The translations under genes and the position numbers were made by a program. Below are positions 1-64,000 of a DNA stretch of 64,000 bases, one piece after another; the first letter of the stretch is position 1, and every line of letters begins with the position of its first letter. The stretch covers positions 3,685,922 to 3,749,921 of the forward strand of contig OY811986.1 of assembly GCA_963681505.1 (NCBI GenBank). Direction: 5' to 3'. The notes beneath the pieces were generated by a model. That model worked only from the letters and a program-made list of their open reading frames with translations, had not been told where the DNA came from and searched no databases. This DNA comes from Eunapius fragilis (taxonomy: Eukaryota; Porifera; Demospongiae; Spongillida; Spongillidae).

Positions 1-324
1 TGCGTGTGCAGAAGTCAAAAAGGAAGGGTGCGTTTCAGATTAAGCTAGCCCCTAGACACCGTGCACTTTCATGCTCTGCAGCGTTGTGCACGCATAAATG
101 AAGCAGTTTGACCGAGCCAACACGCTCGATTTCTATGTGCATGCGCTACAGAGTACGTACCGTGTTGCGCAGGCTGATGGCAGCTGAACCCACGTATTAC
201 AAATCTTTAGCTTCTGCTCGCTATGTTGAAGAAGTCAAGAAAGGGAACAGAACCAGACGTTTGCAAGAAGCGAAAACGCCGCGCGTACTTGTTTTATATA
301 TTGTGTATAGATGGGCGGAGACAT
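1..324. other. no gene recognised
   Basis: I see only short ORFs without recognisable domains. The segment runs into the left arm of the foldback repeat that follows. Confidence 0.5.
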
Positions 325-1225
325 AGTTATTTAACAAGAATAATTTGCATTTCATGTCCTCGATGCCAGTCGTAATAGATAAATGGCGCGAAACGACCGG
401 GAAATATGCAATTACTTTGCACAGTTGTATCCCCATAACGGATAAAGAAAAAATTAACGAACAGAACAAATCAAAAGGTACAGGATCCCTCTACGTACAA
501 ACCAAACTAGGAGTGAATTGAATTTTCCTGCAGAAAGATATGGCGGATTTGAACCCTAAGGGGTATAGGACGCTGTAACACTGGCACAAAGCTAATGCAA
601 GAGCCCATAATCGAATTTACCAGAGGGAAATGATGTAGTATGAAGTATTGAAAATAGGAAGTCGATAGCGTTTACCGTTCCGAAGTTATAGCGACTCAAA
701 CATGAGTCATTTTTATAACTTTAAAATATTATAGCGAAGGCTCATTTTCTCGGAAACTGACCCATATAATTATATAATTATATATATGGGACAGTTCACG
801 CGAAACTGGCGTATCACGTTTAGATATATAAAGTTATAAAAATGATTCACTTTGAAATCGCTACATCTCCCGAACCGTTAATGCTATTGACTTTCTATTT
901 TCAACACTTCGTGCTACATCATTTCTCTCTGGTAAAATAATTTTTGAGCTCTTGCATTAGCTTCGTGCCAGTGTTGCAACGTCCGATACCCCTTAGGGTT
1001 CAAACTGGCCATATCTTTCGGCAGGACATCTCAATTAACTTCAAACTCGGTTTGTACGCAGAGGGGTCCTGTGCCTATCGATTGCCCTGTTCGTTAATTT
1101 TTACTTGATCCGTTACGGAGATACAGCTGTGCAAAGTAATTGCACATTTCTCGTTCATTTCGCGCCATTAACCTGGTTCCCGCTACTCCGAGACATGAAA
1201 TACAATAACCTCCCGTGCCCATGCC
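325..1225. repeat. large foldback element, family A copy 1
   Basis: The arm at about 325-768 is an imperfect reverse complement of the arm at about 785-1225, with a short AT-rich spacer between them. Shared words include the stretches around GGGAAATATGCAATTAC and TTCGAACC-type blocks. The same family occurs at 24270-24730 and 42882-43495. In the third copy the motif ATATGGGACAGT lies at the outer ends; here it lies in the centre (about 784-796). This copy is therefore inside-out, as if two half elements met end to end. No coding sequence is seen. Non-autonomous DNA element is the best reading. Confidence 0.85.
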
Positions 1226-2430
1226 ACTATGTACAACTGAATTAGTACCAGCTTCTTACAAACGTCAGTGGTTCTCTTCTATAACGAACAAGATTCGTTA
1301 AGCGATAGAAATGCGTGGGATTCAGCTACCATCACCATACAAAACACGGTACGTACCACCAGTACCGATACGCGTGCACAACATTATGTAGAAATCGTGC
1401 CCCTGTCGTATACTCTTTGGGTGCCACTCATTGCGTGGCCATTTATAGGCGCACAACCTATAACAGTACTTCAGAGCCATGATATATAGTGCACGGTGTA
1501 TCAGCTAGGCTATGGAAGAGGCGTGGTCGAGTTAAAGACACATGCAAGCGCAGCTAGGCTGGAACACATGTAACCCTTTCCTTATTGTCGGGATTTGCGT
1601 TCTGCTGGCACATATATTTTAAACGCCCACCGTTTTTCATTTCATCTGCATGGCTGGCACACACACACACACATCCATGAACCAACACATACACACGTCT
1701 CATGTCAGGCCTATACACACTCTTTCCACCATAAGACACTATTCTTTTCCCCTTGCTGTACACCCTGTAAATTGTTATGTTGTGTGCTACATGCATATGG
1801 ATTCACTCATAAGATTTGTCCATTTGAACTTTTTTCTATGTCTTTCGGTTACATACAACCCTCTTTCCCAACTATTTATATTCAGACTGATGTGTAACTG
1901 GATTGTGTGTTGTATACATAGTGGTATAAGAGCATGGGGGCAAATGCCCCAACACTTTTTTCAGAGGAAGGGCATCCCCCCCCCCCCCCTCCCCCCATCG
2001 GTTGCATGTACTGTGTTGTATGTACTGGACTATTTGTTCCTGTCTCACAGTACCTGCCACATCATGACGTACCATGCCTCATGTCCCATATTCCTTTACA
2101 TACATCCATTTTCACACTCACACACTCATGCACACAACACTCACAACTATCCCATGCCAATCACTATATACGCTGAAGCTCTGAGTGTGTACCATTGAGA
2201 GGTTTAAAAAGACTTAGGACTTACTATTTATTACCTTCCCTTGTTATATAAAATTCCCAAGGCCCTGATCTTTATCTTTTGGAATACAGCAGGAATAATA
2301 TTCCTGCCGTGCTTATATACCAGTAAATTAGGTTTACTAAAGTCCCTCTTACAGAGTGGTGGATCTACAAGAAATATCACAAAGGATTAATAGCACAGAT
2401 TCCTAGAAGGTGCCCATGTATATTGCTATG

Positions 2431-2432
<2 letters not shown>
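1226..2432. other. no gene recognised; simple repeats
   Basis: This stretch holds short CA-rich stretches (about 1656-1715), a C tract (about 1977-1997) and CA/CT-rich low complexity (2100-2150). The ORFs translate to His/Thr-rich low complexity and are not credible genes. Confidence 0.6.
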
Positions 2433-2469
<37 letters not shown>

Positions 2470-2488
2470 TCACACACACACACCTAGA
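2433..2488. repeat. (CA)n microsatellite between short direct repeats
   Basis: A CA array flanked by two diverged copies of a ~29 bp sequence beginning CCTAGAAGG (2402-2430 and 2483-2512), which suggests a local duplication around the array. Confidence 0.9.
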
Positions 2489-2508
2489 AGGGGCTCATGT
2501 ATAATGCT

Positions 2509-2801
2509 ACAAGTAAATAAAAACATTCTCTCTGAGAAAGTTGGTGGGATATAGGTTTTGCAGGCAAATAGTATACTGGCGTAAAAAGCAAGGAAACAAG
2601 TATTATCAGAAGGGAAAATGTAATAGTCCTATATTTAGCACACTTCGACTAAGGCATATGCTGTTTCTTTGCTAAATATAGGACTATTACATTTTCCCTT
2701 CTGATAAAACTTGTTTCCTTGCTTTTTACACCAGTATACTATTTGCCTGCAAAACTTATATCCCACCAACTTTCTCAGAGAGAACGTTTTTATTTACTTG
2801 T
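2509..2801. mobile_element. palindromic MITE, family C copy 1
   Basis: A ~290 bp near-perfect palindrome. The left end reads CAAGTAAATAAAAAC and the right end GTTTTTATTTACTTG; the inner arms share AGTCCTATATTTAGC and its complement around a short loop near 2650. Other copies: 2 at 3918, half copies at 8650 and 44903, full copies at 53029 and 56275. It has no ORF, so it is non-autonomous. It lies just left of a copy of leader repeat R, the order seen in the other composites. Confidence 0.9.
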
Positions 2802-2899
2802 TTCCTTAATTTTTTAAACACCCAAATAGGTACTTTTGCTTAATTAGACTTGATAAGACCGTATATAGGCTTTTAGACTTTTGTGTATCAAAGCCTAAA

Positions 2900-3237
2900 A
2901 GCGAATCCTCCAGCAAATTCTAAAGCTATTGGTGCAATTTTCATTGCTTAAAAGTGTTCCTGTCCCGAGTTATGAGTTCCCAAGAAGAAGCAGAAGCAGA
3001 AGCAGACGACCCGCCCATTATTTTTGGAAGGGGAACGAGGACAGCAGTTTTTTCCGTTCTCAACAACCACGCGGTTCTACGACGTGAAACAAAAACGAAA
3101 CTACTCAGTTTTGACTTCTAGATCGATTGCCGCAGCAAGTTAGACGATCCGATCGTCGGGAGCGAAGCTACAATAGGGTCGCGGGATTTTAATTAATTCA
3201 TAGTCGGGGTCAAAACCTATATGGAAGTCTCTAGCGA
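2900..3237 (-). repeat. leader repeat R, copy 1 (RAEP composite)
   Basis: Homologous to 53740-54030 and 57295-57612. Shared blocks are AAGTGTTCCT.TCCCGAGTTATG, AAACNAANACGAAACT and ACGATCCGATCGTCGGGAG. Read on the minus strand, R would lie upstream of the RAEP repeat exon; here that exon is missing and R abuts MITE C. A short hairpin with an 8-9 bp stem, GAAGTCTC/GAGACTTC, lies at its outer edge (about 3222-3243). Confidence 0.75.
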
Positions 3238-3250
3238 GACTTCCGATACA

Positions 3251-3251
3251 T

Positions 3252-3313
<62 letters not shown>

Positions 3314-3322
3314 ACACACACA
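3251..3322. repeat. (CA)n microsatellite
   Basis: About 35 CA units with one interruption. It directly abuts the outer edge of leader repeat R. Confidence 0.95.
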
Positions 3323-3684
3323 AACCAGTGCTACTTAGAATTAGTGGTTCTGGTGGGTATATGACTGTCAGCTTGCTATGACCAGATGCAAAGCTACCCA
3401 TGGAAGTCACCCATGGAATGTTGATTTACATGAGATGGTGGCAAATAGATAGGCTAATGCCTTTGTGTTTAAGACTCTGCAATCAATGAGACATATGGTC
3501 ACATACACACCTGAGGATCAGAGCACTTGGTGTCATTTTTATGTATGTTTTTGGATCTGGGGCTGTGCCGCTTCCAAACACGTTACAGGTGACTTCCATA
3601 GGCTTTTGCATTTGTTCATATGTGTAGCAAACTCGACAGCCATCCTCACCAGGGCCACTAATCCTAAGTAGCATTGGAATTTCC

Positions 3685-3749
3685 GTGTGTGTTTGTGTGT
3701 ATGTTTGTGTGTGTGTGTGTGTTTGTGTGTGTGTGTTTGTGTGTGTGTT

Positions 3750-3817
<68 letters not shown>
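3685..3817. repeat. (GT)n microsatellite
   Basis: An interrupted GT/TTGT array. ORFs of Cys-Val or His-Thr repeats on the two strands are artefacts of this array. Confidence 0.95.
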
Positions 3818-3818
<1 letters not shown>

Positions 3819-3917
3819 CATTGGAACCTTTCTTTCTTGGAGATTTGCAATTTATTTTTGTGATGTGTTGACAAGCTACTTCTAGATCTGCTCACCTAGA
3901 GTTGGAAGCCTTGCATA

Positions 3918-4157
3918 CAAGTAATGAAGACATTCTCTATGAGAAAATTGATGGCATAAAGGATTGGATGGCAAAAAGGAAGGAAACAAGGATCTACTAA
4001 TAAGGTGTAATGTAATACGCACACAGTTGAACAACATAACGTCCTACAAATGTGCTAAATATAGGACTATTCCCATATTATTTCCTTTTTACACCACTAT
4101 TGCCTTTCAATCCTATATACCAACTTTCTCAAAAAGAATGGTTTTATTACTTGTTCC
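3918..4157. mobile_element. MITE family C copy 2, decayed
   Basis: Matches the family at both ends (ACATTCTCTATGAGAAA near 3930, AACTTTCTCAAAAAGAATG near 4122) and at the inner word ATAGGACTATTCC. The arms are shorter and more diverged than in copies 1, 4 and 5. Confidence 0.75.
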
Positions 4158-4572
4158 ATCAGTTTTTTTTTCGTCATGAGATAGAACATACCGGTAACTA
4201 TATTTAATTTAGAGTATTTTGAAATACGACCATTAGTGGTGCTACACAGTTTAGGAGGGTATACTGTGTGGAGGAGGGGGGTGTCTTATGGATGGAATGG
4301 TAAAAAGGGCCGGGGAAGGAGATCCCTACGTAGATGTGTGACATCTATGGAAGAGGGGGTGCCTTGATGTGGAGGACAAGGGGCACCTGCTGTGAAGAGG
4401 GTGGGGAATCCCTACTGGTGGAGATGGAAGCCCTGATGTGGTGGAGCAAGCAGCATGCATCCATTGGTGGCCTTGTAGTGGCATGGGTGTTCCATCATGA
4501 AGGGGATGGGATGCATGGAGCTAGCGAGATGTCCACTGGTGGAGGTCCGGACACAGCTTTGTCAAGACCACC

Positions 4573-4910
<338 letters not shown>

Positions 4911-5582
4911 CGGTTTCTGTAATCACGATATAATGTTCCATACACACTATGGGGAAAGCATACCAAATGTTTTTTACAACTTAGCTCATGACAGAATGTT
5001 AGTGCGGCACATTTGGAAAAAATTTTAAACACATCACCATATTTTTCCCGAATAAACCCTCGGTTCCATTGAATTGTAGGGGCCTTTTTTTCAAATGTTC
5101 ATTAAGTCAAAGGGGTGAGTTTCTCATCACAAAATTCCACAGTCTATAACGTCAAAACCTTAAAGCTTTACCGTTAGCTTTTGACAGAAAAATATAGCCG
5201 ATACACAAAGCAACTATTCTCCGCTTTTAAACTTAGGTCTTCGTATTTGAAAATTCAGTTCCATACTCCACAGAAGTATTCCTTCTTGGATTTCATAGTG
5301 TCCCCGTCTCGTGCCCACAATAATTGAAATACGGACGTACGTTCTACTTAAGCCTAGTTCACAAATTGACGCAAGACCCACGTACGTCGTACGTACTTAC
5401 GTCGCTGGAATAGAAATAATTTATATTCCTGCGACGCGATGCGACGTCGCAGCGATAAACCACACCTAAACCACGCCCGATACTGGTACGTTATTAAAAA
5501 GTGACGGCAGAGCCCAGTGCAGAACTTTTTTCATTCATCGCGACGCATCGCGGGCTCTTGCGTCATATTGTGAACCAGGCTT
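4911..5582. other. no gene recognised
   Basis: AT-rich DNA. A ~75 bp piece at 5224-5300 recurs as a diverged direct repeat at 6476-6560, on either side of the RecQ relic that follows. Confidence 0.5.
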
Positions 5583-5842
5583 TAGTCTCGTACTAAAACG
5601 TAGTTTTATATGAGCACATGGGAATGTAATTACACAAGTCACGCGCCAAAAATCAATTAATAATCATCAGTCAATTAAATCACATGGCTTGCGGCGAAAC
5701 TGATATCAAAGAGTTCATTACCAGACGATCCCGTGACTCAAGGCGGGTAAAAAAAAGGAAGGGGGGGGGGGGGGACTACAGGTCTGATGTACGGGCTGAT
5801 GTACGGGGGAGGGGAGCTTACGCTCCAGATTACGAGATTACG

Positions 5843-5986
<144 letters not shown>

Positions 5987-6110
5987 GAGGGGGGGGGGGG
6001 GGGAGGATTGTGAAGCACAAAGACTTCCCCCACTGCCAAGTGGCAGAAAGACAAAAACCTCCCGGTCTTTAACCGGAGATAATTATCTCTGCTTTAAGGG
6101 GGCTTGTCCA

Positions 6111-6386
6111 AACTATGTTTGGAAAAATTAGCGTCATTGTGACGTTAACATATTAACCCCCCCCCCCCCCCCCCCTCTAAGCGTCATAGCGTTTTGTTAG
6201 ATTAGTAGCATGAAACATTACTCAATGTGCAGTGTGGTCTGAATAGACGTAACTGCTGCCACTGGAGTCAACGCTGCAGCTGTTCCGTATTATAAAACAA
6301 TACTTGCAGACAATAAAATTTTTCTTAACGCCCCCCCCCCCCCCCCCCCCAACGTCACAATGACGCTAATTTTTCCAAACATAGTT
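6111..6386. mobile_element. small TIR element with internal C tracts
   Basis: The perfect 36-bp terminal inverted repeats 6111-6146 and 6351-6386 share the block TAGCGTCATTGTGACGTT. Just inside each TIR lies a C tract (about 6157-6175 and 6331-6350), both on the same strand. There is no ORF. It sits inside the RecQ relic, whose sequence resumes at about 6400 with CAGCAGTCTTCTGAT. Confidence 0.85.
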
Positions 6387-6602
6387 AACACAGCAGTTAA
6401 CACAGCAGTCTTCTGATAATGGCGAAGCGCTGGCTATCCTAGTTTAAATACAGCGCTCGACATGCGGTTTCAATGCTTTTAAAAATAGGTCTTCCCATTT
6501 GAAAATTCGGCTCTATATTATCTCTGGTTCCATCCTCCACAGTATTGGATTTCACAAGTAAAAATAAATAAAATTACATCACCGCTAAATCCCACTACGT
6601 TA

Positions 6603-6899
6603 AATGAAGCGAGTGTGACGGCTGGATCCACTGCGTCGGCTGCCGAAGCCCGCAAGCATGCCTCCAACGATGATGAATGCAACCGTTTGGGCTGGGTCTG
6701 CACCCCTTTAGCCGCGGAGACATACGGGTGTTGGGGAGACGAAGCCATAAAGTGTCTCGACAGACTTGCGGCACGTATCGCCACTCGCACGGCTCGTTCT
6801 AAGTCTTCGGCTGTGTCGGCTCTGTACGGTAGGCTCAGCATCGTCCTGGTGAGAGCCAATGTAAGGGCCATATTAGCTAGATCTCCCACAGTTTATTGA
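6603..6899 (+). pseudogene. C-terminal fragment of a LINE-like polyprotein
   Basis: The translation contains TAGSTASAAEARKHASNDD, then GWVCTPLAAETYGCWGDEA and LYGRLSIVLVRANVRAILAR before the stop. From memory, a segment of the form '..F.PLA.ETYG.WG.EA...' followed by '..L.RANA.AIL' closes the polyproteins of many invertebrate LINE-like reverse-transcribing elements. No reverse transcriptase precedes it in the window, so this is a 5'-truncated insertion or a remnant. The overlapping 123-residue minus-strand ORF is its shadow. The family assignment is tentative. Confidence 0.45.
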
Positions 6900-7337
6900 C
6901 TCCTAGTGTCTAATTAAGGTTTATCTTGTATATTTTAACACCGCATCCACGAGTAATCTGGGTCACCATTTGGGGGCATTTAAAAAAAAAAAAGGTCCGC
7001 TAGTAATGCAATCGTAACCACTATATGAAATTCTAGTACAAGAACCTATTGAACTATACTAAGAATCTATCCTGTACCAAATGGATTTGTTGTAGAAGAG
7101 ATGTACATACTTTTAATAATGCGGTTCGGTACTCAAAAAGGCATGTATAAAGTGGATTTTGAATGCTAATACGAATACTAAAACACTTCCCGATCACGTA
7201 CTTACTTGTGCTAGAAATAAAAATCACGTTTTTATCCTTTAAACAAATGCCAATTCTCCAAACAATTGCGATGAAGCTGATGGGACCAGTCCAAATACTG
7301 CAGTTAACTAACCACCAATAGTTAATCTACGGGATCA
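6900..7337. other. no gene recognised
   Basis: AT-rich, with a short A tract at about 6981-6992. No domain or repeat is recognised. Confidence 0.5.
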
Positions 7338-7978
7338 ATGGATTCTGCAGAACAGCCTCATCGTTGCAGATGCAAAGTTGGATCATGTCCATTGTGTGGC
7401 AGCGCATGCAAAAGATGCGGATGTGCTTGTGATGGGGTAGAGCCTAGAGTGGCGCTTGCTCGGAGTTCTGGGCAACGAGGTCCGAAGCGACTATCGACTG
7501 GCAGCGCGAGCAACGAGATGCAGCGAAAAGGGCTAGAATTGAGATTGCAAAGGCAACAGAGCAAGAGGAGCGAACCATTGGGACGGAGCCATCTATTAAA
7601 CAGGTAGAAACAGTGCATGATCTATGGCAAGCGTTTGGATAGAGCCAAGCAACCAAGAAGAAGCTGCCTAACCGCGAAGATTTGAGGAAAGGTGATGTGT
7701 TGCTAAAGGAATCAGGTGGTTCAGGATGGAGTACGATGGTTCAAAGCGTTCTTGCAGCAGTGGTTAGATGCGCTGAAATTTTGTATCCTGCAAACTCTGA
7801 CTCCCTATTAGAAGAAGTTGCCGCCAGACTTTCACAAAGCTCAAGTTCAATTACTCAGTTGAGAAATCTCAAGGCTGCACTTTGCCTAACACATCCCTTT
7901 GAACACGACAAAGCAATCAAAACCAAAGTTAGTAGTCTAAAAAGAAAAAGAAAAGTCGGAGAGAAAGCAAACATTTAG
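7338..7978 (+). pseudogene. Cys-rich gene of unknown function, broken
   Basis: The first part (7338-7607) starts with ATG and encodes a compact Cys cluster, CRCKVGSCPLCGSACKRCGC, of a CxC..C..C..CxxCxC kind that probably binds zinc. The second part (about 7607-7975), in another frame, encodes LPNREDLRKGDVLLKESGG and a helical, Lys-rich end (SSLKRKRKVGEK). One frame change and one further stop separate the parts, so the copy is not functional as it stands. I recall similar Cys clusters at the start of transposon-like sponge and coral proteins, but I cannot name the family. Confidence 0.4.
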
Positions 7979-8284
7979 TTAATTTTTATTATCGTTATCA
8001 ATGGTGTGTAGACCGATATGCTATTTTATTGAACTGAATAGTTTGCCTCGCGACATTGTGTACAGCTGGCCTGGTTCCAGTGACTATAGGGAAGTAGTGC
8101 ATTCGCAGCCAACACTGGTACAGTGACTAGTGGACTTTTATTGTATAGTATGGATTGATTTACATGAAGTACATGTTGGGCGCTCTTATTCACTAACCAG
8201 CCGCGCTAGCGCTATAGTATAGAGTCCACCCCGATACATACAACGGTTTGCTTGTAAAACGATTTTCTACAAAAATGACAATCC
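7979..8284. other. no gene recognised
   Basis: No ORF or repeat is recognised. This lies downstream (minus sense) of the possible RAEP second exon. Confidence 0.4.
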
Positions 8285-8465
8285 TAGAGTCACAGTTTCA
8301 TTTCAGTTCGTATACTATGCACTTCTGGAACATTTTGGACGAGCAAAACATCGGATGCCACTGATGTCGACCGGTCACTTGCCAGCTCGTAGATAGCATG
8401 CGGCAGACCAATGGTCCTCTCACTGAACGCATCAAATGTTGTCTCAAGAGTTGTAGTAACAGTAT
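8285..8465 (-). CDS. possible second exon of the RAEP gene
   Basis: On the minus strand a pyrimidine-rich tract ending TTTTCTGACACAG (about 8466-8480) is a good splice acceptor. It opens a frame reading DTVTTTLETTFDAFSERTIG, then LPHAIYELASDRSTS, to a stop near 8285. The array exon at 8881-9450 is upstream in the same sense and ends with a good GTATGT donor, so the two could form one two-exon gene with the MITE half copy inside the intron. No domain is recognised. The evidence is splice signals plus an open frame only. Confidence 0.35.
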
Positions 8466-8649
8466 CCTGTGTCAGAAAAGAAAAATGTTAATCAGCGGAC
8501 CTTTTATATTTTAAACCTCCCCCAAATTTTGGCCGTTTTCACCCACTTTACTCGTGGACGCGGTGTTAATTCATTTTTATTATTATAATTATAAAAATAA
8601 AATAAAATAAAATAATTAACATTAAAAAATAAAAATAAAAATAAAATTA

Positions 8650-8736
8650 AAAAGCTTCTCAATGAGAAAGTTGTTGGGATATAGGATTCGAAGGCAATGG
8701 TGGTGCAAAAAGCAAGGAAACAAGGGTCTGTAATGT
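8650..8736. mobile_element. half copy of MITE family C
   Basis: Contains AATGAGAAAGTTGTTGGGATATAGG-type sequence and AAGCAAGGAAACAAGGGTCT, the left-arm sequence of the family, with no matching right arm. It lies in the putative intron of the RAEP gene, the same relative place as in the 53 kb and 56 kb copies. Confidence 0.8.
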
Positions 8737-8880
8737 GCTTTTTTCATGCACATTTTCAGATGCGTATTTGATGTAGTTGATGATCGTAATTGACCGTAAT
8801 GTTCAGCCACCAATGTCATAATTGTAAACCAAGCTTAGTAATAGTAGGTAGCTACTGGTACAAGCACAAATACGACATAC

Positions 8881-9450
8881 CTTTGAGTGACCTTAACTCT
8901 TTTCGCCAAGCGAGCACGTTCGGGACTCTGCCAATATCGTTGTCTTTTAGCAACCCTTTCCTTTTCAGGCTCCGCTCGATACCTGGCGCGTCGAGAGGTC
9001 CGTTTCTTTACAGGCTCTGCTCGATACATCTCACGTTCAGAGGCCCGTTTCTTTTCAGGCTCTGCTCGATACATCTCACGTTCAGAGGCCCGTTTCTTTT
9101 CAGGCTCCGCTCGATACCTGGCGCATCGTGAGGTCCGTTTCTTTTCAGGCTCCGCTTGATACCTGGCGCATCGAGAGGTCCGTTTCTTTTCAGGCTCTGC
9201 TCGATAAATCTCACGTTCAGAGGCCCGTTTCTTTTCAGGCTCTGCTCGATACTTCTCACGTTCAGAGGCCCGTTTCTTTTCAGGCTCTGCTCGATACTTC
9301 TCACGTTCAGAGGCCCATTTATTTTCAGGCTCTGCTCGATACTTCTCACGTTCAGAGGCCCGTTTCTTTTCAGGCTCTGCTCGATACTTCAATTCTCACG
9401 TTCAGAGGCCCGTTTCTTTTCAGGCTCTGCTCGATACTTCTCCATATGGA
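8881..9450 (-). CDS. RAEP repeat exon, longest array
   Basis: The minus strand encodes about eleven units of a 15-residue repeat, KYRAEPEKKRASERE with variants (RYQAEPEKKRTSRCA), then a non-repeat end, YWQSPERARLAKRVKVTQR. The frame closes at a consensus donor, AAAG/GTATGTCG, at 8880. The first unit (about 9394-9446) is displaced from the rest by a 4-base insertion. The DNA repeat period is 45 bp. The units carry alternating basic and acidic residues and probably form a long charged helix. There is no enzymatic motif, and the function is unknown. The intron just past the donor matches the 53 kb copy (ACTAAGCTTGGTTTACAAT). Confidence 0.75.
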
Positions 9451-9453
9451 GAA

Positions 9454-9934
9454 ATGGCCCATACATAGGCGGTCATCTTGCTTTTTCTTTTCAAATTGAA
9501 TATCAAACACGCTTATAATTTACGATAAATCAGACTGATTGTGAATCTGTGCTTTATATGGTTATATCATGAACCATTCGTAAAGTAAAATCAAGACAGA
9601 AATTTAATTTCTACCGCGCATAATTTATTCATGAACGAAGCAGTCATTGCGTAATACCTTGGGGGTTATAAACTTCAAACATAACTAACTATCAATACAC
9701 TATTTGTGAAACAATTATAATTGTACCGATACACAAATTAAAAGCTATGCGTCACGCACTGGAGCGCTTCAATTAGACACAATGATGCATGCAGGGATCG
9801 AACTACTTATGCCCTTCATGCTTTCATCTTCTGAGACGCAGGTGTTTTGGTGAGTATACTATGTGAATTTAGTAGCGTAGGGTATGTTCGGCACTGTGTA
9901 ATGTTCGGCCCTATGTAGGAGCAGAGATATCTCT
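9454..9934. other. no gene recognised
   Basis: No repeat R is seen upstream of this array exon, unlike the 53 kb and 56 kb copies. Confidence 0.45.
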
Positions 9935-10048
9935 GGTAGGAGGAGATATGGCCTCCCTATACTAGTACAGTTAGCCGTCTCTCTATAATGGTGGACATCT
10001 CCCTGTACTGTAACCAGTGGTAGCCTTCTCCCTTTACTCCCGAACCGT
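9935..10048. repeat. degenerate short-period repeat, left part
   Basis: Loose ~21-24 bp units containing GGCCTCCCTATACTAG, GACATCTCCCTGTACTG and TAGCCTTCTCCCTTTACT. The same words recur at 11257-11410 and once at 20950. The RecQ TIR element begins right after this block. Confidence 0.55.
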
Positions 10049-10183
10049 TAATTGCCCTAGTCTCGTACCCAGACGTATAAATAGACGTTTTATACGTCTG
10101 GCGAAAATAGGTAGAATTTCGTGGCACATTGGAATGTAATTAACAGCACAAGTCACGCGCCAAACGGTAATAAACAGCACACG

Positions 10184-10780
10184 TCACGCGCCAAAAATGG
10201 TAGCTTCCATATCATTAGGAGAACCCTCCTGTAATGCTTCGCCTGCGTACACAGCAGTATTACCCCTTTCCATCACACTCTTAACTTGATCCTGCATCAG
10301 CGAGATCAAAGGGCTTACCACCAGGACGATCCCGTGTAGAGATGACAGTTGATTGAACATCTCGGGAAGGATTGCGAAGCACAAAGACTTCATAGGTGGA
10401 TCCGGGGGGGGGGGGTTTGGGGGTTGCAACCCCCCCTTTCATATAAGGTACCGCTCCCTCTTCTGCTTAACAGCCCCCCCCCCCCGCTTTTTGTATCGGG
10501 CCTGAAGCTGACAGCCCCCCCCCGCTTTTTCGTGTCGGGCCTAAAGCGGACAGCACCCCCACCCCCCACCCCGCTTTTCGTATCGCGGGTCTCAACCCCC
10601 CTTTTGGAAAATCCTGTATCCGCCCCTGGACTTCCCACTGCCATTTGGTAAGCAGACAAAAACGTCTCGGCCTTGCACAAAGCTAGTGATGGCAGTCTTC
10701 TGATGAGGGCGAAGCGCTGGGTATCCCAACTTTAATACAGCGTTTGACAAGGCGGTTTCTATAGCAGCGTCAGAATGCAT
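10184..10780 (-). pseudogene. truncated RecQ-like DNA helicase
   Basis: Starts at ATG 10780 (MHSDAAIETALSNAVLKLGY). It shows the RecQ N-terminal motif LRPHQKTAITSF and a Walker A, CLPNGSGKS. After the 237-bp insertion it continues LCFAILPEMFNQLSS and motif Ia, VVSPLISLMQDQV. It stops near 10184, before any DEAH box, so only the first ~150 residues of the ATPase are present (full RecQ cores exceed 350) and no helicase activity is expected. RecQ-like paralogues of this 'LPTGSGKSLCYA' type are numerous in sponge and cnidarian genomes; the TIRs here point to transposon-borne spread. Confidence 0.8.
10392..10628. mobile_element. 237-bp C/G-rich insertion with GACTTC duplication
   Basis: Interrupts the RecQ frame right after the Walker A codons. 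The 6-bp GACTTC appears at both junctions (10386-10391 and 10629-10634). The ends are loosely inverted (GGTGGATCCGG left, CAGGGGCGGATACAGG as complement on the right). The interior has repeated CCCCCCCCGCTTTTTGTATCGGG units. A related end (GGGGTGGATCTAGG) occurs at 46806. Confidence 0.7.
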
Positions 10781-10985
10781 ACCAGAAGGCAAGCTAATAT
10801 CCAAACGGAATGTAATTATGACACCATTTGTTTACCTTATCACATGACTGTGGGTGTGTCACATGACTGCCCGCATCTGATTGGTAGCGACAGAATTCTG
10901 TCGCTAATGCCACGAAATTCAACCTATTTTCGCCAGACGTATTGTTTTTATATACGTCTGGGTACGAGACTATAATTGCCCGCGT

Positions 10986-11256
10986 CTCTATAGAGCTCTT
11001 CCATGGTCACATGACGCGTGGGCTTTAATTGCTTTATTGTACGCCATATTGGTGCTCGGAAATATAGTACGTATAACTCGCGCTCCGAGGGCACAAGTAA
11101 AAATCATATTTTTACAAATGTTAGTCATGTGTTAGACCACAATAATATATATTTAAACGACACTCTGAAGTAAACCCATACTTCTCCGAGCACCAATGTG
11201 GCTGACTAATTAGAAGATGAATGCTATTAAGTCACGCGATGAAAGAGCTCTATATA
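10986..11256. mobile_element. small foldback element beside the RecQ element
   Basis: Terminal inverted repeats of about 70 bp, imperfect. The left end is TATAGAGCTCTTCCATGG ... CCATATTGGTGCTCGGA and the right end TCCGAGCACCAATGTGG ... AAAGAGCTCTATATA. It has no ORF. It starts five bases after the RecQ element's right target duplication. Confidence 0.7.
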
Positions 11257-11410
11257 CTGTTGGTCTTCTTCCTTTATTGTTAGACAGGTGGCCTCCCTGT
11301 ACTGCTGGTCTTCTCCCTATAATGTTCGCCTTGTATTTATACTGTTGGCCTTCTCCCTATTCTGTTGGCCTTGTTGAGTGTGGATATGGTATACTGTTGG
11401 CTTTCTCCCT
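11257..11410. repeat. degenerate short-period repeat, right part
   Basis: Five to seven loose ~21-23 bp units built on TACTGTTGGCCTTCTCCCTAT. Same family as 9935-10048, so the RecQ element and the small foldback together split one array. Confidence 0.7.
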
Positions 11411-11544
11411 GGGTTATTCAAATTAGGGACAAAGGGTGGATAGGGGGTGGGAGTGGTAAATTCCTGCCCTGTCCAATACCATACACTGTATATGGACTAC
11501 AACTGTTTACAGTGTACATGTTCCGTACCGATGATCAATTTGTC

Positions 11545-11880
11545 CCGTTGTTTAACGGGACGCCGGTTGATCAACCGGGCACCCGGTTTTTCAACTGGGT
11601 ACCCGGTTGCGTTATAACTATCCGGTTGTCTAACGGGACAATATAGTTTACCCGGTTGTTCAACGGGACTTACCCGGTTGTTCAACGGGACTTATCCGGT
11701 TGTTCAATGGGTTATCCAGTTATCTAATGGTACTTGCCCGACTGTTGAACGGGACTAACCCGATTGTTCAATGGGTTATCCGTATAACAGTATCAGCTGT
11801 ACCCGCTTGTTTGAACGCGTCGACTTACCCGGCTGTTCAACAGGACTTATACCTGGTTAAGTTGTTCAACGGGTGACTAA
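11545..11880. repeat. hairpin array, left end of the Ginger-like element
   Basis: About 12-14 tandem units with a ~22 bp period, consensus ACCCGGTTGTTCAACGGGACTT. Each unit is a small inverted repeat (CCGGTT/AACCGG or CCCGTTG/CAACGGG). A matching array with a 20 bp period lies at 15508-15632 beyond the far end of the transposase gene. It could be a terminal inverted repeat grown by tandem duplication, or the preferred CCGG-type target. Confidence 0.8.
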
Positions 11881-12020
11881 ATATTTTGCATATTGAGGCG
11901 ACCATATGGAAACAAAAACGACACCCCCTCACTACCCTGTCCATGAGTTATAATTCATGAGTGTCAATGCATCACTGAAACAAATCCAACGCTATGAATG
12001 CTATCATGGTATATCCTAAC

Positions 12021-12943
12021 CTAACAAATACCAGCACACGACTGACAGTTCCAGACAAGTTTTTTGTTATGAATGAATTTTGAGGGAACAGACACACAGG
12101 ACTTATGAAACCATTCTTTACAGGAGAAACATTGTATCATGGTGCCTTCAGCGATGAGATGGCAAATACAATAAATAGAAATGGTTTCTGTGGTGTGTTG
12201 CTGTGGGTTTCGGTGACCATGGGTTGGGAACAATGAGATGTGTCCAATTTCAAAGCAGTTGATAACGTGCTGCCTCATTTTTTCCTGATCAAAATATATC
12301 ATGGCAGGATCTTGACCAAAAGTTATTGCAGTTGCAAATGCTATTGAGAACAAGCCGCAATCACTTGTGTTAGCTTGTTTTTGGACATCAATGTAATGGA
12401 TTACAATATCAGGCTGACAAGACTGCAAAATATCTGCCACTAACTTTTGCTCATGATGAGGCAGTTGCCCATGGTTGCTATCATACACTTTGACAGTAGA
12501 TGGTGGTACACCAATGGTAGATATTGTTATCCAATGATTGTTGTTAATGTTCAATATCTGAATAAAGGGTGTTCTTTTAGGCTCCATTTGAAACTTAAAA
12601 GACAGAATAGTAGACTGAAATCCATCAATAGATGGGTTTTGTTTCTTTAACAAGTACTGTGCTGCATTAATTAAGTCATCATCTAGCCACTGATTAGGAG
12701 ACTTCAGCACGTCTTTGTGCGATTGTGTTAAAAGAATTCCACAAATAGAAGTCCATGGTTTCACTACTTCCTTTGCTGGACTTGCATCTGATGCAACATC
12801 AATTTGTTTGGTTGACAGCAACATAGCGGTATCTTTGCAATTTGTGCATGTATGACCCGGATGGCACAATTATAGACACATCCTATTTCCTGATCTGCAA
12901 GAGCATTTTTTCTTACTGTGACACCCACTTCTACACCTACAAC
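12021..12943 (-). CDS. Ginger transposase last exon: Ulp1 protease and PHD finger
   Basis: It begins at a good acceptor (12944-12945) with CRCRSGCHSKKKCSCRSGN and CHPGHTCTNC, continuing the Cys-rich linker of the upstream exon. Then comes a Ulp1/SENP-type cysteine protease: QWLDDDLINAAQ, the catalytic His in NNNHWITIS, the Asp in VYDSNHG and the Cys in TSDCGLFSIAFA. The C-terminus is a PHD-like zinc finger (CICHLIAEG...CFSCKEWFHKSC...WNCQSC). Ulp1 domains cleave ubiquitin-like proteins such as SUMO; in Ginger1 the role is not established. One in-frame stop lies near the exon start. All three catalytic residues and the zinc ligands are present. Confidence 0.85.
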
Positions 12944-13148
12944 CTATACATGTAAATGTACAGATTAGATGAATTTTCAAATACAATGTAAGTACTAAAA
13001 CTGACACTAATATTCGTATTTGTTTATAACATACATCAAGTGAGAAATATTAAACTGAGACAATAAATGAAAATTAACCTAAACATAGTACTGAGTTATA
13101 TTGAATATTCCCAACACAGGCCCCATGCACTATGTAATGCCATCTCAC

Positions 13149-15456
13149 CTTTTTCTATTTCAGATATTTCTTCAGGTGGACCTCTATTCTTGCAGGGGTT
13201 GCCCTTGTGACAGTGATTGCTGCATTATATTTTGTTTTTCCTACAAGAGCATCTAAAGTTATCACATTTTTCCGCCTTGCAATTACATTTATTGTCTGTA
13301 AACGAATTCCAAGGTGCCTGATTTTTTGCAGCTTCTTTCAAACTTATTTGAGGTTCATTTTCCCATCCATCCAATGGTATGTCATACTGACCTTTATAAG
13401 GCTCTAAATCGCCAGCCTGATAACATCTCTGAATTACTCCAGATTTACAACAGAGACGATGTAATGCTTGTGCTTTCCCAACTACCTCGACAACGGTACA
13501 TGGTAGTCGCAATAGGTCTGTGCAACTCCGATCAATGCGCGGTATCCGAACACTGACATGCTTTCCAACTCTAAACTCACAAACTGTTTGCATCTTCGAA
13601 AACTTATCTTGCATCTTTAAAGCAGTTTTCAAATAGTTTATGTCTGCTTTCTCTCGTACGAGTCTGTGCTTCTCAATTGTTACGAGTTGTTTTTGTCTGC
13701 CTACAAATTGATCTTCAGTTTTTGCTTCAGAGTCCAAAATGAGAAGTGTTTTGTCCTCTTCTGTTTCAGACTCAGAGTTGCTACATCTACTCACACTGTC
13801 ACATAGTTTTGAATTAGTGTTACTATCATTGCTGGTCACATCCTGAGGATTGTTAAAGATAGTATGGGAACAGGAACTGTGTAGGATGGCATCACTCAAA
13901 GTAGGTGAACTGTCAAACATGCTTTCTTTGACAGATGGGGGACTGTGATGGATATTATCAAGGACAGTTGGAGCACTGTCATGGATGCTATCATGGATGG
14001 ATGGGGAGGTGTGTTGGACAGTATCAAGGACTGTTGGGGAACTGTCATGGGTGCTATCAAGGGAGCTGTGTTGGATAGTAGTTGCAGAATTGTGTTGGGG
14101 AGTCAGTTCAACAGTAGTACGATCCACATCAGATGTGTCCTGGGCACTCTCCATCTCACCAGTTAATACAAGATCCTCTTCATTGATGAGTCCCTTAAGT
14201 CTTGCATCTGGTACCACAACTGATCTTGGTGGTTGCCCAAACACAAGTTCAAATGGAGTGTGCTTTGTGGAGCTATGCACTTGAGTATTGATTGTATCTA
14301 CATAATCATAATTATAACTATACACACTGCATAATGCATCAACATGCTTATATACATTTGCAAGGCAGAATTTACAGACAATATGTGGTAGCCAGTGAGT
14401 CCAGGGAGGAGAATTAGATGCTGACTCTGCAATTCTGGAACTCATCATTCGTTCCAGTGTATAGTGAGCTTGTTCCACCAGGCCTTGCGACTGAGGATGT
14501 CGCGGCCGACCACTCACTAGCTGTACAGCTCCTGGCCAAGTGGCTAGAACGTCCTCAATCAAATGATTCACAAATTCTCTCCCATTGTCACTATGCAGGA
14601 TAGTAGGGAGACCAAATATAGGGAAAACCCACTCAAGAGCATTTGTCACTTCTTTGGCAGTCTTCTGGGGTAGTGGATATGCTAAATTGAACTTTGACCA
14701 ATGGTCAACAATATGCAAGATCCACTTATTACCATCGTGAGGCAAGTGCCTCATGTCAATCAGATCAATCTGTAAAGTGGATAATAAAAATTTTTGTGCA
14801 GAAAAATATACTGACCTGTACACGTGAAAAGAATCCATTTTCCACTATAGGCCTCAGTGGGGGTTTGGTTTTTTGAGGCACGCGAAGACTGCAAGTTTCA
14901 CAGAGCTTAATGAAATGCTCTACCACACTTCTAGGAACATGCGAGTACAAAGATTGACCCTAGAAATCACCTGCATGCATGTAAGCATAAGGAACATTAA
15001 AAACGTGCAAACCTTGGCAAATGTCTTTTTTGAGCCTGCATGTAGACAGTCTTTTGAGTGAACCTGCTCCAATATGCTGTAAAACTCTTCAACTGTTGCA
15101 ACTCTGCGAGAAGTTTTCATCATAGTGCGATCATTTAAATTCTGTATAGCGAGGTGTAAATATCTGACTTCATGCGACGCCGTATACGTTGAATGAAATC
15201 TTACCTGCTTTTCTTCCTTCAAAGAGACAACTAGTACATCACGAATGCCTGCTGATGGCATACCCAGTAGAACAAAGCCACCCTTTTTGACGAAATGTCG
15301 AAATGAGGCATCTGGATCTTGTTTTCCTTTCAAGTGATCGACGATTCGTTTGGCAAAGTCCTGCCGTATCACAGCACTCCTGGAACGCTTCCCTCCAATA
15401 GGAAACAAGGAATCGACATACTCTCCAAAGATCTTGCAGCTGGCACTCTTATCCAT
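13149..15456 (-). CDS. Ginger transposase exons 1-3: H2C2 zinc finger, DDE integrase
   Basis: Three exons by splice signals: 15456-15013 (ATG at 15456, MDKSASCKIF), 14960-14816 and 14769-13149. The H2C2 finger spans exons 1 and 2 (VHSKDCLHAGSKKT ... LCETCS). The DDE core follows: Asp in DLIDMRH, Asp in LHSDNGREF, Glu in SQGLVEQAH, and then TPFELVFGQPP. After this are Ser/Thr/Asp repeats (HSSPTVLD-like), a basic region and a Cys cluster (CNCKAEKCDNFRCSC) leading into the next exon. It matches KRBA2/SCAND3-like integrases derived from Ginger. One in-frame stop lies at the start of the Cys linker; otherwise the frame is open across all junctions. Confidence 0.85.
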
Positions 15457-15507
15457 GATCGGCGTGTTCACACTTTATTGAGCATGCGCAATACTTTTTA
15501 AAATTAA

Positions 15508-15632
15508 ATCCGGTTGATCAACCGGTCGTCCGGTTAATCAACCGGATACCCGGTTAATCAACCGGATACCCGGTTAATCAACCGGATACCCGGTTGATTA
15601 ACCGGACGACCGGTTGATCAACCGGATAATTG
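15508..15632. repeat. hairpin array, right end of the Ginger-like element
   Basis: Six units of a ~20 bp period, CCGGTTAATCAACCGGATAC and variants (CCGGTTGATCAACCGG). Each unit is a 16-bp palindrome. It starts about 50 bp upstream of the transposase ATG, so it may also cover the promoter. Confidence 0.85.
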
Positions 15633-15999
15633 TATTGCATCCGGACAGAACATACATACTGGTACAGGCCTGCACATCAGGTGGGTGTGACCAAAGCAAC
15701 TCATGCAGCTTGAAGACATTACAAGCCATGCCCACATCCCAGGCTGCTCCCAATGTTACTGCTCTGAAGGCTGTGACTGCACTGTCCTATCCAAACAGCC
15801 TGCTGATTCAGTATGATGTGGGGGATGGGGGGGGGGCACTTTTCTTGGGGAAACCCCACCCTTTGGAAGTGATTATTATATATATACCCCACCCATTTAT
15901 TGTGACCACCACTTGTATTTGTAGCCCCGCACACACCGCATGCTGTGTAGGTACATGTAGGTGTCACACCCCCAGTATTGCAATGAAAATCAACGTGAG

Positions 16000-16040
<41 letters not shown>

Positions 16041-16974
16041 AATGTATTCATGCATACTCACATTCACACATGAATCACTTGCACACATACTCCCATACAT
16101 GTACATGTACATGCACACTGTCATGTGTGTGTGTGTGTATTTGTGTATAGTTGTCACATCTTGGTCCCTTTCACAGCACCATTGGGGGTTCCAAGCCCTC
16201 AGCTTCTGGCACTCTCCTCTTCCTCTGTCAATGTGATGTAGTTTAATCCCTCAGTTCCCATCACAGCCGACAATGTGTAAGCTGTTTCCGTACTGGGGGA
16301 CGTCCTTCTCACAACCTCCAGTGTCCCGTGGTACATAACCTGCAGCCGTCAACGCAGTACAGCTTTGTGGAAGCGGCATGCACCACAGCTGGATGTCAGA
16401 CTGGCGGTGTTGCCAATGTTACAACACTGGATAGTGGTACGTATACGTTGTGTATATGGACCGTGTGTGTGTGTGTATGTGTATGGGTGTGTGTGTGTGT
16501 CGTGTGTGTGTTGTGTGTGTGTGTGTTGTGTGTGTGTGTGTATGTTGTGTGTGTTGTATGTGTGTATGTGTGTTGTGTGTGTGCGTGCATACGTGTGTGT
16601 CTGTGCATGTATGATTTGGTGTTGTGGGTACATGTTTTATGGCCTTCTCTTCTTGCCTTGTGTAAAGAAAATGGCAGTCAGCATTCAGTTTACAAGTACA
16701 CTTAGCAAACACAAGCAGCATTTGCATGCATGTGCACATGATGTGTGTGCGGTTATGTGTTATGTGTTCAATTATATTCAACAAAGCCCCAAGTGGTCAT
16801 TGACAACCACTTTGTATCTTTCTCACACCCTTAGCACTGTGGGCCAAGCTCCCCCCCTCATCCTCAATACCACTTCCTCTTCCATGTCCCTCCAATGGAA
16901 TGCTCCCCTCATCACTGCCTGCATCACTGCCTACACCTTGCACCATCAAGTCCCCAGCCTTAAGTCCCAGTCAG

Positions 16975-17559
16975 AGATGTGGGCACCTCCTTCGACGGTA
17001 CAGGCTTGGCTATATTCAACGGACACATGTTCCTTTGTGGTATTATTAACCAGGCCACAGCCCAGTTCCATACCTACAACCCCAGCGGTATTCTCTTTTA
17101 CCAGATCAGCAATGTAATGACTGACTTCCTGGGGGTGAAGCCTCATGGCGGGTTAGTATTTGATGTCGGCTCTGGACCAGCTGTCGTTGGATCCAACAGT
17201 ACCAGAACCTTCAACGATGGTCAGTGGCACACTGTGAGCTTCAGAACTCATAGGTCACGTTGAGCTTGTACGTCGGTGCGAGTGTGGTGCAGTCCCCTTC
17301 TGTGGGCAGTAACCTCTGTGATGGCCAGGGGCACGTGGTGCTGTTTGAGCAGGCCTTTAATACCTTCTACGTCACCATGGGTACAGTGCACACGGCGACC
17401 ATCACTGCCATGATTGTCCCACTGCTGACCACGAAAGTCTACTTTGAGGGATTTCCCATCACGTCGAGCAGATATGGCATTGCAACCCCTTACAGCATGT
17501 GTCCTGAATGGTATCTCAGTCCAAGTGGAGGTGGCTGCCTCACAGTTTGTGAGGTTTGA
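16975..17559 (+). pseudogene. laminin G-like domain within the usherin-like gene
   Basis: The reading GTSFDGTGLAIFNG, SGILFYQISN, GGLVFDVGSGPAVV and FNDGQWHTVSF follows the laminin G pattern (strand-forming FDG start, 'L.FDaGSGP', 'fNDGQWH'). It continues after one frame change as SLYVGASVV ... KVYFEGFP, the end of a laminin G fold. In usherin, laminin G domains lie between FN3 blocks, as here. Confidence 0.7.
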
Positions 17560-18971
17560 AGTGTGTTCTTGGGACCCTGTGCAGCCGTCAAGTGCCTGCG
17601 ACTAGTGCTGTAACCATGACAATAGTGTAGCTGTATACACAATCCAATGTGTGTGTGTGTACATACATGTATGTGTGGTGTGGTAATCGGTAATCATTGA
17701 CTTTGGCCATCCATCCCACCACCAGAGTACTTGTACAGTGTTACTTCACTGAACTCTGCAGGCTCTGCTGACAGCTCATGGTCTCTGACCCAGGAGGGAG
17801 GTACATGGGAGGAGGGTGTTGTGGGAGGAGGGTTTTGGGGGGATGGTGTTATAGACAACACTTCAGAATCAACAAACATTTTCGGATCTGACTTTTGGGG
17901 ATTATTTTCTCCTCTGCCCTCTCTCTCCAATCTCCTCTTTCTCCTATCGCAACTCAATGTACATGTACATGCGTACCTCTCCCTCCTCTCCCTTAGCTCC
18001 CTCTGATGTGTCGTCTCCACTTGTGGTCATGGCAACCAATTCCTCCATCACAGTCACGAGGGGGCCTCAGCGCGCCTGCTGGGGGTCCCCAGACCATGAT
18101 CTTCAACGTGCAGGCACCACAGATGACACTTCAGACTGTAGTGACAGGTTTGCAACCAGTAACCACATATTTGGTCTACATGTACATATATATACATGTA
18201 GCGGCGTCTACTGTTGGTGGTCAAGGGGTGGGGCCGCCATTAGCACATTGGAGTTTGGTAAGCAAGAGATAGATGGTCATCCTCCCTCCCTCACCTCAAA
18301 ACTACCACACCCATTTGCAATTAACATACACACACAGTTCCAATTGGAGTGCAGTCTCCAGTGGTTGTTTCAAAGGCACACACAACCTTCACTTGGAATG
18401 GCTTCCACCTGCCCAACCCAATGGAGTAATAACCCTTTATAACCTCTATGTGTGCGGCGTGCCGAGCTTCTTCAGTTTGAACACCTCAGGCCACAGTGGT
18501 ATTCAGTGGAGCCAACCTTCAGGCTACAGTCACGAGCCTCTCCCCTGCCACCCTCTACTTCTTCAGTCTGGTGGCTTACAACGCTGGCGGCTCCACCAAG
18601 AGCAATGCAAGCAGTGTGGCCACCATTGAGAGCAGTTCCGATGGGGTGCCTTTCCCCAACGTCACCATCATCAAGATAACAGCACTCGCCATTGTTTGGT
18701 CCACTCCACTTGTGCCTAATGGCATCGTGATTGGCTACGTTGTACTGCAGGCAAACATTCCTAGTGGCTTCTTCTACTTGTACACAGATCTCCAGCCCTT
18801 CACCACGTACTCCTGCAGCATCCTGGCCTGCACCGTAAGAGGCTGTGGGTCCAGCACCCCGACCCTTGCCATAACTGCCGAAACCCTCCCCCCAAGTGGG
18901 CTACATGTACATGTGGCGTAGTCAGTTACATCGTATACGTGAATATCGCAACAGGAGAAGCAGGCATTTTG

Positions 18972-19030
<59 letters not shown>

Positions 19031-19559
19031 TTGTGTGTGTGCGTGTGTATGTGTGTGTCACTGACTGTGTATACATGTATGTGTGATGTCATTGTGTTCA
19101 ATCTCATTATGTGATGTCATCCTCTTCCCCCTCCTTCCCCCAGCACTGGATGGATTTGATGCTGTGTCGGTGCAGAATGTGGGTTCCACCTACATCATTG
19201 TGTCTTGGGACTTGCCAACTCACAGTAATGGCATCCTCATCAACTTCAGTATGGTGCTCTGGCGGGTGTCCTGCCTCTTACTGTGATCAGCTACAACACC
19301 ACCGGCCTCCTCCCCTTCACCTTGTACATGTATGTCTTCTCTGCAGCAAATAACAGTGTGCTCAGTACGTTATCTGTTGGACAGGTCCTCCAGTCACGGC
19401 TACAGGCACTGCACTCCTGTTGGAACGTGGTGTTGGGCGTCATCAGTGCTGCAGCCAGCCTGCCCAGGTACATTGTGTACACTTCAATCACTTAGTGTTC
19501 CATCTTTCTTTGCTCTTATCCCTCTCTCCTCCTTCCTTTCTTTCTCTCCTGTCTCACCT

Positions 19560-20490
19560 ACTCCCTCCCTCCCTCCCCCCTCACTTCCTCCCACTCCCCC
19601 TCCCTCCCTCCCCCACTCCCCCTCCCTCCCCCCACTCCCCCTCCCTCCCCCCACTCCCCCTCCCTCCCCCACTCCCCCTCCCTCCCCCCACTCCCCCTCC
19701 CTCCCCCACCCCCTCCCTCCCCCCCTCCCTCCCCCACTCCCCCTCCCTCCCCCCACTCCCCCTCCCTCCCCCCACTCCCCCTCCCTCCCCCCACTCCCCC
19801 TCCCTCCCCCCACTCCCCCTCCCTCCCCCCACTCCCCCTCCCTCCCCCCACTCCCCCTCCCTCCCCCCACTCCCCCTCCCTCCCCCCACTCCCCCTCCCT
19901 CCCCCCACTCCCCCTCCCTCCCCCCACTCCCCCTCCCTCCCCCCACTCCCCCTCCCTCCCCCCACTCCCCCTCCCTCCCCCCACTCCCCCTCCCTCCCCC
20001 CACTCCCCCTCCCTCCCCCCACTCCCCCTCCCTCCCCCCACTCCCCTCCCTCCCCCCACTCCCCCTCCCTCCCCCCACTCCCCCTCCCTCCCCCCACTCC
20101 CCCTCCCTCCCCCCACTCCCCCTCCCTCCCCCCACTCCCCCTCCCTCCCCCCACTCCCCTCCCTCCCCCCACTCCCCCTCCCTCCCCCCACTCCCCCTCC
20201 CTCCCCCCACTCCCCCTCCCTCCCCCCACTCCCCCTCCCTCCCCCCACTCCCCCTCCCTCCCCCCACTCCCCCTCCCTCCCCCCACTCCCCCTCCCTCCC
20301 CCCACTCCCCCTCCCTCCCCCCACTCCCCCTCCCTCCCCCCACTCCCCTCCCTCCCCCCACTCCCCCTCCCTCCCCCCACTCCCCCTCCCTCCCCCCACT
20401 CCCCCTCCCTCCCCCCACTCCCCCTCCCTCCCCCCACTCCCCCTCCCTCCCCCCACTCCCCCTCCCTCCCCCTCCCTCCACTCCCCCTCC
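19560..20490. repeat. ~19-bp C/T minisatellite, ~48 copies
   Basis: Tandem unit CCCCACTCCCCCTCCCTCC; the complement, GGAGGGAGGGGGAGTGGGG, has G runs able to form G-quadruplexes. Variant 18-bp units at about 20040, 20155 and 20343 hint at higher-order duplication. Very long Pro/Leu/Ser and Gly/Glu/Trp ORFs here are artefacts of a period that is not a multiple of three. It lies between usherin-like exons. Confidence 0.95.
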
Positions 20491-20895
20491 CTGTCCTCCT
20501 GTAGTCATGTACATGTACACTAGCAGGGCATCTCTGGCAAAATTACACATACCATTTATCCTCCCTCCCTCTTACCTCCCTTCACCTTCACCTCCTCACT
20601 TTCCCTTGCTCCTCCAGTACATTGTGATTCCAACTTTCTCAGCATGAGGAGGACAGCCCTCCTGGTGGACCCCCTGATCCTGAGTCGGACACTGATGACA
20701 TTGTCATCAGCATATTTATTAATAAGATCATTAACCCTGAAAAGTCCTTTAGCTCCTTGGTGAGTACTCCACTCAATATGCCTAGACCTTATACGGTCAT
20801 ACCTTGGCACTCTTCCCCAGGACCCCATGTGCATCCTTCTCCTACAACTCCCTCTCTGCTAGTGGAGCAACATTCCTGCATGACTCCATCAAGTC

Positions 20896-21428
20896 AGTAC
20901 AGATACAGATGTGTAGTGTAGCCATGTACTATTAGCGTTGATACGGCATACTGTTGGCCTTCCTATTGGCCTTCTCCCTATATGTTGCCTGACTGCTACC
21001 ACAAAACCCACAAGGGCAGTCCAAGCTGTGCACAACCATTGTCCTGGCTAAAATGAATACAATCAAAGCATCTTGTGAGCTGTATACACTAGCTTTCACG
21101 TGATTGGCAGATAGTGTGGCGATATGTGTACACGGCCAGTTTTTTGACAACGAATCAGAGCTGTTAACGCTTGCGTAACGTCTCTATTAGCACGCGGGCG
21201 AATCAGATCCTTTTGACAGCGCGGTGATACGCTTCTTAAATTATCTCGGGTGAATCATTATCAACCGCACCTGATTCATGTCCGTATAGCTGATGAATCA
21301 TCAACGAAGTTCAAAGTATACCGTATCCCTTATTGAGCGCATTCATATGTTTTTATATTTTTCGCTTTTATGTCAAAACATCATTTGCAATTCAGTAAAC
21401 ATTATAACAAAACATAGTATTACTCCAG
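20896..21428. other. no gene recognised
   Basis: One unit of the CTGTTGGCCTTC repeat lies at about 20950. A 72-residue minus-strand ORF at 20932-21150 has no recognisable domain. Confidence 0.45.
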
Positions 21429-23395
21429 TCATGTTTTAAACGCAGTTGTTTTCAGTTGCTCCCTGTCGTTCTGTCCTGGTAGCAATACGCATGAAATCCA
21501 CAACACATGTTGAGTGCACTGATGAACCACTGAAACAGCACGAACGATGGCTGTAGGAGAAATGACCTGAAGGACCTTTGTAAGCGTCAGAAGTGGGCAA
21601 TCAAACTCGTTGAGGCATGGCTGTCCACTGGCCATTTCACGATCCATATGTAGTAGCGGGTGCTGTTAGCTCAGTAGGATCCTTACCTCCATCTATAGTA
21701 CTGCACATGTAATAATGAATACACTATCTGGAGGACTTACTGGAGACCCAGCTCTGTCATTATTGAGCACAAAGTCACCCACATTAACAGTGTCACATTC
21801 AGCTGTCACTGTTGCTTTGCCCCAGGTGACATGACTTTGCAGGTCTGTAGTCAACATACGTTCATCTATCAGAGTTGTGACAGACATCTCCCCAAGTCCA
21901 TGTACTTGAAGCAACACAGATCCCAACTTAGTTGGCTTACATACACTGATCTAAGGTTGCAGAGTATCACCATAATGTAGCAACACAGTGAAAACGAAAG
22001 CCAACTGAATACCTTACGAAGTGCCCCATGACTACAGATGGCTGTATCACTAGTAAGTAACCGTCCCGTCAGGAACTCAACAACTTCTGCTGACTGATAT
22101 AACTGTAGCAGGCCATCACCACACCTGATGAGGAGTCATTATTAAAAATAAATGGCAAAACCAATACTCACTGCATTTCTGATGGATCGAAACGACCTCC
22201 TGAACAGAAAAATCGTATGCTCTCCTGGATTGCAAAACTGTTGGCAATGTCTTTGCTCGGAGCATATTTATTGCCGTATGTGTTACGAGACCTGATCGCA
22301 CCATTATAGCTCTCACATCTAAAGAATGATTAGTAATGTCACAGACTCTGAGCCAGAATTAAGTCTTACCTTTCGGTGTTAAACCCTGATGCAGGTCCAA
22401 ACTGAAGCATGTGATCAGGTAGATGAAGGAGGAGATGGATTTTGAGCTTTTCCCTCAGCTCTGGACAGTGTCTATCAGTGGCTCGAGCAAATTCAAAACA
22501 ACACAGACTTCATGATGTAAACTTCTCACAATTATACCCGCTTGAACACCTGACAGACGATACAAATGAAGACACATACATAAATGTGTAACACATACCT
22601 TTGAAAGAGCCAACCATACTTCTGCTTCACTAGGTGTTAACAATGGTGGAAACACAGTGTGCTAGTTGTGCCAAAGTTTTGAAATCACGCCCCACAAATG
22701 ATTTATAGTAGTACTTAGAGATATCTCCTGAGAGAGCTGACCAGAGAAGTTAAATGAGTTAATGCAAGCCAAAACCTCTTTGTATTGCTGTGGTGAAAAC
22801 TGAGCCATCCCGGAATCTAAGTAGATACTTGTAAGGGCCCAGAGTTAGAGTATGCAAAACCTCCACTGGTGTAGCCCTATGTGTATTGAAATTAATGAAA
22901 TTATGCCTTGGAGACCAGTGCAAACATCAACCTTGACATGAAATGAATAACTGGGTAAGGGCCATCTGAATATAAAAGTAGCACTTACAATCTACCATAA
23001 TAGTATACAAAGAACACGTTTACTTAAGTGCAATGGTTATCTTACCAACAGCACTCTCTTCTCTTTCGGAACTGACTACAGCCGGTAGAGTATTCTCGAC
23101 GACAGCACCTTCGAAATCGTCGCCTAGGCCTATAAATTCGCAAAAAAATGTGTCCAAAATCTCATTACACTGCTACTTACTAGAGCAGGATTCACCCTGT
23201 GTGGCAAAAGGAGGTTGAACCACAATCTGTACATGTGGAGGCACTAACATGGCTGTGTTTGTTTCTTCGCCTATTTTGCTCCAGGTATGCTTCGTAACCA
23301 GCTGCCTTCAGATGATGCAAATACTTGTTTCTGAACTCGAATCCAAGCTTACACGATGGGCAATAAAGGCTCGCTTTCTCGGACACCAATCGCGG
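21429..23395 (-). pseudogene. multi-exon transposase-like gene of fungal-amplified type
   Basis: The first exon (23395-23180) encodes a C2H2 finger, YCPSCKLGFEFRNKYLHHLK. An acidic exon follows (GDDFEGAVVENTLPAV, about 23122-23045). Then come PVEVLHTLTLGPYKYLLR (about 22870-22820), FVGRDFKTLAQLAH, FPPLLTPSEAEVWLALSK, LPDHMLQFGPASGFNTER and CESYNGAIRSRNTYGNKYAPS, KDIANSFAIQESIRFFCSGG, and a Cys exon ending SVVHQCTQH (21429-21647). Most junctions have textbook signals (GTAAG, GTGAGT, TTTAG). 'PVE.LHT..LG..KY', 'FGPA..F.TE..E.YNG' and 'APS+DIA' match, from memory, an uncharacterised transposase-like family abundant in basidiomycete fungi. At least two frame changes near 22690-22770 make this copy defective. 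Confidence 0.6.
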
Positions 23396-23512
23396 TCACG
23401 TGATCAAGCATGCGATTCAGAGGTGAAAACCAGCCGTGTATCGTTTGTTAAGTTCAAATTAATAGTAACTAGCAATGGTTATAATAATCCAGGTGATTCA
23501 GACCGCACATAT

Positions 23513-23646
23513 AATGTCTGAATCGGACCCTTTGGGAAATCACCTCCGTTACGTCCGTAATATCACAGCCGTAACGCACGAGATCATTAAATCAGGTGAG
23601 ATTCAGAAGTGTGGAGAACTGGTTGTGTACATGAAGCCTCGACTAC

Positions 23647-23710
<64 letters not shown>

Positions 23711-24105
23711 ACGCGCGTGTGTGTGTGTAAGTGGTAATGCCTGTGGTTATCGGAGCTACACCTCTATGTCTCTATGTAATGGGCTTTATCAGTGTACATG
23801 TACTGTGCACTTCCATACACTCTCTGACTTTTGAAATATGGGTTGATGTGGAAGTACAATGTAATGTGCTCTTCCCTAGACCCTACGGAGGAGCTTACAG
23901 CCACTCCCCCATACCCCAGCTGGAGCAGGATGTGGGCATGGGTCATTTGTTCCCCCTGGAAATCCTGGATCCATCACTGAAATCGAATGTATTCTTGTCA
24001 GGATCAGCTGAACAGGATGCCCTTACAATGAAAGAGTCATCCCTCAAAAACTTGATACTGATGACGGATGTAGTAGTAACCTTGCGGTATACGTGACATG
24101 CCCTA
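23513..24105 (+). CDS. possible small gene divergent from the transposase-like gene
   Basis: ATG at 23513 opens MSESDPLGNHLRYVRNITAV up to a donor AAATCAG/GTGAGA (about 23595). A candidate next exon begins after CTCTTCCCTAG at 23880 and is open in the frame SHSPIPQLEQDVGMG. The intron holds a GT array. The first exon starts about 120 bp from the opposed first exon of the minus-strand gene, so the two may share a promoter region. No domain is recognised. Evidence is ORF and splice signals only. Confidence 0.25.
23648..23709. repeat. (GT)n microsatellite
   Basis: About 30 pure GT units, then a short imperfect tail with ACGCGCG. Confidence 0.95.
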
Positions 24106-24269
24106 TTAGCGTCGCAAACAATATCTGGTACTTTGGGAAGGCTACCCAAAGGAAGAGGCTGCCTGGGTAGATGAAGCGTCGATCACTCCCGATGCGATAC
24201 AGTATGTTGTACATATAATTATTTGATATGGGAAAGAAAAGGGTCCAATCGCATATTATAAACAAACGT

Positions 24270-24730
24270 TATAATAATGGCATTACGTTTGAATTGCTAT
24301 TACTTTCGAACGGTTAAAGCTATCAACTTCCTATTTTCGGCACTTTATACTACACCATTTCTCTATTATAAACTACATTTTGGGGTCTTGAACAAACTAT
24401 GTGCATGTTTTCGCGCTCGATTCCGGCCAATGATTGGGCACATCGCAATGTATGGGGAGGCGGTGATTATATACTTGGCGCGAATCAAGCGGGAAAACGT
24501 GCAAATAGTTTGTTCAACGGTATCTTCGTAACGGATGAATGAACAGAAGATGAATGGACAGAACAATTTAATTAGCTAAGGGGCCTCTCTATGCACAAAC
24601 GGAATTTGGAGCGATTTGAATATTCCTATCGAAAGTTATGGCGAGTTTGAACCCCTTGGGGTATCGGACGTCGTGATACTGGTATGGAGCATGTTCAAGA
24701 CCCCAAAATGTATTTATAGCATTGTACCGT
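24270..24730. repeat. foldback family A, copy 2
   Basis: The left arm TTTGAATTGCTATTACTTTC ... ATTTTGGGGTC pairs with the right arm TTTGAACCCCTTGGGGTAT ... GACCCCAAAATGTATTTAT. The centre (about 24400-24600) resembles the outer portion of copy 1 (GGGAAAACGTGCAAATAG). The arms are partly lost. No ORF of note. Confidence 0.75.
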
Positions 24731-26300
24731 TTTGGAGCCTATGTTTTATTCATTATAATAGTGGACTGATCACGATCGAGGACTCAGCAAAACGGTAATT
24801 GTGTGCAGCGCCTGTGTTGTATTTGTGTATGCACACATGTGACTTTCATTGACCACATAGTTAATAATTATTTGACATGCTATATACTCACTGCTGAAAA
24901 ATACGTGTATCATTGAATGACTTGTTTTCCCACCCATACCTAAGGAGCCACCAAAATCCAGAACCCAGTGTACGTGTCATCAGTGATAGTGTTTCAGATT
25001 TTTTGACATCAGTGATGAGAAGTTTAATGGCAGGAGTGAACCGTTGCCACAAATTTTCTCTACAATTTAGAACAGATGTATTTATAGCATTGTTCAATGG
25101 CAAAGGCAAATCACCAACTCGTGGACGGGAGCAACTGTATGATCTGGAAGACTTCGACCCTCAATGCTCAGTGGTGCAAGTGCTATAACAAACTAGGGAA
25201 TGGTTGTGTTATTGAATTTCCAGTGCAACTAGCTGCAAGGATTCGATGGTCACCTATGGCATACTGTAAGTCTCATGATGGAGCCCTTGCTCCAAAAGGA
25301 AGGAGCTTCTCAGAAATAGTTACTGTAACATCGGTTAAAAAGCGATGTTAAGTTGATTGTGTATGTGCATAATTACAACTTTAAGTGTATCTGAGCTCAA
25401 AGTGTGTCCCTTGCTGGAATTTTATGGAATGTACACTTAGTCACGACTCCTTGTGCGTTCCTAATGCTATACAGTAACACATACAACATAATACAACCTA
25501 ACAAACTTTTACATGACATGCATAAGTCTAGTGGTAGTGGGTGTTCCTCCACCCATAACATTTGTCGACTTGCATTCCTAAGGCTTACATGGTCATGGAA
25601 GACGAAGATCTTACAATTTACACTGGAACAAATACATGTGTATGGTTTCTGGAAGACCCTACTAGCACCTAGCAATGCATACTGTTGTGCTTTTAAGGGG
25701 TACCATCTTCATCATCCACATGAGCTATGTCACTTTTTTTAGGTGGAGCAGGCACGTTGAGGTAACACCTCTTGTATTTTCCCCAGGGAGTGAACCTAAG
25801 AGACAATACAACAGAGAGATGGTAGTGTTCACGCTATCATTAGTATTAATAGTATGACGAATCACGCGCAGAGCATTTTTATTACACTAATAATGTTATT
25901 AAATTTAGAAAAATTTTCCTCGCCAATTATTAAAATCTTGACTCGTCGGTTGTTTACACCGTTAAGATGGTACAGAGACGTTTCGCTGGACAGAGGATAA
26001 CTTCTTCAGACTATAACATAAAGATACTTCAATCTGCTTTCCAGGCAAGTCCTCCTTTTAGAATGCATCACCTTTTCAGAGGTGGGCTGCATGGATTTGG
26101 GACACTCGCACAGGAAAAAAAAATTTCGATTCGTTCCTTGATCCCAAGCTGATAAACGGCTAAATCAACCATAAGGGTGACAAAGTCAATTGTGAATTTT
26201 TATATCAACCTTGGGGTTGTGGAACAATAACCCAAGCTACATGTAGGAAATTTTTTTCTGTGTCACCTTATTGTATCTATTAACATCTTAGTTAGACAGG
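24731..26300. other. unassigned region with one possible exon
   Basis: ORFs of 60-112 residues on both strands show no recognisable domain. On the minus strand, ATTGTCTCTTAG (about 25798-25809) precedes a short open frame, FTPWGKYKRCYLNVPAPPKK, ending near 25700. This could be a terminal exon of the downstream minus-strand genes, but no link can be shown. Confidence 0.3.
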
Positions 26301-27849
26301 GAGCAGCAAAGCAACCCTTTAGACCACCACTTCCCTCACTCTCCCCCATATTTATGTATCTAATGCTACACAAGGTAGTATTAGCAGTTCCTTACCAGAC
26401 CTGGAATGTGAGTAAGCTTGAATTTTTTCCTGGAGTGGTGTGTATTTGGATCCCAATCACATTTGCACTGCATTTTGGTTGATGGCTGCGTCTGGTCAAT
26501 GGTTAGAACTGTGTTGCCTTTTGCTTTCTTCCATAAGGCAAATTTAGATCCTTTTGAGTCTACATGTAGATGCTGGCAGCTTTAGTGGGTGTTGAGAAAT
26601 GTTTACCTATCACAGCTAACTCTTGTCGAAGTACATCATCACCAGGCTCATTTAGGCAGTTTGACACCTTATACAAGTATTAGTTCACAACCCCATCCAG
26701 CTAAGTGCTATGGGGATGGGTAGTCTGAAAAATTTCCCCAAGTATTACGCATGTCATGACAATTATCCAGTAATGGATCGAACAATGCATGGAGGGACTG
26801 CAGCCATTTGATCACAATGTACTTACTAGCTTTAGGTCTTAAGGGCAAGAAAGAATAATTATAGGTTAGAAAGATACTAAATGTGCATTGGGCACCAGAG
26901 TAACAAAGAGATGTATTTGCAATTGACAATTCGACTGTAATTCCAATGGCGTAGGAACGGTTATAGGATTTAGGATTGGGGGCGAGGGGCCAGTGGGTGG
27001 AGCCTTATATAAGCCCCATTTAGATTGCAATACAAAAACTTTAAGTTTTTGGGGAAGGGGAGGAGAACAAGGGGGCCCGCTTCCTATGCACATGATTACA
27101 GTTTGTGTGTAGGATACAGTAGATGCAAACATAATTATGAATCAGAGTACCAGCATCAACTATACATAAAGCAGTAATCATTTGGGTCTGCAGTAGAAAC
27201 CAAAGTGTGTTAAGGGTTCATACTTATCACCATTCTTTTTCCCCCCTTTCTTGTAGATCTCCGCTTACGCCTTTCTGTACTAACTGATAAACGCTCCTTC
27301 TTCAACACAATTGCTTTGGTACTGTCATGTTTATTGGAACTAAAAAACATTGATTTGGTATCTGAGTTTAGCTTCTCTATAGCTATATAAAAGAAGCATA
27401 TGAATATGAAGCACACTGGGTGGTTTACCCACCTTGACAGCTGAACTGCTTAATGTTGGTAGCTTCCCTGATCATAATCAGGTACATGCTTAGCAAGTAT
27501 ATGCATGTATACGGTTACATTACTGCGCTGATAGCCTTGTTCTTTGGATTCCAGTGATAGGAAGGACTTCAGCCTGTATTTTGAATTAATTCATTGGCAT
27601 TATATTTACCACCAATGCCAACCTTAGTTTGGATCCAGTCTGCATTTGGATTCTAGCTGGACACTTCAGTATATAATAGATCAAAGTCCTGAATGAAAGT
27701 ATTGCAGGTTGCTGACATACATGTATTCATGCACTAAATTAAAATTATACAAGATACCACAACAAGGCTTTGTTTTTCACATTACATGTATTCATTGTGC
27801 TGAACCCACCAAGGATTTGATGTTATCCTTGTTATCAAAATGGGAAGTG
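26301..27849. other. no gene recognised; may hold 3' exons of the next gene
   Basis: AT-rich with short ORFs. Minus-strand fragments such as KASKYIVIKWLQSLHALF (26830-26770) and a basic stretch RLSVSTERRKRRSTRKGGK (27290-27240) could be exons of the gene at 27850-30018, but they are not demonstrable. Confidence 0.3.
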
Positions 27850-30018
27850 GCTAAGGGTGTGTACCTTCCATATTTTGGCCACCATGTCACAGCTGCTACT
27901 TGATAAGATCACTGGGAAGTGCTTTGGCAGCAACCTCAGTAGCTTCTTCCTTTGGTTTCCCCCAATGGATGACCAGTCAGTCTAACTCTGAAGTTTTCCT
28001 TGACTTCCACACTTTGAAGGCAACACCAAGTGACCTTATTGTGTCCACTAATAAATTGAGATTTGGACCAGAAAGAGGATCTTTTGTGCCCTGAAGCTCA
28101 TCTTGATAGGCTGTGTGTTGAATGATGTTGTTCATCAAAATATCAAAGATGCGTAGAAGAAGATGCAGTTCATCTACCATGACTTTCCTTAATGTAACTC
28201 TTATAAGGGGCTTGTGCTTGATGCCTGTGTTCACAGGCCTAGACTTGCTGGCACATTTCTCAGTGTCCTCAAGTGTTCTTTCTTCAGCTGTTATAGATAT
28301 GTCCCATCTATGTGTGTATTCAAATATAATTTAGGTATCAAAATAATGTTCACGTACCGGTCATTGGAGTGAATACAGCACCAAATGCAAGAATGGTTTG
28401 AATTCGCTTGTGCAAAGCCAAGTGTCATCAAAAGGAACTATATGCACCCACATGTGGCATGTATTGTAAAGAAGTGTACAAAAGTATTACATAGCAAGCT
28501 ACATTTGGTAGCTTAAGGTCACCACACAAACAGATGTCAATTCTTTGTGTTCTTCCATCACTGCAGATGATTTCCTTTCTCTCCAACAGGTCATTGATCT
28601 CAGCAAGAAGTGGCCTAAGACTCATTGCCAAATCCTCATATGTCTCTGAGATCCTTACTATGGCTAGAATGTGGTTTGCTGAAAATAGAATTAGAAGTGA
28701 GTTTCTATAATCGTATTCAAAGTTTGGTTCACCTTTTGGCATCATTATCTCTTTCTTGGTATTCAAAAGACAGAATGATAGGATGATAAATTTGGAATGT
28801 TTGCAAAATTCAGTTCCATCACCACTAATCTTCACATTTGCAATTCCATTAGAAACTGTATCATCTGTCAACTGTTCCTGGTAGTGTGTAATACACAAAC
28901 GTCATTTTAAATTATTGGATGGCAAAGGAAACTGTTGTCGGCATGAAATGACAAAGTAACATTAATAATTAGTCTGCTTTCTAACTATCACTATAAATCA
29001 GGTGTTTAGTTAGATATCTGTTTAGAATTCAAAATGTTTCCACTTACAATAACTTCAAGCAATTTTTCCTTCAATAAACGGTATACGCCATCATACGGCT
29101 CAGCTACCCTGTGCCATCCGTCCTCCAACAAGTGGTCCAGGCTTTGGCGTTGTCATTTGACTCTATAGGAACGTGGTATGTCAGGAAAAATTTGCGTCAG
29201 TTCGTGGTAGCAAGCATCAGAGATGTAGAACCTGCTGGTATCAAATAAAATTAGACAGGTTTTATCTTTTGCGTAATACCTTCAATATAGTGCTTTCCTC
29301 GTATTGCATAGCCTGTGGTCCTGTTGGTAGCCTCCCAGCCCAACTGAATGAGATATGAGCCGAAGGATTTGACTCATCCAGCAGAGTTATTGACATTGGC
29401 TGCAACCCCAAGCTTTGTTGAGCCCCCTGCAATGCATGCTCTACATTTTCCTTTAATGCTGCCTTTTTTCGCCTAGCCTGCCTTAGTGATAGCTCATGCA
29501 GCGGCTTTCCCCTAGAAATGGAGGCTGGAGGCAGCTGAGCTATGTGCATGTGTGAGCCTGCAATGGTGTTGTGGCGTTTAACCTCGACTGACAGAGAGTG
29601 AGTACTTTCAGCAATCTTCTGAATGTCAGGGTCTCACCCCGAACTTGGTATATTGGTCTAGAAACATATACTTTTGCCTACCGTTTGTCGAACTAAACTT
29701 CTTCCCAACCTTTTCGCATCAGTTTTTCAGTCTTCTACGTGCACTGAAAAACATTTTATTTACTACTTAAACATCACACATGTATTATGCATACTTTTCA
29801 TTGGTGACATCGAGTGCAATACTGTGGTTTGGGATTGCTTTGTTTAGTTCCCTGATGATTTCATCTTCGCTGAGCTTCTGCCTATACCACAAACACAGTA
29901 AAGTGTTCGGAATATTCAGCGTGCATACTGATGCACGATCGCACGTTTCGACAGCGGAACAAATCTTTACTAAAGCGTTTTTGCTACGTTCATTGAAGTA
30001 ACTCTGAAGCCATCTCAT
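27850..30018 (-). pseudogene. multi-exon transposon-like gene, 'SGDG' family
   Basis: Exons in order: 30018-29785 (MMRWLQSYFNERSKNALVK), 29549-29265 (GKPLHELSLRQARRKKAAL, SLGLQPMSITLL), 29250-29045 (FYISDACYHELTQIFPDIPR, closing at a GTAAGT donor), 28860-28500 (IANVKISGDGTEFCKHSKF, FANHILAIVRISETYEDL, CLCGDLKLP), 28234-27990 (PLIRVTLRKVMVDELHLLL, SLGVAFKVWK) and 27965-27855 (NQRKKLLRLLPKHFPVIL, donor AAG/GTACAC). The string 'FNISD..YHEL', 'V+.SGDG', 'GGD.KFL', 'VVDELHLFLR', 'L....K.KLL..LP' belongs, from memory, to proteins multicopy in sponges, Hydra and sea anemones and is probably a transposase. At least one in-frame stop (in the YHEL exon) is present. Confidence 0.6.
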
Positions 30019-30552
30019 CAATTAAGACTGAAAATTACGTGAATTGAAGTAATAACAAATTGAGGGGGCGTGGGGGTTGCGTGACGATGACTTTGTTTTA
30101 AAATGTGCGAAGCATTTTGTCCACGGATATATGTGGCTGGACACTAGGTTCATAATTAGATGATACCGTGTAAGCCAAAAGCTGTAATGTTCGTACCTTG
30201 CATTATACATGTCTGTTTGGCAAGCCACATGTTCTAAGTAATTCCGCTCAAATAAATAGCTCCCGCACACACCCTACCAGTCTAGTAAAAAAAAATATCA
30301 ACGCGCAAGAGCAGTTGATTTAATTAATAGTTACGCGCAGCCCGTATTTACGCCCATGTAACTTTGGTGGGTCTACTTCAAGCTTGGTGTACGATCGAAC
30401 TAACCCACAGAACAGGATCCGTGATTATAAACACTCAACAACACACGTGGGAGAGCATATATACAATGTTCAGAACTAGCCAACCACCGAACTGGACATT
30501 TGTTTTATATGAATAATAGGTGTGGCTTTGGATGGAGCACCACATAACGAAA
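30019..30552. other. no gene recognised
   Basis: The spacer between the minus-strand SGDG-type gene and the plus-strand RAG1-like gene. It could hold promoters of both. Confidence 0.4.
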
Positions 30553-32607
30553 GTCAAAGAACGTTGCAGAGTGTGTGGCCGCTACTTGGTGGAGGCTAGC
30601 TAGGGAAAAGAAAACAAGGAGCTCATATACCTGCCAAGAGTTTGCAGCTCATTTGTGCACTGTCTTTGCTGTTAACACCAGCAATTACATAGTTAACACT
30701 CACCCTCCTTCCTTCTGCTATCGTTGTAAAATTGTGCTGGATAAATGCCTGCTACATGTAGCACAAGATCAGCAGCACACACCATTTACAAGCACAGTCC
30801 CTTTTGAGTGGAAGCTGCACACTGCCGTTGATTGTGAAACACATTATAAAAAACATTTGTGATCACCTTTTTCTTAATTACATTCACCCTAAACTACCAA
30901 GGGCTAAAACATCACCATCCTGTGGTCGTCCAGCCAAATAGAGCCCACAGAAGATCACTGCTGACATTCGTGCAATAGCCCCTCCCACTGAATGCTTACT
31001 GGATGACCACTTACCAATAATCCAGCAATCCTGGAGCAGCTACAGTGTCCCATATGCCTGAGGATTTCACACCAGCCTCTGGAGCTCCCATGTAGGGCAC
31101 TGGTGTGCACTGCCTGCATGGCCGAGTGGTTCAAGGTGTTCAATTGCAGTGGGGTTAAATGTCCATGCTGTTTCACGGACACTCCACTAACTGCACCACA
31201 GCTGAAGGCAGCACCACAATTGATCCAGACACTATTGATGGACATAGCACTCCAGTGTCAACCTGTAGGAAGGAGGACATTAAGGCTTGCGAGTATGGCA
31301 CACACCCGTGCAATGGTGAACCAACGAAGGCTGAAGTGCAGATAGCATCATGCGTGTTCAAAAAGTTGGCTTCCACTTGCTCTCAGCCCATTACAAAATT
31401 TTCATACTGGAGGAACAGTTAAGCATATTATCAATTCTATGACACCATCATAAATAAACATGCATGTACCCTCACATTTATGCACATCACCCAGGCCCGC
31501 ACTCCTATCAAGACAGCAAGTGCCTGGACCATCAAGCATCGATGCATACAGATGCAAAAAAAATCCGAAAAATAGTGAGCTAGGAGGAGTCTTCTGCCCT
31601 TCTTCGGAGTGAACTAGCACATCAGACCGGCAAATATGTTTCCAAGAGGCTGGTATAGTCAGTGCGATTGGAGCAGAGAAGCATTGTTATAAAAGCTGGC
31701 CTTGGAATACCATGGTAAAAGCTAAGGGTGCTTAGAAGGTAAGGTGACATGTATACCACAGTGCATGGCCTACATATTACTGATGCATTACTCCTGTGAC
31801 AAATTAAGGAGTGCATGCACACCACCAAAATGAATTCCAAATCGTCAATGTCCCCACACAACTCAATCCATAACGCCTGTGTCTTCTGCTGTTTTGCAGC
31901 TACTGACAGTGCAACCAACCTTCACAGTTGACTGGATTGCTGCAGAGACCAGGCAAAGCAGCTGCAGAGTATGAAGTGGAGGTATATTCTGATTATGACT
32001 AAGTGCAGTCTAAATCCGTACATATACATCCAGCTATAAAGGTGTTTATGTGTGGTGACTATGAGTTTCTTACCAAGCTGTATGGCTTATCCCGGCGCAA
32101 CTGGTATGTTGTTGGCAAGAGAGCATATATATATTATATAATCCGATTGTTACAAGGAAGTACCCTTACTTAGTCTGTGAGATTCCACTGAAGCAAATGG
32201 CAGTACCACCTTCTTTATGGAAACACTATCCACTGCGATCATTGGAGTGCATTCAAGAGAGCCACACACAGTTCTTGGCTGCTGGAGGGAAAAGAAAAAA
32301 AGTGAAGCTACATGAACTGTGTGACTGAGCCTATTTTTGATATCCCCATTGATCAGGTACACAAATGATTGATGGGAGTAGCATACATAAGATGCAACTT
32401 GACTTTCACAAATAGATGTGCCTACCTGGGCTCCACATTACCCAGGGCATCGTTGCGAAGTTATTTGACCTTCTGAAAGATGCTTGCCACCAGTTAGACC
32501 TGCAGCTGGCTTACACATACCAGGAAGAAAGCAGCAGCTCATCCGCCTTCACCAAAGGGTATACTGTCAAAGAAACTAGAGAACACACCAGTTCTCATTG
32601 TTGTTGA
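30553..32607 (+). pseudogene. RAG1-N-terminus-like transposon gene (N-RAG type)
   Basis: In order: a zinc-binding region, VKERCRVCGRYLVEAS and SSYTCQEFAAHLCTVFAV ... HPPSFCYRCKIVL (30553-30745), as in the RAG1 N-terminal zinc region; a CGRPAK motif (about 30919); a C3HC4-type RING (31020-31190) reading LQCPICLRISHQPLELPC, CTACMAEWF and CPCC, followed by a RAG1-like 'CRKEDIKACEYGTHPC'; then core fragments KVFMCGDYEFLTKLYGLS (32038-32090, ending at a GTATGT donor) and GLHITQGIVAKLFDLLKD (32428-32480, after an ACAAATAG acceptor). N-RAG-TP elements of molluscs and other invertebrates pair such N-termini with a transposase. Several frame changes and a stop early in the first zinc region make it defective. 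Confidence 0.65.
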
Positions 32608-33328
32608 AAGCATCATCACCTGCTGACAAGGCTCGGCTGCTCTCTGTGTCAGCACCTCATGCTGCATCCTGGCTACTGGTCACAACCTCCTAGTCTTGAC
32701 CTGAACTTTGAACCCAATGAATTGTAATTTCAATGGTGGCTAGGGATGGACTCGGCTAGAGGCTCTTTGTGCCTTGGCGCTACTACCTGTAAACAGGATG
32801 GTGATGTTGTCACTGCATGGCCACAACCATCTGCGTTCTGCCGTCATGTCCATCTTGGCAGTACACCAGACTTAAGCCACCCGGCCAGCGGATGTATTCC
32901 CTCTCTCCAAATCGAGGACAAGTACATCCGCTGGCTGGGTACGGCTTAGGTCTGGTGTAATGGTACTGCCTGACTCTACTCTCACTCCTGGAAGATGGGC
33001 ACGATGGCAGAACTCAACATACACGTTACGCAGATGGTTGTGGCCATGCAGTGACAACATCACCACCCTGTTTACAGGTAGTAGTGCCAGGACACAAAGA
33101 ACACGAGGAGCCTCTAGCCATCTCCATCCCTAGCCACCATTGGATGGAGAATTACAGTTCATTGGGTTCAAAGTTAAGGTCAAGACTAGGAGGTGTGACC
33201 AGTAGCCAGGATGCAGCATGAGGTGCTTACGCAGAGAGCAGCCGAGCCTTGTCAGCAGGTGATGATGCTTTCAACAACAATGAGAACTGGTGGGTCCTCT
33301 AGTTTCTTCGACAGTATACCCTTTGGTG
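32545..33328. repeat. 0.78 kb palindrome
   Basis: The arm 32545-32896 is an imperfect inverted copy of 32923-33328; the spacer is about 26 bp. Shared words include ACCAAAGGGTATACTGTC, CAGCGGATGTA and GGTGATGATGCTTTCAACA with their complements. The left arm begins inside the last RAG1-like exon, so that exon end is also present inverted at the right edge. One arm carries a small indel near 32730. It is either a foldback element or an inverted duplication. Confidence 0.85.
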
Positions 33329-33830
33329 GACGGGTGAGGCTGTGATAGCATCCACAGAGATTACTTCAGACAGGGGGACTATGCCTTATATTTGTGTCCC
33401 ATAAAACAAATATCAGTCCTAACAAGATCTGTTTATCACGTTCGGAAGCAATTCATTACTTAAAACAAAAGATTACATATAATTAAGTGGCCAGAAAGCA
33501 ATAGGCCCACACTAATGTATCATTAACTCCAATACTCCTAAATCAAAGTTCAACTTGACTGTGACCTATTTTACATCTTGCAGCACTCTTTCAGGCGGGA
33601 GCATGTCAAATAGTTCAAGAGCGCTGACACTGAATCACCAACCTAGCTACACACATGGTTCTTCATCAGTGAGTCTCTACAAGGCTGAGAAAACATGAAG
33701 GTCAAGAACATAGAATTTTATTTTGTACATGTTTGTTTATGGTGCTATTATTTACGATCAATTGTATACACATGCACACACATATATACATCAAACACAC
33801 ACATAATACATACATGTACACATATGTATA
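33329..33830. other. no gene; AC/AT-rich simple sequence
   Basis: 33765-33830 is ACACATAT-type low complexity, which continues beyond the gypsy element at 42671-42880. The element therefore landed in a simple-sequence block. Confidence 0.6.
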
Positions 33831-33949
33831 TGTAGCAAATATAATATCTTAGTTAATTATTGCGCATGTGTACTGGATCTGTGTGCCTGTATATGTACTG
33901 TGCATCTACTCTTGCTGCGCACTTCTCTTGATTAAAGCTGGCCTTTACA
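33831..33949 (+). repeat. gypsy 5' LTR
   Basis: Begins TGTAGC and ends TTTACA; pairs with 42552-42670. It is short for a gypsy LTR. Confidence 0.9.
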
Positions 33950-33968
33950 TTGGTGTCAGAAGTGGGAT
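33950..33968 (+). other. gypsy primer-binding site
   Basis: TGGTGTCAGAAGTGGGAT directly follows the LTR and is complementary to the 3' end of a leucine-type tRNA with CCA, as known for many gypsy elements. Confidence 0.7.
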
Positions 33969-34076
33969 GGATGCTCAATCGCAAACCGCCGATGAGACCA
34001 TAGGCCCACTAGGTTTAGTGTCAGACCACCAGCTAGGTTTGGAAAAGGAGCGGACTTCACCCTCTGGATACAACGC

Positions 34077-35531
34077 GTGGAGTTGTATTTAAAAGAAGCG
34101 AATGTCCCTGACGAAAAGAAAGGTCAAGAGCTTGTCTCGCTGTTAGAAGATGAGGCTTTCCGTATTGTTAGTCAAATGGGTTATCTAAGTGACGATGCCA
34201 TTGATTATACAGCGGTAAAGAAGTGCTTGGAGAAGCAGTTTGCCCCTCCAGGCGTAGAGCTTGAATGGCAGCGAAAACTCCACACGGCACAGCAGAAGAG
34301 CACTGAATCTCTCACCGAGTTTGCCGCACGACTGCGAATGTTGGCCGATAGACATTTTCCATCATGGGAACCAATAGACAGGCTGGAAATGGCACGTAAC
34401 CAATTTATTAATGGTGTCCTTTCTTCTACAATACAGCTGAAGTTGTTGCAAGAGCAGCCACTGGCATTGGACGATGCTGTCACGCTGGCAACCCAGCTGG
34501 AGGAGGTAGAATTGGCACAACGGAGCCTTCAAACCACGAAGCTGACCGCTGGTGTGTCGGACCATATGTCGGATCGCCATACCACTGGAGAGTTTGAAAA
34601 AGCAAGTGGAGATAATTACCAGGAGTTGGTTGCGCAAGTAAGGTCTTTATCGCAGCAGTTAGGAAAGTTGCATGCTGATAGTGGAGAGACCGGAGCAAAT
34701 AAAAGAGGCGCCTGCTGGAAATGCGGAAGACCTGGACATTTTCGTAGAAACTGTCCACAAAGACGGCCAACTAAGGGTAAAACCACACCGGAAAGGTCAG
34801 CGGAGTTTACGTCAGCAGTTGCGTGTACCTTGACGTTGCAAGGCGAGGTGGAGGGGCGTATAATACCTATGTTAGTGGATACAGGGTCGTCAGTTACTTT
34901 GCTGCACGAAAGGGTTTGGAAGGAAGCGGTACAAGGAAGGAGGAAACTACAGCCATCAGCTGGCCTAGTAAAGGCGGTAAATGGCGAGAACCTTCCCATT
35001 TGCGGGCAAGCAGAAGTGTCCTTCCAGGTGGGAGAATATGTTGGGGTGCATAAGGTGCTTGTTGTTAAGGAGATGATTCAAGAGTGTTTATTGGGAACAG
35101 ACTTCCTGGAGAAAGGTGACTGTGTCATTGATGTTAAGAACAAACTCCTAACAATATCAGGTTGTACTAAACCTGTACACTTATTTTTGGGTGAATGTGC
35201 TTTTACATGCCATGTGATGGTTCATGAATCAACTGTTATTCCTGCCTTCCACCAAGTCCAGCTTCCAGTCGACCTGGAGCTAGCTCAGGAGAAAAGAGTA
35301 CCCGACTACATTAGTTTTTTTGAACCGAAGCCCGAGTTCCCAGACAAACATGGTGGTCTATTGCTTGCTCACTCTGTGTCACCGACTCGTAGTGGAAAGA
35401 CCACAGTACAGTTGCTGAATCCAGCAGCAGTTCCAGTAACCTTGTATGGTAAGGAAAAAATTGGTGAGTTGTCTGGGCTGCGAGATATGAACATGGTGGG
35501 CGGTGGGCTTAGTGGAGCCGTCACTGGATAG
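34077..35531 (+). pseudogene. gypsy gag and protease region
   Basis: Fossil part. A helical capsid-like region is followed by a zinc knuckle (CWKCGRPGHFRRNC) and an aspartic protease with the active-site motif LVDTGSSVTLL. Family: Ty3/gypsy. Confidence 0.85.
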
Positions 35532-35583
35532 AAAGCCAGCTGTTTGATCAAAAGAAGCCATTTGTAAGGCAATAGAGGGCATC

Positions 35584-36460
35584 TTGAAAAAGGTACAGGG
35601 CCTAACAGTAAGCGAACTCGAGAGATTAAGGGCTCTCTTAAAAGAGCATTCAGATGTAATTTCCGTGGGCGATGGCGATTTGGGGTGTACTAGTGTGTTA
35701 CTCACAAGATTGATACGGGAGATGCTGCGCCCATTCATCAGACAGCCCACAGGTTGCCCTTCCATCAGAGAGAATTGGTGCAAAATATGATAAAGGGATG
35801 CTGGATCAGGGTATTGTGGAGCCAGCTGAAGGTGCATGGTCGTCTCCTATTGTGCTTGCAAAGAAGGATGGGTCGTACAGGTTTTGCGTTGATTTCCGTC
35901 GTGTGAATGACGTAACCAAAAAGGATGCACATCCAATCCCCAGAATTGATGACACATTGGACAGTCTGGCAGGGACGAAGTTATTCTCGGTTCTTGATTT
36001 AGCCAGCGGGTACTGGCAGGTGGAGTTGGATCCTGCTGACAAGGAAAAGACAGCATTCGCCAAACCATTTGGACTACACCAGTTTCGAGTCATGCCGTTT
36101 GGACTGACCAATGCCCCCAGTACCTTTCAGAGGCTGATGCGCCTGGTACTGTCGGGATTATGCTGGAAAACATGTCTGGTATATCTCGATGACATTATTA
36201 TTTTCAGCCAAACAGTTGAGGAACACTTGCAGCGTCTCGCCGAAGTTCTTCGAAGATTGAAGGATGCGGGCCTCAAGATAAAACCAGGCAAGTGCCAACT
36301 TTTATCCAAAAGTGTGCAATATCTGGGGCACATTGTGTCAGAGAAAGGCGTGGAGGCAGATCCTGCCAAGATTAGTTGTGTTCATGACTGGCCTGTGCCT
36401 GACAGTCGAGAGAGCCTACATCGTTTTCTGGGATTTGTTTCCTACTACAGGAAGTTTATT
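35584..36460 (+). pseudogene. gypsy reverse transcriptase region
   Basis: Fossil part. It carries gypsy reverse transcriptase motifs (CVDFRRVNDVT, FSVLDLASGYWQ, LVYLDDIII). The Penelope-like element enters at its 3' side and the host element resumes at about 40238. Confidence 0.85.
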
Positions 36461-36678
36461 GACGATTCCGTTGAAGACGATGGCCCAAAACCCGGAAGCA
36501 CAGCCATGGACTGTGCGGGGACTAGTGGGGGTCTCTCGCTGTCGTCCAGAGACGAGAGCATGAGGATGGAACGGTTGCTGGGTTCTATTTGTCAACCAAT
36601 GCATCACTCTTCCCCAACCAGGAGTTCCTGTGGTACACCAGACCTTACACCGCGTGGTACCCCATCTCTCATGGACAC

Positions 36679-37285
36679 TGCCAGAAACAAACTACAGACT
36701 AGAATGGCAGATGTGAAAAAATACATGATAGACATCGCCCATGCTAGTCACCACTTAGACCACCTGGCCAAGAGAGTAGAAACCAACTGGCTGCCTAAGG
36801 GACTCATGGTGGAGCCCCGTATGATGCTCATAGACGCTGATGAGGAAACTGCAGCAGAGTGGAAGGAACAGACCAGACGAAATACACTTGGCTACATAGA
36901 CGTAGCCAAATGCCACTATACCAAACAAATTGCCTGCAAAACCGAGGCAATTACAGACTGCCAAAGAAAGGCTCTCGAGAGCATTTCAGACTTCCTCCTC
37001 ACAGACAAACAGAGGAGGGCACTCAAAGGTTCCTATGAGGAACTTTTGAAGCACGCAGAAACGGAAGCCAAGGCAATCAAGAGAGAGAGAGACCAAAGCT
37101 CTCAATCGAAACTTGAAGAAGGTGAAAGACCACCAAAAAGGCCCAAAACCAGCCAAAAAAGGTATGACATTGACCAAATGCGCATTGAGACTTGTATAAC
37201 CTCCCAATGCCCTCTAGAAACCCGGGCAGAAACAAAAACAAGTACTCCCAAGAGGGACACTCCTGGAGAGATCGTCCTGAGCTGA
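36679..37285 (+). CDS. Penelope-like element N-terminal region
   Basis: An open frame of about 200 codons from MDTARNKLQTRMADVKKYM to a stop at 37285. It is mostly helical and highly charged (ERDQSSQSKLEEGERPPKRP near its end). No domain is recognised. It precedes the reverse transcriptase ORF by about 100 bp. In this family, upstream charged regions are common and of unknown role. Whether it is translated alone or joined to the reverse transcriptase cannot be told from the sequence. Confidence 0.6.
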
Positions 37286-37383
37286 AGTAAAAGCTCAAGA
37301 AGGAGTTATAGACACAGACACATGAATAGGCGCATGTATAATTTGAACAAAACCTTGAATAAAAAAGTCTATGCAAAAAACAT

Positions 37384-39278
37384 ATGCATGACAATGTGGT
37401 CAATTTATCGTCATACACACCCACTCAGACAGAGCTTGACATACTTTCAAAGGGGCTCAGTTTCATCCCATATACACGATGCCTTGATAGAGATGTAACA
37501 GAAGAAACTGAAAGTTTCATACGTAAACTAAGACTGAGGTACATTTACAGATTCACTCAAACCAAACCGAATCCATTCAGACTAAAATCTACACAGACTC
37601 CCAAACCCACAGACTGTCAGGACGTAGTAAACCTGATCAATAGAATCCGACTCACAATGTCTCAGATCCATCCCACCACAGGTTGGTACAACCTCCCAAG
37701 AAATGGTATGAGCATAATCAAGAAACTGTCCAAAGAACATGATGTGATCATCAATACAGCAGACAAAGGAAGCTCTATAGTCTTACTGGACAGGGAGAAA
37801 TACGTGGAAGCAGGCCATAAACACCTAGATGACAAGCAGACATACACCAGACTAACTGCAGACATCACAGACACCATCAAAAAAACTATAACAATCAAGC
37901 TAGGCAAGCTGTGCGAAATGAACCTGCTTAGTAAGTCACACTACAAATTCTGCCTACCCCCAGCTGACCATAGAACAAGCCTAATGTATTTTCTCATCAA
38001 ACTGCACAAAAACCCACATGCATACAGACCCATCTGCTCGTGTGTCAACTGCGTAACCTCTAACATCTCTAGATTCCTAGACCACTGGCTCAAACAAGCC
38101 GTCAGACTTCTCCCATCATACATAAGTGACTCCACCCACTTCATAAAGACCATTGAAGACATAACCTTTGCTAAAGACATTTTACTTTGCTCAATTGATG
38201 TTACAAACATGTACACCAATATTCCCATAGACGAAGGAAACCGAGCGGCAATCAGAGCTCTTGAAAACTTGAAATGCCAAACAGACATGCCAAACATGGC
38301 AGCCCTAACTGAGCTCCTAGACTTGATCACTAGAAACAATGTCTTCGAATTCGATGGAGAATTCTATAACCAGACAAATAGAGTACCAATGGGCAACATC
38401 ATGCCCCATCATACAGTGGTATCTTCATGCGTGAACTAGAAACAAAACTCATAGACCTACAGTCCGACAAAATTAAACTATGGGTTCGCTACATTGATGA
38501 CATCTTTGTGGCTTGGCAAGGCACCCAGACCGACTTTGATAACTTTGTCCAACAGTGCAACAAACTGCACACCTCCATCAAATTTACTAGTGAATGCTCT
38601 ACGACTGAAATAAATTTCCTGGACATGACCATATTCAAAGGCCCAAACTTTCAACAGAGACAAAAACTGGACATCAAAACGTTCAAAAAACCTACAAACA
38701 AACAGGCATACGTCCATGGATCCTCTTTTCACCCTCCTGGGATCGGGAAAAGCATTGCCCTGGGCGAATCATACAGAGCCCTCCGCACCAACACGGACAA
38801 GACCAACTTCCTCAAACAGATCGATAGCGTCCAAAACGCTCTCCTATCAAGGGGATACAAACAGACAGTCATAAAACCACTGATCAGACGTGTACGTTAC
38901 AAAGACAGACACACAGTCCTATACAAAAACAAACGAACCAAGACACAAACACTTGGTACACCTACAATGGTACTGACATACAATACCCATGTATCCCAAG
39001 CTCGAAAAGAACTAAACAAGATCTGGGAAGAGGTCCAACAGAATCCCATACTAAACGCACTCTATCCAATGCCTCCCCGTATTGCCCAAAAAAAGAATCG
39101 GTCGCTAGGCAACATACTAGTCTCGGCAAAACTTAAAAAACAGACGCCAAGAGAAATGCCACCAGACTACCAACCAATCGATGTCTACCAACACTGCAGA
39201 GTACCAGCAGAATATCCAAGAAACATCCTGAAACACAAAGAGAAAACAGCAGACATCATCCCGACAGAAATCACTTAG
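37384..39278 (+). CDS. Penelope-like reverse transcriptase
   Basis: N-terminal ORF 37384-38439, C-terminal ORF 38427-39278, overlapping by 13 bases in different frames. Penelope-type motifs: NTADKGSSIVLLDREKY before the palm, motif A LCSIDVTNMYTNIP, motif B VPMGNIMP and motif C RYIDDIFVAW, then the thumb region (TTEINFLDMTIF). The C-terminus (KHKEKTADIIPTEIT) has no GIY-YIG signature. Because motifs A to C are all present, the copy was active recently; the overlap may be a single indel or programmed frameshifting, with the former more likely. Confidence 0.8.
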
Positions 39279-39357
39279 AGATGGATCACATGCACCACCA
39301 AACCCGCCAAACCCACCGGAAATGAGATATTTAAACGCTAGACTTGCTCAAATACGC

Positions 39358-39422
39358 CTTTCCCAATCACCTGAAGAAGGAATAAAGTGATTCCGAAACC
39401 GGTCATGTTTATTTTGGGAGAG
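39358..39422 (+). ncRNA. candidate hammerhead ribozyme in the Penelope-like element
   Basis: Core CTGAAGA at 39371-39377; stem II GGAAT/ATTCC (39379-39383 with 39390-39394) around loop AAAGTG; GAAA at 39395-39398; a 2-bp stem III (A-T, C-G) around CG; and cleavage triplet GTC ending at 39404. Stem I can form from CTTTCCC (39358-39364) with GGGAGAG (39416-39422), plus an inner interrupted part AATCA/TGTTT, leaving a bulge as type I hammerheads have. Hammerhead motifs with tiny stem III are known from Penelope-like elements. It lies just after the coding region, not inside the 137-bp terminal repeats. Confidence 0.55.
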
Positions 39423-40056
39423 AATAGATTTGCCATGGACCCGAGTTTTGTGAAAGCGGTTGAGACAGAAGACGATGTTGTAGGTTTTTTGAAAAAACTT
39501 GTAATCATTCATGGTATCGTGTTTGTATTGTGTTTCTGTGAAACTGCAAAAAATATGTACCCAACAGAACGATCAGTCTAAATGCTCTCCCATATATACA
39601 TGTATATACATGTATAAAAAGAATGCTCTAAACCTCCATTTCAGACAGAGACAAAGTGTCGAGTCCCCGCACAAAAAGTATAACGCCATGTGGCAGTCAC
39701 ACCTTTTCCGTCAATTTGACGCTGTAATAGGAATGAAAATGATTAGATGGTACCAGCCTAAAATCCCAGAACACCCGAGCGTCCTAATCAGCTATCACAC
39801 AGCCGAAAACAAGGCTTGCCAAACTAAATGGATACGATATGTAAATGCCCCCGAAATATACATGGAACCTTCGGAATACATGCTTGTACCAAACCGAAAT
39901 TACAAACGTGTTGCCACTTGGTCATATATAACAGACCTCAAACATAACGAAAAAAACACGCAAACTGTAATAAATGGTTTAAACCTAGATGTCAAATACA
40001 GGACTCAACCTAATTCTAAAATGTCTTCCTCCCTCCTGCTCTTCACCTCTCAGCTT
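39423..40056 (+). other. Penelope-like element 3' region, no domain recognised
   Basis: Open stretches such as KMIRWYQPKIPEHPSVLI (about 39740-39800) look coding but match no endonuclease I know. The segment ends at the 3' terminal repeat. Confidence 0.4.
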
Positions 40057-40361
40057 GATGATTCCGTTGAAGACGATGGCCCAAAACCCAGAAGCACAGC
40101 CATGGACTGTGCGGGGACTAGTGGGGGTCTCTCGCTCTCGTTCAGAGACGAGAGCATGAGGATGGAACGGTTGCTGGGTTCTATTTGTCAACCTACATCG
40201 TTTTCTGGGATTTGTTTCCTACTACAGGAAGTTTATTTCGAACTTTTCCCCAATTGCTGCACCCTTGTTTGCCCTGACAGAAAGAACCAAACCCTGGCAT
40301 TGGACGACACAGTGTGAAGCTGCTTTTGTAGCGCTAAAAGGTACGTTACTATCACCACATC

Positions 40362-40835
40362 TTGTCTTTTCCGCAGTTCGATAAGACTTTCGTCCTGGAT
40401 ACGGATGCTAGCCAGGACGGTCTGGGAGCGGTGCTGTCACAAGATGGAGACAGACATGTTGCTGCATACGCTAGCAGGGTGCTGACAAAAGCTGAACGCC
40501 AATACTGTGCAACAAGGCGAGAGATGTTGGCAGTCGTGTGGGCGGTCTGCTACTTTCGTGCCTATCTGTGGGGTCGTCGATTCATTATACGTACAGATCA
40601 CAATTCTTTGCAGTGGTTAAAGAATTTCAAGGATCCACAAGGACAGGTGGCTCGGTGGTTGGACATATTAGCTGAATATGACTTCCAGATCCAGCATCGT
40701 CCTGGAGCTAAGCATGGTAACGCTGATGCACTATCAAGGCTTCCTTGCAAGCAATGTGGTCTGGCAGCCCCACCCCCACATTGTGATAAGGATCTTCCCA
40801 TTGAAGATGGCAATTGTGATGTTGTGATGTCGTAA
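40362..40835 (+). pseudogene. gypsy RNase H region
   Basis: Fossil part of the gypsy element. RNase H motifs TDASQDGLGAVLSQ and TDHNSLQWL are visible, followed by a linker ending near 40835. Confidence 0.85.
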
Positions 40836-41001
40836 CAAATGCTGCAATGGCTGCTGAAACCAGATTCGACCCTAAGCAGGAACAAAAGGAGGATGCTGAT
40901 CTGCAGCAAGTTGTATCATGGCTGCTACACAATAATGTTCCCATTGCTCTTCCCACTAGCGGTAGCTACTGGCTACAAACTCTCTGGTTGAGAAAAATCA
41001 T

Positions 41002-42516
41002 TTGCTATTGAAAGATGGAATTCTTTATCGTCAATGGTTGGATGTGCCTGGAGGGGGATCTAATCGTCACCTGCAGCTTGTAGTACCAAAATCGTGGATT
41101 CGAAGAGTTTTGAAACAGTATCACGATGCTTGTAGTGGCAGTCATTTTGGCACACAAAAGACGTTGGAGAAGATTCGTTGCAGATTCTACTGGCCAGGGC
41201 AACGTCACGACGTGGAAAATTGGTGCAAAAGCTGTGAAAAGTGTGCTTCCAGAAAGTCACCACCCAAAACCAGGAGAGCTCAACTTCAAACTGACATAGC
41301 TGGCTATCCACTGCAGCAAGTTGCTATGGACATTCTCGGGCCCCTGCCGATGACCGATAGAGGTAACAGGTATGTATTAGTAGTGGGTGACTATTTTACC
41401 AAATGGATAGAGGCATACCCAATGGCCAATATGGAGGCGGGGACTGTTGCGGGTATTTTTGTCCACCATTTTGTCAGCCATTTTGGAGTACCCGATATTC
41501 TCCATACCGATCAGGGCCGTAACTTTGAATCTACCTTGTTGAAGGAAGTATGCAAATTGCTAGGCATAGTCAAAACTAGAACTACGCCTTACCATCCGCA
41601 ATCGGACAGTCTAGTGGAAAGGTTTAATCGTACACTGCTTAATCTCCTCAGCCTTGCAGCATCTGAGAATGAGCAGGAGTGGGACCTTCGTCTCCTGATG
41701 GTCATGCTGGCCTACCGCACTAGTGTGCAAGAGTCAACTGGGTGCACACCCTTTTATTTGATGTTCGGTCGGGAGGCACGCCTCCCTGCTGATGTTATGT
41801 ATGGCCTTCCCCCGTCTACCACTCCCTCACAGGTCAATCAGTATGCCCTGGATCGTAGGCTGTGACTGGAGAGTGCCTACCAACGGGTTCGAGAAAGAAT
41901 GCGACTGCAACATCAACGGCAAAAGGCTCTATACGATAGAGCTACACATGGGAAACCGTACGTGGTAGATGATTTGGTACGGCTTCATTGCCCAGCAGTT
42001 CCTCGGGGGAAGTCACCAAAGCTGCAACGATATTGGCAGGGGCCATACAGGGTAGTAAAACAAATAAGTGATGTTTTATTCTTGCTCCAACACAGGGATT
42101 CTCGTCGAAAGCGTACTGTGGTTCATTTTGACAGGTTGAAGCCGTGTGTTACCTTACCGAAAGCCACACCCTTGGAGGAAAACATGGTCCAACGTGACGA
42201 GGATCGGGAGACGACGCCCTTACTCGTTACACAAGAAGAGGCAACTATTACAGAACCTCTAGAGGGTATTGACGAACCAGAACCACTTGATGTTGAAGTA
42301 TTTCAGAACCCGGTTGACGGAAAGTAGATGGTAGCTGAAGAGGAAATTACTACAGCACCTGTACTTCCAGAGGGTATGGGCGAACCTGACCTACCTCATA
42401 TTGAATTTCCAGAACTACCTCTAATTGAATTTCGAAATCCGGCAGATCAACCTAGCAGAAAGTCCAACCGAAGGCACAAAAAGCCGGAAAGATTCGGACA
42501 TAATATATACGACTAA
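41002..42516 (+). pseudogene. gypsy integrase region
   Basis: Fossil part. The H2C2 zinc region, the DDE core (MDILGPLP, HTDQGRNFES, SLVERFNRTL) and a GPY/F-type module (WQGPYRVV) lie in order, followed by an acidic tail. Confidence 0.85.
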
Positions 42517-42551
42517 TTATTGACAGACTTGTTCCCGGGAGAGGGGAATAG

Positions 42552-42670
42552 TGTAGCGAATATAATATCTTAGTTAATTATTGCGCATGCGTACTGGATC
42601 TGTGTGCCTGTATATGTACTGTGCATCTACTCTTGCTGCGTACTTCTCTTGATTAAAGCTGGCCTTTACA
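42552..42670 (+). repeat. gypsy 3' LTR
   Basis: The 119-bp partner of 33831-33949, preceded by the purine-rich GGGAGAGGGGAATAG. Confidence 0.9.
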
Positions 42671-42881
42671 TATATATATATATATACACATATGCATGTA
42701 CAAGTACAGACATACATAAAACACACACATACATACAAGTACACATGTGTACATAAAACACATGCATGTGTACATAAAACATACACAAATACATACATGT
42801 ACACATACGCACACTGATACATACATTTTCACATATATACATGTACAAAAAACACATACATGTATGCACACATATTTATAT
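42671..42881. repeat. TA/CA/CATA simple sequence
   Basis: TATATA then ACATACATAC-type low complexity, a continuation of the pre-insertion block left of the gypsy element. Confidence 0.85.
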
Positions 42882-43495
42882 ATATGGGACAGTTTCCAAC
42901 TAAATTGCCCCTCAAAATTCCCTTGCGTTTGAATAACTATAACTTCTGAACGGTTAAGGCTATTGACTTCTTATTCTCAACACTTCATAGTACACCATTT
43001 CTGTACGGTGAAATACATTTTGGGGTATTGCAATGTGTGATACCCCACTTGGTTCAAACCCGCCAAATACCTTTCGGTTCTCCTGTAATCAAATCACTTT
43101 TAAAATTCGGTTTGTGGGTAGAGAGGTTCCTGTACCTATCACAGCAAGTTGTGTCCCGCTATATCAAGCGGGAAAATGTGCATGTAGGGACCTCTCTATT
43201 TGCAAACCGAATTTGAAGCGATTTGATTACTCCTACCGAAAGTTATGGTAGGTTTGAACAAGGTGGGGTATTGGACAATGCAATACTGGCACAGAGCAAG
43301 TGCAAGGCCCCAAAATGTATTTTACCATTGATAAATGGTGTGGTATGAAGTGTTGAAAATAGGAAGTCGATAGCATTAATCATTTGGAAGTTATAATGAT
43401 TCAAACGCAAAGAATTTCTATAACATTTTATACAGTCATTGCATAATATAATAATTATATGTGATGGGCCGTTTTCGTGAAAACTGTCACATATA
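42882..43495. mobile_element. foldback family A, copy 3 (complete)
   Basis: A 0.6 kb inverted repeat with outer ends ATATGGGACAGTTT and AAACTGTCACATAT. The left arm has ATTTTGGGGTATTGCAATG and the right arm CAATACTGGC...CCAAAATGTATTTTAC; the centre (43150-43180) holds CCCGCTATATCAAGCGGG, a small hairpin. This copy defines the family's polarity. No ORF. Confidence 0.9.
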
Positions 43496-44902
43496 CATGT
43501 ACATGCATGTACGTACATACACATATGGAGCAGAGAAATCATGGTAGTTTATAGTTGACACAAATCTTATGCACCTCAACTTAAAGTCAGACTAACTGTT
43601 GCAAAGTTAAAAGTTAATATAAGGCATTCATTTTCAATGGGAAAGGTGCGTACCGCCAGTGTATGACTGCTATTGTACATTTGATGCTTCCACCGTTTGT
43701 ACCAGACGTTACCATACGTGTAGATAGTTTAGAGATCTATGACATTACCTCACTATGTGTAAGCTTTATCAGGCCGCCTACCCCGCCCCCGCCCCGCCCC
43801 CCCTCCCCCGTTCGATGCTTGAGTTCTGCCTCTTCTAGTGATGGTACTTATAAAAATGCATTAGGCCCGAAGGTGTCTCTCTTTTCGTATTTGGCCCGCT
43901 AAACGCAAGGGGGGACCTGACGGACTTCCCTCCCCCTCCCACTCCCCCCGTGCTTGGCCCCCCGGATAAATGCTTTCTGAAGTATTAATCGATCCCCTCC
44001 CCCCCCCCCGCCCCCCCGGGGCCTAACTTCCTGGCTTCCCAACGCTCCGGTATATTACAGTTACACAACCATTTAGCCTATTACGGACGTAGCTACTAGC
44101 TGTAATCATGTACGTGTCACATTCATGCTAACCTAGGACTCTGAGACTTGCAAGATGCTTCTGTAAGAAGGCTGGTTGGTTGTCTTGCCCAGGCAATCCT
44201 GTGTTGATTCTATGAGTGGCAAACTCCTCTGTGCAATCGCCACCTCCGTCTTTGCAACATATAATCCCAATTAGTGCCCACTCTTACAAGGTCGTGCTAC
44301 AGAGCCAAATCTTAACAACCTGGTACAGGAATGACTGCTGAACGGATATGTTCCAGATTGTTGCGACAACATTCATGCCAGATTGTTGTCGTAGTAAGTC
44401 TCACTAATACAACATCAAAAACAACCAGGTCTGGGCACGGCTGATGATAAGGTGGCACGTGATGATCGTGGTAGGCACATTGAATGTGGGTGTATCTCAT
44501 TAACCATTCAAAGGAAGAGCGATTTGAAGGCCCTAAGCTCTGAAAAAATAATGATAAATAAGTGCATTGATTACTCTCATGTAATCCGTTAGCAGGTAGG
44601 AAAATATCATTTGGTTTGGAAACTATTGATGACTGAATAAGGAAATGAGAAAAAATGAATGGACATTGGAAACCTTGCATAATTAATTTAGAAGTGCGGA
44701 TATAGGCACTTAAGTTGCGATAAACTACACAAAATATGTCAACTAGTCCCCACATTGCAAATCCGAGAGCAGCTAGTCAATATATATATATTTTTCCTGC
44801 AGTTAGCTGCAGTTTTCTGAATGCGTCCGTACATTTCTATGGACATTGAATTGCGCAATGACCGAATACCGCGTAATCCTTTTGACCGCCAATTCTCGAT
44901 AT
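43496..44902. other. no gene established
   Basis: Contains C-rich tracts (43780-43810, 43990-44025). A 147-residue minus-strand ORF (44755-44312) has no recognisable domain. Another minus-strand frame at about 44260-44140 reads CKDGGGDCTEEFATHRINTG and might be an exon; neither can be assigned. Confidence 0.35.
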
Positions 44903-44982
44903 GTTTTACACCACCATTGCCTTCAAATCCTATATGCCACCAACTTTCTCATAGAGAATGTTTTTTATTTACTTGTTATTAA
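44903..44982. mobile_element. half copy of MITE family C
   Basis: Right-arm sequence only: TTTTACACCACCATTGCC ... CTCATAGAGAATG ... TTTATTTACTTG. Confidence 0.85.
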
Positions 44983-45456
44983 AGTTAATGGTATCTTCAT
45001 TTGAATCGCCAAAAGATTATAGTGTTACATGAACACGGTAACGTCACCTTTACTGTGATCTTACCTACCTCTTTGATGTAGGCGGGTACAGTTATATCAA
45101 TTTCAACGGGCCGTCTTTGGACTGAGAGTAGCAGTAACATCTCTTCCCCGTCACTCCGTCACATATTTATACGTTGTAATCCGTCACCCTGATAAATCAA
45201 CGGTTTAAGGCGGTTCGCTTTTTACCGTACCGTATATATGCAACCGGTACGTAAGGTGATCATGGGGTTTCAGGCTACTGTACAGCTTCTATCCATGCAG
45301 CTTCACATGCACCACGCCGCCTTCCCATGCACTTTTAATTCTCAGATTCTGAAGCAGTTATATTTATACAAATACACATGCATGCGTCTCTTTACGCATT
45401 GTTGTACTACAAAAAAGCAAGCTATAGCTAGCTTGCGAGATAGTATTTCCACAGGG
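44983..45456. other. no gene recognised
   Basis: Short ORFs only, without recognisable domains. Confidence 0.4.
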
Positions 45457-45582
45457 GAAAAAAAGCGTCGAATCGTTTAGAAATCATTTAGAAATTACTC
45501 CGGTCCGCGATTGAACTGAGAATCACACAAAAATCAATAAAGCAAGATTTCTAAATGATTTCTTTCGATGCTTTTTTCTCTT
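45457..45582. repeat. short inverted repeat, ~38-bp arms
   Basis: AAAAAAGCGTCGAAT..TTTAGAAATCATTT on the left pairs with AAATGATTTCTTTCGATGCTTTTTT on the right, spacer about 48 bp. It is probably a small MITE. Confidence 0.7.
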
Positions 45583-45778
45583 TGGTTCGTTTAAGCTAAT
45601 TAAGTAACCAATTTATTGACCGTGAGTTTAAAATATGTTCTTGCGTGAGATATATAATCTTCAAGCGTGAGAACCCTCAAATGTATGAGTCTCACGCCGA
45701 AAGCGTGGGGGTTGGCATGTCTGGGTGTGTGTCTTATTTTGCAAGGCAGCCTGTTAAAATGAGGCTAACCGCTAGTTC

Positions 45779-45958
45779 GGGGCTGTCCATAAAGTACGTC
45801 ACGCTTTATTTGACCATTATGGACCCCCCCCCCCCCCCCCCCCTCGTCACGCATTATCCCATACTGATGGTATACTTAATGTATGCATCGTCACGCTGAC
45901 TGAGACCCCCCCCCCCCCCCCCTCCCCCTTGCGCGTGACGTACGTTATGGACGGCCCC
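45779..45958. mobile_element. 180-bp TIR element, GGGGCTGTCC termini
   Basis: The left end GGGGCTGTCCATAAAGTACG and the right end CGTACGTTATGGACGGCCCC are inverted copies. TTC on both sides (45776-45778, 45959-45961) may be a 3-bp target duplication. Two C tracts lie inside. Elements with this terminus are, from memory, widespread in marine invertebrates. Confidence 0.8.
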
Positions 45959-47146
45959 TTCTGCGTAATGTCGGCCCAACCATAGCAGGCCCGTAGCCAG
46001 ACTTTAATCTGGGGAGGTGCTCATCAGCCATTATAGGGACCAGGCATGCATTATTTAGCCGGGGACTACACAAACGCAGCTAGGGGATCAGGGGGAACGC
46101 TGTAAGCTCCCCCAGCGCAAACACTTTTTTACTACATCACGCTCAAAACGCTACAAAAAACTTCACATAATATACATTTAGGCACACCTCTTCAAAAAAT
46201 GCTCCCTTTGTTTCCTCGCATGCACGGCTGCATCAATTGCATTACTCACATATTTAGATAAGTTACGCACAATATTATATTTTATTATGTCACAAATGTC
46301 ATCCATGTGTACTGAGTAACCATTTAGACTGAAATGTACAATTGTACTGTCCAAAGGACGTTACTGGAAAAACATAATCATGCAGTGGTAGCGTTTTAGC
46401 AGGGAAAACTTATCTGCAGTGGATAAGGTTTGGATTTAGCCGTTGAAAGACGGTTCCAATATCGTTGTGCAACTCTCCTACAGGCACCCCTTCACAAGCA
46501 AAATGAGATAACTAGTTGATAGTAGCTGAAAACTAACATTGAACAAATAATTAATTATTGGTGACAATTAATTTATGTACGCATCGTAACGTACGTACAC
46601 GCACACTTCAATTTGCATAATTTAACATTAATAACTTATTCAAAGTAATGACCAGCGGGGGGGCGGGGGGGGGGGGGGCGGGGCGGGGGGTGCTTCAGCA
46701 CCCAAAGCACCCTCTATGCAGTGGCGTAGTGTGGTGGTTGAGCGCCCGGGGACATAATGCAATAATGGCGCCCCCCCCCCCCCCCCCCCCCCCCCCTACA
46801 AATAAAGGGGTGGATCTAGGATTTTGCAGCGAGGTTTGGTAGGTAGCTGCAAGGGCGGAGAGGGGTATGCCGGGCCTCGATCATACCAGCAAGGGAGTAT
46901 GCAAAGCTCACCCAAAGGGTCTGGGGCGGAGCCCCAGCCGCTTTGCAACTTTAGCACTTTTAAGCCACAAAAACATGATACTTTCACATATACACTGCAT
47001 TTGCTTCCGCAAGCAACCTATGCCTTCGCACGTACCTTCAATCTATTACATTAGGAAATTTAGTTTGGGGAAGTATCCGCCCCCGCAAAACTACCCTCAC
47101 GCTATGACTGGCGCTATGTGTACCTGTCTGTACGATAATGGCTAAA

Positions 47147-47199
47147 CGCTCGCTGCCATTGTGAGCCTGTGCATAACAGGCTCACAATGGCAGCGAGCG
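47147..47199. repeat. perfect 24-bp-arm hairpin
   Basis: Arms 47147-47170 and 47176-47199 with a 5-nt loop GCATA. The core word is GCTGCCATTGTGAGCCTGT. Confidence 0.95.
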
Positions 47200-47314
47200 A
47201 TAACCCTGAAGTTGGAACTGTTTATTCCAACAGATTATGGAGGTGACGATTGGATACCGTATCTTCAATGTCGGTGATTAGAAATAAATTTAAAAGTTTG
47301 CGTTGCAGATCGAG

Positions 47315-47361
47315 TAGTCTGGGGACCCGACTGATGGCTGTACTATCGGGTCCCCAGACTA
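47315..47361. repeat. 16-bp-arm hairpin
   Basis: TAGTCTGGGGACCCGA (47315-47330) and its exact complement (47346-47361) with a 15-nt loop. Confidence 0.95.
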
Positions 47362-47632
47362 CAAATCGTTTGTTAACAAGACTCAAAATGTGCCCGCGCC
47401 CCGCGGGCCTGTTCGCGTAACGCGATAATTATCTGTGCAAATTGTCTATTTTGGCGCCCCCTAAACCCCTGCGCCCGGGGACATATGTCCCCCCCTGCCC
47501 CCCCCCCCCCTCGCTACGGGCCTGCATAGGCCTAGCTAAATAACCGCACCATTACACTCTAATTATCAACCCAAATATTAGTTAAATATTTCTTTGTTTT
47601 TTTTTTAATTTAACGTGCGTAACGTGAACGGT

Positions 47633-48050
47633 ATGGCATCGTTGTACCGTTGCGACACATGTGAAAACTATTGGGAATCGTACCGTGCTGATGGTTGGGT
47701 TACGTGTAGAGATTGTGGGACAGACGTGTGGCCGTATAACCGATCAGATCCTGAAGAATCAGACGACTCCGATAACGTCAGTGCACTTTCTTGCCCTAGT
47801 ATGTACGATTGCTATCGCTGTGGCAATACGTGGCAATCCTCATATTCTGAAGGCTGGTTAACATGCCGTCGTTGTGATGCAGAAGTGTGGCCATACAATA
47901 AATCATCTCCAGAAGTCTCTGATGACTCTGACGATGAAGCTGCGCACTACAGATGTTCACATTGTTACAACACATGGAAATCGTATCGTGTTGATGGCTG
48001 GGTCACATGCAGGGAATGCGGGAACGACGTACTGCCATACAAAAGACCGT
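47633..48050 (+). CDS. triple zinc-ribbon-like protein, first exon
   Basis: ATG at 47633 (MASLYRCDTCENYWESYR). Three tandem ~48-residue modules follow: C-x2-C-x-N-x-W-x-S...DGW-x-T-C-R-x-C...V-x-PY, each with four Cys placed as two CxxC pairs around a Gly-Trp, typical of a zinc ribbon. The modules are separated by acidic Ser/Asp linkers (DPEESDDSDN, SPEVSDDSDDEA) resembling casein-kinase-2-type sites. The exon ends in a strong donor, AGACC/GTAAGTAC, at 48050, so the protein continues in exons not identified. No stop interrupts the modules. Likely a host gene; function unknown. Confidence 0.65.
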
Positions 48051-48717
48051 AAGTACTCTTTATATTCTTTCTCTCTTAGTGTCTGTAATGTATTGGGCTA
48101 TTTTCCATTTAATGACCGTACAGGGCACTACAATAAATCACCCCTGGACTGTTAATAAATCCTCCTGGATATTACGAATATCAAGGCTTCCTACAGTTAA
48201 TAACTATTTTTCCATCTGTACCCCTTTACGGTCATTGAATGGAATAGCCCTTTGGACAGTGAGGGACCACGTGGGTTTTTAAAAAATTACTGAAATTCTC
48301 GAGAAAATAAAATAGCATTAAGGTGGCTACCACTGCAGATATCTTAGGGCAAGAATAGGATCCTCATTATTAAAACTGTCTCCAGTTTAATCAATAATGA
48401 TACCAAAAAACATATTTTCAGTTTCCGATGCTTGCGCATTTTGGAGCCCTATCAATTTTATATTAATTCTATATATAATGGAATCTCCCTCGGCAGCAGA
48501 CAGCTAAAAGTATGGTGTGTATAGCTTGTAATCATCAAAGGATCGTATTTTGTGAAATATTTGAACTAGGTTTGATCAAGCTGTATTGTGTATCATAAAC
48601 ACACTTCAATATATTGGAATCATCACTTAGGAGAGAAAATAAAATTTCCCGTTTTCAAAAACACCACAGCAATTGATTTTAGTTTTGTCAGCCATTTTAA
48701 GGGGCGTATGCACACAC

Positions 48718-48767
<50 letters not shown>

Positions 48768-49149
48768 CACAACAACGAAAACAACATCAAGATGACAGTA
48801 AATGGAACCAAAACAGTTGCTGAATGCAAACTATGGGCCGGGTTGTTACATTTGTTGTACTATGTATGTAAATAAAGATGGACATGCTGTTTTGACGGCA
48901 AACTTTGTGCGGGTTTACTGCACTAGTAACATAGGCTGATCATTGTCACCTTGGGTGTGAGAACGTGGTGCTCACCTAGAACATTCCAGAACATTCTAAT
49001 ATATTATTGTATGTAGTGTGGCATGCGACGAGGACTTTTAATTGAACGAAGTGATAATAACAATGAAGCTCTGATCCAAATGATTAATGTCGTACAAGGA
49101 TATTGCAGTCTATAAGAGTACGAGAATAGTGATTTTGATTTTCAGTGTA
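48051..49149. other. no gene recognised; (CA)n at 48713-48766
   Basis: AT-rich sequence, presumably the intron or 3' flank of the zinc-ribbon gene. The CA array yields a spurious His-Thr ORF. Confidence 0.5.
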
Positions 49150-50345
49150 GAAGAACACATAATGAGTGCCGAGGGCGATTGTTGTGCTGCGATTCCTCAA
49201 AATGACTGCATGACTAATATTGATTTGTTACTATCCGATATAACACTAAAAAGAAGTGGAAGTTGGAGAAATTGCTGCTGGAATATCATCAGAAATTGAA
49301 CCACATAGGCTGTAAAGCACACATAAAAACCGAAGGATACCCCGTTTAACAGCCCTTACGAAGAATACCTCATGCACCTCAAGGTACAGTCTCCACGGAG
49401 GTAAAGAAGATGCTGAAACAGGGCGTGATCAAAGAAAGTATTGTCATGGTGCGGAAGAAAGGCAGTGCGAATGGAGGTTTTGTGTGGACTGCAGGAAGTT
49501 GAATGAAGATACACAGAAAGACGCTTATCCTCTACAGCGAATTGATGAAATGCTAGAAACCTTATCAGGTGCACAGCTGTTCACTACTCTAGACCTTACA
49601 TTGGGATATTGGAAGTAGAAGATAGTGACAACTAAAGACAGCGTTTATGACCTGGGATGTCATTTGGCTTGACGAATGCACCAGCCCAATTCGAAATATT
49701 GATGAATGCTTTGGACTTACCCCAGAAAAGTACCTAATTTACGTAAACGACATCGTTCTGTTCAGTGCCTGCTTTGATCAACACCTAGATTTCATTGTCT
49801 AGCTGATGCGGGACTGAAATTGAAGTCTAATAAATGTCATTTTGCAAGAAGAGAGATCAGATACATGTATCTGGGCCATATTGTATCCAAAAAGGGTATT
49901 GGAGCTGATCCTGCCAAGTTGAGTGCCATAAGCGACTATTCGGTACCCTTGGATGTTAAACAACACCAGCATTGTGTACTTAACAATAAAAAAGGGGAAT
50001 ATTATTGCTACAGGTGGAACAAGGAGTGCCAAGAACCATTTGAATTGCTGAAACAGCGGCTTGTTAGTCCTCCAATACTGGCATTTCCTCAATTCAACCA
50101 TCAGTTTACTGATGCCTCCAGTACAGCACTTGGTGCAGTACTGAGCCAAATCATCTGTGGAAATAAGAAGTCATTGCCTACTGGAGCTGACAACTCAACA
50201 AGGCAGAGCGGAATACTTGATAATCGAGCATGAAGCCTTAGCAGCAGTCGCAGCAATCAAGGAGTTTTTCCCTATCTCAATGGAAGGTTATTTTGTCTGC
50301 TCACAAACCATAACCCATTAACATCGCTGCGAGGTCTGATTGATA
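49150..50345 (+). pseudogene. Ty3/gypsy relic, reverse transcriptase to RNase H
   Basis: Fossil. Reverse transcriptase words (LFTTLDL, KSNKCHFARREIRY, GHIVSKKGIGADPAKL) and an RNase H start (FTDASSTALGAVLSQ) are recognisable. It is heavily broken, has no LTRs, and is older than the 33.8 kb element and of a different lineage. Its right end is cut by a MITE. Confidence 0.75.
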
Positions 50346-50359
50346 CTGGGGGGGCATAA

Positions 50360-50612
50360 TATGGGACAGTGTCCGGCAAAATCACCCTTCTGGGTAGTTT
50401 TTCAAGTTTTCAAATTTTTTGATTTTCCGTGAACTCCAAAAAGCTTCTATCAAATGGTTATTACGCATCCTAAATTGGACTATCCATCATAAAGTTATTA
50501 GGCACTGCATTTATAATTAGCCATAACATTTCAATGCGAGCATTACTTTTCTTTTGCTTGTCCTGGAAAAGTATCGCAATTAAGGGTGATTTTGCAGGAC
50601 ACTGTTCCACAT
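50360..50612. mobile_element. MITE family B, copy 1
   Basis: Termini TATGGGACAGTGTCC and GGACACTGTTCCACATA, then GGCAAAATCACCCTT inverted as AAGGGTGATTTTGCA. The family A foldbacks share the first ~12 bp. A second copy lies at 61230-61471 in the other orientation. Confidence 0.85.
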
Positions 50613-51094
50613 AAATATGTATATTTAAAGAATTACTCTTTAGAGGGAATTATCATAGTGGGAAAAAGTGAAGTGACTGAATGGGTAAGGTCCAGGATGG
50701 TGTTTGCTAAGCAACAAATTTTTGTATCAGAGGAATGGAGGAGTGCTTTTTTCTGGACGATGTAACTGGATCACACACACCAGCTTAATTCTGTTTAGTG
50801 TGTGTGTATGTATTAAAGTTATTAATTTTATTGCAGCACTGGCATAAGTTGACACTACAACTTTGTACATGTGTGCAGGACAAAATATGCATTAAAATGT
50901 ATTCACCTTGACTTTGAAGTTTTTTTTTTTAGTCTGATTAATATCGAATTTTATACGTATTGTATTTCTTTTTGCAAAGGGATTTTTAATGTTGTCAATG
51001 AACTAACTGCCTGCATGTAACAATGAACAATTTCCTTGACGCTTGCATTGTTGCAATGTAGTGTAATTAATCAATTCCTATGTGCTCTTCCAAG
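50613..51094. other. no gene recognised
   Basis: AT-rich DNA, no repeat recognised. Confidence 0.4.
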
Positions 51095-51542
51095 ATTACG
51101 TGATGCAAGACTACAGCAGTCATCAAGTGTATCAACACTGAGTGTACATGCAAGTTTACCACCATTGATTGCGCCAACGCTGAACCTACCAGTAATGAGT
51201 ATGCCAACAATTCTACATGTACCAATACTGAGTATGCCAACGCAGAGTAACCCAACCAGTGGACCCACACTACCAAGCGTAACATCAAGGTCGAGTGTGC
51301 CAGCAAGTGAGCCAACATCAAGTGTGCCAACACCAAGTGTACCAACACCAAGTTTACCAACCCCAAGTATAGCAAGACCTATTATACCAACCCTATGTGT
51401 ACAAGCATCAACTGCACCAATATCTGATGTGCCAGCGTCAATCAGCACACCAACACCAGAAGTACCAATACCATCAGAACAAAAAAAAGCAGTGGCTACA
51501 TCCTCGCTTGCAACTGGAGGGAGTGACAGTAAACCTGAGCAG
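51095..51542 (+). CDS. Ser/Thr/Pro-repeat exon
   Basis: An open frame from an acceptor-like TTCCAAG to a good donor, GAGCAG/GTAAGC, at 51542. It encodes about 20 imperfect 5-residue units (SVPTP, SLPTP, SMPT) with hydrophobic/Pro alternation, ending SDSKPEQ. DNA words AGTGTGCCAACACCA repeat with a 15-bp period. The region could be a mucin-like linker or an expanded repeat within a transposon gene. No domain identifies it, and no start codon is firmly placed. Confidence 0.4.
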
Positions 51543-52059
51543 GTAAGCAGCAGTGTAAACACATAAATGCAGTATCTTGACATTTGTAGTAGAGTTCCAG
51601 TTCGGCTTGAACCTGTATTGAATGGTTCGAGGTTTGACTCAGTTTGATGTTCGGTTCGAACGAATTTCGAACCTTTTGAACTGCTCATTAAGTGTATAAC
51701 CCATCGCCAATAACTGTATGATTTGCTACCTAATACATATATATGTACATCCTGTAGGGAAAAAACTGCTGTAAAATGGCAGTGTAACGTGTTGTGATGT
51801 GGCACAGTCATAAGACCTTGGGAATTATGAATGGTAACACGTACTGCGATTAATCATGATTATTTGAGGTGAATCCCATTATTATGGCCAAATTAGATGC
51901 GTTAGGAGATAGAACACGGTACTTGTCGACACGTTTTATTGTGATATGTAATGCATAGATAATCACGTTGCAATCCTGTAGTAACGTCAGTTGTTGTACG
52001 GCCTGTGCTATTCAGCGGTGTCGGACACACAACATAGCAATATCGGACACACACGTTAC
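51543..52059. other. no gene recognised
   Basis: No ORF of note. It is followed by the direct repeat at 52060. Confidence 0.4.
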
Positions 52060-52205
52060 ATAGACACAAGTCTGACATGGAATATATGAGACCCGAATTA
52101 TATCATGCTATAGAACTATCTAGAATGTTCTCACCAGGGGGTTGCGCGCATTGTATATACTGAGCCTCCACTGCAGTTTGTTTACCGCTTGGTCACCGCT
52201 TTGTT
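52060..52205. repeat. dispersed repeat, left copy
   Basis: About 145 bp, roughly 88% like 55025-55168 (shared TCATGCTATAGAACTATC, ATTGTATATACT). The copies lie on either side of the hAT gene and may be remnant LTRs. Confidence 0.8.
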
Positions 52206-52278
52206 TACCACTCTAACCTACTTTAATCTCTGTGGCTAATTCTTGTAAGTCTTTCATTGCTGCCTTAGTAGAATTCTT

Positions 52279-54797
52279 TTAAGTACTTTCACTATACGTC
52301 AGGAGTACTGCACCTGGATATACCTTTTCTTCACCTTCATCTACCACTCTAGAACAAACCAGCTTGGGAGTTTGCCATTGCAGAGGATTCAGCTCTGCAA
52401 TATTACATTTAAGTGATTTAACTGATTTGAGCACTGCCTTTATGGCACTAACAATGTTCAAATGGTCATCTTGGAGACATAAGCATAGACATGAAGGTGG
52501 CTTCACATACAGTGCTTCTCCTATGAGCATTTTGGTGTGTCTCCTATTTTGAAGATTAGCTCGGTCAACACACTTTATTATTTTATCTTCTACAAGTGTC
52601 TTAAGGTGACTGATGTATGCACCATATTTATCAATAAACCTTTGCAGAGCATTTCTCTTGCGACTAATCCATCTGCTTCCCTGGCACCTGACTGGCAAAT
52701 TTGGAAACTCAAAAACCTCTTTAAGATCATCTACAATATCTGAAAGCTCTCTTGTTTTTTTGGGCGACTTTGAGTAAAGATAATGAAGCCGAAGAAGCAT
52801 GTCATCGATCTCCTGGAAGAGTTTGCTTGAGAATGTATCTTTACATGCAAGTTCTAAGCGGTGTGCAAAGCATGCACCATGCCCAAAACATCCAGGGACA
52901 ACCTCGGTATTTCTCCATCATACCATTTTGTTCAGATACATCACAAATGGGCCGTCAGTCCCACCACCAATTAAAATTGACTTACCTTGCAGAACACTGC
53001 TTTTGTCAAGGACATTTGTGACTCCCAGTAATTAAAAAACCTTCTCTATGAGAAAGTTGGTGGGATATAGGATATGAAGGCAATGGTGGTGTAAAAAGCA
53101 AGGAAACAAGGGTCTGTAATTGTTAGGGAATATGTCATAGTCCTATATTTAGCCCGTTTGTAGCATATATTTCCTGTGCTAAATATAGGACTATGACATT
53201 TTCCCTTACTATTACAGACCCTTGTTTCCTTGCTTTTTACACCACCATTGCCTTCAAATCCTATATCCCACCAACTTTCTCATTGAGAAGGTTTTTATTT
53301 ACTTGTTTCATCCATTTTTTTTGTTCATGCACGATGCGTAATCGATGATGCGTAATTGATCGTAATTGATCCGTAATGTTCAGCCACCAATGTCATATTG
53401 TAAACCAAGCTTAGTAAGAGTACATAGCTACATTACATACCTTTGAATAACTTTATCGATGGCCACGTTTGGTTTTGCAGGGTACGCTTAGCCTTCCCGT
53501 ACCGCACTCTCTTCGCCAAGCAAGCAGATTCAGGGCTCTCCCCATAACGTTGCCTTTTAGCGGACCGTTTTTTCTCTGGAACTTCTTGATACAGCTCGAG
53601 TTCAGCAGTATTTTGGGTCTGCTTGATACCACAAGATATCTAAAATGTTATCTAATTATGCGTTTTACATTTACCGTATAGTCAATTGTTTACCTAAATA
53701 TAACATCGGCTATTTTATATGAAAGTGGCTCTCCCAGCCTATTCTGAAGCTATTGGTGAAATTTTCATTGTTTAAAAGTGTTCCTATCCCGAGTTATGCG
53801 TTGCCAAGAAGGAGAAGTAGACCCTGTTCCGGGACTGGGTACGAAGACGGGCAGTATCCTTTTGTTCTCTAGAAAGGCGCGCAGTTCTATTACATAAAAC
53901 AAAGACGAAACTGCTCATTTTTGACTTCTAGTTCAATTGCTATAACAAACTAAACGATCCGATCGTCGGGAGTCTTGTTAGATACAGGTCGCATATTTTT
54001 AATGAGATTAATAGTTGGGGTTAAAACTTTCGATAAGAGCCCTGCCAAGGCACTCAAGTAGTCCATCTGAATCAGCTTTCCTGGGTTCTTGCACACATAA
54101 AAACCATATGTGTTAATTTCTTCAGCCATTGTATTTTTAGTGCAATGTAAAATTACAATCATTTCCTCAACATTTCCTTGATCAGTGAAACCATCCATTA
54201 AGAAGCTGTGGTATTTGGAACTGGAGAGAGACTGAAGGAAATCGTGACACTGTGCCTCAGCTATGACATGGCTAAACATCTTGGCAGAATCCTTGGTTTT
54301 GTACATTTGACCAAGGTCCACCCCATGCCTTTATTCCGGCTCGTGGAGAGCAGAGTATTTTGCAAAAGGATTACATTCTTTGCCCATAAGATAGCAAATA
54401 TCGAACTTCTTGTTAATGCACTCTTGAATTTCCTTATCCATGACGAGGAGGCTTCATGCAATAGGTGAGTATTCTGTGATGGACTTTGAAGACGCTTTTC
54501 TCATTTGGATCACAGCTACGTTGTGTTGGTTGCTTTTAGCATGGTCAATAACAAAGTTAATCTTCTGATTAGTTGAACCACTTACCCAAGCATTTGAGTA
54601 TCTTCGTTTCCCCTACATGCATGGCACCACAATGTTTGTACACAGTTATCGTCAGTGTCACAGCGTAGCCATGACATCGTCTGGTAATTACGCTCATACT
54701 GCGTTTGCCTCTTCCTGAATGTGCTGAGGCTAACTTTACGTCGCTTTGGCGCAGCATCAGCAGAATCCTTCTGAAGCACTGTCCTCTTCACAGCCAC
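52279..54797 (-). pseudogene. hAT-family transposase (ZNF862/KIAA1586-like), interrupted
   Basis: The minus-strand order begins with a BED-type region (SWLRCDTDDNCVQTLWCHAC, then YSNAWVSGSTNQKINFVIDH) and LTRSSIFAILWAKN. It continues with the RNase-H-fold start YHSFLMDGFTDQGNVEEM (54240-54150); LGVTNVLDKSSVLQG and GGGTDGPFV (about 53028-52950); and CFAHRLELACKDTFSS, RLHYLYSKSPKKTREL, QGSRWISRKRNALQRF to 52279. These are hallmarks of hAT-derived transposases close to ZNF862 and KIAA1586. The gene is cut between LSALAGLLSK and LGVTNVL by a 1 kb RAEP composite (53029-54028), and has several frame changes and a stop near the N-terminus. The hAT dimerisation tail is not seen. Confidence 0.75.
53029..54028 (-). 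mobile_element. RAEP composite element inserted in the hAT gene
   Basis: Minus-strand order: leader R (54028-53740), RAEP-type exon (about 53640-53441), intron piece (53440-53312), palindromic MITE C (53311-53029). The exon is diverged: VPEKKRSAKRQRYGESPESA and a basic end, closing at CAAAG/GTATGTAATG. The intron matches the 8.8 kb copy (ACTAAGCTTGGTTTACAAT, GACATTGGTGGCTGAACAT). The whole block is foreign to the hAT gene, whose coding resumes on both sides. This is the best evidence that R, exon, intron and MITE travel together. Confidence 0.75.
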
Positions 54798-55024
54798 ATT
54801 TCATTTTCCTCGTGCACGAAAAGTAGGTGTGGTCACTTTGTTTGCACACTCAATAATACTATTTATGGAAGCGTCGCAAGCCACACACATTCCGCGATTC
54901 ATGGAATATTATAGAAGGGAAAAACTGTCCGGACATTCTGTCAGGGTAAAGTTAGAAATGGCCGGACATTTGACCGTTTGCCTGGACAAATGTCCGATGT
55001 CCGACCGTTGTAATCTGCACTGAA
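54798..55024. other. no gene; flank of the hAT gene
   Basis: Contains repeated GTCCGGACAT/GGCCGGACATTTG/GGACAAATGTCCG words, possibly subterminal repeats of the hAT element. Confidence 0.35.
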
Positions 55025-55168
55025 CATAGCAATGAGACACAAGACTGACATGGAATGTATGAGACCCAAATTATATCATGCTATAGAACTATCTAGAATG
55101 TTCTCGCCAGTGGGTTGCATGCATTGTATATACTATGCTTCCACCGCATTTTGTTTACCTCTTGGTCA
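55025..55168. repeat. dispersed repeat, right copy
   Basis: Partner of 52060-52205 in the same orientation. It abuts the gag relic. Confidence 0.8.
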
Positions 55169-55830
55169 CTATAGCACTTTGCATTCAGGGGCCTGTCATT
55201 TCCCTGCTGCTCTGCTTTGACTAAAGGCGTTTTGCAATCACGAGCAATGTGCCTAGTGTTTCCACAGTTCCAACAGACAATGAGCCTGATTGTTCTTTTT
55301 TCTATTCGCCGGCACCTTTCTTCCTTGTTTCTCTCAGAGAAGGGCTTCAAGCTGACTCAGACGTTCTGCTAATTCACACATGCCATGCTCTTCTCTCGAC
55401 TGAACTTACTTAACTGAAGCCACAGTCTCAATAACCTCGCTCTCCTCGACCTGCGATGAAATAGGTTCCAACAATGCGGACTGGCTTCCCATTGCCATGA
55501 TATGAGTCCAGTTCAATGGTAGTGCAAACCGCTTTGTCTATGCACTTTGGCTTTACCCCAAAGGCGACCTGTTGGTTAGGTATTTGTAACACAAACCGAT
55601 TAAGCGCCAAACACTCTCAGGCTTTTTCTTCTAGGTCTGGGTATACCTTGTCAGCTAGTATTCTCATAGAATCTCCAAATGACACCCAGTCTTCAGTCTT
55701 CCCTCTTGTCCTTGTATTCAACTCTGCATTGCAGTTGTGGGTCAAACGAAGAGCTTTGCACTCACTGTAGTCATTTTTGCATTATCCGGTAGCTTGCTGT
55801 ACACTGTCCGTGCTTTCCCAACGAGATGTA
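55093..55830 (-). pseudogene. gypsy-type gag relic
   Basis: Fossil. A zinc knuckle (CWNCGNTRHIARDC) and an upstream gag-like region (LNRFVLQIPNQQVAFG) are recognisable on the minus strand. It is broken and isolated, without pol. The adjoining dispersed repeat may be its LTR. Confidence 0.6.
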
Positions 55831-56274
55831 CTCGTACTCACCATTTGGCTTAAAGGGGGTAATGAGCATATTCTATTTTCACTCATTACGGATGGGCTTT
55901 GTCCCCACAAAGCTTGCTAGTGTGAAGTAGATACTAAAAGGCCCTTTTCAGATGGCGGACCACAGCTGTTATCATGACTAGCTGTTTCATCAGGATCATA
56001 GTTTACGTCAACTGCGCCCACCTAATATTAACGTTGTTGATAAATAATGGCACAATAATTAAAATTCATTTTGTACTTGTGGTGGCAGTGAGTGATCCAG
56101 CTGATCCAAGGTAGCGCTGTTAACTTTGTCTTGAAGTGCAAAATGTTTCGCTGCCTGGATCGAAGCACTTGATCCTTTTAGTACCCACTTCACCATTTAT
56201 CTATGATTTAAAATAGTGAAATACGTATCCGTAACCAGTTACATTATTATTATGTATTTCAAATGAAGTATTTA
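55831..56274. other. no gene recognised
   Basis: A minus-strand open stretch, VGAVDVNYDPDETASHD (about 56020-55960), follows an AG but is not assignable. Confidence 0.35.
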
Positions 56275-56568
56275 ACAAGTAAATAAAAAACATTCTCTAT
56301 GAGAAAGTTGGTGGCATATAGGATTTGATGGTAATGGTGGTGTAAAAGGAAGGAAACAAGGGTCTAAGGGAAAATGGAATAGTCCTATATTTAGCACACG
56401 AACAACATACTATATCCTACATATAGAAATGTGCTAAATATAGGACTATTCCATTTTCCCTTATTATTAGACCCTTGTTTCCTTCCTTTTTACACCACCA
56501 TTGCCTTCAAATCCTATATGCCACCAACTTTCTCATAGAGAATGTTTTTTATTCACTTGTTTCATTGT
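56275..56568. mobile_element. MITE family C copy with RAEP composite 3
   Basis: A ~290 bp palindrome: CAAGTAAATAAAAAACATTC on the left and its complement ending CTTGTTTC on the right. The inner arms are ATAGTCCTATATTTAGCAC and its complement. It sits about 85 bp past the exon donor, inside the presumed intron. Confidence 0.9.
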
Positions 56569-56653
56569 TTGTTTATTCATACCCGATTATGAGCCGTAGC
56601 ATGTTAAGTAATCCATCTTGATATAAGAGGGAGGTTGTAAAGGTACGACATAC

Positions 56654-56970
56654 CTTTGAGTAACCTTAACTCTTTTCACCGAGCGAGTTGCATGTTCAGG
56701 ACTATGGCAATATCACTGTCTTTTAGCAGCCCGTTCCTTTTCAGGATCTGCTCGATACCATGCACGTCGAGAGGTCCGTTCCTTTTTAGGATCTGCTTGA
56801 TACCTTGCGCGTCGAGAGGTCCGTTTCTTTTCAGGCTCTGCTCGATAGTTTTCACGTTGAGAGGCCCAGTTCTTTTCAGGCTCTGCTTTGTATTTTCGCT
56901 CGGGCTGAATCTAAGTTTTGAGGTACTTAGCTCGTCGTTTGGCTTTCTTCTTTTCCTGACGTGAAGGCAT
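56654..56970 (-). pseudogene. RAEP repeat exon, copy with intact start
   Basis: ATG at 56970 gives MPSRQEKKKAKRRAKYLKT, the best preserved start of the family. An in-frame stop follows at once, then four 15-residue units (YKAEPEKNWASQREN, YRAEPEKKRTSRRAR, YQADPKKERTSRRAW, YRADPEKERAAKRQ), a second stop, and the conserved end SVKRVKVTQR with donor AAAG/GTATGTCG at 56653. This copy is dead but shows the exon's full architecture: basic head, repeat array, basic tail, splice donor. Confidence 0.7.
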
Positions 56971-57294
56971 TTTGAGAAAAACAACTTCACTAAGTTACAA
57001 AGAGCGTCAAACCTACAACGATCGAAGCACAAGAATGATTATAGTATGCACGTGCATGTTATTAAATACATGTAGTGCCCAATTTGCAAAACCGGATACA
57101 TGCCACAGTTAATTACCACTACGTGTAGTGCCCAGATTTGATTACATCATGTACACTAGTACTTGTATAAAGAGCAAAGTATGACCTATCCGAGTCGTAT
57201 CAATGCAGTAAGCTTAACTATACGTGATTTGCTAACTCAACTACCGATATATGTCATGTAGCCTCGAGAGGTTTTGACCACAGAAGCGAGAATG
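56971..57294. promoter_or_regulatory. spacer between leader R and the RAEP exon
   Basis: No ORF. By position it would be the promoter or 5' UTR of the RAEP gene on the minus strand. No element is clear enough to name. Confidence 0.25.
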
Positions 57295-57612
57295 CCAACG
57301 AATTCTGAAGCCATTGGTGTGATTTTCATTTCTTAAAAGTGTTCCTATCCCGAGTTATGCGTGGTCAAGAACAAGAAGAAGAAGAAGAACGAGAAATACG
57401 TGGGACTGGGTATGAGTTTGGAAAATAGTTTTGTTCTCTACAACCCCGCGGTTTTGTGACATCTAAAAAACACACGAAACTGCTTGTTATTGCCTTCTTG
57501 TATGATGACGACAACAAAGTAAGCCATCCACTCGTCAGGAGTCTTGTCAGAAGCGGGTCGCGTTTTTGTAATGACATTCATAATTGGGGTCAAATCCTAC
57601 ATGAGTTACTAA
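57295..57612 (-). repeat. leader repeat R, copy 3
   Basis: Shares GTGTTCCTATCCCGAGTTATG, GAAACTGCTTGTTATTGCC-like and GTCAGGAGTCTTGTCAGA-type blocks with copies 1 and 2. The outer edge carries the hairpin GAGTTAC/GTAACTC, different in stem sequence from copy 1. Confidence 0.75.
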
Positions 57613-57890
57613 CGTAACTCTTGATAGCTTAATTGGAATGTTATCTGTATGGTTTTTTAAATGCATATAAATGGAAGCCATGCTAAAATTCGGCATAGTC
57701 TTGTCGACTAATTATTAAGTATGTATGCTGTTGTTCAATCGGCTTTGTAAGATGTCCTTGAACGGATGAGAAGCTGTTGAAAGAGTCGAGCATCATGAAT
57801 TTACTCATCATATACCGCTCCTGCATAGCGCATGTTCAGTGAAAAACGTAACCTGGTTCCTATAATTGTTTTCAGCTCTAGTTATTTTTA
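57613..57890. other. no gene recognised
   Basis: AT-rich spacer between composite 3 and the next foldback. Confidence 0.4.
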
Positions 57891-59285
57891 CTTCAATTTA
57901 TTTCAATATGCAAATCTGACAACGCAAGTTTTAGTGAACAACTATATTTGAATATAAACTGAAAGTAAAAATGCATCACATGATTAACGCAGAGAGCAAT
58001 TACAAGGTTTGGCCGCATTTGTTTTTAAGTCCAGTAAACATTTACGATTCTGTCGAGCTAGAGGTGCATTTTTAGCTACTAAAAGGTTAGTGATGCTATT
58101 TCATATTACGCTCTTATTACACTGAAATGTATTTGTTTCTAAGTTATTAGATTTTAGATCTATCCAAAACTGCCCTTCTGAGGTGATAGCCCCTACTTTG
58201 CCATCAAAACATGTTGTTAAATCCAAATGGCTGAACATCATTGCCATTTTCCAATGAATTGCATTCGTAACGTGACATTTTTACAATGAATATAATTCAT
58301 TTCCCAATCGATGTATGGAAGATGCTGATGTATTTCTGTGTGAAAATTTTCAGAACCAAGCTAACAATACTGCCTCTTTCAGCTGCTCATGATGAACAGC
58401 TAGTACATCAGTAGCATGAATTTGGGTTGGCCTCAAGAAGCATCATGAGCATAAAGGAAAGAAGCAGTATTGTTCTCTTGGTTCTGAAAAGGACCGTTTA
58501 ATGTTAAATCGACAGACCATCTACGTGTAGACAAAATCAGTCAAAATCATCTACCTGTAGATGCAACTGTAAAAGTAGCTGCTCACCGGAGCGACCTTGC
58601 GTGAAAGTTAGCAATTGAGTTGTCAGAGAAGCAAAGTGTCCTACCCACATGTTGTTTAATCTGTTTAGAAGGCTCAGTAAGAAAGCAAATATTTTTTGGA
58701 GAATCTTAATACCCGAAAATTGCTTTGAAGAAGTTACACGTACGGGTAGTTGATTTTGACCAATTTTGTATAAGCGAAATAATTATATTCATGTCACTTT
58801 TCAAATGCAATTCATTGCATTATTGAAGGAATGGTAGTGAGTTTCAACCACTTGGATTTAACAGTGTTTTTTGAATGACAAAGTAGGGACTATCGTCTCA
58901 GTGGAGCAGTTTTGCCATAGATCTAACATGTAATGACTTAGAAACGAAAATATTTCAGCGTAGTAGGACTGTAAAGCGAAATGACATCGCTAACCTTTTA
59001 GTAGCTAAAAACGCACCTCTAACTCGATAAAATTATAACGATTTACCAGACTTGAAAACCGACGCGGCCAGAAGTTGTAACCACTTGCTCTTTAGGTATA
59101 CTGCAAATTTGGTATAGATCCATGCCTACATCACAAGAAATTCTCTTTTCAACTGAGGTCACTACTAGTGTTAATAACAAGAGTAAAAAGTTGCATGATG
59201 CATTTTTACTTTCAGTGTATATTGAAACGTAGTCTTGCATTGTTAGATCTGCATTTAAACTCATTGTTATTGAAATAAATTCAAG
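57891..59285. repeat. 1.39 kb foldback element
   Basis: The outer arms start CTTCAATTTATTTCAAT and end TTGAAATAAATTCAAG. Deeper blocks also pair: TGAAAGTAAAAATGCATCA, GTGCATTTTTAGCTACTAAA (58062) with TTTTAGTAGCTAAAAACGCAC (58996), and AAAACTGCCC...CCCCTACTTTG with CAAAGTAGGGACTAT. An inner hairpin (58345-58500) shares TTCAGAACCAAG and CTTGGTTCTGAA. Arms are about 600 bp with some non-pairing stretches. No coding content is seen. Confidence 0.85.
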
Positions 59286-59768
59286 CAGGTGAAATCAATA
59301 ATAGGAGCAAGTGTGATGTTTTCCCCTGTTTCATGCTCATTGGTAATTATGAATTTAAAATCATAAATACTCAGGTTTTTTAATGAGCACCGTATTCTTT
59401 TGCTGCCTTTGTCTTCCTAACTTCCTCTGCCAAGTGTCCCATCTTAGTACGTGCAGGCGTTGTTCCTGGAGCCAGGTGGTATTGCCTAACTTGCTCAGAC
59501 TAATTCAACTCACCTGTGTGTTGTGTTTCTTTTCCATGACCCACAACCTCTTTTCTATAAACATTTATTGGAATAGAATTGAAGAATTGTTCACTTTGGG
59601 CAGGATAATAATTAGAGGATCCACTTCATTATTTCTCAACATTTTCATGTACTTCATGACAGGTATGAAACTACATTTGGTTGTAGTTGATAACACGTTG
59701 ATCTATAGTGTAATGTGCATTTACATGATACTGTATATGTTAATTATTACCTAACTCTTCTTATGCAG

Positions 59769-59927
59769 TTGAAAGTTGATTGTAAAATATGCTTAGAAGG
59801 ATCAGTGGAGATGGTGTTTACTCCCTGTGGTCACATCTGTGCTTGCAGTTCATGTGCTCAACGTGTGACCAGTTGTCCTCTGTGCAGGCAGGCAATTGAA
59901 CGATCTGTTAAATTTTACCTTTCATAG
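59769..59927 (+). CDS. RING finger protein, last exon (IAP-like)
   Basis: A good acceptor, CTCTTCTTATGCAG, at about 59768 is followed by an open frame of about 52 codons to TAG at 59927: VDCKICLEGSVEMVFTPCG, HICACSSCAQR, CPLCRQAIERSVKFYLS. This is a C3HC4 RING at the very C-terminus, like the IAP family (XIAP/BIRC) and related E3 ligases, where the last ~50 residues form the RING plus a short hydrophobic tail. All eight zinc ligands are present. Upstream exons are not certain; a frame at 59385-59500 (SAKCPILVRAGVVPGARW) might be one. Likely a functional host gene. Confidence 0.7.
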   Translation: MKVDCKICLEGSVEMVFTPCGHICACSSCAQRVTSCPLCRQAIERSVKFYLS

Positions 59928-61229
59928 TTACATTGACATATCTGTAGTGTAGGCATATTGCAGTGATTGGTGTGATTACCTTACCATTTCTGATATGTGG
60001 TGAATGAATGATATTTTATTGGTTCATGCTGAAACTTGCATATCAGTGCTAATAATTTAATGTTCAAACATTGTGGGGGTGTTGTTTTGAAACATAATAT
60101 TTCTTGCATAGCAAACTGACATGGTTGTAGAGTCATTTCATCATGTCAAATCTATTGTTCAAAAGCAGGCAGTAAGCCATGCCCATACCGATATATACAA
60201 TAGGATTTGGCTCTTTGGTTAATGAAACTCACTGCCTGATCCCTTGGCAGTGGCTGCCACAGACCTAAAAATATAAATAATCTGACAACGTTGCCAACTG
60301 TTCTGAGCTTCGATGGGTATTCATACCCATGGCTCTAGCTAGAGCTTTATGGAACATGTAGAGGCCAAAAATCCTATCTCATCTCACCTCAACTAAACAG
60401 CACAATGCATGCATTTGTGTTAGCCAACAAAGATGACGACTTTAGAGGGCTTGGTTGATGTTGTTAGTCTTATTAGGATTTTTATGGTACAGTTTCCAAT
60501 GAGGTTTGTTCTGTAAAAAAGTTAAATTTTTTGTATCATAGCTATGCATATGGAACAGGCCAGCCTTTGTGGGGTACAAAATTTGGATAAATCAATATAA
60601 TTTATCTTTGCAATCATACAATACTTTCATTTGTTGCACTTGTACCCACACCATTTACCATATATGTGATGATATTTATCGATTTGCAATCATCGCTATT
60701 ACTTTAACATGTCACTTTTACAATATTCATGTGTGTGCATGCATGTGGTAGTAATTTTAGCCCATTGATGTTCACAGTGGTCGTCGTATATTAGCATTGA
60801 CACTTTATTTACACACATAGTTAAATAATAGTATTGACACTTTATTTACACACATAGTTAAATAATAGTCATAATTGGAATTCATGTATACTTCCCATGC
60901 AATAAATGGAGCATTTGGAATAATATTTACAGCTGCTCTAATATTTATTATTATGTACGATAACCACAAATGTTTATTGGCTTCTAGAATTTGATGGAGG
61001 AGGCCAATTTCAATTTCAAGCAATTAAAAAAAGTGAATACAGCTCGTGGTTTCTGTCAAGATGGACCTCACATATCGAGGCCGCTGTGCAGGCATAATTT
61101 GTCGGAGTGTCACGTAAATACACTCACACCAGATAATGTACATCGTTCAATGAATATGGTCATCCTTAAATAAGGATGATCACCATAATCTGAAATAATC
61201 AATTACACTTGGTTCATAATTGTCAAATA
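59928..61229. other. no gene; includes a 37-bp tandem duplication
   Basis: AT-rich. 60795-60868 holds two copies of TTGACACTTTATTTACACAC-containing 37-bp units. No ORF with a domain. Confidence 0.5.
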
Positions 61230-61471
61230 TATGGAACAGTGTCCAGCAAAATCACCCTTGTGATACTTCTTCAAATTTTCCAAAACAAGCAAAAAGAAAC
61301 TAAAGTTCACATTGAAATGTTAAATTCAGTAGCTTATAACTATGGATAGTCCAATTTTGGATGCGTAAGGACCATTTGATAGAGGTTCTTTGTAGTTCAC
61401 GGATAATTTTAAAAAAATTGAAAACTTGAAAAACTACCTGGAAGGGTGATTTTGCTAGACACTGCCCCATG
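61230..61471. mobile_element. MITE family B, copy 2
   Basis: Ends ATGGAACAGTGTCCAGC and AGACACTGCCCCAT. The inner sequence matches copy 1 in opposite orientation (GATAGTCCAATTTTGGATGC). A TA run follows. Confidence 0.85.
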
Positions 61472-61762
61472 TATATATATATATATACGTTGGATACAAG
61501 ATGAGGATGATGAGCTAATACTTTAGTGGTAGAAATACGTATTTGACTCCCCAAAATCAGGTTACCGGTTGGATCTCTAAAGGTGGACCATTTAGTGTGT
61601 TGAATGATTCAGTGCCACCGCAAAGCAAAACATCTTATGCATGATAACTAATTCGTAAGGATGCACCACTACCTCCCTGTATTAGCATTATTTATATTTA
61701 TACAATTAACCCCTATTCACCTGATGTCCCATACGATGGGCAAATGTCTTGCATATTTTTTT

Positions 61763-62076
61763 AGCCCTTTTTATACGTGGCCTCAGCAAACTTCGTACTA
61801 AAAATCGCGGAAGCAGGCAGTTCTCGAGTTGTTCTCGCTGGTGGTGCGTCTTTTGTAAAGGTTAACGGAAAAGATTGGGAGGTAGGGCAAAGCATATGCA
61901 CGCGAGGTACGAATGTCAAAAGTCGTGACAATCGTACCTCGCGCACATATGCTTTGCCCTAACTCCGATCCCAATCTTTCCGTTAACCTTTACAAAAAGA
62001 CGCACCACCAGCGAGAGCAACTCGAGAACTGCCTGTTTCCACGCAAGGTTTACTGAGGTCATGTATAAAAAGGGCT
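61763..62076. mobile_element. 314-bp near-perfect palindrome element
   Basis: Ends AGCCCTTTTTATACGTGG and the inverse ending AAAAAGGGCT. Arms of about 145 bp share TTTGTAAAGGTTAACGG, GCAGGCAGTTCTCGAG and TATGCTTTGCCCTA blocks around a loop near 61915-61935. Small ORFs on each strand are products of the palindrome. Confidence 0.9.
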
Positions 62077-62443
62077 TCAAAAATTGTTCCTTACGCAAGG
62101 TACTTTGGCAAAAAAAATCAAACTAACATTTAATGAACCAGTGTAAAGAGCATAATTAATGGTTTTCAAAACTGCTTTTATGTTTTCTGTAGCTTTATCC
62201 TAACTGGAGAAACGGACTGTTAAGTACAGAAAAGAGAATGTATGGCGATCAGTGTGGTAGGATTACAAAAACTGTGATCGCTATGATGCCGATCTTCAAA
62301 TTGTCATATCTTTTAACATTTCATTTCGGAACGATCAAATCAGAACATAACATTGTTGACTTTTACAAAGAATACACATATGGGAAAGGAAAATAAATAC
62401 TGGAATTTCAGCAACACTATTATATCAATGTATAATTGGGTCA

Positions 62444-63620
62444 TGATGCACAATATCAGCAAACACTTTATCTACAGTTAGGGTATCATCTTCACTTTCC
62501 TCTTCCAATTCATGAGCACTCCAATATGTTCACTACTTCTGCTGTCCCACTCTCAAGGTCAGGAGGAAAAGTTTCATTTACATTACATTTTTTAAGATGA
62601 TATCTCTAAAGTTCTTTTCAGTTTTTGACCTTGATGGTTTATCACACTTCTGTTGCTGATGCATAAGCCTTGCATGTTCTATTTCTAACCTTGCATTATC
62701 GTTAGCTTTCTGCTGCTGTCGAATATATCTAGCTCTCCCTATTGCAAATGAGATCAGTTTTTCTTGACTATGTTCATCCTTTTCTTCTAACCACTGTAGA
62801 GTTCTATTTCTTTTAGATTTGACTTTACCATCAACAAACCAATGGTTGCATTTCTCACACGTCGTATTTGATGGTCTGTTAGAGCAAGGGTTTGCTCTGA
62901 ATGCATGTTGTGTATCGGAGCTCTTGGACTTCTGTTTAGTATTTCTTCAGTAGGGTTCGATAATGCACCAGTTAGATACGGTTCAAGCTGTCTCTGCAGA
63001 ACATCAAGGACACATTGTAATGCCATAGACATTAAGATGTTGAATTGCTCCTTTTCAAGAGGTGGAATCTCACTCTGCAAGCACTCCAGAGTTTCGTCAT
63101 TCTCATTCCAGTTTCTCTGCAAAAAATTCCTCAGATGTAGTTAAAAATAATTCAGGTGCATTTACAAGGTATTGTAATCTATTGACACTTTCCTTAAGGA
63201 TGGAAACCACTCCTAAATTACTCTTACCTTCATTATTGCAATAAAACATCGTCATCCATGGTCCTGTTATTACCTTTCAAATTAATCCCAGAACTCTAAG
63301 CTGAGTTAGTATGTCATTATTTTGTTAGTCCTTTATAAGAGATGTTCTCAGAGTGGTATTATTGAGGCGCGTACTTTGCATGTAATTTAAAAATTAATCT
63401 TTCAATTGGAAAAATATTCCACTTAAGTAAAACAGAACATGAAATCTATTGCCTACATATCGCACAATCACACCAGGCATTATATTTTCTTGGCGAAGAA
63501 AATGCTTGAATCCTGCAGGATCGCCCTTGTCTTGCTTATAGCGCATCTTTGTCAGACCATGTATTAAATTACCAACCCTACAGTCACTACCAAATGTTTG
63601 TATATTTGACCATTTTCAGG
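62444..63620 (-). pseudogene. transposon-like gene of unknown family, C-terminal part
   Basis: Minus-strand order: GSDCRVGNLIHGLTKMRYK, KHFLRQENIMPGVIVRYVG and NRFHVLFYLSG (63600-63425); ILTQLRVLGLI and GPWMTMFYCN (63310-63240); VSILKESVNRLQYLVNAPEL (63215-63155); after a TTTTGCAG acceptor, SEIPPLEKEQFNILMSMALQ ... APIHNMHSEQTLALTDHQIR (63120-62850); then GKVKSKRNRTLQWLEEKDEH, ISFAIGRARYIRQQQ (62830-62690) and an acidic tail ending at 62444. 'RY.GNRFNVLF', 'TGPWM..FY' and 'NKT..WL..K' recur, from memory, in multicopy sponge and coral proteins. At least three frame changes or stops. Its start lies beyond or near the window edge. Confidence 0.5.
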
Positions 63621-64000
63621 CACAGTACTGTATGGATTTTGTTACAAGTTGCATTCATAGAAATATGATGCTTACTGTAAGAAGTTGGGTTCAGTACGTT
63701 GGTTCGCCAGGTACACTTTTTTCTTACGCATTCTTATCCTGCTAAACCTTGACAATGTCATAACCAAAAAAAATGCAGTGTACAAATTAAAAAAATTACA
63801 TTGCAGTCAAGATAGGCATGCTATATCCGTCGCTTCTTTGCTTGTTCGCATGCATTTGCATCCATCAATGCTTGGCCCCGCCTCTTTTTAACGAGTGTAG
63901 AATTTTGGAAATTTGCTTCAAACGTTGCGTAAGATGGCATGCCTTCTACAGCAGGGAATAATGCAGACACACTAGCAACATTACCATCAACAGAGAAATC
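63621..64000. other. window edge, no gene recognised
   Basis: May hold upstream exons of the minus-strand gene. A 68-residue plus-strand ORF has no recognisable domain. Confidence 0.35.

Follow-up and report, generated by a model that had tools for sequence, protein, structure and literature searches.

The block at 53.0–54.0 kb of the window, by which we mean the whole analysed stretch of 64,000 nucleotides from the demosponge Eunapius fragilis, can be assigned with a probability of about 0.93 to the non-autonomous Helitrons (rolling-circle transposons), and it most probably arose by internal deletion from Rep/helicase-coding Helitrons of the same genome. The assignment is made because of the ends of the block, its insertion site and its homology to Rep/helicase-coding relatives. 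An initial annotation of this DNA had proposed that a leader R, a charged repeat exon, an intron and a palindromic MITE behave as one mobile unit which matches no element class. That these parts form one unit is supported by the recurring order and edges of the copies and, in a sister family, by the way in which the two ends are linked and by an A|T empty site. The missing class, however, is supplied by the ends, the insertion site and the Rep/helicase relatives, and the palindrome is the element's own 3′ terminus instead of a separate MITE. What seemed an unclassifiable composite thereby becomes a Helitron family in which the ends are mapped, a sister family provides an exact empty site and the long Rep/helicase relatives possess a repeat-rich first exon.

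Structure of the element and further copies in the window

Comparison of copies places the whole element at 53026..54033 on the minus strand, with the 5′ end at 54033 and the 3′ end at 53026, and thereby shifts the limits of 53029 and 54028 which had been proposed for the block. Read along the minus strand, the unit starts with TCGGAAG and finishes with a hairpin followed by CTTG; in between, the 5′ TC and hairpin are followed by R, a residual exon 1 including its splice donor, a stretch of intron and the palindromic 3′ terminus. R (53741..54033, minus strand) represents the 5′ terminal region, consisting of the 5′ terminus, as delimited by the 5′ end in other copies, and the putative leader of a Rep/helicase gene, a layout similar to that in the long relative L060. 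The repeat-exon remnant (53441..53640, minus strand), which is homologous to exon 1 of long Helitrons, is shortened and extends to an AAAG|GTATGT donor. Its last base is 53441, its upstream limit is approximate, and about 37 recognisable exon residues are left. The palindromic 3′ terminus (53026..53306, minus strand) comprises two arms and a short loop, with the terminal hairpin located in the outer tip. A long palindrome is thus present as annotated, but it is near-perfect and not the perfect palindrome of 290 bp that had been described, its 119-nt arms being 96% complementary and 24 nt apart.

The element is inserted into a degenerate ORF which, judged by eye, resumes on both sides of the block, as had been noted; a Pfam scan of this interrupted host ORF, a putative hAT transposase gene in the initial annotation, gave no hAT match. 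In this copy most of the 5′ hairpin is deleted and the 3′ tip is altered. The expected T is found at 54034, whereas 53026 is preceded by C instead of A. Target duplications, which had been suggested for 53029 and 54028, were not seen, the ends being located elsewhere, and as the element is of the Helitron class their absence is expected.

The order of parts recurs in the window at 56.3–57.6 kb, at 2.5–3.2 kb (without exon) and in part at 8.65–9.45 kb, in agreement with the initial annotation. The copy at 56276..57624 (minus strand, flanked by A and T) is fuller than the one at 53 kb and contains the 3′ palindrome from 56276 to about 56567, an exon with an MPSR-type start at 56654–56970, and R with the 5′ hairpin up to 57624. 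In the exon-less copy at 2510..3246 (minus strand, likewise flanked by A and T) the 5′ hairpin and R are joined to the palindromic 3′ end. The truncated copy at 8645..9442 (minus strand) lacks R and consists of half a palindrome, the intron and the longest repeat exon, whose last base is 8881. With about eleven units at 8.95–9.44 kb, this exon is the only one to which the description of up to eleven 15-residue repeats applies. Two smaller pieces are a single 3′ arm with its tip, part of one palindrome arm, at 44904..44975 (plus strand) and an old degenerate palindrome copy at 3917..4170. The window also contains, at 19561–20472, a C-rich 19-bp tandem array of about 49 copies within a strongly strand-skewed stretch.

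Copies in the genome and their flanks

At least 124 pieces in the genome (219 Mb, 24 contigs) match the 53–54 kb block, with 40 of 3505 candidates having been scored; ten of the pieces listed, including the window's own, cover at least positions 6–991 of the query. When copies were lined up with their flanks, most of them exhibited a common outer edge at each side and unlike flanks beyond it. Even the near-identical copies L066–L068 occupy different flanks. Flanking bases were counted for 23 of the 28 compared rows, leaving out L006, L024, the window's own copy (L001) and both window rows. In palindrome-first orientation an A adjoins 20 of 21 readable 3′ tips and a T adjoins all 18 readable 5′ tips. 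The 5′ end accordingly starts with TC beside a host A, as in Helitrons, and the 3′ end is CTTG and does not have the CTRR form of canonical Helitron1 elements.

In the genome, 938 occurrences of the R-family 5′ terminus were counted at up to three mismatches in 44 positions, and 1075 of the 3′ tip at up to three mismatches in 33, where one palindrome can count twice. Among six loci picked by the 5′ end of R alone, five contained the palindrome and none the exon; at the remaining one (L065) no palindrome was found within 1.35 kb. A candidate R-plus-exon copy without palindrome (L079 and L080) turned out to be interrupted, or bordered, by a further non-autonomous Helitron that has a palindrome of its own. 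Between R and the 3′ palindrome, the young copy L067 contains a second, distinct near-perfect palindrome (~130 bp, positions ~459–590).

Empty site and linkage of the ends in a sister family

The locus L062 carries a sister insert of 1404 bp, running from TCGGAACC to ATTACTTG, within the coding region of another Helitron. Its layout is like that of the window unit and includes an R-like 5′ region, the end of a repeat exon with donor, an intron and a palindrome. An exact empty site for this insert, ATTGGCTTTA|TAAAAA, is present in the uninterrupted relatives L054 and L060, which are two independent loci (L039 is the same locus as L060). These relatives run GGCTTTA|TAAAAA, and several more also run through the site by their coordinates. 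The sister-family insertion thus occurred at an A|T target without target duplication, as established from one insert with an exact empty site. This site is decisive, because the A which in most copies (palindrome-first orientation) stands beside CTTG could otherwise be counted as part of the element. The search for empty sites, which had been proposed as a check, therefore succeeded for the sister insert, but yielded none for the window's own insertion, where a relative of the host ORF is 70% identical and its alignment stops short of the junction. In four Helitron ORFs on different contigs or at different positions (L048–L051) the sister-family insertion is found at the identical place, and the interrupted Helitron therefore seems to have been copied together with its insert.

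Co-occurrence of the ends, another proposed check, was counted on two contigs by exact matching, which makes the resulting numbers lower bounds. From 100 listed 5′ ends and 100 listed 3′ tips, 93 of the 5′ ends were used, as seven lie beyond the last listed 3′ tip. An exact-tip palindrome was located 0.3–3 kb downstream of at least 39 of these 93 exact sister-family 5′ ends, with a spacing of 1275–1460 bp in 36 of the 39 pairs, compared to 1 of 93 in the reverse-direction control. Conversely, at least 39 of 65 exact-tip palindromes on these contigs are matched by an exact 5′ end directed towards them.

Long Rep/helicase relatives and the origin of the repeat exon

Helitron_like_N has 91 matches in the genome, and four loci were read at length. 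In L060 and L061 the first ORF consists of 15-residue charged repeats, starts with MPSR and is followed by an intron of 467 and 443 bases, respectively, with a phase-2 donor, and then by an ORF of 1977 and 2020 residues. The predicted joint between exon 1 and this ORF stays open in both. According to Pfam, both long ORFs match Helitron_like_N and PIF1 above the cut-off and also DUF6570 and OTU, the OTU match of L060 being below its cut-off; no endonuclease family is listed for the two long ORFs scanned. The 5′ end of the long relatives is of the same type as that of the window unit. The 5′ boundary of L060 is sharp against L069 (A|TCGGAACC), and the sister insert in L062 is 88% identical to the 5′ end of L060 over 533 bp. 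A second group of Helitron_like_N loci (L029–L037 and L059) matches the Pfam family far better (best E ~1e-63) than the common group, and in L059 there are two long ORFs with lengths of 1277 and 583 aa.

Compared repeat against repeat, 31 of 58 residues are identical between the window repeat exon and exon 1 of L060. The phase-2 donor is common to the two long Helitrons and to two copies in the window (at 8.6 and 56 kb). An exon-1 match lies 0–9 kb upstream on the same strand for at least 32 of the 91 Helitron_like_N matches; among the 3210 candidates of the exon-1 search 150 were scored, and 135 exon places were taken from the listed part of the 237 matches, overlapping rows being left out. 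As the first exon of the relatives is homologous and the donor phase agrees, the repeat exon (RAEP exon) can be regarded as exon 1 of a Helitron Rep/helicase gene which was left stranded in the unit. On the basis of these sequence comparisons, R is the 5′ terminal region together with a predicted leader, and the RAEP exon is the predicted exon 1 of the Helitron transposase gene.

Exon lengths were determined in 30 copies by alignment, since a strict motif missed diverged repeats; the ends in L014, L016 and L024 were guessed. Two copies, both from the window, retain 80 and 172 residues, 22 retain 14–55, and in six the exon is unrecognisable. The exon had been described as always ending in the same GTATGT donor, which does not hold for all copies, as a donor of this type was found in 25 of the 30 copies searched. 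Most likely, the exon in the non-autonomous copies is a leftover. More generally, caution is advisable with a tandem-repeat "exon" within a mobile element, as it can be a remnant of the element's own gene.

The comparisons yielded no long Helitron whose R belongs to precisely this subfamily. For the L060-type long element, the 3′ end was not reached within about 10 kb of the 5′ end (three 5′ stretches were compared, one of which, L070, did not include the homologous position). Remnants of Helitron ORFs were sought in copies L001–L028 and in the window, where the only matches were to the translated palindrome of the palindrome-bearing L062 query. About 9.5–10 kb beyond an L060-type 5′ end, past the Rep/helicase ORF, the 99% identical loci L077 and L078 exhibit another reading frame, which starts with an acidic stretch and contains tandem repeats rich in proline; it may be cargo that the long Helitron carries.

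According to the Helitron model described in the portion of PMC4778049 consulted, a Rep/helicase supplied by a long relative elsewhere would nick the element at its TC end and would then unwind it and peel off one strand. Peeling would stop near the 3′ hairpin and CTTG, and the copied strand would be joined between A and T. For the window unit we infer mobilisation in trans, rolling-circle chemistry and splicing in vivo.

Alternative explanations for the unit

The same parts could have come together by chance nesting, in which a palindromic MITE of independent origin lies beside a repeat R and an exon from a host gene family. Such nesting would fit with the partial palindromes without R at 44904–44975 and 3917–4170 in the window, and with the up to 26 of 65 exact-tip palindromes on the two contigs which have no exact 5′ end pointing at them within 3 kb. 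It is nevertheless very improbable, as order and outer boundary are constant in the copies compared. The linkage of the ends in one direction and the sister-family empty site, which spans the whole unit exactly, lead us to reject an independent MITE combined with a host gene family. A terminal-inverted-repeat transposon or MITE which captured a host exon would account for the long inverted repeats and for a coding exon inside the unit. Here, however, the palindrome forms a single end only, no target duplication accompanies it, and the exon matches exon 1 of the Helitron gene in sequence, position and phase, which makes a capture of this kind exceedingly improbable.

The persistence of exon and donor might also have a functional reason. 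Leader, start codon, repeat exon and donor could act as a mobile first exon which, once inserted near a gene, would extend a host protein by a charged repeat tail through splicing. The frequency of the donor noted above, a recognisable exon piece in 24 of 30 copies and the agreement in phase with the Helitron genes are in line with this idea. We still consider it unlikely: of the 30 copies, 22 have a short exon and six an unrecognisable one, and the exon is missing at the six loci picked by R alone, which fits a neutral leftover. The preferred reading remains a non-autonomous Helitron carrying a remnant of its own gene.

Subterminal repeats and the palindromic 3′ end

The subterminal 5′ and 3′ sequences of the Helitron unit are inverted repeats of 11–13 bp, situated 25 nt from the 5′ end and 40–41 nt from the 3′ end. 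They co-vary across three subfamilies (ATATAGGATTTGA, ATATAGGAATC and ATATAGGTTTTG), where the inverted matches measure 13, 11 and 12 bp and occupy identical positions, compared to at most 9–11 bp for shuffled 5′ ends. As the best of 200 shuffles also reached 11 bp, the 11-bp case (L062) rests on position and co-variation. Hairpins are present at both ends, and the 3′ hairpin stops 12 nt before the 3′ terminus, as in Helitrons; folding support for the 3′ hairpin is modest, with 11 and 5 of 200 shuffles folding equally well or better.

The arms of the palindrome change together. They were compared in 43 of 45 palindromes after duplicates had been dropped (L001 is the window copy, and L055 equals L062), and their agreement was 0.89 within a copy versus 0.76 between copies. 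As many as 464 of 780 non-majority letters of one arm were found in the other arm of the same palindrome, whereas in 1000 re-pairings of arms the shared fraction was 11% on average and 22% at maximum; as the copies are related, this excess does not amount to a probability. In a tree of arms the two arms of a palindrome were sisters in only 9 of 43 cases, and a palindrome's own other arm was the nearest or tied in 16 of 43, so that arm renewal is visible between subfamilies and not copy by copy. The loop, compared in the 35 palindromes with an assignable direction relative to R, is present in both directions (244 same-direction and 98 opposite-direction pairs). By our own reading, the loops of L009, L020, L025 and L027 are flipped against those of about 25 others with the same loop, and the loop of L068 is flipped against those of the near-identical L066 and L067. 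The four flipped loops may trace to one event.

It appears conceivable, though doubtful, that the long palindrome serves as a functional 3′ terminus for replication: in the course of rolling-circle transposition the displaced strand would fold on it, one arm would be copied from the other, both arms would be renewed jointly and the loop would flip, as in those hairpin-primed genomes which likewise employ HUH Rep proteins. The scarcity of sister arms in the tree counts against this reading. Plain alternatives for the joint change of arms and the flips are the repeated birth of fresh palindromes when single 3′ ends are duplicated in inverted orientation, recombination of the two arms, selection acting on the hairpin and inversion during assembly. 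The palindrome may represent a Heltir-like doubling of the 3′ end. Together with the co-varying subterminal repeats, the palindrome in its two orientations provides a natural data set on how the 3′ end of a Helitron is recognised and copied.

Comparison with known systems

Canonical Helitrons such as Helibat (Helraiser) are characterised, in the portion of PMC4778049 consulted, by a 5′-TC, a hairpin shortly before the 3′ end, A–T insertion without target duplication and non-autonomous families, all of which are shared by the unit described here. The same portion describes a CTRR end without inverted repeats for canonical Helitrons, whereas the unit has a palindrome of about 290 bp ending with CTTG and an additional 5′ hairpin; CTTG ends are mentioned there for Helraiser products and for maize. 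With Helitron2 and Helentrons/HINEs, as far as covered by the excerpts of PMC4067079 and PMC5148889, the unit shares asymmetric subterminal inverted repeats and palindromes or hairpins at both ends. The OTU matches in the ORFs of its relatives (one below the cut-off) are a further similarity to both groups (PMC4067079, PMC5148889, in excerpt). However, Helentrons/HINEs prefer TT sites according to the same excerpts, whereas the insertion site here is A|T, and no endonuclease family was detected in the two ORFs. ATon elements of Aedes aegypti insert at AT, and Heltir of maize is named in the same source (PMC3422177, in excerpt). Compared to Heltir/ATon as described there, the double 3′ end of the unit is confined to one end, a proper 5′ end is kept and Rep/helicase relatives are present.

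In the literature searched, which covered few subscription journals, no Helitron was found described whose first exon codes for repeats or whose palindromic 3′ end flips. In adeno-associated virus a terminal palindrome occurs in two orientations, and its Rep protein is of the HUH type. These viral hairpins are a possible mechanistic parallel only, and no kinship is claimed. Among Helitrons, the family is unusual in two respects: its Helitron2-like co-varying subterminal repeats are combined with canonical A|T insertion, and its 3′ end is a near-perfect palindrome whose arms change together and whose loop is present in both orientations.
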